A stretch of 64,000 nucleotides of DNA from Atopsyche davidsoni (Eukaryota > Arthropoda > Insecta > Trichoptera > Hydrobiosidae), in assembly GCA_022113835.1 (NCBI GenBank), contig JAILWY010000008.1:3402001-3466000 (forward strand), given 5' to 3'. Within the stretch, counting starts at the first letter, position 1; the number at the start of each line of letters is the position of its first letter. Under the pieces are notes generated by a model that was not told the origin of the DNA, did no database searches, and saw nothing but the letters and a program-made list of their open reading frames with translations. Below are positions 1 to 64,000 of this stretch, in pieces. A program made the position numbers and the translations under genes.

Positions 1-3000
1 GGCGTAAATTATGTTCTTGGCGACATGTAATTTATCAATTACTATAGCTTCTGCGATTTTGATATCACGAATCTTGATAAAAATAAAATATTCCTATAGA
101 ATTTAATATTATATTTTCTTATTGTTGAGGTCTAGGTAAGTGAACAATTATTATTATAATAGCTAATTATTAAGTTTTGCTTACTGTTTTCTTATGCTGC
201 GGTCTTCTTAGAGTTATAATTTTAATCGTTTGATGCAAGTGTGGGACTCTGTACGTATTTACTCAGTACGTACACACAGACAAAATCGTTTTCTTTATTA
301 TACTACAGATGCATAATTTTGTCTTTGTTAAATATTTTAGAGTTTATCAAGGACAATAGCTTAGCATTGGTTTGTACTTTTAGTAATTTTTAATTTATGA
401 TTATTTTTAAATTTGGACCACTCGCTTAAAATCCCGACTTACTGATGCACTTTTTGATTATTATAGGATAAGCGTTTTACTAAACCGTGATTACTTTAAA
501 GTGTCCTTAATAACCTTAGATGGCTTTAATGTTTATAAATAAATTGATTTTTTTTAAATTAATATTTGAGAGTAAGTGTTATTTAGAAAAAGGATTACAT
601 AATAATACTATTGGGCAGCAGTTATACCGAACCATAGAACCCAGAGACCCACTACACTATTTATCCTATTAAAACAATAAACAAAAATATGTTCAGTATA
701 AGAAAAGGCACATGAAGAATAAATTTTAAAAATAAAATAAAATAAAGTGATTCTTCTTAATATCGTTTCTATAAAGACAATACAGTTATTCAAGATAAAA
801 ATTCTACTTACAATAGACGTGACGATAATTTTTCAAATAAATTTATTATAAATGACAAACGATGACAAAATAAATAAGAAATGGGGGGAATTTTTATTCA
901 AAGGAGAAAAAAACAATCACATATCTGAGACGCTGTCCTTTGGGATTCTTTTGCACGTACTCCCAAAAAAGTCATTAAACACGTCAATATCTTGCCTTTA
1001 AAGTCTAAATAAATATAGCTTGTCTAATACGAGTATTATTCATAATGATACTCTTCTTAAAATGAATTGAAATTCATAAGAATAAAAAATATTTTAATAA
1101 GTTCAAACGTCAGAGAATATAAAAAATTCTAATACAATTTCTCATGGTTATGAGAAAAATTAATTTCATAAAAACTGTGACCTAGATGAAGTTTTGAATT
1201 TGAAATATTTGAGACTAATTATTTCATATTTCATTAAAAATATTGGCTATTGCTTTCAGCAATGTTTTTTTTTATTTTAAGCTTTATTTTCATCTGAAAT
1301 TTTATCGGATTTACTTTATTATTTTAAGTTTATCAAAATTAACATAACATAAAAAAAGTATAAATAAAAACATGCATATAATTATATTTTTTAGGATCGA
1401 ATAAAAAGTGTGCAAAAAAATACTAGTTCACTATTGAATAATAAGACAAATTTTTGATTGAAAGTTAAGATGTGTTGTTACATTTATACAAAATTATAAA
1501 AACAATATTATCTTTTGAGGGAAAGCGAATATTAACTAAAATCTTATTATTAACTGTGAGGTATTGGTACTGGATAATATTAAAATTATATTAACATTGT
1601 AGAAATAAGATCGATGTCGGAATATGACTATTGAATTGAAAAATACTATTTTAACTTTTACAGTTAAGTTCAGGTTTAAATATGAGTTTATGTAGTAAAA
1701 ACGCCGTTACACTTGATAAAAGAGTTGTAAGGGTTAATACTTCAGCAATATTTTTTCGTTACAATTTGGAATTTGTCATCATCCCTGTACATATCAGAAA
1801 AACATGGACGATTCGAATTTTTCACCTCCCGCGTAGACGATCGCTCGACAGCAAATAAATCTCCCCATCTCATCCATTCTCGAGACGTTCTCATCCATTA
1901 ATCATCACCGCCTGAGGAACTGAAAAATAGTTCCATAGATTTGCGTGCCCTGGAACTCAGAGACGGAAAAGAGGCTTCTAAACTCTTTGTGCGTTGAACC
2001 AAACACAAGCAAGTTTGCTGCTGTTCATATTATCATAAATGCAACTAGATATTTTTTTAGTTTTTTTAAACTTCCTTCAGATTTTAACTGTAATTTTGGT
2101 CAAATTGCGTGCTTTTAACCAAATACACGCATTGATTATTAAATGGTAGAAAATAACTGGGCTTTCCTGGGTGGGTAAAAACGTTTTTTACTCTACAACT
2201 ATATAACAAAACTACTTGCTTTATAGAAAAAATGTATCAAACATCAGTCTAATCGTTTGTATATACCTTTATATGGAGAAAATATTCATATAATCTCAAT
2301 TCAATAAATAAAAATGCTGTGGCACTTAAACCTTTCGGTTTATTTATTTTGGATGAGTGTAAGTGTACAAGAATTTATTATTTATTGTATGTATTTTTTA
2401 TTTGTGTGAATATCCAATATATTGCAAATTTATATCAACAATAGATCATCCCTCTTTACATATATTTTTTGTTGGTGTAAAATATTTCCCCACTTACAAA
2501 AGTATGAATTTTATCCATTTAGGATAAAAACTCTATACACTACAATAATATTGAATCAGTATTTCGTGACCGCCTTCTTGTTTTGACACTCAAGATGAAC
2601 AAAAAAAGATTTTCTTTGTTTCAGGATATACTGGTCCTGAAAAGTAAACAGATTTGCACTTGTATCTAGTTTATTTGTATTTTATATGTAAATAAAATAC
2701 AAATGTCTATTTACTGATACAAGTGTTTATACCAATTTCATATAAGACAAAATATAAAATGTTTTGGGAGGGAATGCAGATAAGCCCAGCTTACCTGAAT
2801 AAACCACTCCTAAGCTCATCAAAACTCGAGAATCTCAAGAGAATGACCAGGTAAGTGGTCAATCGCTCACCTGTGATTTAAAAAAATTTAATATTATGTA
2901 AATTATAGTAACTGTATTTAGGTAAATCACTTAAGAGAAGATGTGTGGAATTTGTGATTTGATAGTGTGCCTTATTACATACTAAGTAATTTTAAGTAAA

Positions 3001-3363
3001 CATGCTTAAATAATTATTATAAAAAAGGTCACCACGTTTTGAACCGAAAAAATGCTTTATATAACAAATCTTAATAGCAAAATGGCTAAAATTTCACAAA
3101 CGTAATTATTTACCTTTTTTTCAATATTCTAGGCTATTCATATTTGATGTTAAAATATGGCGTGATAAAAATTAAATAGTTTGTTATAGGAAGTCTCATT
3201 AATGGCAAAAAAAAACTTTACATGAACATCAAATATATTGTCAGAAGTGATTACTTTTTTCATTTATATTTTTAAATAATTTCCAACAAATCAAAGTAAT
3301 TGATAACTTTTTTAGTGACGCAAAACATTTCTGATTATGATTGAAAACCTTGATATATGAATA
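1..3363. other. AT-rich non-coding sequence, no feature recognised
   Basis: No convincing exon, RNA gene or repeat boundary was seen on either strand. A somewhat GC-richer patch at 1830-1990 lacks a usable reading frame. If the dpr-like gene continues leftwards this is intron, but no Ig2 exon was identified. Confidence 0.6.
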
Positions 3364-3365
3364 TA

Positions 3366-3916
3366 CAGAGTGTCCAAAGAAAGTATCGGGTATTTGTTAG
3401 TTCAGTAAAACAAAAACTACTAGCAATCACGCATTTTTTTATTGTTGATTATAAGAATACAAAATGGAAAATTATTTCAAAAAGATGATGTTATCCAAAT
3501 GGTGACTGTTACACTGCTGGCACTCTTCTAATCTGGAACAAAGATTGCTGATAACACGCTGACACATAGTCTTCGATGTTGCTGCCCCATTTCTGACCTG
3601 ATGTTTTGTTTCAATTCCGTTAAGTTCATCGGATTATTCTCATAAACCCTACTTTTAAGGTATCCCCATACGAAATAGTCAAGAGGGCTAAGGTCGGGGC
3701 TTCTGGGAGGCCAGTTGATGTTACCTCTACGTGAAATGACCTTATTAGGGAATAATTAGTTAACAGCTTCAATTGATTGATTGGATGTATAGCAAGTGAC
3801 CACGTTCTTGAGTTGAAACCTTGAAACTCCTGCAACTCTGGGCCCAAAAATTTTCGCAGCATATCGCAATAACGGTCACTACTCACATTCCCCCGATACT
3901 CTTTTTGGACACCCTG
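3366..3916 (-). mobile_element. Internally deleted Tc1/mariner-type transposon with TA duplication
   Basis: The terminal inverted repeats CAGAGTGTCCAAAGAAAG (left) and CAGGGTGTCCAAAAAGAG (right, read inward) match at about 22 of 25 positions and are flanked by TA on both sides (3364-3365, 3917-3918). Inside, on the minus strand, is the C-terminal half of a transposase: a GNVSSDRYCDMLRKFLGP block, then TSNQSIEAVN, then NINWPPRSPDLSPLDYFVWG with a DD-type catalytic Asp region. It is broken by frame changes and an in-frame stop, and the N-terminal half is missing. At 551 bp it is a non-autonomous remnant. Confidence 0.88.
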
Positions 3917-3918
3917 TA

Positions 3919-6900
3919 GTATGCCACCATCTAAGTCACACATTAAAAGCCCCACAACGAATAAACGAATCTTGAAATATATATTTTTTTAATGTCCAAG
4001 AAAATGGTGCAATCGACAGATGGATTTAATTCCACACTTGGCATTATCTCTGAAATTTCCGGGTCTGTTTTTTGCTCCGATCGTTAGGGCTATCTTGTAG
4101 CTCAAATCTCCCGTACGTGGAATAAATAACAAATAAAAAATAAACCATTTTACTTGCGCATACATCAAGGCGGGCTCCGAGGACCCCCGCTGGGGTGGAA
4201 ATGGAGTTTTTGGATAATACAAGGAAAGAGGTTCTATTTATTACTATGAACCATTAACGCCACAAAAAAGATGCTTGTATATTTACTAGCATCTGCTTTT
4301 GTGTTGTGTAAGATAATGTTATGAAATACGGTAATAAAAAAATATTCGATTATTACTTGAATGAATATATCAATTGAAGCTTTTATTTTATATACATATA
4401 CTAATATTCAATTTCAGTTCTTGTATTGGGACCATATTTGAGGATTTTGCTTTTGTGTTATTTTGAACACCCAAGAAAATAAACCAACACATAAAAATGC
4501 CTGCTTAAGCCTATAAAATTACCTATTTATTGTCTATATTTACAAAAAAATCCCTTTTAGTTATTATAAATGATATAAAACGTATTACAAAAAAATCACT
4601 AAATTTTATATTCAATAAGTAGGATTTTTTTTGATATTTTGCTATAGTATTTTAAAATGATCCAAGAAACCTGTTACTGTAATGTTGTTTTTAATACATA
4701 TTTTGAAAAATATTTAAAACAATGTAATTTTAGTATTTATTTATTAACAGATTTTCTCCTATAATTAATATCATTGGATAAATTATTTTAAAGCTTTAAA
4801 ACCCTAAATGCTTTTATTAATTGCGTGTAATTATTGATTCAACAATGAAACCGCTGAAGTGAATTTATTGCCATGGAAAAAAACCTCGTACATATAGTAA
4901 CTTTTTTAAAAATATGTACTTTTAAAATATATTATAGTATACACTGGATTCTTTTCAAGAGATTATTTAATTAATTTTCAGTTATATTGAGCTTAAATAT
5001 GACGGTTCATAAATCGTATCAAAGCGAAGAGAATCAAATTTGTATTTTAAAATAAACACAGTGTTTAAGATAACTTTAAAATATAACTCGACTAAAATAA
5101 TATTTGAAAGCCCCTGACTTGAGAAAACGAAAAACTATGACACGAATTTTATTTTGCATAAATATTTGTATTTACAACTGAAATGTTATTCAGATCTAAG
5201 ACTGTTATAATTTATTCCACGAAGTAAACAAGCGGCGACTGTGAAAAATTGAAAAATGAGCATTTCCACTAGGAAAAGGCTATTTAATATTATACTGACG
5301 ATAATTAAATATGCCTAGCTTGGCGGAACAGGGTGACAGTGTTTTTAATCCGGAATATAAGGTATAAATAAATGAGACTTAACTAATATAAAAATATATG
5401 TTTTGTAAGTATGATTTTATTATTATTATGACTTTTTTACAGATAAAGCTTTTGATGGATGACCGATGACATCAAAATTTTTATAACGGACATATCAATT
5501 AACGAATTTTTATATGTTGCAGGTAATCTAAACGACTAGGTCGTTATACGTTTAACGATACTTTTCAAAAGCTTAAGATATTTCGGGGGACGGTCAATTA
5601 GTTCGGTGCTATTCAAAAATTAAATTCTGATTTCAATAGCACGAGAATAAAAAAAAAAAAAAGCCTTGAACATGATCGATTATTTGATTTCATGAATAAA
5701 GAAAGGCTCCAGATAAGTTGAATAGCTCGAGCCCGGGATAATCTCTGAAATTTGTCTAAGATTGATAATATTAAAATCGATTTTTGTATTAAACTCCGAC
5801 TAAGCATTCGCCCGTACTTATCTTACGAATATTACAAAATTTGATAACTTATTTTTTCGGATGATTTATTGACTAACGAGACGATATTTTATCTTTAAAA
5901 AAAACCCGCCGTGACAGCCGCACAAATATTATTTTGCTTGTGGACTCGGAGGCGGAGGACGAATAAAAGATTTTTTTAATATGCAAATGATAACAAGCCA
6001 TTAAACACAGCCGTTTATGTAATTAAATTTTAACACAATGTGACATATTTTTACCATCATCACCAATTTTAACATCTACTCCGTATTGTGACTTATATAT
6101 TTTGAATTTTAAGTTTCAAAAAGTTAGTGTTTAAACGCTTTTCTTGATGTTTTAATTAATTGTATATAGTTACTGTTCTTTCTTATATAAAACTGCGGTG
6201 TAGAAGAACACGAAGACACACTTACACTATTTTCTTTTTAGAAAAGCATAGACACTGGCTGGCTCAGTGAAATGATCGCCAACCTCTTCTGAGAAGAGTC
6301 ACTTGATGAAGAATATTAGAAAATATACTCATAATGTTTTATGTTTCAAAAAGATTACTGCTGCAAAAATTGGGTCTTCATATCAAGGTTGGACGTGTGC
6401 TGAAGACATACACATTCATGGGAATCATGATATTTGTTTATACTACTAAAATACTGGGTAAATAGTTGTTATGCGTCAAAAAGTAATTCATTTTAAAAAA
6501 ACGTATAATTTTCTTTCGTTCGCAGGTAAAACTTCTGCCATAACACGGGAGTGTATGGCACAATAAATTTATTCTTATCTCTATTAAATAAACTGGCAGC
6601 CGCGAATCTTTCCCGCTAACCGAGCAGCTATATTACAAAAAAAATCAGATCCCATAAAAACACTTGTGGCTGGGAACATATAAACGAATTCAGATTCCAG
6701 GAACAGCCCCTCGTAGCGGATAGGGGCAGTTACTAGCCCTGGTGTAATATTTATTCCCCACTAAACTTTACGAGAACGTATTACCTCCGTGGAATAATTT
6801 TTCAGCCTATTTGCTCAAGGTATTTCCGTGTTATTTATGTCGCCAAGTTACTTTTTTTTTTAATACTTCTGCAGGCTCAACCGTAGTTTATGAATAGGCG

Positions 6901-7930
6901 GTGTGTTCTCAACGCAATTTGTCAAAGTCTTGTGACAAATTTTCTTGCCGAGGAAGCGAATATCGAGCGCTCCATTGCTGGTTCGGATACTTTATATTGA
7001 TCGTTTGGATTTTTCTATGAAATAGATAAAGTTTTACCATCACCGAACGTAGCAAGATTTAGACGCATTTAAAAAAAAATAAAAATGAATCGACTAAAAT
7101 ACTTTTTTTTCAGTTTAATTTTTTGTTTACTATTGTAACTAAATATAATGTGTTAAGTGAATAAAATTTAAAAAAAAATTAAGTAATTAAGGAAAAGTTT
7201 TCTGTGCTCTTATAAGTGATGTTATTATAATACCAGATTGAAGCAAAGAAACTAAAGAAATGGGATATTTTTTAATTTCACAAATTTGCTTGAATCTATT
7301 TAAGGTTTAACTGAGGAACAAAAAAAAAAATTTAACACGCTTCGTTTTGAATCAATCTCGTTATAAAGTAATTAGTTAGTCGGTAAGTATGATAATAACC
7401 ATATGACAAATAGAAGGCTGTTAACATGAGATATTTTTTTATGTCGCTTAAAATTCCACAGTGAATTTTCTACTCTAACGTGCTTCGTGTCTGAAAATCA
7501 CGTCCGGTTGCCAAATTATGCTAAATATAAGGGACCTGCGACCCCCTGTTTTCAGTTCCTCGTGCGAATAAGGTTAAATCGGGTCCTGTCGTATTTTTGA
7601 CCTGTCCTTTCATCCCTTTCCTCATTGCTTTCATCGGGGTGCAGCCTTTGTTTTTTTCATTGCAAAATCTTCAAATAAACTCTTGAACGGAAACTTTGCG
7701 AGTATACTTAATTAGTTGGGAAAAATCAGAAGAGAAATTTAGGGAATATGTATTTAATTTAACAAGTTAAATAGATATAAGAAATATTAATGCAGTAGTT
7801 CAATTGAACTGGAATGGTTGCGGATCCTTGTGAATTCAAATCTATCCGTCTTATCCCCCTTTTGTGCATACACAATTGTATATCTTATATACAAATTAAA
7901 ATATAAATTCTGCAATCAATACAATATATA
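3919..7930. other. Non-coding sequence, no feature recognised
   Basis: This stretch is AT-rich throughout. A minus-strand open frame at 3989-4222 has no recognised family. Slightly GC-richer patches at 6590-6790 and 7490-7650 show no exon-like frame. They could be conserved non-coding elements, but that needs cross-species data. Confidence 0.5.
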
Positions 7931-7935
7931 ATTAT

Positions 7936-8450
7936 AGTAAATAATCAATACGGTTTTCGCCATTATATTAAGGGATGATGGCTACTTCTGCGATGGTTTG
8001 ATGTACCCAATACATTTTTTTAATAAAAATGTATAGTTAATAAAAATCAGGGTCTTACAAATAATCAATACCACGTGGAATTACAGTTAAAATGCAGTAC
8101 GGTATTTGTTCTTACGTTAAGGGTTTTCGCCCTTATATTAAGGGATGATGGCTACTTCTGCGATGGTTTGATGTACCTAATACATTTTTTTAAATAAAAA
8201 TCAGGCTCTTACAAATAATCAATACAACATGAAATTACAATAAAAATGCAGTACGGTATTTGCTCTTACGTTATGGGTTTTCGCCCTTATATTAAGGGGT
8301 GATGGCTACTTCTGCGATGGTGTGATGTTCCTTATAATTTTTTTTTATAAAAATATATAGTCAATAAAAATCAGGCGTTTATAAATAATCAATACCACGT
8401 GGAATTACAGTAAAAATGCAGTACGGTATTTGCCCCTACGTTAAGGGTTG
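7936..8450. repeat. Tandem repeat of about 154-170 bp, three copies and a partial fourth
   Basis: The block GGGATGATGGCTACTTCTGC starts at 7972 and 8142, with a close variant at 8296. Each unit also has TTTTCGCCCTTATATTAAGG upstream and ATAATCAATACCACGTGGAA with TGCAGTACGGTATTTG downstream. The array decays at about 8450, where the sequence diverges after TACGTTAAGGGTTGTGG. Confidence 0.9.
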
Positions 8451-10132
8451 TGGGCACTTCCGGGGTTGTTCGCGAGGTGCGTTGATCGATAAGCCTTCCC
8501 TGGGTCGGTAGTCGAGTGGAATGGCATCACGCTCTGGCACGCCTAATGTAGGCTTAGCATGCAAAATTTGTGATTTGTCATTTAATAAAACTGCGAGCGA
8601 GGCCTGGCCATGACAGATGAGAGGCCCGCTATTTTGACGGTATTTTATTGTTCGATCGGAGAGATTTATTAAAAAAATAACGCGACCTGAATCTACCGCA
8701 TTCGTATAATGATAATTCTATGCGTTCAGGGTTATTTTAATATTCGTGTGTATTTTTTTTTTTTTGACAGATCATTTGTATTGTGTCAGGAAGTGCAGTA
8801 TATTTTATTTGGCATATAGTGAAATATTAATAGATACGATGAAATTTTTTTTTATTTCTTCAAAACGTTTTTATCAATTTAATTTAAATGAACTCAAATT
8901 ACATTTCTTCAAATGATTTAAATTCAGTTTTATATGTATACTGTGTGCATATATTTTTAAATGATAATATTGCAGATACAACCAAACACAGCTCAAATAT
9001 ACTTGTTCTTTCCTCCTAAAAACGGTAAGAGATAAGCTGATTTTGATAACCTTGAGTTAACTATAATGAAACACCCCAATAGTGGTTCTTGTAATTTACT
9101 TTATAATAAATCATGCAAATTCTTAGTTTCCAACCCTCTCATCTGCATAGCTACTGAAATGCATACAGACGTGATTAATTAAATATGCACCACGTATATT
9201 TTCCACCCTGCAGGGAGGCTATTACGGAGGATATTCAGATGTACAGAGACATTATAGCAATTGCGAATCCAATTTAATATTTCAGCTAAATATTCCATAG
9301 CCAATATATATAAATAAACCAGTTAAATTCACCATTGAACTTTTTCTGTAAAGTGAAAACTCGTTCAGCATGCAAAGGTTTCATTAAAACTTAAATAATA
9401 TTATGCTTGTTCATGAAGCAAAATTTCAGTTACAGTGTTATATAATAAATCTCTTTCATGTTATTGTTTTTTCATGATATTGTTTTAATTGACCGATTAA
9501 TAGGTTTTCATGCAACCTTTGCAACGTATTTTAGTTGATAAGCTTTTCTAAAACCAAAATTAAATGATTATGCAACGATTTGTAAAGCACTGCCATACGA
9601 GCTTAAAAGTTCTGAAAATACATTTCAGAATGCAACGAATTGCATAACAATGTAACTTGAATGCATTTATCAGCATTTTAACTGTGAAAGCCTGTTTACT
9701 ATTATGCATAGAATTAACGAGTTTCATAAAATAATATTATTTGTTGTTTACCAATGTAATGTTATCTACAATAAACAAAATATAATTGTACGAATAAGAA
9801 TAATTGCATACTAAATCATTTTGTGAGCTTTAATCAAATGTACGTTTATGCAAAAATTATGAATTGAAAATATTCTCTATAGCACGTACTTTTTTATTTG
9901 AGGTTGAATGTTTATTTTAAGATTTTTTATATACACACTTATATAGATAATACAGGACTGAAAAGTTTGACTTGTAACTGAAAAAAAAACGGATTTAATC
10001 AAATTGCATTGAGAAAGTATATTTATATTGGCTGACAAGGTCATTTGTATTAAATTATCGTTAAAGTAGCACTTTTATAAATTGATTTAGATTTTATTAC
10101 ATGATTTTTATTGCACTCTTTCAAGTTTTTGG
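8451..10132. other. Non-coding sequence with an ATGCAA-motif cluster
   Basis: From 8451 to 8640 it is GC-richer with a weak tRNA-like patch that was rejected. From about 9110 to 9860 the hexamer ATGCAA recurs (near 9113, 9370, 9510, 9571, 9630 and 9848). Nothing coding was seen. Confidence 0.4.
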
Positions 10133-10180
10133 TATTCCAACGTTTCGGTCCTAAAAACGCGGACAAACCCTTGAAGATGG
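10133..10180 (-). repeat. Degenerate hammerhead-like motif, AACGTT class
   Basis: On the minus strand a GTCC...GGAC stem-loop is followed by CGAAACGTTGG. This matches the right half of minimal hammerheads from Penelope-like or retrozyme repeats, with a palindromic AACGTT at stem III. The expected CUGAUGA half is not present; TTCAAGG stands near its place. It is predicted inactive. Confidence 0.4.
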
Positions 10181-10205
10181 TCTCATCGCGAAAAACTCGA
10201 AAAAG

Positions 10206-12220
10206 CTTTATTAATCTTTAAATTCTCGGTAATTGCCAATAATAACAATTTGTTAAAACTACCAAAAGATCCGTCAATTGCATATTTGATTCTGATGTCT
10301 GTTTTATTTATAAAGCAAAGCGCAGGTTTACTTTCTCTAAATGTATTAATCGCGCTGCGGTAGAAGAGAGGCCAGTATTTATAGATTGCATGTATTTTCC
10401 GCGGGATAAAACCAATTTCAAGTTTTAATCGGCAACAATGTGGCCATTATAAATACACGTTCACAGTTAGAAATAATCGAAGAAGTTAATTAAAACGATT
10501 TTATTCGACTCTGAAAACTACCCCCAGTCATGCAACTCCGCCTGCATCAGGCGGCGAATAAATGTGAGAAAATTTCCAGGAAATTGTTTCATAAGAAAGT
10601 AATTAGAAATAAAAAAAAATACTAACACGAAAAGTTTCCTGACTTGTAGATTTTTCATGAACTTTTGATCGTTCGAGGTGATAATTAGATTTTTCCAGTC
10701 TTTTGTAGTCGACATTATTTATGTTTTCCATGAACACAGTGAGAACTTTTAAGTATGTATAAAATTATAAGAACACACTAAAATTCAATATTATTAATTT
10801 AAAGGTGTTAAATAATCTTTTAAAAGCTTTTGATGCTGCCGTTCTTCTACCTGCAAAACAGATTTACAACTGAATATACAACTCAATCATGTGTTACTCA
10901 ATCATCTACGGTCAAATATTAAAAAAAAATGTTTATATAGTCAAGTAGAATTAAAAAATTCACAGCTTATTATGACTGTGCGTAATTTGTATCCGAAAAT
11001 GTATCCTGAATTTATTTTATTAAATTTTCATCCCTGAGAAACATCTTTTTTAAATCTTGATGCCGTTTACTCCCTCAATTGTATACTTGTATATAAAAAT
11101 AAAATATAAAAGAAATCGCACTTCATAAAATCACATACACCATATCGTGTCATTATCTATATGAAATATCTGAGCAATGGAATAGAAATCTATCGGCAAT
11201 ATCTCGTTAATCAATAAATGATACTAAAAACACAAGACGTACTCATGGAGAAATATAAAGGGTGTAATCATCCCAGTAATAGGCACCCCCATAGCACAGC
11301 CTTAAAAATAAATAAACCAATCACAGCAGCCGTTACAGTCTACGGCGGCCATCATAATATATGGAGTTCGACAAAAACGACCTTTTTATAGTACTTGGGT
11401 AAGTGGTTTTAAATTTATAGGGAGAGTCAGATTTTTTCAACACACGTCACAGGCTCTCGTTTCATGATAATGACACTCCGTTGGATAGTTTGTCGGCGTA
11501 ATGGCGTTTCCGGTTTCGATTGAATACACCCAGCCAGAAGAAATTAATTGTCTTGTTAATAAAATATTCCATTTATTCAAGTGATTAATTTTGTCATCAA
11601 CTATGCTAACATGTAACATATTGTCATTATGTAGCATAGTTTATGTGTATTAATGTCTGTAATCAATTGCTTCAGGAAACGGTTCTGATGATAAACAGGC
11701 AGCCTCCGGAGTTGAGGCTTTTACATGAAAATAAACAGTATTGTGTTCTTGCATACATATGGATTCGACTGTTTGTATTGCATCTGGATACGTTAATGAA
11801 GAATGGATAAGCAAAGAGAAAGGAGATTATACGCATGGACGAAATATCAAAGGACTCTTGTAAAGATCAATTTACATAGAAATATGAATTTATACGTATT
11901 GTAGAAATAAAGAAAGAAACAAAGTGACGTTTACATTAAATTCTGCAAAGGCCGCGTATTAACAATAATATGAAGCAAACAAGATGTACGCATTTTACGA
12001 TATCTTAGGACCGTATGGTAATATACAAGATTTGTTCTGTTATGTTTAATAATTTTAACCTCTTAAGATGTTTATAATAATAAATACTACATTATTGATT
12101 CATTAAACAAATTATCAAAGGAGTCTCGATTTGCAGGAAAGAAAACGATTGAGTTATTTCAAATTCAAAACGGTTACATTTTGCTACAAGTAATAGTTAA
12201 GATAGATAATAAATCAACTC
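10206..12220. other. AT-rich non-coding sequence, no feature recognised
   Basis: A minus-strand open frame at 11437-11637 shows no known domain and no Ig signature. Nothing else stands out. Confidence 0.5.
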
Positions 12221-12224
12221 CAAA

Positions 12225-12880
12225 TTTTGCCTTGATTATAAATCAAAACAGAACAAAGAGCACATTTTGATTCAAAGAGCTTTTGAGTAGAAAAAAATAT
12301 AGTGATCTGACATCCCATGTGTTTGTTACGAAAAAAGCTCCCACACTTGTTGCTAATTTATTAATGTTTAACTATAAAAAGCATTAATATATTGTGTCGC
12401 TGCGTGTGAAGCAGACTTGAATGCATAAGTAAAAATGAATTCACTCTTAATTTTGTCTTAATTATAAATCAAAGCAGAAAAAAGAGTACAGTTTGATTCC
12501 AAGAGCTTTTGAGAAGAAAAAAATTATAGTGATATAAAACGCCATGTGTTTGTTACGAAAAAAGCTTCCACACTTGTTGCTAATTTGTCAATGCTTAACT
12601 ATAAAAAGCATTAACAAGTTGTGTCGCTGCGTGTGAAGCAGACTTGAATTTATTAGTAAAAATGTATGCACTCTTAATTATAAATCAAAGCAGAACAAAG
12701 AGCACATGTTGATTCCAAGAGCTTTTGAGAAGAAAAAAATATAGTGGTATGACATGCCATGTGTTTGTTACGAAAAAAGTTCCTACACTTGTTGCTAATT
12801 TATCAATGTTTTATTATAAAAAGCATTAACAAGTTGTGTGACTTGAACGCAAAAGTAAAAACGAATTCACTCTAAATTTG
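12225..12880. repeat. Minisatellite of about 216-226 bp, three copies
   Basis: The block AATCAAARCAGAAMAAAGAG starts at 12241, 12467 and 12683. Each unit also has a CATGTGTTTGTTACGAAAAA block and CACTTGTTGCTAATTT, and the first two share TTGTGTCGCTGCGTGTGAAG. The third copy lacks the CGCTGCGTGTGAAGC part. The array ends about 145 bp from the dpr-like exon at 13025. Confidence 0.9.
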
Positions 12881-13024
12881 GTCTCTTTAGAAAAGTAAGA
12901 AAAAAAAGAAACGAACACGAAAAGTAATACGAAAAATTCCTGTTGCATATATTCGTATATGAGTAAAAAAAAATAAAAAAATATTTTATTGCTGGTATTC
13001 ATAGGAAAATGCATAAAAACTCAC

Positions 13025-13238
13025 CGAGCACGGTGAGTTGGATCCTTCTGACCAGGGGCGGGTGCGTTGAGACTTGGCACTCGTAGGTGCCTTGGTCGCG
13101 CGCCGCCACTGGATGCAGGATCATTTTCCAATCACCCGGTGGCACCGGCTGCAAAGTCCAACGTCCATCACTGGCCAGCGTGAGGCGACCCGCTGACAGC
13201 AGCACCAGCTCCTCACCTCGTCTCCTCACCCACGACAC
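13025..13238 (-). CDS. dpr-like exon: second half of Ig domain 1
   Basis: This exon encodes 71 residues plus one base, from VSWVRRRGEEL through GDWKMIL to RDQGTYECQVSTHPPL and RRIQLTVL. It holds the Ig core Trp (SWVRRR), the D-x-G-x-Y-x-C signature before the disulfide Cys (about residue 147 of the model) and the CQVSTHPP segment typical of Dpr Ig1. The Cys-to-Trp spacing is 12 residues if the preceding exon uses its inner donor, normal for the family. The acceptor is TTGATCAG|GTG (phase 0) and the donor CTCG|GTGAGT (phase 1, consensus). Ser-Ala-Gly-Arg-Leu-Thr stands where family members usually have LLTVG-x-x-TY. GC content is far above the flanks. The Ig2 exons that should follow are not found at lower coordinates in this window. 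Confidence 0.88.
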
Positions 13239-14177
13239 CTGATCAACAATTGGAAGAACTTGGAAAAATTGAAGGCAGTAGAGGTGAGCGCACTACTACA
13301 AGCTTTTCAAGTGTCCGAGAGCCAACGAGCTTTCCCAAGCTAACCCGTGGTTTAAATAATTATAATTATAGTGTATAAATTTTCTCATTGGCGTGGTTTT
13401 CCGGAAAAACTACGAAGGCCTCAAAAATGTAAAGGTTATTTGATCTCCGACGCGAATAATTTTACATATCGTTAAAAACTGCGGGCTCTTTTTGAAATTT
13501 GTTTTTTTTTTTTCTGGAGTGGGCACTTTTGAAATGTTACATTAAAGTGCCGACTTTGACATTTGAAAAACACGGAAAACTTACTGAATTACTAAATATA
13601 TTGAAATCTTATTTTAGAAAAGTTACGCGGTGATAAAATTATTTTAAATTTTTTTACATTACATAAACTAAAGTATGATGCCTTATTGGTAACATTACGT
13701 ATATTTCTTAGGGTTTGCGAAGAGATTCTTAAAAATGCATCACAGATACATTCAATATATATTTCCATGCATAGCGCTCATGTAAATTTGCACATTGTAC
13801 ATTAATGGATTGAAAATGGAGGCTTCATTATAATGGGTTTAAATTTCTATAAGGTTTGATTCTGATACAATCATAGTGAAAGATAACACTTAAGCGAAAT
13901 AACAATCGCCATGGGTAAGATAGTACTAATATAAAGCAAAGGATCTACATTTACAGTAAAATGAACAAGCTCTCAGTTGAACTGGACGCTTCATCATTAT
14001 GTGATGCAAAAGAGCAAAAGGGTTGATTTTATTCATGCTATGGGATTTGCACATCACTGTATCTAGATTTTACTCAGACTGGAGTTTATTAACAATTTCC
14101 CAATGTAAATGGGATGCAACTTTAGTAAATGAGAAGGCTTTAAATATGTCGGCCCAGGGCAGCAATGTAGTACTACT

Positions 14178-14710
14178 CCCGAAATAGCAGGTCTTTAATT
14201 TTTTTTATAAATAAATATATATATATAAAAAAACATACACAATCGATTTATTCAATCACGAAGGGGGGTTTCCCAGGAAGTGCATTTTTTGATGTTCCCC
14301 AGTCTGCCTCCCCTTCCTTTTATTCATCTCTGACATTCGTCCTTATCAATTCATGAATATGATATGCACAGCATTGTATCTAGATTTAACTCAGGCAATA
14401 CTGGAGATTACTTCCGGGACAGCTGGTCTTTAATTTTTTTTATAAATAAATATATATATATAAAAACATACAAAATTGATTTATTCAATCACGAAGGGGG
14501 GTTTCCCAGGAAGTGCATTTTTTGATGTTCCCCAGTCTGCCTCCCTTTCCTTTTATTCATCTCTGACATTCGTCCTTATCTATCTATGAAAACAGCGTCT
14601 TTGCAATGCTATAGGCCTTGCACAACATTGCATAACTCAGACAATACTGGAGCTTACTTCCGGGACAGCTGGTCTTTAATTTTTTTAATAAATATATTAC
14701 TAATATGATT
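14178..14710. repeat. Intronic tandem repeat of about 235-246 bp
   Basis: The string GTCTTTAATTTTTTT recurs at 14191, 14426 and 14672. Two full units also share ATATATATAAAA, TCACGAAGGGGGGTTTCCC and AGTCTGCCTCCC; the third is a stub. A diverged relative (GGAGGAGGGTTTTCCGGGGA) sits at about 15140-15190, beside the Ig exon, so the array probably once extended further or shares an ancestor with the exon flank. Confidence 0.85.
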
Positions 14711-14895
14711 AGGCACATTAGTTCACACATAGAAGATGTGAAATAGAACAATATCATCGTAATTTGTGTGGGATTTGAACCGACATCCTTACATGGCCGG
14801 TGTACTGACCATTGTACTAACGAACCACGTCCATTAATCGAGAATTTTTAAACAATCATACTCTACACATGAGCCAATGTGATTGACGTTCAATA
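14690..14895 (-). mobile_element. tRNA-derived SINE copy
   Basis: Read on the minus strand it has a tRNA-like head (CGTTAGTACAATGGTCAGTA, a CATGTAA loop, then a B-box-like GGTTCAAATCCC) and the family tail that runs through TGAACTAATGTGCCTAATCA to TTAGTAAT. The same head and tail occur at 24.3-24.9 kb. It lies in intron 2 of the dpr-like gene, opposite to + and in the gene's own sense. Confidence 0.8.
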
Positions 14896-15029
14896 TATAT
14901 TCATCGATTCATTCGTCAATCAATCAATCGTCTTTGGCTTTAGCAGCGGTACAAAAAAATATGTTTATTTTCTTCAAACGCTTTCATACTGGCTAGGTGG
15001 CGTGTGTCACCATGTTGTTGTTATGTGGT

Positions 15030-15080
15030 GTGGTGTGTGGGTGGGGGGATTTGGAGGGGTTGGTGGGGGGGGGGGGGCAT
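15030..15080 (+). other. G-rich tract, potential G-quadruplex
   Basis: Plus-strand runs of 5-14 G separated by short spacers (GTGGGGGGATTTGGAGGGG, then a 14-G run) could form a G-quadruplex. It lies about 200 bp downstream of the exon donor, on the template strand of the dpr-like gene. Long G-runs are also prone to assembly error. Confidence 0.6.
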
Positions 15081-15293
15081 GGCTTTTGGCCTTTTCTGAT
15101 ATAGGCAATCTTCTAGGTTGTACTCTAGAAGGTGATTCATTCGTGGAGGAGGGTTTTCCGGGGAGTGCACTCTTCACTGTTTTCAAGTTTTTTGATATTT
15201 GAAAAGCATGAAAGTCGAAAAGCGTGAAAAACGGTGTCTCGTCGTGTTTTCAGGTCTCGACGCCTCAGTGGGACTGGAGGTGCTCACGCTGAC

Positions 15294-15499
15294 GGCCTTG
15301 TCTTGCATGTTGTCGACCATGCAGCGCAGCACGACCTTGCCGCCCAGCTGCGCGGTGATGTTGCTCTCGCCCCCGTCCAAGAAGTGCGGCGGCGGGTCCG
15401 GGGCGGGGGTGGTGCTGCCTTCCTCCGCCCACTCCTCGTAAGCCTCCGTGTAGGCGGGGAAGTCGCGCCAGTAGTGGCCCGTGCGCTGCGCTGACGTCA
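15294..15499 (-). CDS. dpr-like exon: linker plus first half of Ig domain 1
   Basis: This exon encodes 69 residues including the split first Val. An acidic, Tyr/Trp-containing and Pro-rich stretch leads into FLDGGESNITAQLGGKVVLR, then C, then MVDNMQDKA. The NIT-(x)n-LG-(x)n-LxC pattern is the start of the first V-type Ig domain in insect Dpr proteins, neuronal surface receptors that pair with DIP proteins in synaptic partner choice. The Cys is about residue 84 of the model and the NIT glycosylation site about 71. The acceptor is TTGTTGCAG|TG, phase 1, with a T/G-rich tract upstream; two more AGs follow within 17 bases. Two donors are possible: GCC|GTCAGC, which restores the normal KAVSW, or AGC|GTGAGC six bases downstream at 15288, a stronger splice motif that would duplicate VS. 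The exon is GC-rich. Which dpr paralogue it is cannot be decided here. Confidence 0.85.
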
Positions 15500-15668
15500 C
15501 TGCAACAACCACAACCGCACAACACCATTACCAATCTGCAAATATTATTTGATTACTGTAACGTACTGGGAAGAAGACAAGACACGTCTGTCCTCTACAG
15601 TGTTTATTATAAGACTGAACAAGTGTGAGCATGCAACATAGATACCATCATTATATACTACCTACGTT

Positions 15669-16145
15669 TTTATTTTTTTTGTACCTTGCTTGTTATGTAC
15701 AAGGTTTGTCATCACAATTTGGGGAAACTTTCCAAACTAGTCGATCGAAATTGTGGTATATATGGGAGTGACTGAAGCTACACCCCGTGGTTTATCTTCT
15801 TTATGCTTCAAGAAGCCACCCAGTGACTTCATCAACTGTGGATGTCTCGCCACTGACTTCAGGTCATCCTGTCGGCATTGGCTCTCCAGTTGGTGTCTCT
15901 GAAGACCAAAGATGGGGCATGAACCCACAAGGTGGATCAATGTTTGTGGAGTAATATCATCACAGGGGCATGTGAAACCTGCGGAGATAACTTCTCATCG
16001 CTCCATGACCCGTTAGGAGCTGTGTTGATTCAAAGCTAATCCCGCAGGTATTCCTGTATACAGCGGCGTACGTAACAGAATCAAAGAACATCTTTGTTAC
16101 GTTCCCTTGCGGAGAGCTTGTGTACCTTTCGTTCCAGGTGTCCAT
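15669..16145 (-). mobile_element. 5'-truncated non-LTR retrotransposon (LINE) with target duplication
   Basis: The minus strand encodes a C-terminal LINE ORF2 piece: WNERYTSSPQGNVTKMFF, then STQLLTGHGAMRSYLRRFHM, then a Cys/His knuckle (CPCDD...HLVGSCPIF), as in R1/Jockey-type elements after the RNase H region. It is split between two frames by a frameshift near 15960. The 3' end is A-rich on the minus strand (plus-strand TTTATTTTTTTT at 15669-15680). It is flanked by 15-bp repeats TATACTRCCTACGTT at 15654-15668 and 16146-16160, one mismatch apart. The upstream part of the element is absent, as expected of incomplete reverse transcription. It sits in the presumed intron 1. Confidence 0.88.
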
Positions 16146-16240
16146 TATACTGCCTACGTTACAGGTACATATAATTTTTTATTGAATTTAAAAACCTTTC
16201 AAACTATAAATAAATAAACAAAAACACTCAAACTGAACAC

Positions 16241-16280
16241 CTGTAAATGGTCTCAGTATGAGGACTGAAACGCCGGAGTA
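16241..16280 (+). repeat. Degenerate hammerhead-like motif
   Basis: On the plus strand CTGTAAA, then a GGTCTC..GAGGAC stem, then TGAAACGCCGG follows the order of a hammerhead core (CUGAUGA, stem II, GAAAC). CUGAUGA has two changes and stem III is not palindromic. It is most likely a decayed repeat end. Confidence 0.35.
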
Positions 16281-16995
16281 GCATAACACTCAAACAGCAC
16301 CAACGGCTGCTAAAATCGATAAACACACAATGATATTCAATTTTATTTTAATTTACATGTTGGTAATAACAATCATAAGTTTTTTTCATTTTACTGTGCA
16401 TAAAATATTTAAAATAATAATTATTTTCTCTCCATTATACCAAAAGCTGACCCTTAGTATATAAAACAAGTGTATGTTGCATTATGCATTATGCATTAAA
16501 TCCTCTGACCCTTCTGTCCTGTTACTGAAAACGGTAATTGATTCAAAGTATAAAGCAACACAAGACACATGAACAAAGTATATATAATTGCAATGGCTGC
16601 CAAAACGTGCAAACATATAAACGAATTTTTCGGTTGTTATACTGAAAAATCACACAATACAAACTCGGATTTTATTAAAGTAAACATATTTTTTTTTAGA
16701 AAACTAACAATAAAAAATAAAAAAAGTCATTTGGAAGGTTTATTCCTGATCGCACTGTGTTTGCTGTATTTGTGAACTGCTGTGGGGTGTGACTACCCGC
16801 AAGTGCATTTTAAGGATAGTAATGTTTACAAACCCCCTTTAATATTACATGCGCATACAGCCTGGCTACCTGCAAGATTGAGGTCACCAGGTATATCTGG
16901 TGCCAGTGAAAATGGATTTGATGGCATATAGTGAGGTGCAACATTCTCGTGAAAGTATTATATGAATTAGAAAATAAATATATGCTTATATTATA

Positions 16996-17575
16996 CGGTG
17001 TGTACATTAATTTTTTCGTGAGCTTTATTATAAAAAATTGGTACAGTATATTCTATTCAAAGTATTGTCCATCGATAGCCACTACTTTTTCCCATCTTTC
17101 GGGCAAATTATATGGATTCCATCCCAAAAGAACTGTTCGTCTTTTGAAGCCAAGAAGGAATCAAGCCAATTTTTGATACCCTGTTCAGAAGTGAAGCGTA
17201 TTCAAGAAAGGGCATTCTGCGTCGATTGAAACAAGTGGAAGTCGGAAGGGGCAAGGTCTGGACTATAAGGCGGGTGAGGCAGAACTTTCCATCCACTGTT
17301 TTCCAAATAGGTTTTAACCGATTTAGCAACATGTGGCCGAGCATTGTCATGATGGAAAATTACAGATGTTGATGCATGTCCGGGGTTACCCTATGACTTT
17401 TTACGCTTCAGGGTGTCGTAGCGAATCCATTTTTATCACCAGTGACATATACATGTACTGAAAACATAAGCGCAATAATGACGCTTCACAATGAAATGTT
17501 AAAATATAGCCTGATGCGATTCAATAGTAGTAACGCCATCTCTTAGAAAATCCAAAAAAATTAATGCACACACCA
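16996..17575 (-). mobile_element. Internally deleted mariner transposon (580 bp) with TA duplication
   Basis: The terminal inverted repeats YGGTGTGTRCATTAATTTTT are flanked by TA at 16994-16995 and 17576-17577. The minus strand encodes mariner transposase pieces: RKKS, then GNPGHASTS, then HHDNARPHVAKSV, KVLPHPPYSPDLAPSDFHL and the C-terminal VVAIDGQYF. The DD34D region is recognisable, but the N-terminal third and the segment between GHASTS and HHDNARPH are deleted and there are frameshifts, so it is dead. Confidence 0.92.
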
Positions 17576-17577
17576 TA

Positions 17578-18862
17578 TATTATATGTTATGCTATATTTG
17601 CTTTCTTTATTTGAGTGCACTACTCCGAGATCTATTACGCTTGCATCTGAGAGTTACAAAGATACAAAACACAACTTTCAAGACTTGTAAGGTATGTTGT
17701 TTGTAGGTTTCGCCAATTAATTTGGATTCATGAATGTTGAGTTGATGCAAGTTTTCGGTTCTTGTACTGAGTTCATTTTAATCTCTCGTCGGAATATCCG
17801 AAACTTGGAAGAGCCTCTTATATTATCATATACATTTGAAATGAATGCCCGTGTATTTGCAGCAATTTTTTTAGTTTTTAAAGCACCTTCTTACCGCACT
17901 AACTGTCCAGTTCCTTTGTGTGACCAGGACCGGACAAACACAATATAGCATTTATTTTTGCACAGCGGGCTGATATTTTCTCTGTATAAAAGGCGTATAA
18001 TTTAGATGAATAAATCAGTAGTATTCTCCCAGACAATAGAAACTTATTCCCAGTAGGGAGAGGCCACGGGCTGAGGGAATTTATTCTAATGAACCTCCAG
18101 AAGGTTCGATCTCCCGTTGTTTTGTTCCTGCTACTATTGTATTACCTCTGTATTCCCCTTACCGACGGTAAAACCAAAAAACACAGTACCCTGGAGATGA
18201 GTATGTCCTTCGTTACATTAAAATAGATTGTGAAGGTTTTCTTCAGCGCGCCAACGGATTTCATTAAATAAAATTGAATTTAAGTTTTTTTTATGGTCGT
18301 ATATAAAATGCCGGTTCGTGTTTCAGCTTCATTTTAAAAACTTACGGTACCTTGATATTAACTAGTATTTTTAGCGTTTATCACTGATACAATAATTAAA
18401 TTAAATAAAATTTATTTTTCTTTCTCAAATGATTTCATAGGTTATTGCTTTTAAACACAGCACTTGCATGGAAGCACAGACCCATGATTCCTTATTACAG
18501 CCACATAAACGTAATAGAGCGGTTCAAGTAAATATATTTAAGCAGCTGTTGGAAGAGGGTGTCATCTAATGCTCTTATCTGAAGTGCATTCAAACGACAT
18601 TGCATCCCCTCACTTGGAAATGCATTTAGTAGGACCGCACCCATGTGGCGTCAAATTGCCGCTCCGACTACTCTAAGGGGTCCGCATAAGTGTTGAGTAG
18701 CTCCGACACAGCGTTTGAGAAACACTGTTTATGTAATAGCGAAAACCTTCATCCTCATATCTCTTCATACAATAACGCATCCGTCGGATACTTCTGATGT
18801 GAAGGGCATTCAAACTATTTAAGTTTCAGATACGTAAATCGCACTCGAAAGTTTTAATTACT
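17578..18862. other. Non-coding intronic sequence, no feature recognised
   Basis: No supported exon or RNA gene was seen. A plus-strand open frame at 17730-17948 has no recognised domain. Confidence 0.5.
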
Positions 18863-19062
18863 AAATTCAATATTTTTGACAAATAGTATTTGATGAAATT
18901 CCATTTTAATATTTTTGAGTAAAATACTTGAGTGATTTTCCACATGTTCGTTTTTATTTGTGACCGGTTTCGCCAACCTTCCAACCGGTTGGCGAAACCG
19001 GTCACAAATAAAAACGAATATGTGGAAAATCACTCAAGTATTTTACTCAAAAATATTAAAAT
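18863..19062. mobile_element. Foldback family A, copy 1 (near-perfect 160-bp hairpin)
   Basis: The arms at 18903-18978 and 18988-19062 are nearly perfect inverted repeats running from ATTTTTGAGTAAAATACTTG to GTGACCGGTTTCGCCAACC. The loop is under 10 bases. Both arms carry the GACCGGTTTCGCC block, the GAAA/stem III part of a degenerate hammerhead with palindromic ACCGGT. The left extension AAATTCAATATTTTTGAC marks the family's outer end. Confidence 0.88.
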
Positions 19063-20133
19063 AATTTTCATTATAAATGATTTATAGCCGATGGGTCATA
19101 TTCGATTTTATGATTTTCATGATTATTATTAAATATTTTAAAAATCCGCATTTTTTACCCATAAAGGTTTATTGTATCTGGGTTTTATACTTGCATGTAA
19201 GTTTCAGTGATACAATATTTTACATTTGTTAGAACAGGTGATCACGATAACACTAAAGGTGCGAGATTCAATTAATCGTATTGCAAAAATAATTCAGGAC
19301 TTTCCCTGTACCTTACACAATGTGAAAAGAAAATATAAATTGTCAAATAAATTCGAGATTACGACAAATTATGTTGATTTAATTTTATTTTAATTATTAC
19401 ATCAATCAGAATTTAAGCGTTTTCAGTATATTATTTTCCGCTTACATCTTTTATGTAAGTTCAGTTACGACTCGAGTGGATCGAGAAATAGAATCTTTCC
19501 AACCCATAACACGTGATGATTACATGATAATCAATTTCTCTAGAACTCCCACAGCTATAAGCGGCCTATGATGCCATCGTGTTATGGCGATTAATACGTA
19601 ACTCCATAAGCCGTCTTAACTGGACGGAGTCAATCTATAGTTAAGTTAACATTTTACCAAAACCTATACAGATTAATTCCAGCATCGGTTAAAACAAACA
19701 TATTTTAAAATAAAAATACTGACGCGTTATATACATAAGCGAAAAAAAAATAAAACAGCGTCGCAAAATAATGAAACATTTACACAAGCATGATTCAGTA
19801 CTCGGACATTTATAAAAAAAGTAATATTTTATTTGACATTAATTGCGGTCGGCAAACGGAATAAGCAAATAAAAAAAGCACCCAATAAATCCGGAAAATA
19901 CTGTTTTACCGGAAAGTGATTATTGCGCTTAAGTGACTTTGTGAGTTCGAAGCTGGATTTTAGAGCTTCGATTGGCTCGCCAACGTGACCGTGAAACATG
20001 GCCAATGGCGTATTAACGTCTCCGTGTCATTTGAAAGGAAGGCTGTATTGTTGATGCATTTCAAAACTTAAAAACATTTCATTTGACAAAGCTGTTAATT
20101 GAGAACTAGGGCAAAGTTCATGAAAATGCTTAA

Positions 20134-20323
20134 GAAATTCAATATTTTTGACAGAGTACTTGGTGGAATTCCATTTTAATATTTTTGAGTAAAATACTTG
20201 AGTGATTTTCCACATGTTCGTTAATAATGATATGTTTGATAATGCCAACGGGAAAGGTTGGCGAAATCGGTCACAAATAAAAACGAACATGTGGAAAATC
20301 ACTCAAGTATTTTACTCAAAAAT
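20134..20323. mobile_element. Foldback family A, copy 2, with 14-bp target duplication
   Basis: This 190-bp copy is flanked on both sides by ATGAAAATGCTTAA (20120-20133 and 20324-20337). The inner part on the plus strand reads TTTGATAATGCCAACGGG, AAAGGTTGGCGAAATCGG, TCAC: a GCCAAC/GTTGGC stem II then GAAA, in hammerhead order, with two core changes. A duplication of this length suggests target-primed insertion rather than a cut-and-paste transposon. Confidence 0.88.
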
Positions 20324-20482
20324 ATGAAAATGCTTAAATCAAATGATTTCTTATTTATTGGCTCAGCAGCTGTATGTACGAGATGACCCTAATAATATGC
20401 GATATATACTTAATTATAAGTTTTTTTAACAGGCATGGTAAAACACACTATTTTTTTAAAACAATTTCAACGTAAAAACAAT

Positions 20483-20675
20483 TTTGATGAGGGACAAAGC
20501 ATTTGATTGGTGAAGATCCATTATTATAATGATAAAAGTAGCTTAGTATTTTGTCTTCACTTTGAGTTTATTATATTTTTTGCATGACTAGTTTCGACCA
20601 AATAGACTAGTCATGCAAAAAATATAATATACTCAAAGTGAAGACAAAATACAAAGCTACTTTTATCACTATAAA
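20483..20675. mobile_element. Foldback family B, copy 1
   Basis: The arms GTATTTTGTCTTCACTTTGA and its complement surround a central GCATGACTAGT / ACTAGTCATGC pair with TTCGACCAAATAG between. The end GGGACAAAGCATTTGATTGG and TGAAGATCC is the family terminus. The CUGAUGA half of the hammerhead has been replaced by the mirrored arm, so no complete core remains. Confidence 0.85.
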
Positions 20676-22140
20676 AACTATTTAATTCAACCAAAAAAAT
20701 TATTTCAAGTGAGTGTCTCCAAAATATCAGTAAAGCTTTAAATAAAAGGTTGCTCGTGTTACGAATTTTTTAATATTGTCTTTCCTCTAAAATTTCAATT
20801 CCACGTGACATCACAAGTGTATTCACAGTCGCACAATTTTCATTTGCTTGTGCTATGTGCAGGGTGCGGTACCTATGCACTGCTTTGCAGAGGCAAGGCA
20901 GAAGCTGCAGTGCCTGCGAGATCCTTAATTCAATTCCCGCCTGAGTTTTTCTGTCCCTACTGGAATTGTGCAGGCAAATTGCGAAAGATATAGAGTTGCA
21001 CCGAGGAACGAAGTTAGAGCAGGCGCCTCTCGAGGAGATTGCGGTCACATAAACGGAAAAGGCAATTGCAATTTTTTTACATAAACCCTGAAAATTATTT
21101 CAAAGGGTCAAAAATATAAATATAATAGTAAACTTTTGATTTTACTCACACTGCATGTCTTTACCAAAACATTTACATGTAAAATATAATTTTTTACCTG
21201 TCGTGTTAAATCTTAACTCCCATGTGCTCCGGCCCCTCGTTACTGGGGTGTTTTTTTTTGTTTCATTTAGTGTGGATGTATTTGAAAGCCTTTGACGTTA
21301 AAATGTGTGTAATTGTACAAAATTTCCAACGTTGAAACTTGTTTAAAGGTGAAATTTAAAATTTCAAAACACAACTGAACGCATTACTGTTACTATTTTA
21401 TTAAAATAGATGTCATGGTTTTTACATTGGTATAAAATATAAAATAAATTAGGAATGGTAATTTGGGCAGTACCTCTAAATTGAAATACTAATAAAATTT
21501 ATCAACTCACTATGATTTATTTGTTTATATATATTAAGCCATATTTAACTTGTCTATCATGGATATATTCAAAATGAAAAAAATGCAGCACTGTAAAACG
21601 ATAAAAATATATCATGAAATATCCAACAAGTTGCCTATCTAGGAAATTGTAAAGAGACGTTGATTTATCGAACACTTTAAAGCAATTGTCGATAGATTTG
21701 TTGAGCAACAACAGCTTGATTGAATTCCAATATGGATAATAAATTTTGTATATTTTTCTGTAAAAACAAGTGAACGGCATTATCGATCCGCCTCTTTTGT
21801 TTTGTTTGTTTCATTTAAGGCTGTTATTGTACTGTGTGCACAGATTATGAATTCACCATTGGCCAATACAAGCAAGGGGACGCAGGTAAAAAACCAACGA
21901 TTGCCCACCTGTACCGACGGAGGCTCTTTGTAATTTCAAGGTATTAAACACTGAAGAGAGCTACTTTTTACGTTATTTTTGGGTTTTTATTGCCACTTGG
22001 AGCAAAATGAGCTAATATTGTGTAGGGAAAATGGCGTTTTCCGCAATATCATTAAAATTTAATTACCGTTTTTACAATAATAATATCGCGAAGGTATAAC
22101 GCAGCTCAGTCTTATGGTCAGCACAGTGGTATACTACCTA
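20676..22140. other. Non-coding intronic sequence
   Basis: Short open frames on both strands over 20770-21048 overlap and show no domain. A small hairpin, GCACTGC...GCAGTGC, is at about 20876-20913. Nothing else is recognised. Confidence 0.5.
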
Positions 22141-22166
22141 TAAGCAATACACACACATATATAGTA

Positions 22167-22172
<6 letters not shown>

Positions 22173-22244
<72 letters not shown>
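22173..22244. repeat. (TA)n microsatellite
   Basis: About 36 uninterrupted TA units, with a further interrupted AT tract upstream from 22150. It ends directly at the MITE boundary. Confidence 0.97.
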
Positions 22245-22248
<4 letters not shown>

Positions 22249-22384
22249 GTCCCAAACTTAACGAAAGATTTGGTTGAATAACCTTATTGTATTGACTTAA
22301 TGATTCATTTAAAAAATAACAATCAAAAGACTAAAAACTGCGTTTTCTATTTAATTCAAATCTTGCGTTAACTTTGGGACACTT
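22245..22384. mobile_element. 140-bp MITE inserted at TA
   Basis: The inverted ends GGGTGTCCCAAACTTAACGA and AAGTGTCCCAAAGTTAACGC (read inward) are flanked by TA. There is no coding capacity. TA targeting and the GTGTCCC end place it with Tc1/mariner-type MITEs. It has landed inside or at the edge of a (TA)n tract. Confidence 0.88.
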
Positions 22385-22914
22385 TATAAATATATATATA
22401 TCTAAATAAGTTACTTCTGTAAGTTCACTTTAATATAATATTTTTTAATGGCTGTGGGTATTTTGAACTAATTGCGTTTTAACAACAACAAAAATATTCC
22501 ATAGTGCTGTGAATGAAAATTTCTTGCTGTAAAGTCAGTAAAACTTTATTAAATTCACGTTTCTTATTGTTTTAAACTTTATGTTATCCGCAGTAGTAGT
22601 TTACAATAATACTTGTCTTTAATTAAGGTAACTTGTTAACATTTCCAGCACTTGGTTATGCCAAGTTTTTCAATGTTGTTTTAATCATCTTGATTTTTAT
22701 TGCAGATAAAACTTTGCATTAAAGTTAGCTTGTTTTTGTAGAATATCTCAGAGCTGAAAAACAGTTAACTCAAAATTGTAAAAAAAATGTACGAGATGTA
22801 GGTTATTTCATTTATTTGTATTAATGCCACTTATGAAACAAAAATGCAATAGAAATTTTTATTCCGTGTTAATTGAAAATGAAAAGTGCGTTAGTTTTGA
22901 AATAAAATTTACTG

Positions 22915-22962
22915 TTCTTCCAACGTTTCGGCATCCGTGCTGGGACCATGTTCAGAGATCTC
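22915..22962 (-). repeat. Degenerate hammerhead-like motif, AACGTT class
   Basis: On the minus strand CTGAACA, a GGTCCC-AGCAC-GGATGCC stem-loop and GAAACGTTGGAAG follow hammerhead order. Palindromic AACGTT at stem III is typical of short-stem-III hammerheads from Penelope-like repeats. CUGAUGA has two changes, so activity is unlikely. Confidence 0.5.
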
Positions 22963-22984
22963 AGGCAGCCTTATATCCAAGTAT

Positions 22985-24289
22985 CTAAATTAACACTTCG
23001 TTCATCTAATCGTTAACATTTTAATTGCTCCGAAAAATAAAATTACGTCGATATTTTAAAGAGAAAATTTTATATGGCGCAGCTGGTTTTTCGCTCGGGA
23101 CATCCTGCTGAGTCCATAAAGTGCCTTTTTTAAAACTAAGTCTAATGTCGACTGCCGCATTGCTTCAGAGAATATCAAAGGCTGGACTTGCGTCGTCTTT
23201 TTAATATGTAACAGGATCATGGGCGTCGATTTTTCAGAATTTATAAAATACTGCACCTTCTCAGAAGTATGTATTTTACTTTACCCCCTTTTAAGCTCTG
23301 TTTCATCAAAGGTTAAAATTCTGTATTTTTTCATCAGATATCTTTTCAAAGCAATAAAAATCTTATAATTTTTAAATACAACCTTATTTGAGAAAAAAAA
23401 AAACAGCTTGATAAGCCTCATCATGATTTATGCTTAAAAATGTAAGCTTTTGATTTATTTTTAAAAAAATATTTTTTGGTATTTCGAAGCTAGTGTTGAA
23501 TTTTAAAATGTATTTATAAGTGTGAAAACGTATTTTTTATAATTTATTACATGATCTTATATCTTATTAAATAAATTTAACAAAATGATTTAAAAACGCA
23601 GTTGAGCGAATTTTTATAAAATTTTTATTATTGTGTTAAATATGTAATGAAGTTAAATTTTATATTACATGAATTGAATTTCTATTATGAATTTACAATT
23701 TAAAAACATTCTATAAGGCATTAAAGTACATTAAAGCATATCTTGATATGATTTTTGTAGAGTTTTTAAGATCTGTTGTGCAATCTATCAGTTGAGTATT
23801 TTGACAAATAAACACTGTTTTATCATAATAAACCCCATAAAAAGTAACGTGTTTGCCTGCAATATATTTTTTATTTTTTTTGTTAAAATTATATTACTAA
23901 CAATTCAAATCAGAATATACGATCTTCCTCCTATTAGGCGGGTTCCGTGAGTTTTGAAATCTCTTGTATAATAATTGGTGCAATCTATTACTCGCTACTT
24001 AGATATTGCTTTCAACCGAATTGTAAGATTATTTGGATCCTCGGCCTGTGATACTTTGAATTCAGGTTTGCCTTTAATTGAAGTTTGTTATTTATTTAAA
24101 AATATTATAAAACACCATTTACATTTAGTTTAAAGCTTAAAAATGTTTTCAGTTAAGAGTCATTTATCCAATTTGGAGTCTTCTGTTCAATCGAAGCGCA
24201 CATGCTTCAGGAAAAAGAGGCTTTTGTAAACACTCGCAGAACTGTTGCAAGTGTAAATGAGCTTTTAGATTTGAAAGTTTCTGGCTGGT
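22985..24289. other. AT-rich non-coding intronic sequence
   Basis: No repeat edge or exon is recognised. The open frame at 23056-23256 on the minus strand has no known domain. Confidence 0.5.
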
Positions 24290-24301
24290 GGATAAACTCC
24301 A

Positions 24302-24902
24302 TAGAAGATGATTTAAAGAAACTCTCAGAAAAATATCATCGCGATTTGTGTGGGATTTGAACCCACATCCCTTGGCTTACATGGCCGGTGTACTAACCCT
24401 TGTACTAACGAATCACTTCCGTTTATCGAGAATTTTTAACAATCATACTTAATACAATATAATAAACCCGTAATGGTTAATAAATACGCATCTGATTGAC
24501 GTCCAATCCAAAAAATAGACATACGTATATGATGGTGCGCGTCTTGGCTAAATTAATAGATTTTAAAAAGAATATCCAGATGGGACTAAAATCGCTTCAC
24601 TTGTTACTTTGTTCAAAAAGTCCAGTGCTCACAAATCACTAAATATTGGTTGGCCTGGGCACATTTGTAGAGTATGATTGTTAAAAATTCTTGATAAACG
24701 GAAGTGATTCGTTAGTACAAGGATTAGTACACTGGCCGTGTAAGCCAGGAGATGTGGGTTCGAATCCCACACAAATGACGATGATATTTTTCTGAGAGTT
24801 TCTTTAAATCATCTTCTATGTATGAACTAATGTGCCTAATCATATTAGTAATAATATAATAAACCCGTAACGATTGACGTCCAATCCAAAAAATAGACAT
24901 AC
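24302..24902. mobile_element. Composite SINE: two tRNA-derived heads in inverted orientation with flanking duplication
   Basis: The 601-bp unit is flanked by GGATAAACTCCA at 24290-24301 and 24903-24914. The left part (24302-24460) has a minus-strand tRNA-like head and body, and the right part (24662-24902) has the same on the plus strand. Both halves end in the same direct-orientation tail (AATAAACCCGTAA to GACGTCCAATCC to AAAAAATAGACATACG). The right head has a perfect CTGGC/GCCAG anticodon-type stem with a CGTGTAA loop and B box GGTTCGAATCCC. Position 33 is not T and the acceptor stem does not pair, so it is a SINE and not a tRNA gene. Confidence 0.85.
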
Positions 24903-24914
24903 GGATAAACTCCA

Positions 24915-26800
24915 CGTAAAATTTGGGTAACGTAATTAATATGAGGTTAGATTTAACGCAGGTTTAATAGCAGTTGCGTTGCAATCGGTTTTCAGTTCCC
25001 TGTTGCTCCAGGGTGGTACTTGGGAATGCGGTATATCTTTTAAACAATTACTTACGCTTCTGGAACGGCCCGGAAATAAATCTTACAAGCTCGCTCATTA
25101 CGCCGGGATACTAATTTGAGAAGACAAATAGAGATTGTACATTACAGCCGGACACGGCGGCCGCCCCCCCCATCCAGCCTCCCCGGCCACCGTTAAGGCT
25201 TTTATATTAAAGATACGGCTGAGGAACGAGGTCAAGTTAAATCGATTTCCATTTATCTCATAATTGCTCTGTACTTGTGAAAACAAATCTACGAAATTTA
25301 CTTGAGGCTACAAGGTCGATCCTTCAGCACAGACTTATAACAATCGGATTTGATTTTGAAAATAAGCTACGGTGAAAATTCACAGCTCCTTGAAAGGCAA
25401 GCTATTATAGTTTTTCTATTGTGAGAAATAATAATTGTTAAAAAAAAGTTAAATGTCAATTAAAATCATTGTAAAGCTTTGCTGAATAAGCAAAACTATA
25501 CGGCGCATGCAAGAAGAAAAAAATCACGTTGTATAGAAAACCAAATGAATGTTTACTGAGTAAGATTTTTCACAAAATTTATATGAAAGTATACTATTTT
25601 ATTTATTATATTTTCATTCGCATAATTGGATTAAATCTTTATATTGGAAACGTAGGGGTATATAGAGGTTTTAGTTAAACTGAAAACATTTGAAATAAGT
25701 GGGTGCACAAGAATGCATTAACTAATAGGGTAACAAATACTGTTAAGTAGACGCGAATGAATGCTTACGTGAAAGGTAGAATAAATCTATTTTTAGCAAA
25801 ACCTCTTTAGTGTGTAATGAGATGTAGATTTCTCGTATGTATGTACATAGTGTACGTCTTACATATAGTTAATTTATTCAAATAATCCCGTGGCTTACTT
25901 AAGTAAGTCAAGACGAACATATAAGTTTTATTTGAGAAGTTGCCTTTGTTTGCCGAAGTTAGGCGTCTTAAAAAGCAATTAAGTAGTCTGGAGTTCTTTG
26001 CTTAGGTATTTGTGGCAAAAATTATAATTATTTTATAAAATTGGAGACAACACACAGTATATCTTGAATGAGGCTACAATTGTTTAAATGACTGTTTAAA
26101 AGTATGCTGCATATAAGAGAAACTTTGATATTAAAATATCACTTTACCATTACTTTAAGAATATATTGAAATATTTTGGTATAGATTTTGGAGTATAAAA
26201 CAACGTTTTAAATCTAGATGAAATAAATTTTTTATTTCATTTTCATACTTGTACGTTTAACAAGTATCAGTGATCGAGTGCACTTTTAAAAAACTAATTA
26301 GACTACTTCACACTGCATCAGTTCAAATATTGCTAATTAAAACCTTTTTTTTTCTGCTATCACTTTGGAATATATTTTATAAAAAATATCGTATAGAATC
26401 ATAAACAAATTCCTTCATGAAAAACGATACGTAATTTGAGTATCACAAGTTTCATGATCCTGAAAAATACTGAAATTTTATCGTTATTTGTAATATAATA
26501 TTAAAGTCTACCATACAGATAAAAATGACGAATATTGTATATGTATGGCTAAATCTGATTAAACGCGTAGAGTTTGCACAGCTTTGATTTCATTCTAATT
26601 TGAAGAAAATCTTTTGAATAGATTTAATCTTAAGAAAAAAAACGAATGTAGGTCATCCGACCACCAGCGAAGTGATGGGAAATTTTCAAAATATATATAC
26701 ACTTACGAAAGTTTATTTTGTCAGCAGCTGCTACTTTTCTCGCTATTAAAAAAACAGAAATTTTTATTCTTTAAATAATTTTTTGGGAAACTTTTTGTTT
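24915..26800. other. Non-coding intronic sequence
   Basis: A C-rich patch at 25145-25190 (CGGCGGCCGCCCCCCC and nearby) is the only compositional break. No exon or repeat is recognised. Confidence 0.5.
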
Positions 26801-26801
26801 T

Positions 26802-26989
26802 AAAATATTTTTTATTAATGATATGAAATAACTTTTTATAATTTATTCACGTTGAGTTTATTTAAACATTTATGCATGACTAGTTTCAACCAAAAGACGC
26901 ATAAAAGTCATCACGCATAAATGTTAAAATAAACTCAACGTGAAGAAATTATAAAAAGTTTTTTCATATCATTAATAAAAAATATTTTA
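26802..26989. mobile_element. Foldback family B, copy 2 (75-bp arms)
   Basis: The arms at 26802-26876 and 26915-26989 pair from TAAAATATTTTTTATTAATG to ATAAATG. On the minus strand the centre reads GCGTGATGACTTTT, then TGGTTGAAACTAGTCATGCA: a hammerhead core with C3 changed to G and a weak stem II, but with ACTAGT and the ATGCA stem I partner kept. Confidence 0.85.
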
Positions 26990-27073
26990 GAAGATAAAAA
27001 TATTTTATACGATTCACATAGATTTTTCGTGATAAATGTCCAGATAAAATGTTAAAACAGATATTATTTTTTC

Positions 27074-27215
27074 TTGTGATGGACAAGGCATTTGATTGGT
27101 GAAGATCCATTTTTTTATTAATGATAAAGATAACTTTGTATTCTTCCTTCGCTTTGAGTTTATAATATTTTTTGCATGATAAGTTTCGACCAACAGACTT
27201 GATCATAGTACAAGA
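27074..27215. mobile_element. Foldback family B, copy 3 (partial)
   Basis: It starts with the family end GACAAGGCATTTGATTGG and TGAAGATCC, followed by the TTTGTATTC...TTTGAGTTTA arm. The minus strand keeps GTTGGTCGAAACTTATCATG but the CUGAUGA half is TATGATC, so the core is broken. The right arm is missing. It lies under 100 bp from copy 2. Confidence 0.8.
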
Positions 27216-27309
27216 ATACTTGGTAAAATACTGATTTTACAAAAAAAATATTCGATTATCTTATTTCATCTATTGATAGAAAGGTACTGAAAAATATAAA
27301 AGCTATGAA

Positions 27310-27600
27310 ATGTTTAAGCATCTGCATGGTTTGAAACAGCTGTTTTTGGTTTGTTTCTTCGATGGTAGCAGTTTTTTTTGACTGCTTTGTTTCTTTGGCC
27401 CACCACTAGCAGCAGGTTGTAGTTTTTCAGACTTGTATGGTGTAATGAACAAAAACAGTGGAGGCTGTCCTGCCACCCAACAGATGTCCCAGCACCCTCT
27501 CGGAATAGCCAAGCAGCTCCTCCCCTGATCCTCCCCTCCGAGCTGAACTCTGTCCTGAAAGCGTTCTGCTGACCTACACAACCGACACCTCCCATGTGAA
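27310..27600. other. GC-richer patch of unknown nature
   Basis: From 27420 to 27600 the sequence approaches 50% GC. Open frames on the minus strand (27303-27581 and 27314-27595) overlap in two phases, which suggests composition rather than selection. No known domain or splice pair is recognised. It could be a fragment of an old repeat. Confidence 0.3.
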
Positions 27601-30600
27601 CCCCCTTACATACAAATTATTAGGGCGTGTTGCTGTAGTGATCAAAATAAATGTATTCGGAGAACCAAAAGACTCGGTGACCGTTTTGGTGACTTTGGAT
27701 TCTGCTTTCTTTTGGCAAGGCAGTGATCTGAATTTAATGTGAGGCGACGTTTTGTCCTGGAAATAGCAAATTCATCTACTGTGATTCATTGAGAAAATAC
27801 TGATTTACCAATCAATTAAAAAAGCTCACCAAAGCTTTCTTGACCACTATTATGCACTGTTTTATATAAAAACAAAAAAAAATTGTAGGACCGATTCTGA
27901 AGTGAGTCTCACACAAATAAAATAAATATATATGTACAATAAACACAGATGATTTGGTTTTATCAATATTGAGCTGTTTAATGTTTTTTGTGTATGTATG
28001 TCCCATGTATCAAAGCCTTAGACAACCCAACAGTCAAGAAACCAAATAATCTGATAAAAAATGGCTTTCATAACTAACGTGCAGGTAGACAAAGGCTTCA
28101 AATAAAAAAAGTTATAACTAGATATTTATTTATTTAGTCGGGAAAATATTAAATATTTAAAGATGTTTCTCCAATGAAAGAAACATGAACAGAACAATCG
28201 TTTTTTCAGGAAAAGTAACCGACACCTCATTACGGATATCAAAAATAAAAATAGCCTTACTTGTGATTATATGTGGCTTTTTCTTTTTATTTTTTTATCA
28301 GGAGAGATTCTAAAAAGAATTGATTAAATAGGGTGTAGGGAATTTCTTTTTTCTCTAACTTGTAATTTAAAAAAGAAAAATAACATTTTTACAGTCGTAC
28401 AAGTTTTTTTAAACTTTTTTTAATACACGAGGGATAAATTAAGTGCCCGCATAACAATAAGAGAACGGAATATTTTAAGCGGTTTTTAATCGTGTCGAGT
28501 AAGATATAAACGAATAGAAATGGGTTTAAAAAAATTACAGTATTTAATTTCTAAATAAAAAAGGCAAGTACACCGTTTGCTTTACAGCAAAAAATATTCA
28601 AATCAGCTGATTACATATTCAAGAGAGGTATGTTTCTTTAAACCGTTGTTTAATTGTTAGGTTTAAGCGGCCACATCACACAGGTGGACAAAAACCTTAT
28701 TTTGCTGAAAATGTAATAATAAACCACATTAGGTTTGAAAGGCACGTATAGGGGTGAGTCTGATGAAGATATGAAAAATAAGGGCCTCGTTGAAAATTAT
28801 AAGTAATCCAGGATTACTTATATCTATATGAGTGCAAAGCCAATTTTTTAAGGCATTTATAATTCTGTTAAAAATTCTTACTTTATCTAGTACAACTTAG
28901 ATTTCAATTATGCAATGTCAATGCTTTTTCCGACGGGTAATAGTTCTTGCCTCATCTTACACTATCCACATAATTTTGAGTAGTTTATTAAAACATGTAA
29001 GCGTTAAAAAATAAACATCCCCCAAAAAAATATATTAAGAGCGAAAAATTGGATTGTTTTGATGATGACTACTATGGAAAGGGAGGTTTTCAGGCATTGT
29101 AGGATTATTTTCTTTTTGTCTGGAGAGAGATTCTACTTTGTAAGCCTGTCTTCAGAATATATCACGATTCTCTGTGACGGCCTACAAACGACAGCACTTT
29201 AGCATAAAACTTTCATATAAATTTGCCGTGGCTGACGGGAAATAGTTTCTTGTATAACTCAAGGCTGTTTTAATTTATTTTGTTTGATACATCTCCCTGT
29301 AAAAGAAATGGTCACAACTTAATAACTGATTATTCGGGAAATAATGTTGGCGAAACAAATTGCGTCAAAAAACGAAAATGTTGTGACAACATTGTAAATA
29401 TACTTTTACTACAAAAAATGCTAAAAAATAAATTTACAACTGAAGCAACAATATTAATATTAAAAAAAAAACACTATAAAGTTATGTTTTTTCTCTGGTA
29501 TGGTAATGGTTATTGATTTACCTGCAGATATATAAGTGAAGATAGAAATAAAGAAAGTATCTTTAGAGACACGTAGTTAAAATGAGCGTATGAGAAAATT
29601 GTTGTATAGTTTATAATGTATGAATTAATTAATTCGCATCGATCAAAAGAATGTTTAGTTTCTAGTTTTTTATATTAAACAAACAAATGTGCTGTAAAAA
29701 AATTTAAAATTGAAATATAAGAATTTTTTATTCATGATCAAAATATAATCGATCATTCGAGCAAAGTAATTTTTTCATATAAAATTGAAATTTAGATGAA
29801 ATTTGGCATCACTTTTTGTAAGTCTATTTAGCATATGGTATATAAAAAGATATGCGTAAAGTAATAATCTTTTCATTAAGAAATTAATCCTTTTGAAGTA
29901 TACCCACATAAATATCACAGTAAATTGTCGACATGTCAGCAATTATTTGCCGACAGGCTTTGATACTGAGAAGGCTTTTGGAAGCGGATACAAAGCCGTT
30001 CAGTTAAAGTAACTTATTTGAAGAAGTAAGCGAGCTGATAATATTACAGCCTTAATATCTGGTTCCTTGATAAGATTTGAGAAAATGTCGCAGGCTGATC
30101 GAAATCAACCCTCGAATAACCATGGTACTTGAATTCGAAATCGTTGATAGGTTCAGTGGATGACTCATTTACTTGCATCACCCGAGTTTGGGTAAAGTAA
30201 AAGGCTTTTGTCATGGTTTAATTGAAGAAACAACATTGATTGCTTACAAATATTTATTGTACTGCTTCTACTTTGCGGTGATTATATAAAATAAAAAAGT
30301 GCGGTTCAAAACTCATCAACTCGTAAGATTGAATATTTGCAATGATTTATTTACTTTGAATCCCAAAATTTGAATTGCAAAAAGTTTGTTTATCAAAAGG
30401 TGTATCCAGTATAAAAATAGCGCATTTGAAAATTATTTCATCTCCTTGTATTTAAATTTCCAAGGCGTAAAAATATTTGGCTGAAAAATACCTATAATTG
30501 TGAAAAACATGTAATAAAATTTAAATAAGAAACTCTCATTCTTTGCAGTGGTGACTCGAGCGATGAAAACTTGAGATAAAATTTTAAATCTACCTTAAAA

Positions 30601-32009
30601 AAATATTCCCTAAAAATTACAAGGCAATATTTTTGTTTGGCCACCGTTATAATTTTTTCGCTGTTTCTCCCCGCCTCCAAATTGTTTTCCATTAATCGAG
30701 GAATTTGAGTAAAGTCAAGTGTAAATATTTGATAGATCTGCCCGGAGATACTGGCGGCAAGATATATATTTTTTTAATCTGATAATATAGCCGGCTATTA
30801 AACCTTTGTTTTGTTTATTGGGGGTTAAATCACCCCAAATGAGCGCAGGCGATATGCGAGATTTAATCCGATCAGATTAGTAATTTCAGGGCGAGAAAAA
30901 TCAATACAAAACAGCTGATAAAGGCAGTTTACAGAAAAATAACAAATAAAATTAACAATATTATAGCGCGAGATATCGCGAAAGCAGATATTTACGATTA
31001 AAATAAAATATTTTTATTAATTTCTAAAAGTACTGTCTCAGGTTTTACTACAGGTAGAACATAAAGTTGCTACAGTTGTACTATAAATTATATCCTAGAT
31101 CAATGCATTTTTTAAAACAAATTCAGATTATATTAGAAACCAGTAGTTAAGGCTTCATTGGTCATGGTTTTTTTTATCAATCCCTATTCCTTTAATAAGT
31201 TTTTGTTGTTGTTGTGTAAGGTAGATTTTTTACATATATGAATAGTCAAAGTCAAGATCTTTATTTATAATATTTTGTATTGTCACATGCAACATCAATA
31301 AAAATCGCCTTCTTCAGGACAAATCTCGAACCGAGAACCATTTGAATACTTAATAAATGAGTTATATTTATATAATCAATTATAAAATTATGGCCCCTAA
31401 GAGCGATTGACTTGGGGCATCTTTTCAAATCTAAATCAACAACAAAAAAAACATGTTGTATTACGTGTTGGTTTAGTTAACATAAAATATTTGTTTCAAT
31501 AACATAATCTCGGTTTCAAAAAGTGGTATATTTTTTTTCTATAGAATATATTCTTTACTAAAACGAGCGATTTATTCTGGGTCAAAAAAATACACATCCG
31601 CACTTCGCAAACGAGTATGTAAATTGTATGAGATTTTTTCCTATCATATTTTCATTCTTTTCCGGGCTAGGAAAATCTTCCCTCTGGGAAATGCACGGAA
31701 AACAAAGCTCATTGAGGCAATATTTGAACAATTTTCATTTATTTTATAACCTGGGCCCGTTTCCTTCAGCCCTGTTAACACTTGGCACGCCGCCCCGCCC
31801 CGCGTGCATTTCCTCTACACGCTTATATTATACGCCGGAATTGTTTCATAAAAATCAGGAAAATGCTCCGAGGTGAGATTATTAAAATAACGCAGATATA
31901 TTTTCAGCTGTTGTGAATATTTACTGTCTGTGAAACCAGTGTTGTATTTTTGCAGGCTTAGTTCTTTCTGCAAGATAAATTATTTACATAAAATCCATAC
32001 TAAACTTTT
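27601..32009. other. AT-rich non-coding intronic sequence
   Basis: No exon, RNA gene or bounded repeat is recognised. Open frames at 29280-29516 (+) and 31628-31876 (+) lack known domains; the second overlaps a small GC-richer patch (31750-31870). Confidence 0.5.
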
Positions 32010-32225
32010 AAATAATAAGTAAAATACTTGAGTGATTTATCCACACATAGATTTTTATTGGTGACCGGTTTCGCCAAACTTTCACATTCGCATTATTGCC
32101 AATGTAAAGGGTTGGCGAAACAAGTCACCAATAAAATCTATATGTGGACAATCACTCGAGTATTTTACTTATTATTTATATATTAAAATGGAATTCCACC
32201 AAGTACTCTAAAATATTGAATTTCT
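32010..32225. mobile_element. Foldback family A, copy 3
   Basis: The left arm AATAATAAGTAAAATACTTG to GGTGACCGGTTTCGCC pairs with GGTTGGCGAAACAAGTCACC to TTTTACTTATTATT. The right side continues to the family end GAATTCCACCAAGTACTC and TATTGAATTTC, while the left side is truncated. The arms share a private AATAATAAG extension, so the palindrome was edited as a unit. Confidence 0.85.
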
Positions 32226-34865
32226 AAAATCTATAGGCCTTTTTTCATTGAGTATTTTTGATTTTCTTAAATTCATCACAAAGTCCATCAAAAATAGAGC
32301 ACTTAATTATTATAAAATTATTTGTACTTTTTTTAAAATATATTTCCATTTTATCTTTAATAAAAAACCGAGTTATTTTTCTTTCTTTCTATGAAAAGCA
32401 GTATGACAAAAAAAAGAATTTTTTTTTTAATAGTTTCACTATGATATTCGTAAAATATTATATTTTTTTAAAATTCACATATAGAGCCTTACTAATATTA
32501 TAAATAGACTAATGTCATATTAAAACCAAACAAGCATTATACACTCATAGTCAAAAAATCCATACTAGTGTAGAATTCAGAATAAAACGTTTTCACAATA
32601 GAATGCATAAATAAAAAAAACCTACAATAATACCTTGAAAAAAAAACCTCTTTAATATGAGGGAAAAATTATTATATTTTTGAACTATTCTAATTATTTT
32701 TATTTTTACTAAAAACATTTTCTTCTTGAATATGAGCAATTTTTGCAAATAATAAAAAAAAACCAGAAAACTAAGCACGACGTGTTTTTTTCTTGTAGCT
32801 ATAGTTTAGAACAATTTAATGTTTAATTTATTATTATTAATTAAAGCTTTAAAAATTATTAAAAATTAAAGCTTCACATAACCTCATAATTTCAACTTTT
32901 TAAATGGTTGTGTTATACAAATTTCAATAAAATATATGACAATATTGTTCGAGACAAAGTGTTCTTTATGCAAGTAATAAATAAGAGAGCTAAATAAAGG
33001 GGGAATGTTTTTGACGCAGAAGCGGAAAAATGGGAACTATATTTTATGAAGATCGTCTGGTCGTGAATGGATGCTATTCGAGGTTAGAAGAATGTTTTAT
33101 GCATGACGAATGTTAAGATTTAAACTCGAAAGGTCTTAGAATAAAATATCCATAACGTAAATCAATTCTATGATAATTTTAAAGTATAGAAAACGTAGTA
33201 GAATAACTTAAAGGTATTGTTGTATACTATCAGAATGATTCTCTGAAAATAGAGTGTATTCCCAATAGTACTTTAAAAAAATTAAGTTTCATTGTAGGGT
33301 ACAGTTTTCTCGTATACTAAAGTTAAAATAATATTTTTAAAGTAATAGGTTCAACCATGCAATTAACAGGAAATTACTTTTGTAAACTGCCAGACTGATG
33401 AACCTAGTTTTTTCAAGACATTTATATGTAAATCGTAAATATTCCTAGAGTTATATAAGTAAATCTAAGTCCTAAATATTCAATGTTAATTTATTCAACT
33501 AAGTTTATACTAAGGCCTTAGATTCTTACGTTATAGGCTCTCAATATCACTAAAGACAATCAGGGAAGAGATCGATTCCCGAAACTATTGAATTCATGGC
33601 TTCTTATTACTCTTAACTTTGCATATTAGTCATTGGTTATTATCAAGAATACTTAACATATGTATTTCACCATGAGTATGAAATGTTAATTATCAAGAAT
33701 ACTTAACGTAAATGATTTAATTGCTATTCACAGATATGTATAAATGTTTTCACAAATGGGAGATATCCCAGATAGATAATATTAGAGATGAAATGTAAAT
33801 CCTTGTGTTATTATATTATATATATATATATGTATTGTATAATGGTCAGTAAAAAAAACACCTGTTAAATATTTTTTCCCTGGATCAGTCTTACTAGTTC
33901 AGCTGTACTTTCAATCTTCAGCCACTGTCGCTAATCCCGAATTCACGTAAACTTCTTCCTTCTAATGCTCCCTTTTCCTTCAATTTTTCCTTAGACAATC
34001 AACTACAGGATGCTATATTTACTGTTACAAAAAAATATGGCCAAAATAGGAGACTTTCTGCTTCTTTACCAACGTCAGGAGCTCTCTTTCTTTGCGCATT
34101 CTGCCCAAGACTTTTGTGACGTGGTCAACCTATAGTATTTTCAGGATTCTCCTTTATAGTCACATTTAAAATGCCTCAATTCTTCGCACAGTAGCTGTTT
34201 TTAGTGTCCAAGCTCCTTAAATGAAAACTGAGACGATACTACACTCGGTGAATCTCCAGCGAGATTTCAGTGTTATATCTCACTTTGGTCAAGATCCCAG
34301 TTCTCATTTGTCCAGCTGCCTTGGTATTTATTTTTTTTAAACACTACTTTGTTGCAGATGTTTATTTTGAATCCTAGCTTAAAATGGACTCATTGCTGTT
34401 GAATTTTTCAGCCGGATTTACTCTTTTCTCACTGCTCCAAGCGAGCGAGCCGGAGTCATAATTGTTTCCCAAGTACCGGGCGGCGCGCACTTAGTCTGCT
34501 GCAAATCGCGCCGAGATTAATCTTAAAAACTTGCCCGATCTATCTCCATTGGAGTGGAATTATTCCCGTTTCGGAGAGGCGAAACTCGGAACATGTTTCA
34601 GGAGTTACAGGGGGGACGTGAGTATCGCGAGACTTCTCCCCGGGACCTCTATTTCGGATTCATAACGACGGCTCGGTAGTTTCAACTAGTAAATACCATT
34701 AAAGGGATCCGCCGGAATGATCTACTCCTTTGGAATTCATTTGATTAGCATCTGTAAACATGCGCTCAAATAATTTAAATATATTAAATTCCGCGAAAAA
34801 CAATTACTTGAATCGATCCTTCTCATAAAAGAAACCCTTTGAATGAAAATGAAATTAAATAGTAC
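32226..34865. other. AT-rich non-coding intronic sequence
   Basis: There are a short direct repeat TTATCAAGAATACTTAAC near 33639 and 33690, a short (TA)n at about 33819-33832, and a GC-richer patch at 34430-34700 without an exon-like frame. Confidence 0.5.
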
Positions 34866-35188
34866 AATTATAATGATAAAAGTACCTTTGTATTTTGTCT
34901 TTACTTTGAGTTGAGTTTCGACCAAATAGATTAGAAATTCAATATTTTTGACAGAGAGTACTAGGTGAAATTCCATTTTAATATTTTTGAATAAAATACT
35001 TGAGTGATTTTCCACATTTTCTATTTTATTAGTGACCGGTTTCGCCAACCTTTCACGTTGGCAGTATTTTATCAAAAAAATATTAAAATAGACTAGGTCA
35101 TCATCAGATGCATAACTAAACATCAGTCTTTCAGTATCATTATAATAATGGATCTTCACTAATCAAATGCCTTGTCCCTCAACAAGAA
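34866..35188. mobile_element. Foldback family B, copy 4, split by a family A insertion
   Basis: The left part runs AATGATAAAAGTACCTTTG to TTTCGACCAAATAGATTA. The right part runs GACTAGGTCATCATCAGATG to AAATGCCTTGTCCCTCAAC. Rejoined in the mind's eye, the two hold the CUGAUGA, stem II and GAAA parts of the minus-strand hammerhead, and the insertion lies in the stem II loop. The ACTAGT stem III part is deleted. Confidence 0.85.
34934..35085. mobile_element. Foldback family A, copy 4, nested in family B
   Basis: It starts with the family end GAAATTCAATATTTTTGAC and contains GTGACCGGTTTCGCCAACC. It is flanked by AAATAGAYTA (34924-34933 and 35086-35095, one mismatch), which looks like a target duplication of family B sequence. 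The right arm is mostly lost. Confidence 0.8.
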
Positions 35189-36530
35189 TAAATAGTACAC
35201 GATTGGTTCGATTGGTATTCTAATTTCACTTGGTTTGTTTTAAAATATTATATAAAATATGCTATACAATAATAATTATATTTTATGTTCTTACATACCA
35301 CGGTTACGAGATGTCAGAAAGGCTTTTTAACTCATTGTTTGTATTTTTATTGTACGCCTTAAACATCCATATAAAAAAAACAGGAATCTCAAATGTCTTT
35401 TAGCTCCAGTATTTTACATCTGCAAGAAGCTTTTTTGTGTTAGAGTCACCGATAATAAATCATCTAAGGAGATAGTAAAAGGTAAAGGGGCATTGTCAGT
35501 ACTTCAGAGTCACTACTCTTGGAGCAATTGTAAAGAAATCTCGCACAATAAGAAGCAGAACGAGATTCTGCGTGTGTAGGGATGACTATAACTCATTCTT
35601 ATGCTTCGGGGTAGCTTACATACAACCCCCGTCCTGCGAGAAGGCTGCGGTCACGCAAGGGAGTGACACACCCCCGAGAAGGCTCTCATGAAACCAGGGG
35701 TGGCTGTGTATTGGTTCGCAGTTTGCACCGCACCCTGATTGACATTTTGACAAAATTGTTAATACGTACACAATATATAGCTCCGTGATATGACACATAT
35801 TAAATTTTGATATATACAAATTTTTGAAATCGTTTCAACGTGATGATATTTTGTGAACCAAAAAGTGAAAATCAAGTTTGAACTTTACACTGTTTTGAAT
35901 AGTAATTTAACAGCACGACTACTTCGTAAAGTAAACACTCCGTTTTTATTCAAATATTTAACATAATAAAAAAAATATCAAAGTTTTGTTTTGTATTGCA
36001 TTTATATATACATAAAACCAAAAATGTTTGCAGTATTAATAAATATATTTATATCAATGTATGACACTGTTCCGAACTTATGGCATTATATTAATATTTT
36101 CTTTGTCATTGAAATATTGAAATATCTATAATAAAAATTTTTCGTTATCTTCAAGCCTTTTCATATTTTTTAATAAAATAAGATACAAAGAAAAATTCTA
36201 TATTTATAATATTTCAAAACAGCGTTTTGTTAGCGTTAAGGTTATATGATGAAATAATACCTTTACATTACTTTCAACGTTGAAAAAACTTTACTTAAAA
36301 ACATCACGAGTTTTTTTGAACAATTTGAACTAAATATTAAAAAAAATATCACGAGTTAAAAATACATTCAATGCTTATTGTATTATACTATGAATATGTG
36401 TTTTTCAAAGAAGTGTTAATTCATCAAGTTTTCTACGATTTTAGTGGGTATATAACAAGAATATATAACATATTTGATATATCGTCTATTCAACCATAAA
36501 ATTTATTATTATAATTATGATGGGGATGGG
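35189..36530. other. AT-rich non-coding intronic sequence
   Basis: A small GC-richer patch at 35600-35740 has no supported frame. Nothing else is recognised. Confidence 0.5.
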
Positions 36531-36559
36531 TAAATGAAGGAAATACCTTGTGAATATCT

Positions 36560-36715
36560 CGACAAGCGGATTCTTGCGGTGGAGCCTTCCAGACGCCGGC
36601 GGCGCACCGGAAGCGACCGACCGAGCCGAACCCGACCGAAGGGACCCGATCGCCGATTGCGGTTTCCCCTGGACCCTTCTTGTCATCCCCAACCCGAGGG
36701 TATTGAAAGCACAAC
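36560..36715. other. CpG-rich island in intron 1
   Basis: About 150 bp with many CpGs (for example GACGCCGGCGGCGCACCGG and GAAGCGACCGACCGAGCCGA) inside very AT-rich DNA. It is open in several frames on both strands, so coding cannot be inferred. It could be an alternative promoter or first exon, or an old GC-rich repeat piece. Confidence 0.35.
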
Positions 36716-36810
36716 TATAATCTATATTGACGATCCTCTGTCAATCAAATTTACTTGCTAATTATTCCCATTATACGCAAGACAATACAGCGACGATTCA
36801 AATACTTGGA

Positions 36811-36990
36811 AAATATGCAAATTATTTATATATATATCTATTTACGGATTGGTCAATCAGATGCGTATTTATTACCCATTACGGGTTTTATTATATTATT
36901 ACTAATATGATTAGACACATTAGTTCATATATAGAAGATGACTTAAAGAAACTCTCAGAAAAATATCATCGTATCATCCCACACAAATCA
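36811..36990 (-). mobile_element. SINE tail fragment
   Basis: On the minus strand it matches the SINE body and tail seen at 24.7-24.9 kb: GAGAGTTTCTTTAAGTCATC, GAACTAATGTGTCTAATCAT, AATAAAACCCGTAATGG and AATAAATACGCATCTGATTG. The tRNA-like head is lost except for TTTGTGTGGGAT near its 5' end. Confidence 0.8.
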
Positions 36991-37015
36991 CGATATACGA
37001 TTACAAGTAACAAAT

Positions 37016-37034
37016 AACCTAACCTAACCTAACG
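37016..37034. repeat. Interstitial telomere-type repeat
   Basis: TAACCTAACCTAACCTAACG holds three CCTAA units, the complement of the TTAGG arthropod telomere repeat, just after the SINE fragment. Confidence 0.75.
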
Positions 37035-37272
37035 TATGCCGTAATAAAAAATTTAAATAATATTTCACGTTTGGTTTACTAGTGACAAATATGTTATAAG
37101 CATTAATTTATCTTATTTTCTAATTATATCAATATGTACAAAACAAAAATTTAGTATAAAATAATCGAGCACAGTTTTAAGATATTGGGAATTTCGCAGC
37201 TTTTTTGACCTATTCATCTTCAGGGACTTGAAACCTCCAAAAATGACACCCTAAACGTTAAATATGCTACAC

Positions 37273-37673
37273 CAGTGGCTCTCAAACTCTTTTGGCCCAC
37301 GGACCCTGGGTGAAAAATTATAGAGTTACTAGTACTACTAGTTGGACTACTAGTTAGAATACTAGTTGGTGCAAGTATCGACTCTATTGCGTTTCTGTAT
37401 TAATCTACCTGACTCACTGCGATGCCTGTTATTACTTGTATTTTATGCACCTGTCTATATTTATAATTTACTTATGAAGTAAAATTGCTAATAATGTATT
37501 CATTGTTATTTATTTTAACTTCCATTGTAATAAAAATGTGTCACAAATTTTTTATTTTATATTAAACGCTGGCGTTGTTCAGGGACCCCCAAATCGATTT
37601 TAATTTTCTGAGAACCCCCTGAATGATCCCAGGGACCCTCTGGGGTCCGTAGGTACCACTTTGAGAAGCACTG
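37273..37673. mobile_element. hAT MITE copy 1 with 8-bp duplication
   Basis: The ends CAGTGGCTCTCAAACTC and CAGTGCTTCTCAAAGTG (read inward) are typical hAT termini. The perfect 8-bp duplication TGCTACAC is at 37265-37272 and 37674-37681. The body holds CCCACGGACCC and GGGGTCCGTAGG blocks shared with the copies at 42.0 and 60.4 kb. There is no transposase coding. Confidence 0.95.
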
Positions 37674-37681
37674 TGCTACAC

Positions 37682-40110
37682 TAATACCTAAAAAACTACA
37701 CACGCAGTAAAGTAGTGTATTCGTACAGTAACACATACATAATGTATGAATACCGAAGTGGTTAATTTCCTGTTTTAGTATAGGATAAATCTGAATGGAC
37801 TCTTTGAACGGCCGACTCGGAGCTTATCCGGGCGCCATTTTTCACTATGGCCGACCCATAAACAGAATGGCTGACGTTTCATTATGCCCGGCGGGACTTC
37901 GCGCTATTGATGGCTGTGTCATGCACTGTCAAATCAACTGTACAGCTCGAAGGCGAGAGCCCGAGCCTTGATGGACAGGTTAATCTATGGGGGTTTGTTC
38001 TTTGTGACGTAGGTTCCCCATTTCAGCCTTTGGGGTAGTAAATTTTTGACACACCTCGTGCATTGCGCTTTTCAAACGCGGTAATTAAATTAATTCATAG
38101 CTTTCTATACAAATGGCTCTTCACAGTTAATCACAGTTTTATAAAAATCCTCGCTAGATTTTGAATAGAGATTGGGATGTGGTTTTTGCTCCACCTTGCA
38201 TGTTGCGGTTTTCAAACGCTGTAGTTATATACATTCAAGATTTTCTTATTTTTCCATACAAAAGGCTCTTTGAGGTTAACCACAGTTCTATTAAACCCTC
38301 GCTGAATAAGGCTGTAGCTTGTTTCCTTGAATATCGCTTCATCTTTTAGCCTCTTTTAAATAATCACGTACCTCTTGCGTAGTGCTGTTTTAAGTTATTT
38401 CAAAGGCAGCAGACATTGTCTTAAAATTTACGTAAATAAGGTAAAATTGTAAAATCAAGCATTAAAACAAGCTAAAATTATTAGAAGGCGGATAATTGAA
38501 TATTGTACGGATAATTATAAAAACACCAAGAATTCAGATGTCGGATATCAAATTATTGAATATTTTTTTCTAAAAATAGATCGTAAAAAATAGGCTGTCG
38601 AGAATTTAACTTCAAAGTTATATTAATTGAATATTTAACCGGGAAAGTTCTGGCAAATAGCCGCACGAGAAATGGACTACTTGGGATGTTAATAAGGTTT
38701 TAGGTTAAATTTAAACTAATTTGATTAATTGATTATAAACCGATTATATTACTAGCCAGGGCTTACCAAATTTACATTTTTATTTCTAAATTGTATAAAG
38801 TCTCTGAGGTATTTGGTAATTCCAAAAAATTACAAGAACAGATATACTATAAAAATTGAATTCTTCTATATATGTTTTAATCCTTGTTAAAGATATGATT
38901 TTCTCGGTTATTTTAAGATATGTTGTTGTTAACAATGAAACAAAATTGCCACTTAATATCAAAGAACTTAATACGAATTCTCAAAGAAATACTATAATGT
39001 AATAACAAGAAAAGAAATCGAGTCTTTTATTAATATTGGAAATTTTTCCAGCTCGCATGGCCGGTTGGGCAAAATGAAATTACTGATTTTTTTGCGAAAA
39101 ATGTTAAGTGTTATTGCAAGTGTGGTACAATACACTCGCCATATGCCCTTAATGGTAATGAAATATACAATTTTCTCGACTGATCCGGATGTGTGTTCGT
39201 TTTGCTCTCGCGTTTTATAAGGGTAGATGTGTTCCACGTGGCATGTCCAGTCCGGGGAGTATTAGTCCGCCTTGAAATGGCGTTCTCGCATGTTCTTGCG
39301 TTTATTTATGAAGAATTAATGCTAAAATATTGTTAATGTTGTTGAAATTAATAATGATAAGTAATATTAATCATGGAAATACGCGTTTTCGGTAGTGGAA
39401 GCAGAAGTTTATAAATATTTTGTATATGATGATATGATGAAATAAAATTATTAACACACTGCAACAAATCGTATAAAATACGTGTTTTTATAAAAACGCT
39501 TAAAATAGTTGCTCTAAATCAGAGGTCCTCGAACATTTTTGTCCCGTAGACCCCTTGTCGAGTTTTCCTTTTTCATTTTCCATATTTTTGACATCTGATA
39601 AAGAACAACTCACTTTCATAGGGTTAACTGTACAGTGGATTTCAAAATAAAAAAGCCAACACATATGTAAAGCTAATTATACCTTTTTTAATTAAAAACA
39701 CACAAAGTGCAAATTTGGTAACATTCACTAAAAAAATCAATACTTTTAATGGAAAGGATGGGTCTGATAATTTGATAGCAAATTTTTAATATTTGGCTTC
39801 AAATCAGTTTGATTTAATTTCTTTTTTTTTGTATGAAGATTTGCAACCGCACTGAAACCCCTTTTTACGAGGTATGAAGATAGAAAAGTTATCAAAAACC
39901 TTCTTGAGATAGGTCATAATGCAGAATAAATAGCGTTATTATGTATAATAAGTACATAGGTACAATCTGTGTTAGGTGCATCATGACATTTACACAATTC
40001 CTAAATTTTTGTGATGACCTGCTTCAATGGGATCATTCAATGAGAATTACATGAAATACTTTCAGTCAAAAATACTAGATATGTTTCTTTCATAGTACTG
40101 TACATATATG
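37682..40110. other. Non-coding sequence in presumed intron 1
   Basis: A GC-richer patch at 37800-38050 has two GCCAT-type motifs but no exon. At 39519 a hAT-like end (CAGAGGTCCTCGAACATTTT, then GTAGACCCCTTGTCGAG) begins what may be another old hAT copy; its other end was not found. Confidence 0.4.
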
Positions 40111-40174
40111 TTTTAAATGAAATTCAGAAAGACTACGTGTCGAAAAAAACAGGTTGATAGAAGAATCGGCTCAC

Positions 40175-40247
40175 CTGGAGTGGAAGACGGTACCCTCAGG
40201 TAGAGAAGTAGCGCCGCGAAGAAGAGGCGGCTTGGGTGCGAGAACAT
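40175..40247 (-). CDS. Probable signal-peptide exon of the dpr-like gene (first coding exon)
   Basis: On the minus strand an ATG at 40247 opens 24 codons (MFSHPSRLFFAALLLYLRVP, then SSTP). They have a short basic start and a hydrophobic core (LFFAALLLYL), as expected of a signal peptide that sends a cell-surface protein into the secretory pathway. The frame ends at CTCCAG|GTGAGC, a near-consensus donor, leaving phase 1. The dpr-like Ig exon at 15499 has a phase-1 acceptor on the same strand, so the join is in frame (G|TG = Val). The region is GC-rich against AT-rich flanks. The in-frame codon at 40346 is TTG, so 40247 is the first in-frame ATG I see. Linking this exon to the Ig exons 24.7 kb away is inference from strand, phase and signal-peptide character; an unrelated secreted-protein exon is possible. 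Confidence 0.55.
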
Positions 40248-40258
40248 TACGTCACCAT
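40247..40258 (-). promoter_or_regulatory. Three-codon uORF overlapping the presumed start codon
   Basis: On the minus strand ATG GTG ACG TAA ends in TAATG, so the uORF stop shares one base with the presumed start at 40247. This arrangement usually lowers initiation or requires re-initiation. It matters only if the exon model and a 5' UTR reaching past 40258 are right. Confidence 0.4.
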
Positions 40259-40344
40259 CCTCCAGACTTCCTGGCCGCTGGAGACGATGATGATGAGACG
40301 CACCTACTGGTGCTTCCAGACCTTCACTGCTCCTCTTCAGCCCC

Positions 40345-40388
40345 AACTGAGTTTCAACTGAGACGATATCGCGAAAAATCCACTATAA
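40345..40388 (-). promoter_or_regulatory. Possible core promoter: two TCAGTT initiators with a TTATAG box
   Basis: About 100 bp upstream of the presumed ATG, two copies of the arthropod-type initiator TCAGTT lie at 40361-40356 and 40350-40345 on the minus strand. A TATA-like TTATAG is near 40388-40383, about 26 bases upstream of the first. Such short motifs also arise by chance. Confidence 0.25.
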
Positions 40389-40389
40389 C

Positions 40390-42035
40390 CGATTTCTTCG
40401 ATTGGAAATCATACTTAACACTTTTTTATTTACATTTTTTCATGTAAACATATTTAGTTATTGTTTAAATATATATTTGTTATAATTTTCAAATTTATTA
40501 TTAATATATTTCACTGCTTTGTGATTATTTTGCAACACTTTGCACAGGCATAATATTAACACTGTGTAAAGTTAGTGTGAATATTCAGTGCATACTTGGC
40601 GTATTTTCAGCGAGCTGCAGTTACTTGGAATATAAACATAAAACACAGTTCCATTAACCAGGCTAGTTTCAGCCATATGATTTTCTAGGAACATTTACCA
40701 ACATCCCCTAAAGAGATATAACAATTGATGTTACAAATTCAAAACAACAATTGCAGTTATATAATATACATAACTTATTGCTGCATAAAGTTGTGTACGA
40801 TCGGGAACAAAAATTAATGCTTTGGTTCACAGATTCAAAAGCTCTATCAGCCGAAACAGCTTAGTAGTTAAATGAAACACTTTTTAATGTGCTCAATTAA
40901 ATAAGGCCAAAATGAAGCAATTTCAACAAATAAATATACAATGTATAAGACCTTTACGAAATAAAATATTTTATACGGTGACTTAAGCTGACTCCTTGGG
41001 TGAAAAATGCAGATTTTTCATAAAAATAACCAAAGTTCTTAATAGAAAAAGTAATTTGTTAGTTAAAGGCTTTGACGCCTTTAAATATATTAAATTGAAC
41101 CGATTGCTTATGTATTGTATGGAAGTATATTTTTTACATATTAAAATGTTCTATATTGTATTATTTAATATGAATAACCAAATGGCTAAAAGATAAAGAT
41201 AAATGAGCATTTCAATGTTAAAAAACCTTAGCTGTTAAGCATTTTAAAATGTATTTTTTTTACGAGGAGCCAAAAAACGTTACCTTGTCCATCATAATTT
41301 AATTTGCTTTTACCATTAAGATACGAATAAATTCATTATTTTATTAACTTTTATGGCACGAAAAACCAAAATAAATAAATAATATTATTATAACACATTT
41401 TATTACTTTGCATAAATCGCTTAGCTATTCATAATTGTTATTATAATATTTTACAATTTGGAGAGGTTTTTAGCTGCTTTTGCTTTCAGAAAAACTTTCA
41501 AAGGCTGCACAAACCTTCGAGAATTAGTAATGAGAGGGATGGTAATCGTGAAGTAGACGACGAGCAGGCCTACTATAATTAATGTCACGTCGGTTTAGTT
41601 ACTGCGCAGTTGTTTAACGTTGTTAACTCCAGGATTGCCGAGCGAAATAGCATTGTTTTCCGCGCGAGATGCTTTAAATATTTAAATGGCGTAAATAATA
41701 AAGTTGGCTGGTTCGGTAGTTTGTATGACGAGTCGTTGTTGGATGACACCCTCCTGACTGGATTTCAGAACCGAATAATTAAAGTACTCCCATGACGCCT
41801 GAGTGGAACCTGAAAAAAAAAAATGAAAATATATGTTATGCATTGTAAATTTATTTACACATAATAAAATTGATTTTAGATTCACTTGTTACGAAGAATA
41901 TCAAACCGAGAATCATACCACTAATAGCCACATATAAATTTTTCAATTAGGCTCACTAGATTAAGAGACAATAGCATTAAACCAAGTGTCGGTATCTCAA
42001 ATCTAAAGCGTCGTATTGCTTTTTTAGTCGGATTC
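40390..42035. other. AT-rich sequence upstream of the presumed first exon
   Basis: Nothing coding is recognised. If the exon at 40175-40247 is correct, this stretch is proximal 5' flank or further 5' UTR/intron. Confidence 0.4.
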
Positions 42036-42043
42036 TCTTAGAT

Positions 42044-42370
42044 CAGTGCTTCTCAAAAAGGCACCTACGGACCCCAGGGGTCCCTGGGATCATTTAGGGG
42101 GTCCTTAGAAAATTAAAATCGATTTGGGAGTCCCTGAACATCGTCAGGGAGTCCGCGCAAGGTTTAATATAAAATAAAAAAAATGTGACGTATTTTTATT
42201 AATATGGAAGTTTAAATAAATATCATACTTGCACCAACTAGTCTATAATATGAATTTATGTAGTTTTTCACCCAGGGCCCGTAGGTAAGTTTTTACTATG
42301 AAAGGGGGTCCATGGGCAAGTTTTGACTATGAAAGGGGGTCAGTGGGCCAAAAGAGTTTGAGAGCCACTG
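42044..42370. mobile_element. hAT MITE copy 2, inverted, with 8-bp duplication
   Basis: It is in the opposite orientation to the other two copies, from CAGTGCTTCTCAAAAAGG to AAAGAGTTTGAGAGCCACTG. The perfect duplication TCTTAGAT is at 42036-42043 and 42371-42378. It contains a local duplication of the TTTTGACTATGAAAGGGGGT type block. Confidence 0.95.
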
Positions 42371-42378
42371 TCTTAGAT

Positions 42379-45300
42379 CAAGAGTCAAAGTAAAATCAAA
42401 CGAACTGATTTTCAAGGGTGAAAACCCGCGTCTAGTTGCTTTTTAATTTATTACGCTTGTAAAAGCAAACGCGCATTAGAATAAAAGACAGTTTATCTGA
42501 GGAATTAAAAGTGTATTATCCGAAGTTGCCACGGGAGTCATTTGATATTCTCGAAGGCTGCGTGGCGCCGACAAAGCATCCGAATTGCTCGAAATTCTGG
42601 GAGCATCCCCGCAAAGCCAGGATAAATATGGCCCGGGTCGATCTTGAACTTTTGCAAACTTTATTTCAATCACGTATCCACCCTTTATACAAACTAGTAC
42701 AAATTTTAAAGCGCCCGCGATAACTTCCAAAGTTCGTCGCGTTTTGCCGTTATCGCTAATACAATGCCGAGGGCGATCGGGCGACTGCGATGCAAAGCTT
42801 TTAACTAATTTTTAACGATTATTGATTCCTTAAGCAAAAATAATTATTAAATTCAAGCTGGAATGACGAGAATGGCACAATTTTCAGGAGGACATTGTCA
42901 TGAAGCTGAAAGTCTTTAAAAAGCTTTGAATTTTTAATACACCGCTACCTTGCTTAATTGGGCTATAATTTTTTATGGTAAACATCGCTCTAGAAAACAT
43001 TTTGAATTTTTAATTGATAACTGTATTTTACCAAGTGAAACTATAAATACAAATGGTTATAGATATTTTACTACGCATTCTATAAAAACAAGGAAACCAT
43101 TAAGCACACAATTCAAAAAAAATAACCTCTTTCTACCAAACACAAACTATTTTTTAACAAACGATTTCGTAAGTTAAATATTATTTTTGCTAATAAAAAA
43201 TATGAAAAAGATTTGAATTGAGTTTGTATAATTTCAATTGAATTAGGTAAATAAACAAATCTTGCTTTATTCAAAGTCCTTGAAAGGCAGAAACGCGTAT
43301 AATTTTAGTATGGAGATGTGGTCACTCCGCTTATCTCGTCGACCGTTAAAGGATTATGTAAAACCCGGAGTCCAATAGCCGCGGGGTTGCTGATCGCCGA
43401 CAAAATGGCTGCCACCCCCGCCGACGCCGCCATTGCCGGAGAATTAAAAATTCCAGCAGTCCAGAAAGCTCAATATCGAAGCTATATGCAGCGAAGTATG
43501 CACATTCCTGCTCTAATGCAATACATTCAGTTTTTATCAAACCGACGCAATGCACGCGTAGACATACAAATAGATTTATAAATAAACACATATTTAATTT
43601 TATGATAAAAGACGAATAAAAAAATTCATTTAAATTTTTATTACATCAAAAATATCCCAGATAATTTTATAATATTATTTTTCACAAAGCTGCACAATCA
43701 TAAATAAATTTCACTCACGCTTTTGTATGAACAGTACTCGACTCACTTAAACGAATCAACAGTTTCATCTTGTAATAAACGTTTTTAAGTCAGAGAAAAA
43801 TTTCAATACTCTTAAAAAATTTCTTTACATAAATTAACTAAACGAACAGTTCGTAAATCACTTGCGATCAGTGAAATATTCGAGGCTTTGGATAATCGCT
43901 CTTGTCTGGATCGGACGTTAAATGATTGGTAAAAATTCAAATAATTTTATTGGCTGCTAAAATTTGAATAAAATGTATTTCAATATTAACACAGTGTAAT
44001 ATATAGATTATTATTTTCATTTATTGACACTTTGATAATGGATTTCAATACTGTAAACATTTTTTTATAAATAGACTTTTAATAAGCATCTCTACTCCAA
44101 ACGATAAAATCATTTATATACGTATACATATATTGAAGTCACCAGACAGAAATAACATTCAATTAAATTAAAATAAAATGACAATAAAAAAAACCCTACA
44201 CACCATTACATTCTAACCTTGTTTTTATTGCAGGATAAAGGTGTAATTCCCGAGGGCAATTTTTAGAACACAATACCATTCTCAAGACACTATTTGTCAC
44301 TTTGTACGCTGAGCTATTCGCCGCTGAGATAAGGTCCGAAAAATAGCTCAATTAGCTTACATAGAGCTTTTTTGGCTCGGCTGGAAGAAGGCTGGCAAAC
44401 AGAGCCTTCTGCCAAGTCTTGAACAACATATTCTGAAGAAAAATATGCTGAAAGTTTCAGAGTTCGCACCGAGAACAAAACTGAATTGAAAATTTCAAAG
44501 TCTGTTAGAAATTTGAACCGCACGATAGAGTTACTGAAAAGCTAACTCTGAAACTGTGACTTTGCGGATTTTGCTTGTTTGCGCTTTAAAATATAATATA
44601 AATTTGATACGCTAACGACCTATTGATAATTCCTTTTATATAATTTATAAAGTTTTCTTAGTTGATCTTCTGTTTTTACCTGCTATTTTAAAACTATTTC
44701 ACAAAATGAAAAAATACAGTCATGTAGATCAATGCATAAATAGTGAGAGAGACTGCAATCGTAGCTATGATTTCTTCAAGACTTTTTATCAAGATATAAT
44801 GAATAATCGCCTTTCTCGAAATATTCCTTGGCTGCAAAGAAAATGTACTTGTCGTAGTCTTATTTTACTCAAGCTGAAAATTCCGAGTCGATTCTCTATA
44901 AGACAAGTCACTGGTCGGGAGTAAAGTTGGACCAACTCGCGCGGCAACATACCGGCCAGATACCGAGGTCGGCATACTTCGAGGAAACAATGCATTTCCA
45001 AGTAACTTGTAATTGTCTCTTCTACAAAACTTAAGGAAGATACACCGAGTCCCTTCAGCGGGGAGGGGAGAAAAATATACGACCGTTTAGCTCGGTTAAT
45101 CTACCGAAAGAATTCAGGAATTTTAAGGCTTTCAAAGGGAGCTTAACTGAGTAGCCGGGGGAAATTAAAAATGTTTACATTCATTCGGCTCGAATGAATT
45201 CTATGAACGTGCTTATAACACTTCAAAGCATCTCACAAATTAAAAAAAAAGTTGTAAAGAAACTGTAAATGCGAGAGAACACTGAGAAAGAGAAGGGTAT

Positions 45301-46755
45301 GGATCTCAACTTCAATCAAGTTTTGTTTTACTTAGAGCTTTTTAAAAATACACAAAAATAGCTTTACTAATTGATGAAAACGCTTATGTGTGAAAAAAAG
45401 AAACTTACATTTTTGTAAGAGTTGTATAAATTATTAAATGCATATTTGTTAAATAGTTTATATAATGGGTAGTTAAACATAAATTCAAAGATATAAGTCG
45501 CAGATTATTTATTGTAAGGTAGAAAAAACGTCTTTATCTTCATTAGAAGCCTAAACTTCAAGTTTTTTCATAAAAAAACCGTTGATCATATAAAAGGTTA
45601 AGAAGTCAAATAACAAAGCAATAATTGATTTGATACATCAAAACAAATATACAACTTGATGCACTTAAAGAACTCAAGCAGAATAATGATATTAATGTAA
45701 TAAGCTTTTAATTTTACTATTTTTTATTTACAATATTCATTAACGTGAAACTGTATGTATTTTAAATATATTTTATTTCAAATTTGGCAAACATATATGT
45801 CAGCAAAAAAATTCCAAGTTTCATTTTTTTAACCCTGAAATATAAAACAAATCTAAAAGCTTACTCAATCAATCTGGTTCCCGCCTTGGAGGCTTCTTAA
45901 AGTTTTATACTGTGATTCTTTACAATCCTCTTAACCTCATTTCAATTTAATATCAAAGACATACCAAAAAATAACTTTTAATTTGATAAACCCAAAAGCA
46001 CATTGAATTTGCAATGTAAATTATGAGTTTCAAATTAAGTCCGGCGCGGAAATGGTTGCACAATCTTATCCGAATAAAGCTAACGATGAGCGAACCCAAC
46101 GAATAACCGTAGCAACTACATTTGTCAAAGTAGCAGCTAAGTGTAACAGCTACAAAAAATGCAGTTTTTACTGTAGGAAACAGAAATTTAAAAAAAGCTG
46201 CAACATTCAAGACGAAGAGGAACAGGAATAAATCATTATTTTAATGTAACTGACTTCATAATTTTGATTTAAAAGCTTGTCATTGTAAAAGCTTATCATT
46301 CATTGAGCAAAAAAAAATTTAAAAAAGGTTATACAGTTTTCTAAAAGTCACCGTTACACCATCAGTGCTGATAGAATGCTCGGAGAGAGTATTTGCTGTG
46401 TTTTATTTCTCGGGATGTAGCAGCTTTATCAAAAGCTCTCGCTAATTTATCCCACCACTACAGCTGACTGTTTGCTCGGGGCTTTTCGCAAAAGCTCGTC
46501 AAGGCGGTATTGGCGATGCGTCCTCCACCCGTTCGCTGATTAAGATGAATAACTTTGCGAAAGTTCGTGCTCCGGCGAGCTTCGGAGGGATAAGCTCTCT
46601 CAGAGCAAGCGAGGATTGTTCGTAGCACCCTGTAGATCTGCACAAGAGGAGAAACTACACCATCGGAGTCAAAAGCACATGCGAAGCCTCGTTTCACTGC
46701 TGTAATAGCTGTAAATAATTAATAATATTTTATTAGCCGATCTAACATGTGATGG
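42379..46755. other. Non-coding sequence, no gene recognised
   Basis: GC-richer islands at 42500-42780, 43310-43560, 44300-44420, 44880-45110 and 46330-46700 stand out from AT-rich DNA. Their open frames overlap on both strands and show no known domains. The island at 43400 carries AAAATGGCTGCC and GCCGCCATTGCC, which resemble YY1/PHO sites. Confidence 0.4.
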
Positions 46756-46758
46756 CAC

Positions 46759-46945
46759 TTGTTGAAGGATAAGGGATTTGATTGGTGAAGATCCATTTTT
46801 TTATAATGATAAAGGTAACTTTGTATTCTTTCTTCACTTTGAATTTGTTATATTTTTTTCGACCAACAGACTTGGTCATCATAAACATTTAGGTTTAGTT
46901 ATGCATCTGATAAAAAATATATTAAACTCAAATGAAGCAATAAAA
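46759..46945. mobile_element. Foldback family B, copy 5
   Basis: It has the family end TTGTTGAAGGATAAGGG, ATTTGATTGGTGAAGATCC and the TTTGTATTCTTTCTTCACTT arm. The minus strand reads TATGATGACCAAGTCTGTTG and GTCGAAAAAAA: stem II and GAAA kept, C3 of the core changed to A, and the ACTAGT stem III lost. Confidence 0.85.
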
Positions 46946-48700
46946 ATATTTTATAGTTAGCAAGCCCGTTTGTCAAGTACGGAGTCTCAAATATAAATCC
47001 AAGTAAATCAGTTATTAGTATAAAATTATATTTACACAGGTTCAAAAAAACCTTTTTATAAATAATATAACCTTTAATTTAATTTTCCTGCATTTAAAAG
47101 GAAAACAGCTTTAAAATTTACAAACTAAATAAATTCAGTATTCTTTTATCGTATTAAGTCGGAATTTTATTATTATATTATTTAATGTAAAGTGATAAAA
47201 ATGGATATAGCTGTGTAGTTTTCTATCCCTGGTAGCTTTTATAATATTACAAGCTTGTGTAGCTCAATATTACTTCTGAAAAACTCATATAAAACTAAGG
47301 ACCTTTTTTTACTTTTGAATATTATTTTCAAATCAGATAAGCTGAAAAAGGCACGCATAAGGCTTTTAACTCTATTAAAGTTGAAAGTTATGTACTAGTT
47401 AAAAAAAAAAACCCGGCAAAGAGGTAGATAACGTCTGGGTTGTTATACTGTTGGAATCCACCCTGTTTTTATTGAAAAATCAGAAGGCCTTTTGAGAAGG
47501 TTAACTTCTTTTTTTTATTTTACCTCATACATTGGAAGGATCTAAAAAAAAGACGAATTGAATAAAGGAGTATTGAATACTACCCTTACCTCGAATACTA
47601 CCCTTACCTTTTAATATTTACACGATGTAAACCAAAGCAGATGAAGATTTTTGTTTCCATAACACCAGCATTATAATATTTTTTGTTTCAATTTTATTTT
47701 TAGAGTTCTTTAAAAATTTTATATGGGATAGAAATCAAGTTATAGGCTTCGAAAACGTCAAATGCTTTTTTTGCTTGTGTTAAATCGTACCAATATCTTA
47801 AGCGATTATTCATTTAAAATTTTAACTTGACGATCTTTATTTTGTGTAAACATTAGCAATGCATTAAAAAATCTTTGCAGTAGTCTATTTGAAATATAAT
47901 CGATATTTATCAAAGTTGATATATTTAAATGCTTATGACATTTTATTTAAAAACCTTTTAATACTATATTGAACTTTATCCTTTATCTTTATTTGTTTTT
48001 AATTAATTTTCTCATTCTTCAAATTATTTTCTTAATATTTATAAAACACAAAAGTATTAATTCTGAAAGAATTTAATTTTTACTCAAACAAAAGATTATA
48101 TATAATTACGAGTAAATATTGCTTTATCTCCAGACTCAAGGCTTCAGCAAGCAAATAGAAATGGTTAATCCCGACATTATAAAATAATTATTATGAGCTT
48201 TTTGATTTATATAATAGTTCATTTTTCAGATCTAAGTATTGAGCGTGATAAGAAAGGCAGAAAATATAACATTTTATCAGTACTTTGTTAGAACTTCGTT
48301 CGCTCGTATCTTCGGGCTTCTTTGGTAACTATAATAAACTTTTAAGAGATATTTACAAAGTTTGTTTAGTGTAATTTTATATTTTGTCTAATGACATCAC
48401 CGGGAGAACAAACCCACTAACCTGTTAAAAATAAAGCCCAATGGATCGTACCGAAGTTTGTTTTTACTGCTTGCCAAAAAGCCGCGGTCGTAATGTGACG
48501 TCATAATAAAGTATTTTAATTCTAATTGAAGTCCCCGAGTGGAAAAAATGAACAATGTCGCCGTTTATTTATTTATAACCAGAGCTTCTCAATCTTTATG
48601 CACCCTTATTATTTTTATATGTAAGCATCGCTTAAATATTTACCCAATCAAATTATTTTATTGGCGTTGAAAGCCTTACTTATAATAAATTTATTTAAAA
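46946..48700. other. AT-rich non-coding sequence
   Basis: No exon, RNA gene or bounded repeat is recognised. A short direct repeat CGAATACTACCCTTACC lies near 47573-47610. Confidence 0.5.
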
Positions 48701-48711
48701 AAAATATTATT

Positions 48712-49215
48712 AAAAACTAGCGGATACCCGGCGCGTATTACTACGCTTAATTAAGAAATAAAATACATTTTTTAATCAATACATCTAGCATTGCACATGG
48801 CCGTATATATATATTTTTTTCGTGAGATCAAAGAGTTTTTGTTTGAAAACTCTAGCTGTCAGATCATTTTTGTGATGCGATGACTGACCAGGCGATAGCA
48901 AATCTTTGATTTCCGACCAACCAGGATTGTTCGTAAATGTGATTTTTTGTTGTGGCACCCTGTATTATACAACGGCAACGTCATACTAATCTTAACAAAC
49001 ATCAAAATCAATGTTTTTTTGTTGGCAGCTTGCGTTATCCGCGAACATGTTGAAACTTTTGTATGAGAAATGTCAAAAATCTACTTAGTTAATAAACAGA
49101 ATTTTATTATTAATTGTTTAATTTAAGTAGCCTCAAACCATCTCAGTATTATTGGCTTTCAAATGAAACTGGTTTGGAGCACATCGGTTGGATGGTTCTA
49201 ATGTCTTTAGCAGCC
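48712..49215. repeat. Probable dispersed-repeat body of unknown class
   Basis: It begins with AAACTAGCGGATACCCGGCG and CGTATTACTACGC, a type of repeat end common in insect genomes, and leads into the tandem block at 49216. No terminal repeats or coding sequence were found, so class and limits are uncertain. Confidence 0.35.
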
Positions 49216-49470
49216 AAATAACCGCCGGTTTTTGAGTGTGTTTTATATATATAGATAGATTAATGCTCCTGAATTTAATGTAAATATTTGTACAAAAGGC
49301 AACATTTAACAAGTCACTTTTTAATGTATTTTTCACGCAAAATAATCTACTCAAATAACCGCCGGTTTTTGAGTTTGTGTTTTATATATATATAGATTAA
49401 AGCTCCTGAATTTAATGTTAATAATTGTACCAAAGGCAACATTTAACAAGTAATGTTTTCTATGTATTTT
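49216..49470. repeat. Tandem duplication of 137 bp
   Basis: AAATAACCGCCGGTTTTTGA starts at 49216 and 49353. Both units continue through a short TATA tract, CTCCTGAATTTAATGT, AAGGCAACATTTAACAAGT and TGTATTTTTCACGC. Confidence 0.9.
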
Positions 49471-52400
49471 TCACGCTCTTTTCCACTACAGACGACTCAC
49501 TGAAGGGTAGTTTTGTCGGGGCGATCCTCCGATCCTCCGAGGGTTGAAAACACTGTGCCTGGCGATTAATGCGAGACAGAATCTCTGCGGGATCTTTTGC
49601 TTTATGACTAAGTACGTACCCAGCCGGAGCTCAGACTCGGCGGTGGAGGAATGTTGGTTCAAATGATAAGTCTGGGGATATTTGAGAGCGACCCAGTGGA
49701 ATAAGCAGATAAAATTAAAAAGATTTGCATAAGTTATTCCGAGCTAGATATATCAGAGACAACATCCAACGCGAAAATTATATGCGTATGCTTTATGAAA
49801 GGCATTCGTTTTACTTAGCGCAACTTTTTATTTATTACTGCTGGTAATGTTGTGAAGAATTTATGTGCTGTAAAATAAATGCTTCAATAATGTTACTAAA
49901 TGCGCTGAGAATATTTAACGAGCTCATAAACCTGTGTAGTTTGACTTACTCTTTAATTAGCCAATAAATTTGTGTAGCGAGATAGTAAGAGTGCATTTTT
50001 TTATGACTGATAGTTAATAAAATATATTTATTGAAATGAAAAATATATATAAAGTGATATATTTCTATGTCAGCATTTATGTACAGAAACTAAATAATGC
50101 TAGTATTTTTTTCTATATAAGCAAGGTTTTTTAAGTCACACCAAAATTATGACTTTTTCTTTAAAATATCTCAGTAAGACTTTGATAAATATTTTTATCA
50201 GTAACATAAAAGTTTACCTATAGCAAAAGTCTTTCAATACTAAAATGCAATATTCTCTTCTTCAAGTAGCAATATTATATTGTACATTTGAAGAATTTTC
50301 AAGAACTCGTCTAGTCACGATCAATTTGTTTAGTTTGAAAATAAAACTCTGCTACAGTTTATTGTATTATTGGAAAACATATAAGTCCCCTTAAAATATT
50401 GCTGTGTTTAACTGTTTCAAGAATATTTGAGGTCTTGCAGGTAAGCTTAGGAAAAAATAATAAGAAAAATAGTTTTGCTAAAAATGAGCAAAGACAGTTG
50501 TCGATCGGAGACTCGAGATGTAATCGTCTACCACTTTAAAGACCCGCTAATTTCAGCAGACAAAAAAATAATAATTAAACCGAAAAAAACGACACTTAAG
50601 CGGCCAGTTAAAATATAATTTTAAACGCTAAGTTCGTGGTAATGTGATGCAAAGAGGGAGAAGTTTTCATATAAATTCGCAGTAAGCGGCTCGGCGACCT
50701 ATTAAGCCTCTCGCGGGTTTGTAAGTCGATACTGCAAATTAACCGAGGAATTCTTTTTTCTGGTCCAGAGAATTTTTATCACAAAGGCTGATAGCTCCAT
50801 CCCAGTTATTATATCTGCCCGGTGGAGTTGTACGGATTGAATATCTGGGGGTAGGCGGAGATAGGATGTCCCAGGGGGAGGTCGTATTTGATGTGGGATA
50901 TACTTACAATTATTAATATAAGACGTTACGAATATCAAGTAAATTCTAAAAAAAAATAATTACATGTTTTCACATGTATGCTTATAAGCACTAGATATTA
51001 CATTTAGTACAAAACAGGCCGCAAATCCAGGAAAAAATCAAAGGAAAAACCCAAGGAAAAAAGACGTTGGACTGAAGTCAAGTAAAGTAATAACATGTTT
51101 TACGACTAAATATTTTAAAACAACAATGCATCAGAATCAAAAATTTCATTAAAAAAATATTATTTTGTTTACGATGAGGGGTGTAAAAATTATATCATAT
51201 TCAACAGATATTAATTTACAAATACGCGTTACTAGTACGAATCTATCGTTCAAAATGATAAAGAGGAAATACCACTTACCGAATTGTGGTGTTTCGCACC
51301 GTAAAGCTGACCATCGTCAGAGCCGGCGTGTTATCTACAAAGCCCGCGGCATTATCTGGTTTGGACCGACCCTGGCAGTACCTTAATTAATGTGCTCGAT
51401 CCCTGATTAAACATCGCGCGACCAGTCTCTGCACCTATGTTCCCATATTCGTAGATTTCAAAGACCCAAATATTAGGTCTATAAATAATGTTTCATAATA
51501 AACCACCGGTTATCTGATAATTACCGCGCTTGATTGTAGACCACTTTGTTGACCAGGTTTTATTATTTATAAAAAATATTTAAAATTGTTAAATACACAC
51601 AATTCTCAATCGTGCAACTAAATCTGGCTGATTACAAAACTTTACATATACAAAAACTTTTTTTTATACAAGTTTTAAACAATATTTAGATAATTGATGA
51701 ACGCATGAAATAATGAGATTTTTTTAATACTTAGAAACTATTAGAAAATTGTCAGTTCATGTGTGAATCGATTGCTAAAATATTGGTTACTTAATAACTG
51801 AAAATATTAGTATTTTTTTAAAAATATTTTAAAGAGAAGCTTAGCCAATAAACTTTTTATAATATTTATAAAGCAACATACACATTTTTAGTAACCTTCA
51901 TGTTTATTTTTGAAGCGTTTTTATGATTTATGACTATAGTTATGATTTGACCTGTCTCTAGTAAATATGGCTACTGAAAGTAATATTTTTTTTCTATCAG
52001 GAGTGTTTTCAGCTTGTTTTAAAGCTGAGAGGCAAGTTGCTAAATATATTTTATGTATACGTGACCACAAGTATTTCAGTTTGGCTAGGAGGTTTGGTGT
52101 ATGCTCTCTGATGTAGTAGATAACCAGTTTGGTGGAGTTGTTGGCCGAGTGATTTTAATCGCCGATCTCTGAATGAAAACCGAGACCACCTCTCTTGCTG
52201 CTCGGTAAACACCATTTCCATTCCGACTTTATATGTCGTTTGATATACAGTAATTTACATTTGAATGGGCTCATAATCGAGTTCTAGAAATCGGCAAACA
52301 TGTACACTGACCACTGTGCAGCGAGTCATAAGCGAAATATTATCCCATCAGTAAAGCGAAAGTAATGGCACATTCCTGTACTGCGCCATAAACTACGGGT

Positions 52401-54325
52401 CACCCAGGATAACTTTACGGTTATCTTTAACTGCACATAGTTGTATTTAACTGGACACGGCTACGTCTCTGTAACAGGGTAACTGTAGCAGTAACAGTTA
52501 TCTGCGTGTAGTAGCACTCGGGTTTTTGGTATAATTGCTAATAACATTTTGGAATAACGACGGACGTGGGTACTCCATGTTAATTCGTGTACTTTACGAC
52601 ACGCGTTCCACGCACTAATTTATATATTAACCTATAGTTCATTAGTCTTACAGCTGGACTTATAATATTTCAATTATCATTGACTACATCAGAGAAAGCA
52701 CAGTGTTATAAAATATAAATTTAAAGGACACCTTAGCTAACCTTACCAAACTGAAACAAGCGTAGGCCCAAAAACACATGTAACCTCTCTACGGATTAAT
52801 CACTAAACCAAAGATCCAACAAACAAAAAAACAATTCAATTTACAATAACACTACTCTAAATATATGCCCAGTAGTCTAGAGGTTAGTACAATTGCACAA
52901 GGCATGTATTTTTTTAACGTTATACGAAGAAAATACCGAGAAACACCCTGTTTCTGAAACTCGCTCAATTAAACGGTATCCAAAGTAGAATTTCAGTCAT
53001 AAAGACGTTGACAGAAAAAACACGAAATAACTTTTCCTTTGAAAATATTTCTGAATTAATAAATCTTCTTTCGGGCCGGTCGTAAAATGACAAAAGACTT
53101 CAGTTCTTCAGGATATTTTCTCAAAATACTGGTCGGGTTACAAAACACAATATCAGCGAGTTAATAATATTAATATTTGCTTATATACGACATGGTTTGA
53201 TGTGAAAATACACGCTTGGGTATGATATGAAAAAATAATAAATTTGCTAATTGAGTTAAAATTAAAATTATATTACTACTTTGATGTAAAGAATGGTAAA
53301 ATTATTTCAGGAATAAAAAAAATCTTGATAAGTAAATTTATTTTGCTGTTAATATATAAAGTTCAACTGATATTCGATACAGTACAAAAGTTTATATTTT
53401 ATTTTGATATTTAAGCAAGTTTTAATGAAGATTATTTCATAAACATGTTTATTATCGTACGATTAGAAAACAGTAGTGGCGTATTGATGTTGGAATAAAA
53501 AACATTTATTATTCAAAATAGGTTTTTTTAAACATGTGATTTAGAGAAATTTGATAAGACTGCAGGCTATTAAATCGCTTTAATATTCCACCTGAAGGCG
53601 TTTAGAACCGAAGATGGATAACAACTCCAATGCGTAAAATATTTCTATTGTTTATATTACCGCAGTTTTAGTCATTAGCAAAAACATTTTTAACACGTTT
53701 TCAAAAACACTGTACTGATGATTAACAAAAAAAATTAAAAATCTCATAAACCTATCAGCTCTACAGATTTCTACGATAGGAACCTATTATAATTTATCAT
53801 CCACAACCATGTGATGAAAATATAATAATATCAATACTGAAAGGGTTTTGTTCACTGTGTTGCTTTACACAATTAATACCACAATATCACATCTCTCCAA
53901 ACGTTCATTGCCCATTTGTACGGCTGAGAAAAAGACGGACAAAAAAGAAACAAAATGAAATGTATGTTGTGTAAATAATCCTGAAAGATTTCCGTTTTCC
54001 TTTATTTTTTATGACTCTGTACATGCTCGAGGGATTGCTCTCGGGGGCGGCCTCGGAGGCTGGCCTTTTCATTTCTACTTTCTAAATATTTTCTGGCCTT
54101 AAGAGGTGTGTAATGGCTTCCACGGCACCGCTCGGGGAGAGGGTCTGCTAAGAATGAAGAGTTATTGCAGCTGGCCTCTGCTTCTGGGACTTTTTTTCGT
54201 ATTTACTTAAGTGCAACTTAGGTAGGATTTTAAAATTGAAATAATAATGAAAACGGTCTCTTAGCACGTTATTGAATCTACGTGTAATTGAAAAATATGA
54301 AATACAAAATCCGGTTAAGGGTCTA
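49471..54325. other. Non-coding sequence, no gene recognised
   Basis: GC-richer islands at 49480-49660, 50640-50900, 51240-51560, 52050-52650 and 53990-54180 have no supported exon. Around 52430-52510 the motif TAACTG/CAGTTA recurs several times, which would suit MYB-type sites but is unproven. Confidence 0.4.
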
Positions 54326-54329
54326 GGTC

Positions 54330-55105
54330 TCATAATAGAGTTTTTTTGATCATTTTCTAGTCCGTTTTGCGAAAAATCGACTGCATCAATCAAAAAAATT
54401 TAAATGCAAAAAGTTTGATACATCCCTTCTTCAGAATAAAATATATTTTTATTTCTTATAAATTTACTATTAATATGATAAATATGTGTTTTTCCGATTG
54501 AAGTATGGTTTCCCTTTTCCAAGAGTCCTAAACTGGACTGCCTCTGTTGTGCCAACCAGACACCAGAGGCAGTCCATTATCAGGCGAAATCGTGTCATTT
54601 AATTAATTAAATTGTGACTTTATTTTGCAATGCCGAAAATTGATTTTTAGTTGAGTATTAGAAAAAACTATAAATTATACATATCTATTTTTTTATATTT
54701 AATTAACGTCCATTATCAGGGTAAAATAAAATCATGAAGATGTTGAAAAATTGAATAAAATGACGACTTTTCAAAACCAAAGTTTGTTAAAGATTTATTT
54801 TTTTTAAATTTTTAAAATAATATATCGCACAGTGTTTATATTTAATATTTTAATTCCAATTGAAAAAAAGACTTTTAAATGTTTAGGACTCTTGGAAAAG
54901 GGACATGACGAATCTCCAAATTCCTACACTTCAATCGGAAAAACATATATTTATCATATTAATAGTAAATTTATAAGAAATAAAAATATATTTTATTTGG
55001 AAGAAAAGGTGTATCAAACATTTAGCATTCAAATTTCTTCGATTGGTGCAGTCGATTTTTCGCAAAACGGACTAGAAAATGATCAAAAAGTGGTCTCATT
55101 CATAT
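54330..55105. mobile_element. Large foldback element with about 210-bp arms
   Basis: The left arm (54330 to about 54540) runs TTTTTTGATCATTTTCTAG, GCGAAAAATCGACTGCATC, to TTCCGATTGAAGTATGG and CCAAGAGTCCTAAA. The right arm (about 54880 to 55105) is its diverged complement. The roughly 340-bp spacer has its own hairpin (GGACTGCCTCTG / CAGAGGCAGTCC). Open frames on both strands repeat the same peptide piece (AVDFSQNGLENDQK), as expected of mirrored arms, and are not taken as genes. Confidence 0.85.
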
Positions 55106-55387
55106 TAATAAGTTTTAATTAACAGAAATGATATTCTGATATGAAAAATACTATAAATATCCAATAGTGATTGAATTAAGTTCAAAATAAATTAATTCTT
55201 CTTCAGCGGGTGCTACTCCTCAGTGGAGTCTGGTGATCGTCTCATTGAGGATATACCCATGCTGAGCCAGTATTTATGCTTTTCCAAGGGGAAAATAGTG
55301 CAGTGAATCTCCAGGTCCTTAATTAATTATCACCCAGCAACTTACAAATCAATACAGACAAAAAATATATTTGTTTAAAAAAATAAA

Positions 55388-55408
55388 TTATATATATATA
55401 TATATATA
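55388..55408. repeat. Short (TA)n tract
   Basis: About ten TA units in AT-rich DNA. Confidence 0.9.
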
Positions 55409-55820
55409 GAGCGTATTTAAACTTAGATACGAAGTTAATTATCAGGGTCGACAGTTATAAATAGCCACTGTATGGACATCGCGGTGTACCTTGCAACCAT
55501 AATATCATCTGTTTAGCCTTCCTCTTGTTGTCTTTTGGGCAAGCCGGGACCACAGGGCCGCACAAAGGCTCCTCCTTGACCCACGGTGGAATAATTTAAT
55601 CCAGGTCCTACAGACTGGAGTACTCGGTGGCTTTCCGGTACAATAGAGGTCCAATTTGGAGTGGGGAGATGACAGAGATGCCAATATGTCCGTATCGCTT
55701 TACACACTAAGTTGATTTCCAATGCAAAAGCAATAGAGTTCAAATGTTTTGCTGAAATATTTATCGATGATTTAATTATTCACGATAGGGTGGTTTTACT
55801 GAATAAAATCGTTTGTGTTT

Positions 55821-56210
55821 ACAGCGATACGAATCTGATATGCCTCTGAGTGTCTTTTAGCAAAACTGTTCATGAATGAATATGTAGAAGTATCCAATTT
55901 CAATTATTGTTGTTTCAAGATATATTTTGTAATCATTTTCAATCAATCTATCTAGGAATATATACTAGAAGCAATATTTATAAATCTCATTTGGCATAAC
56001 AGATTTTTAGCTAAGATTTTACAGCGATACGAATCTCATATGCCTCTGAGTGTCTGTTAGCAAAACTGTTCATGAATGAACATGTAGAAGTATCCAATTG
56101 CAATTATTGTTGTTTCAAGATATATTTTTAAATCATTTTCAATCAATCTATCTAGGAATATATACTAGAAGCAACATTTATAAATCTCATTTGGCATAAC
56201 AGATTCTTAA
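55821..56210. repeat. Recent tandem duplication of 200 bp
   Basis: ACAGCGATACGAATCTSATA starts at 55821 and 56021. The two units match almost base for base through TAGCAAAACTGTTCATGAAT and CTAGGAATATATACTAGAAG to TTTGGCATAACAGATT, with few changes. Confidence 0.95.
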
Positions 56211-57855
56211 TAAACAGTCCTCTTTAATAGAACTGTAAGTATTATTATGCCTTTTACGAATAGATAACGAAATGCTTGTTTAATAAACGCGGAAGGAAAA
56301 CGCTTTAAATGTAGTATATTTTCAAGCATAATTCCAATCTGAACACAACAATCCTGAAAATGTATTTCAGCCCGAAAACCGAAATTAGTGACAAAGCACA
56401 GTGGTATATGCTTTTAAATAAACTCAGCACTTAAAGAGCAAACACTACAATTTTATCTAAGAGCGTACATTTCAGAATAATTAGTAGTGATATCTCTGTA
56501 AGCATGCAGGCGACATTGTCAAGCTATTTTGGTATCTCTAGCCTGTTTTGGATTCCGGGGTGGGGTTACCATATTTAAGGGTAGTAAAAAAACCCTGGAA
56601 ATAAATACATTCATGATGTAATTTCTTAACAATTAAAACGCATTTTAAAATAAGCACCACTCAAAGCAAAAAGGACGAGCAAGGTGTTTTTAATATTTGA
56701 AATAACAGGTTTACCCACAAAACCTATTTTTCAGGATTTTTTTCATGAACGTGGGTATTTTTGTTTAGGATGAATTTGATATTTGAAAATTAATGTTATA
56801 AACTATATCGTTTTCTTTAATATTGCAGAAATCATCCCTCTTTTGTATATGACTAACTGTATGATTTTGGCCACCCTATTGCGAGGGTTTCGTTTCGAAA
56901 CAAAGGCTTATAAGTGTATGGTATTTTAAACCCCAGAGTTTCCGCTACTGCCTTAGCACCATAGGGTTGAGCCCACCCTCGTTAAAAGTTATCACTTTCA
57001 GTTAACTCGCTTATGCTGATTTCGTAAAATAAAAATATATGTTTCTTTTGGTTTTAATTATGGTAATTTGATTATAAAACTAAACAATGAAAATTAATCA
57101 CAAAACATAAATTGAATTTAATGTGTGTTTCACGTACTTTTCATGAAGATACCATTAATTATAATTTTAATACGATAGAAAAATTATCAAGTTACCTTGA
57201 ACCAAATTTAATACGTATATGATCAATAGCATTATTTTAAAATCTTTTCATTACAAGACTTTTATATTTATATCTGAAATTTCTTTCACAGCAGGCAGAA
57301 ACAATACCAGGAACCTCCTTACTTCTACTATTTTCTTTCAAAACATCCTTTTCCATTACCGATCCTATACATACGCTCAAGGCACAATATGGCATCCATG
57401 CACAAGCAAAGAAACGGGAAGAGCAGCTTAAACAGTATATATTTAAAATTGAAGTGTTTATTATTACGTTGAATTTTCTTATTTATTATTTTTATTTTGA
57501 TCGCTTTATAAATATGAAATGTTAGCTTTCAAAATCTTCAAAAGATTTTTTTGAAGTACAAAAAAAATAACATTAATAAATGAGTCTTAAATCAAATTAA
57601 AAAAAAAATTCTGTTTAAATTTACGGTGAAAAAGACTGGACAGAGAAGCAGGAAGCATTCAGTCTCTAGAGGCTGTTGTGACGTCAGAGAACTGAAAAAT
57701 TTGGCCGACGACACGTACAGGCCTTATATCCAATGGAAATAATTAAACGAAAAATATATATATATGTATATTGCATAAACTAAAAAAAAAATACAATAGA
57801 AAGGAATAAATTTGCGAAAAACAGTTCGAAATAATTTTTTTTGTATTTTGTAAAA
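56211..57855. other. Non-coding sequence, no gene recognised
   Basis: The sequence is AT-rich. The open frame at 57219-57431 (+) has no recognised domain and no splice context. Confidence 0.5.
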
Positions 57856-57859
57856 TCCA

Positions 57860-58204
57860 AAATTATTGAGAGTACATCAATAAAATGTGCAAAAAAGGCT
57901 TGCCGGGTATTCAAAAAATCAAATATAAATTGTATATTATTCGTATTAGAGAATAGTGCAAAAACACATATCATTAATATATATATATATATGATCAACT
58001 AAAAGGCGATTATGTTGTGTTTTCTATACAGCGATAAATCCGATAAAAAAAACAAAAAAAATTATTATAACATAATCGCCTTTTAGTTGGTCAACTAATG
58101 ATATGTGTTTTTGCACTATTCTCTTATATATAATTTACATTTGATTTTTTGAATACCCGAAAAGCCTTTTCTGCATATTTTATAAGTGCACACTCAATAA
58201 TTTT
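57860..58204. mobile_element. Foldback element with about 150-bp arms
   Basis: The left arm runs AATTATTGAGAGTACATC, GGGTATTCAAAAAATCAAAT, GAATAGTGCAAAAACACATA to CAACTAAAAGGCGATTATG. The right arm is its complement from CATAATCGCCTTTTAGTTG to CTCAATAATT. The loop is roughly 50 bases. Pairing is near perfect in the inner 60 bases and weakens outward. No coding sequence. Confidence 0.9.
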
Positions 58205-58962
58205 GCATTTCACACTGGTTTGCAAAAATGTGCCTAATAATTTTTTTTTCTTAAAATTTCAATTATCATTGTATCCGCAAGGGCTTTTCCCATCGTCGCC
58301 CCTCAGCAATTCCACTCTGTGAAAAGTGAATTAATGACTAAGCCTTTCGGCTCCATTGTTTCAGTTTTAAACGTCACACTTACCACGAAGTCGGGGTTGA
58401 CTTTTTGCGGGCCAAGATTCAATTGTTCCAACTGAAAAATGGCCGCCTCGCATGCGTCCGGCGGTGAATGGCGGCCGGTGGGAATGGATTTGCGTTTAGA
58501 ACAGTAAATATGTGAAGTGTGGATTCGTCACGTGCTCTTTTGATGGCGTACGAATAAATTACATCGGGAACTAATGTGGCAGGAACACGACAATGTTCAG
58601 AGTCAAGTACTGACAAAAATTTTGATTACGGCGAGTACACGGTGACCCAGAAATAATGTCACAATAAAAAAAAATAATTTATATAATATTTTCGTACATC
58701 TTTTTAGATGGTCTGTTTATTGGAATATTATTAAAGCTTCAGCTTTCAGATAAGTGTCTGTGTTTTGTTTGATACTGCAGCGGTATTTGCTTTATAGCAC
58801 AATAATATTTTTGAGTAACGTTTTACGCTTGCTGCGTTCTGTTCTTTCAGACTAGTATTGCTAAAAACACTGTCATGCAATTCCTGAAACCTGAAATGAA
58901 CAAATAAAATGTTTATATCATACATTGATTCAATTTCAGCAGCAGTTACTCAAACTTAATAC
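58205..58962. other. Non-coding sequence with a GC-richer island
   Basis: The island at 58270-58610 contains AAAATGGCCGCC (YY1/PHO-like). The minus-strand open frame at 58419-58616 has no known domain. Confidence 0.4.
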
Positions 58963-59181
58963 GAAATTCAATATTTTTGACAGAAAGTACTTGGTGGAAT
59001 TCTATTTTAATATTTTAGAGTAGAATACTTGAGTGATTTTCCACATGTTCGTTTTTATTTGTGACCGGTTTCGCCAACCAATCACGTTGGCATTATCAAA
59101 CGGGAAAATCACTCAAGTATTTTACTCAAAAATATTCAAATGGAATTTCATCAAGTACTCTCTGTCAAAAATATTGAATTT
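58963..59181. mobile_element. Foldback family A, copy 5 (both outer ends present)
   Basis: Both outer ends are kept: GAAATTCAATATTTTTGACA on the left and TGTCAAAAATATTGAATTTC on the right. The minus-strand centre reads TTTGATAATGCCAACGTG, ATTGGTTGGCGAAACCGGTC, AC: stem II GCCAAC/GTTGGC, GAAA, palindromic ACCGGT. TTGATAA in place of CUGAUGA changes two conserved core bases. Confidence 0.88.
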
Positions 59182-60447
59182 CTTTATAGCATACTAAAAA
59201 AATATGGAAAGCCTGATTTACAGTGTTTTTTTATAAAATGTTATGCTTCCCTAAAAACCCGGACACAATTTACAATTTAAGCAGAATTTATCGCTCCAGC
59301 CAAAGTCGAACCCGAAACTTCACAGTCAGTCACTAAACATGGTAACTGCTTAATTTTATTTATTTAGCATAGTTAGAGCATATCTCAAAGCTTTGTTTGA
59401 CCGATGAAATAAATAAAAAAGCGACATGTTTGATGTCTCGATGAATTTGAGACACGATAAATATCACATTTATAAAAAAGTCACGTAATAAAACTATATT
59501 TTTTACATGAAAAAACCGTACCAAAAATGGGTTTGAATCAGATTATGATTTTATTTTTTTGGATACAAAAAGTACAATAAGTTTAGTTTATGTACATTTT
59601 TATAATGCTCTGAAAATTCCACGCAAGTTTTTGTATTCTAAATATGTTCAGGAAAATAAGAATGTCAAATATGTCACACGCAGTCACGTGAAATGACAAA
59701 TCTAACGTTTTGTATTAGACATGTGTATCACAGTGATATGAAAAAAATGGCCCTCGATATATAGCCACTCGACTTTTTGTTCTGTCGCTTTCAAGAATAC
59801 AAATATATATATAGGTACTATACATGTATATGTGGTAAAATATATACATTTTATTATTTTTATGGAAACGGCCCAAGAATATAAAAATGCGTGGCCTGAA
59901 AACAATCTTAGCATGCTTTTGCAAGCAACGAGTCTTATGTATGGAATATAATTTAGCTGTTCTTAAATTCATCAAAAATAGAGCAAATTGCGAAATAAAA
60001 ACTATAAATAACACAAGTGGATAATATTTGTAAAATACTAGCATTTTAGACTTCGGAAACGGCAGGTATTTTTATCTTTCGTCGATCAAACAATTATTCA
60101 TTTTAATAGTTTACAGTTATACAGGTTTTATTTTATTTTATTGCTGCATTTAATTTATGACAACTCAAGATGATTTTTTCCTGAGAGTTTCTTTAATAAT
60201 TTTTCAATATGTGAAAAAATAATGTACTTAATCATATCAATCAAATACAATGTATTTTCAAAGCTTGATAAAAATGTTTTCATTGTAAATACTAACCATT
60301 TTCATTATTAATATTTTGTTCATATATCTCATTGCAATTGCAAAAGTTATTTACACGATTTTTTATAATTGACTAAGCCTTTCACAAATTCGACTGGACT
60401 ATAAGAATGGTAGATCTTTAATATCAAAATTATCAATAGTTGTAGCC
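59182..60447. other. Non-coding sequence with a SINE tail fragment
   Basis: At about 60168-60240 CCTGAGAGTTTCTTTAATAA and AATGTACTTAATCATAT match the SINE body of the 24.7-kb copy on the plus strand. Otherwise nothing is recognised; overlapping open frames at 59702-60044 on the minus strand show no domain. Confidence 0.5.
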
Positions 60448-60821
60448 CAGTGGCTCTCAAACTTTTTTGGCCCACGGACTCCTTTTTATAGTCAAAACTT
60501 GCCTACGGACCCCCTTTCATAGTCAAAACTTGCCCGTCTCTATTGCGTTCCTGTATTAACCTTCCTGACACACCAAGATGCCTGTTATTGCTTGTATTTT
60601 ATGCACCTGTCTATATTTATATTTTATTTTTACTAAAAATTGCTAATAATTTGTTCATTGTTATTTATTTTAACTTCCATATTAATAAAAATGTGTCACA
60701 ATTTTTTTATTTTATATTAAACCTTGCGCGGACCCCCTGACGTTGTTCAGGGACCCCCAAATCGATTTTTAATTTTTTAAGCACCCCTTGGGGTCCGTAG
60801 GGATCACTTTGAGAAGCACTG
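60448..60821. mobile_element. hAT MITE copy 3 with 8-bp duplication
   Basis: The ends CAGTGGCTCTCAAAC and CAGTGCTTCTCAAAG (read inward) match copy 1, in the same orientation. The perfect duplication TTGTAGCC is at 60440-60447 and 60822-60829. The open frame inside (60543-60740) is not transposase. Confidence 0.95.
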
Positions 60822-60829
60822 TTGTAGCC

Positions 60830-62225
60830 ATTACCGAAATGAGTTAATACGTGGTTAAGATTTCTATTTAAAATGTCCATTCTGAGTTGAAAAATTATTT
60901 TTTTTTAGCAAAATTTGGATACAGTCAGATAAATTTGAGTTGTTTTATTTTCGCACAGATATGTTAGGTTGTTTATACGATACGTCCAGGAATGTCCAGA
61001 GGCTTATCTGCAGGAAGCGCCGATGCGCCCATCCGGCTGCGGGCGACCCACCGGATGTTCAGCATTTCGGACCTCAAATGTTTCAACATGGCGGCCGTAT
61101 CAGCTGTTCTGACCTTCGCTTGACATGGACCGAGCGTGTTACGGGCACGACCCGCGTCTCTACCCTTTCTCAATGTACGCCCCAGTGAGCTGGCTCAAGA
61201 GTCGCCTTTGAAATATTATTTAACTGATACATTTTATTGTATCGAAGAGGCTTGATATAATCGCTCTTGACGTAAAACAGATTATAAAAAAGTCATTTTC
61301 AAATGAATTACGCAACCAAGTGATGATCACATATTTTTGAATACCAAAAAGTAAGTATAAATTACCATTGGTCACGTATTTACAATTTTAACCTTCATCG
61401 AGCATAACACAAAGGTCGGTGGCAGGGGTAATCAACCATTGAAGTTTTTAATGCCTTGGATCATACGAATAAGTCACGTTTACGTTTGTAAAATTTCGCG
61501 TGATAAATGCCATGCGATTTATTATAATTCTGAAAATAAATACATGTATATGTTGCCGGAATTTTAATTTGCACATTTACTGGACTTTGAAATATGGCAG
61601 TGTTATACGAGTATAATATAGAGTCTTATATATATATATATATATTTAACAAAATACTTGTACACATTAGCAGCAAACCAACAATTCGGATAAATCAATT
61701 ATAATTATAATAAGCATTTTTAAGGGCAGAATATGAATATTTTTATCCATTCGGTACAAACATGAAATAATTTAAAACACAGCTTGAATTTTTTACTCAC
61801 GTATTTCTACTTATTATACATTTCATAATTTGAAAAACTTTTTTATTTGATGTATTTATTATAAACAATTTTTCGTGTTGCTTAACGCACACCCTTAAAT
61901 TGTACAATGTTAAATTTTATTAGGTAAAATATTTTAAGAGTAAAAAAATAAGAAAAATTTCAAATCAGATTTCTTTGTGTGTATTACAATATGAAGTGTA
62001 TAAATTTAAAAAAAAACAAGTAAAAATGTAAGAATCTCGAAGTATTTTTTTTTACAATTCCCCCCGGAAGAGCGCTGCTCGGTCGCTGGTAGGTAACTAA
62101 AGAGGCAGCCAAACACAAATAGGTTTCTCTCAATTGTTTTCCCCCGGCATCTGCTCCGGTCCCCGGAACTACCCCCGCCCTAATCCCGGATACAGCGTCC
62201 CGCCGTGCTCGGTACAGTATAGCGC
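60830..62225. other. Non-coding sequence with a CpG-rich patch
   Basis: The patch at 60985-61190 is CpG-rich (for example AGGAAGCGCCGATGCGCCC and AACATGGCGGCCGTATC) and open on both strands. It could be a promoter or first exon of a neighbour, but no splice site or domain supports that. A short (TA)n is at 61628-61646. Confidence 0.4.
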
Positions 62226-62235
62226 CCGCAAAGTT

Positions 62236-62310
62236 GCCCCCCCCCCCCCTTAACCTAACCTAACCTTAACACCCCCCCCCCCCAACCTAACCTAACCTCC
62301 CCCCCCCTTC
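62236..62310. repeat. Poly-C runs alternating with telomere-type CCTAA repeats
   Basis: C-runs of about 9-14 bases alternate with TTAACCTAACCTAACC and CAACCTAACCTAACCT. Two short CCTAA arrays are thus embedded in C-tracts within a GC-rich zone (62050-62340). Confidence 0.9.
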
Positions 62311-62561
62311 GGTCCAGCGCAACCCCCGAAGCCTACAGATCCACCAACATTAACTTTGCACGGTAACTTGTAGTCGGAGTGTTTTTAAGGGTCCTCTGTT
62401 GAACTATGCTCGACATAAAAAAAAACGTTTTGATTATTATCATTATTTAAAAAAAATGTTTATTCTTGTTGAGGGATAAGGCATTTTGATTCGTGAAGAT
62501 TATTATAATGATAAAAGTACCTTTGTATTTTGTCTTCACTTTGAGTTTATTAAAATTATTT

Positions 62562-62605
62562 GCATTACTAGTTTCGACCCAATACACTGGGTCATCATCA
62601 GATGC
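62562..62605 (-). ncRNA. Complete minimal hammerhead ribozyme motif (type I, short stem III)
   Basis: On the minus strand, in order: stem I strand GCAT (62605-62602), core CTGATGA (62601-62595), T, stem II GACCC / GGGTC (62593-62589 with 62580-62576) closing an AGTGTATT loop, GAAA (62575-62572), then ACTAGT, A, and the second stem I strand ATGC (62565-62562). All conserved core bases are present. The A-U and C-G pairs of a two-pair stem III come from ACTAGT, and cleavage would fall after GUA at 62566. Such short stem III hammerheads are known from Penelope-like elements and retrozymes and often act as dimers, which the palindromic ACTAGT would allow. Self-cleavage is inferred, not shown. Confidence 0.75.
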
Positions 62606-62622
62606 TTAACTAAACTAATAAA

Positions 62623-62815
62623 GAATTTCAATATTTTTGACAGAGAGTACTAGGTGGAATTCCATTTTAATATTTTTGAATAAAATACTTGAGTGGTTAT
62701 GCACATTTTCGTTTTTATTTGTGACCGTTTGGTAATGCCAACGTGAAAGGTTGGCAAAACCGGTCACAAATAAAAACGAAAATGTGGAAATAAATCACTC
62801 AAGTATTTTTTTTGA
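62623..62815. mobile_element. Foldback family A, copy 6, nested in family B
   Basis: It starts GAATTTCAATATTTTTGACA and carries the arm pair TTTTTATTTGTGACCG / CGGTCACAAATAAAAA. The centre reads TTTGGTAATGCCAACGTG, AAAGGTTGGCAAAACCGGTC, so both CUGAUGA and GAAA are altered. The 7-bp TAATAAA at 62616-62622 and 62819-62825 may be the target duplication. Confidence 0.8.
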
Positions 62816-62880
62816 AAATAATAAACTCAAAGTGAAGACAAAATACAAAGGTATTTTTATCATTATAAAAATATTTATAT

Positions 62881-64000
62881 TTTGTTGTAAATTTTTAAGT
62901 CATCGCAGCAATCGTTACCGATTTGAAGGGGAAATAAATTTAAAAAATTGATATGTCATATGATAATTTTTTTTCATGCATATTCGTCCTTATATGAGTA
63001 GAAATGCGGTTTTAAAAAAAAAAATTATAAAATTTTTACACGTTTCTTCTTCTATTTAATATTTAAATATATATTTTTTTGTTTATGTGTAAGGGTTATA
63101 TTAATAAAGAATTTAAAGGTCATTTTTTATCGAGTTTTTTTTCTTTAATGTATTTAAATAATATTTTTTTAGTTTTGGCTTTGATTTGTGAATCATTATT
63201 AAGGCTTAAAAGCCTTAAGGTAAACGAAAATTTAACGCAACTCAACAGCCAATAAAATAAGTAAACAAATAAGAGTAATCAAATTTTAAAATTAGCTTTA
63301 GATGTAAATTTTTTGTTTTTGGATAAATCAGGAAAAAATATTTTTCCTTTTATTTAGAGTATAATGCGATTAACTCAAGTTTTGAATTTCATTTTATGTA
63401 GGATTAAGGATTTAATTTCTCGTTTAAATGCAAGATGGTGTTCAAGTGTTTATTTTATTAAAAATAACCAAAGTAGGTTTCTCAGCTCGGAGAAAAAAAA
63501 ATGAAGAAACTTGTGAAATGTGGATAAGAGTTTATTTTCTTTGCTAATTCTATATCGTGCTATTTTAAATGCAAATTTGAATGAAATTTACTGAAACATA
63601 TACAAATATGGGACGTAATATAAATCGGTTTAAAATAAATTATAATAATCATTGGATTCTTAATAATGGTATAAATAATTTTATTTTCCATTTGAGATTT
63701 CCAGATGAAATTTTTTTTATTGTTATATCCCAAATAGCTACTGAGAAGATGGTATAAAATGAATACTGTAAAATTTTATATAAAGTTCTATGTGATTTCT
63801 TGAAGCACTGGAAGGGCAAATAATAATGATTTCAATATTTTCTAGACATAATATACACATAATTTGAACAAATAACTCTATTAGAGTTATTTGAGAATTA
63901 TAGAAAAGACCACAACCATAAGAGGCAGGTAAAAAAGTTATTACAGGTAATTTAGCTGTAAAATCTTGTTTGTTGCGTTTACAAGGAAACCACATAAAAG
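62881..64000. other. AT-rich non-coding sequence, no feature recognised
   Basis: Very AT-rich with many homopolymer runs. The minus-strand open frame at 63738-63995 has no recognised domain. Confidence 0.5.

Follow-up and report, generated by a model that had tools for sequence, protein, structure and literature searches.

A 403-bp insertion occupies positions 62464-62866 of the window, the 64,000-nucleotide stretch of Atopsyche davidsoni DNA analysed here. It consists of two arms around an unrelated repeat, both probably derived from a Penelope-like element (PLE). The tail arm, on the minus strand (62464..62615; unit 1-155), would read from the RNA 5' end through a hammerhead motif to a former ORF start, and it terminates at the family's fixed tail end, CTCAACAAGA. 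The second arm is inverted and truncated (62819..62866, plus strand, from unit 64), and contains neither tail nor hammerhead; its alignment extends to unit 117 at 62872, overlapping the target-site duplication. That duplication, AAAAATGTTTAT at 62452..62463 and AAAAATATTTAT at 62867..62878 (both plus strand), spans 12 bp with one mismatch (11/12 bases match); the longest exact flank match of this copy is 5, the same as the median of mispaired flanks.

Between the arms (~62616..62818, no strand assigned) lies a member of an unrelated repeat family with a foldback of its own, recognised by sequence comparison with the fetched loci and the window. The same repeat separates the PLE arms of two sister copies, L002 and L003. 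Elsewhere in the window, this foldback repeat recurs at about 18863-19044, 20132-20313, 32021-32225, 34933-35066, and 59024-59187. Other features include C-runs that alternate with CCTAA-type repeats at 62240-62303 (TTAGG, the insect telomere motif, on the other strand), and three related tRNA-model matches: 24706-24778 (+), 24342-24414 (-), and 14760-14826 (-). The first two of these, inverted and about 290 nt apart, are perhaps tRNA-derived repeats.

The tail arm carries a 44-nt hammerhead-type motif (62605-62562, minus strand), which reads GCAT-CTGATGA-T-GACCC-AGTGTATT-GGGTC-GAA-ACTAGT-A-ATGC. It has the hallmarks of a hammerhead, CUGANGA, GAAA, and NUH, with all core bases in type I order; the sequence confirms each core base at the position given in the initial annotation. 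On the minus strand, stem I is formed by GCAU (62602..62605) and AUGC (62562..62565), and stem II by GACCC (62589..62593) and GGGUC (62576..62580). The core CUGAUGA (62595..62601) is followed by an extra U between A9 and stem II (62594); the core GAA (62573..62575) adjoins stem III, which the third A of GAAA opens. A17 (62566) ends the GUA site, and the sequence order predicts cleavage between 62566 and 62565. In the textbook hammerhead, zero extra bases separate the core from stem II. According to a passage of PMC10085705, one or two extra bases at most are tolerated between CUGANGA and the adjacent stems, a limit inside which the single extra U falls.

Stem III is the loopless palindrome ACUAGU (62567..62572, minus strand), the candidate dimer stem: within one molecule it can form at most one A-U pair, and it closes only between two copies. 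The motif had been described as having three closable stems within a foldback repeat. Stems I and II do close in one molecule, but stem III needs two; the foldback is real, but only one of its two arms holds the motif.

Folding calculations bear on the same point. Alone, the 44-mer has a minimum fold of -12.5 kcal/mol that hides part of the core, versus -8.8 for the hammerhead without stem III. For two molecules of the window motif, the hammerhead formed through ACUAGU and both stems I reaches -24.6, versus -35.4 for an unconstrained non-hammerhead duplex; for the PLE version, the hammerhead reaches -21.2 versus a minimum of -23.3. The hammerhead is not the computed minimum either way. By energy alone, a dimeric hammerhead is allowed and not predicted. 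Were the motif to act, a dimer would be the plausible form.

No long frame for RT/endonuclease coding is present within the 403 bp, so the window copy would be a non-autonomous derivative. The copy contains a single motif, with no partner in cis, and the frame in its tail is broken; most likely, then, it is a passive relic, which at best could cleave together with another transcript.

Relatives of the motif in the host genome

The searched genome comprises 370.7 Mb in 80 contigs. A first look with the window region yielded 1582 candidates, of which 40 were scored, giving 67 genome matches. Exact patterns, whose counts are lower bounds on copies, gave 462 matches for the window-type core (0 for the reversed control), 155 for the PLE type (control 0), and 19 for other stems (control 2). 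In the last set, L120 is a window-family copy, and some matches are probably due to chance. Most of its rows represent a second lineage, in which two loci read ACGUC (canonical GUC) and other loci have different, partly decayed forms; the base before stem II in this lineage was demanded by the pattern, and so is not independent evidence. The count of intact motifs, 103/157, contains overlapping loci more than once.

Stem II is the informative helix; neither the window family nor its PLE shows much variation in stems I and III, which say little about pairing. Four stem II types occur across relatives: GACCC/GGGUC, GACCU/AGGUC, GGCCC/GGGCC, and GGUCC/GGACC. In L120, a window-family copy with GGCCC/GGGCC, both sides have changed, such that pairing is maintained. 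Beyond the pattern-fixed cells, 50 of 63 stem II cells are paired, versus a mean of 37.9 in row shuffles, 0/5000 of which reach 50; this test used 21 of 22 rows (one G-U variant left out), and the rows are partly related. When the window family (the L014 unit) is compared with the PLE in L061, conserved motif parts differ at 0/34 positions and the rest at 18/112 (Fisher P = 0.0075); the distal part of stem II together with the loop differs at 5/10. This conservation and the stem II pairing support the hammerhead identity. The initial assignment to the kind known from PLEs, minimal type I hammerheads with a palindromic stem III, is upheld.

The same genome contains apparently autonomous relatives. 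GIY-YIG matches led to frames of 826 aa at L055, L056, and L057, and of 818 aa at L058; the L055 frame matched both the RVT_1 and GIY-YIG domains, the combination of RT and GIY-YIG in one frame that marks a PLE. In a comparison over residues 150-800, with 7995 candidates scored, the closest relatives among the matches listed are unnamed proteins, at up to 48% identity; named ones include proteins of Phthorimaea and Diabrotica, with identities of 36-41%. L055 consists of a pseudo-LTR with the motif, the frame, a second motif-bearing pseudo-LTR, and a tail that terminates in CTCAACAACAT; an inverted fragment of the motif precedes the element. Judged from sequence, the PLE motif has the sense orientation and precedes the RT/endonuclease frame, downstream of the RNA 5' end. 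The likely start of this frame, MDLHHANALSLNN, resembles the translated window-family tail, MDLHE(S/L)NALSLNK (L014 translated).

At the long-frame loci (L055-L058), every motif found has G-U as the first stem II pair, as if activity were perhaps not strictly needed there. At two loci with short frames, L060 and L061, this pair is G-C. Genome-wide, the C/T site here reads T in 52 and C in 43 of 95 PLE-type places, taken from the 100 listed of 155.

Model searches gave mixed results. A search with the Rfam hammerhead models had been set beforehand as the test that could refute the motif, and the motif failed it: over the window, no hammerhead family matched at gathering thresholds, nor did any match at E up to 10 on 501 or 58 bases. 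This test is judged weak for the minimal class because the models miss the same motif in ten sister or other-lineage loci, all with zero matches. Hammerhead_1 gave no match in the host genome, and 14 control genomes were equally silent, so its silence is no proof of absence.

A covariance model, R1, was built solely from ten motifs of the second lineage. On the 64-kb window it recovers the motif at E = 8.3e-4, as the second of four matches at E up to 10. Given 14 PLE-bearing loci, it recovers the C-type PLE motifs with weak scores (E = 0.024-0.042 over 84 kb), and the G-U type gives no match at E up to 1 (in L055 and L058, the two of the four long-frame loci given). Because of these weak and missed matches, R1 lends moderate support to the hammerhead identity.

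In the window, R1 also marks a decayed second-lineage, hammerhead-like match at 22917-22960 (minus strand; core CTGAACA; E = 4.1e-8), and a further decayed second-lineage match at 16236-16279 (plus strand; E = 0.0017). Plasmid DNA, solved structures (searched by sequence), and viral contigs (first motif pattern) returned nothing. Viral contigs scanned with the PLE protein gave one pattern match and no relative, and the IMG/VR pattern matches L104-L106 were dropped, as by eye they resemble ordinary coding sequence.

Could the motif be an accident, or a palindrome that matters at the level of DNA in a repeat that never needed RNA structure? The lack of an Rfam match, the computed minimum folds (other structures), the weakened stem II of the long-frame PLEs examined, and the origin of most insertions from RNA uncut at the site (see below) all point that way. 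Strict and relaxed descriptors, however, were both absent from 300 first-order Markov resamples of the window; stem II pairing is maintained across families; and the conserved parts are unchanged relative to the PLE while the rest has changed. The sequences further suggest that the second lineage, with its compensated stem II, is independent, and this too would count against chance. Accident or DNA-level palindrome is an improbable explanation.

Insertion ends and RNA templates

Sister copies record how insertions began and ended. They were fetched with a two-armed query (L064-L097) or as best matches to a one-armed query (L001-L030 and L098-L103), and both queries favour long, well-kept copies. 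The tail arm ends at unit 152-156 in 70/70 copies. An inverted arm lies within 700 nt in 60/70; it ends at unit 111-119 in 57/60, and in 0/60 does it have a tail. The inner ends of these second arms are at unit 5 or lower in 43/60 and variable in the other 17. Direct arms start at unit 5 or lower in 67/70, in copies fetched by motif-containing queries. Flanks match exactly over at least 8 bases in 40/60 copies (5.8% of mispaired flanks) and over at least 10 in 28/60 (0.44% of mispaired flanks).

A further set, C1, comprises the 22 places with exact core matches on one contig, and so is conditioned on one intact core. Seventeen of the 22 are two-armed, and 16 of those 17 have exactly one tail (the stretch fetched for L134 contains none). 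The arm not selected for begins no later than unit 50 in 13/17, and at 55, 84, 90, and 133 in the other four. Sometimes the tail arm is the truncated one.

The family thus has a pseudo-LTR, a tail, an inverted arm, and a target-site duplication, all hallmarks of PLEs. Its fixed tail end and target duplications, together with the same-genome PLE relatives and their RT and GIY-YIG frames, bear out the earlier proposal that it moved via RNA. Taken together, 62464-62866 is very probably a non-autonomous PLE insertion made by target-primed reverse transcription, with the motif as the family's own hammerhead. Several points count against this best explanation: the missing Rfam match; the one-base insertion beside the core; minimum folds that are not hammerheads; the G-U stem II of the long-frame PLEs, which R1 misses; and the mismatched duplication of the window copy.

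Foldback shape and target duplications would also suit a MITE, or a foldback DNA transposon in which the motif is incidental. Such an element would not account for arms that end at two different fixed sites, for inner ends that vary, or for the presence of PLE elements whose tail is of the same kind; we consider it most unlikely.

The predicted cut falls between unit positions 50 and 51. If templates had been cut there, arms should begin at the cut; only 1/60 second arms (L030) starts at 50-52, and L013 combines a fragment covering 1-23 with one that begins at 51. A pattern for unit 51-73, which does not require the motif, has 562 matches in the genome (control 0), and is blind to copies with C ten bases upstream. 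Among 100 listed of the 562, 93 arms continue upstream past the cut, with at most 2 mismatches in 10, as counted by eye. Of the other seven, one has 3 mismatches and six have no match, one of the six breaking exactly at the cut. Because 93 of 100 listed arms run through the predicted cut, insertion templates appear to have been mostly uncut at this site; cut templates would be rare, and re-ligation is possible.

These ends also speak to the suggestion of a retrozyme: a tandem non-LTR element spreading as circular RNA, cut and joined at its hammerhead. The type I motif and its weak, palindromic helix III are as in the amphibian retrozymes of PMC7229834, and the presence of a type I hammerhead in a retroelement is a likeness to metazoan retrozymes generally. 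Passages of the same source describe the metazoan elements as tandem repeats of 150-450 bp, whereas 95 PLE-type places, out of the 100 listed, have 0 same-strand neighbours within 600 nt. The window family, unlike those elements as described there, shows no tandem arrays and no sign of a circular template; its fixed ends are at a distance from the cut site, which 93 of the 100 listed arms run through. On this evidence the retrozyme reading was abandoned, as it has hardly any probability left.

Integration and known Penelope elements

The two arms of an insertion tend to share alleles. Head-to-head PLE-type pairs have the same C/T allele in 25/25 cases within 200 nt and 27/27 within 600 nt; permutation gives means of 13.0 and 14.0, and 0/20000 permutations reach the observed values. 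(This test covers 95 of 100 listed of 155 places, five with another loop being left out.) Window-type pairs agree in 8/9 cases, versus a permuted mean of 2.8, with agreement as high in 16/20000. Unit position 10 agrees in 26/27 scorable pairs (15.3 expected). Agreement at the remaining seven polymorphic columns is at or barely above expectation (for example, 52 versus 50.2 and 53 versus 53.3 expected), and nine rare variants are common to both arms versus 179 in a single arm. Mean divergence is 4.2% within copies and 4.8% between them, which argues against strong homogenisation after insertion.

These observations suggest a general model for integration. In L055, the motif is present in both pseudo-LTRs, so that two copies on a single RNA could pair as a dimeric hammerhead through ACUAGU. 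Fixed ends and target duplications point to target-primed reverse transcription of the family RNA. The first cDNA would start at the fixed tail site and extend through the hammerhead as far as the RNA 5' end. The second would be shorter, primed from the opposite side of the target cut, and would begin at a fixed site of its own, shortly ahead of the ORF start. The end mapping in sister copies suggests that both cDNAs are then joined head to head, in the window copy around a third sequence. We regard it as evenly balanced whether two-ended target priming of this kind is correct, with one RNA (or several RNAs from a single source copy) copied from two different fixed sites. If true, it accounts for inverted pseudo-LTRs and a one-sided tail in the absence of self-priming, and the hammerhead would normally be bypassed, uncut RNA being the template.

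The foldback could instead have formed by self-priming of a single strand, with the same PLE origin, as proposed in part of PMC3846280. Near-palindromic head-to-head junctions fit this proposal, as do arms from the same template, namely the shared C/T alleles of pairs within 200 nt and the agreement at unit position 10. It offers no ready place, however, for a second arm with its own fixed end (57/60 at unit 111-119) and no tail. Self-priming further predicts symmetric inner ends, whereas 17/60 lie beyond unit 5, and in the C1 set the truncated arm is sometimes the tail arm. Self-priming is possible, if doubtful. Fixed outer ends, variable inner ends, and shared alleles favour two independent starts, on a single template or on RNAs from one source copy, over self-priming.

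Minimal type I hammerheads of Penelope-like elements have reportedly been described by Cervera and de la Pena (2014) and by Lunse et al. (2017). As summarised in parts of PMC7761336 and PMC6155905, these PLE hammerheads have no proper helix III, occur in pseudo-LTRs and at dispersed non-coding sites, and are proposed to cleave as dimers. The present motif resembles them in being type I, in having no proper helix III, and in its pseudo-LTR location; relative to those summaries, the window family differs in its GUA site, its six-base ACUAGU palindrome, and its one extra base before stem II. Animal genomes reportedly contain thousands of minimal hammerheads at dispersed sites, and a review describes the activity and role of PLE hammerheads in vivo as still a mystery (both PMC7761336).

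PLE hammerheads, tails, inverted pseudo-LTRs, and target-site duplications have already been published, as passages of PMC11167929, PMC3846280, and PMC7761336 indicate. Bdelloid Penelope elements, in the portion of PMC3846280 that describes them, have captured DNA between their pseudo-LTRs, a layout like the repeat between arms in the window copy, L002, and L003. Unlike those elements as described there, the present family has numerous ORF-less miniature copies (the 462 exact core matches, some copies with two). In the open-access literature searched, a miniature hammerhead-bearing Penelope family of such layout was not found. The kind is already known and the member is new: ordinary as a ribozyme, it is modestly interesting for Penelope integration. 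The insertion footprint of the sister copies is the more interesting part. The genome contains long-frame partners besides hundreds of intact copies of the motif, and its insertion ends form a natural record. On this record, the RNA for insertion would mostly be uncut at the hammerhead, and the insertions examined would have used two fixed starts and one type of template.

The closest parallel is PAc, the Poseidon element of Anolis carolinensis, as described in parts of PMC11167929. There, too, the hammerhead is at the junction of pseudo-LTR and ORF, cDNA starts inside the 5' region of the ORF, both target strands are extended, two start sites are adjacent, and uncut RNA is the main substrate. 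The details differ: the PAc ORF begins at stem II, with the cut 26 bp inside the ORF (PMC11167929), whereas the window family has its probable ATG 95 nt downstream of A9, and its two starts would be about 40 nt apart. Catalytic mutants of PAc left insertion unaffected, and unprocessed RNA was the dominant substrate, according to the same parts of PMC11167929. The templates proposed here, mostly uncut, agree with that finding.
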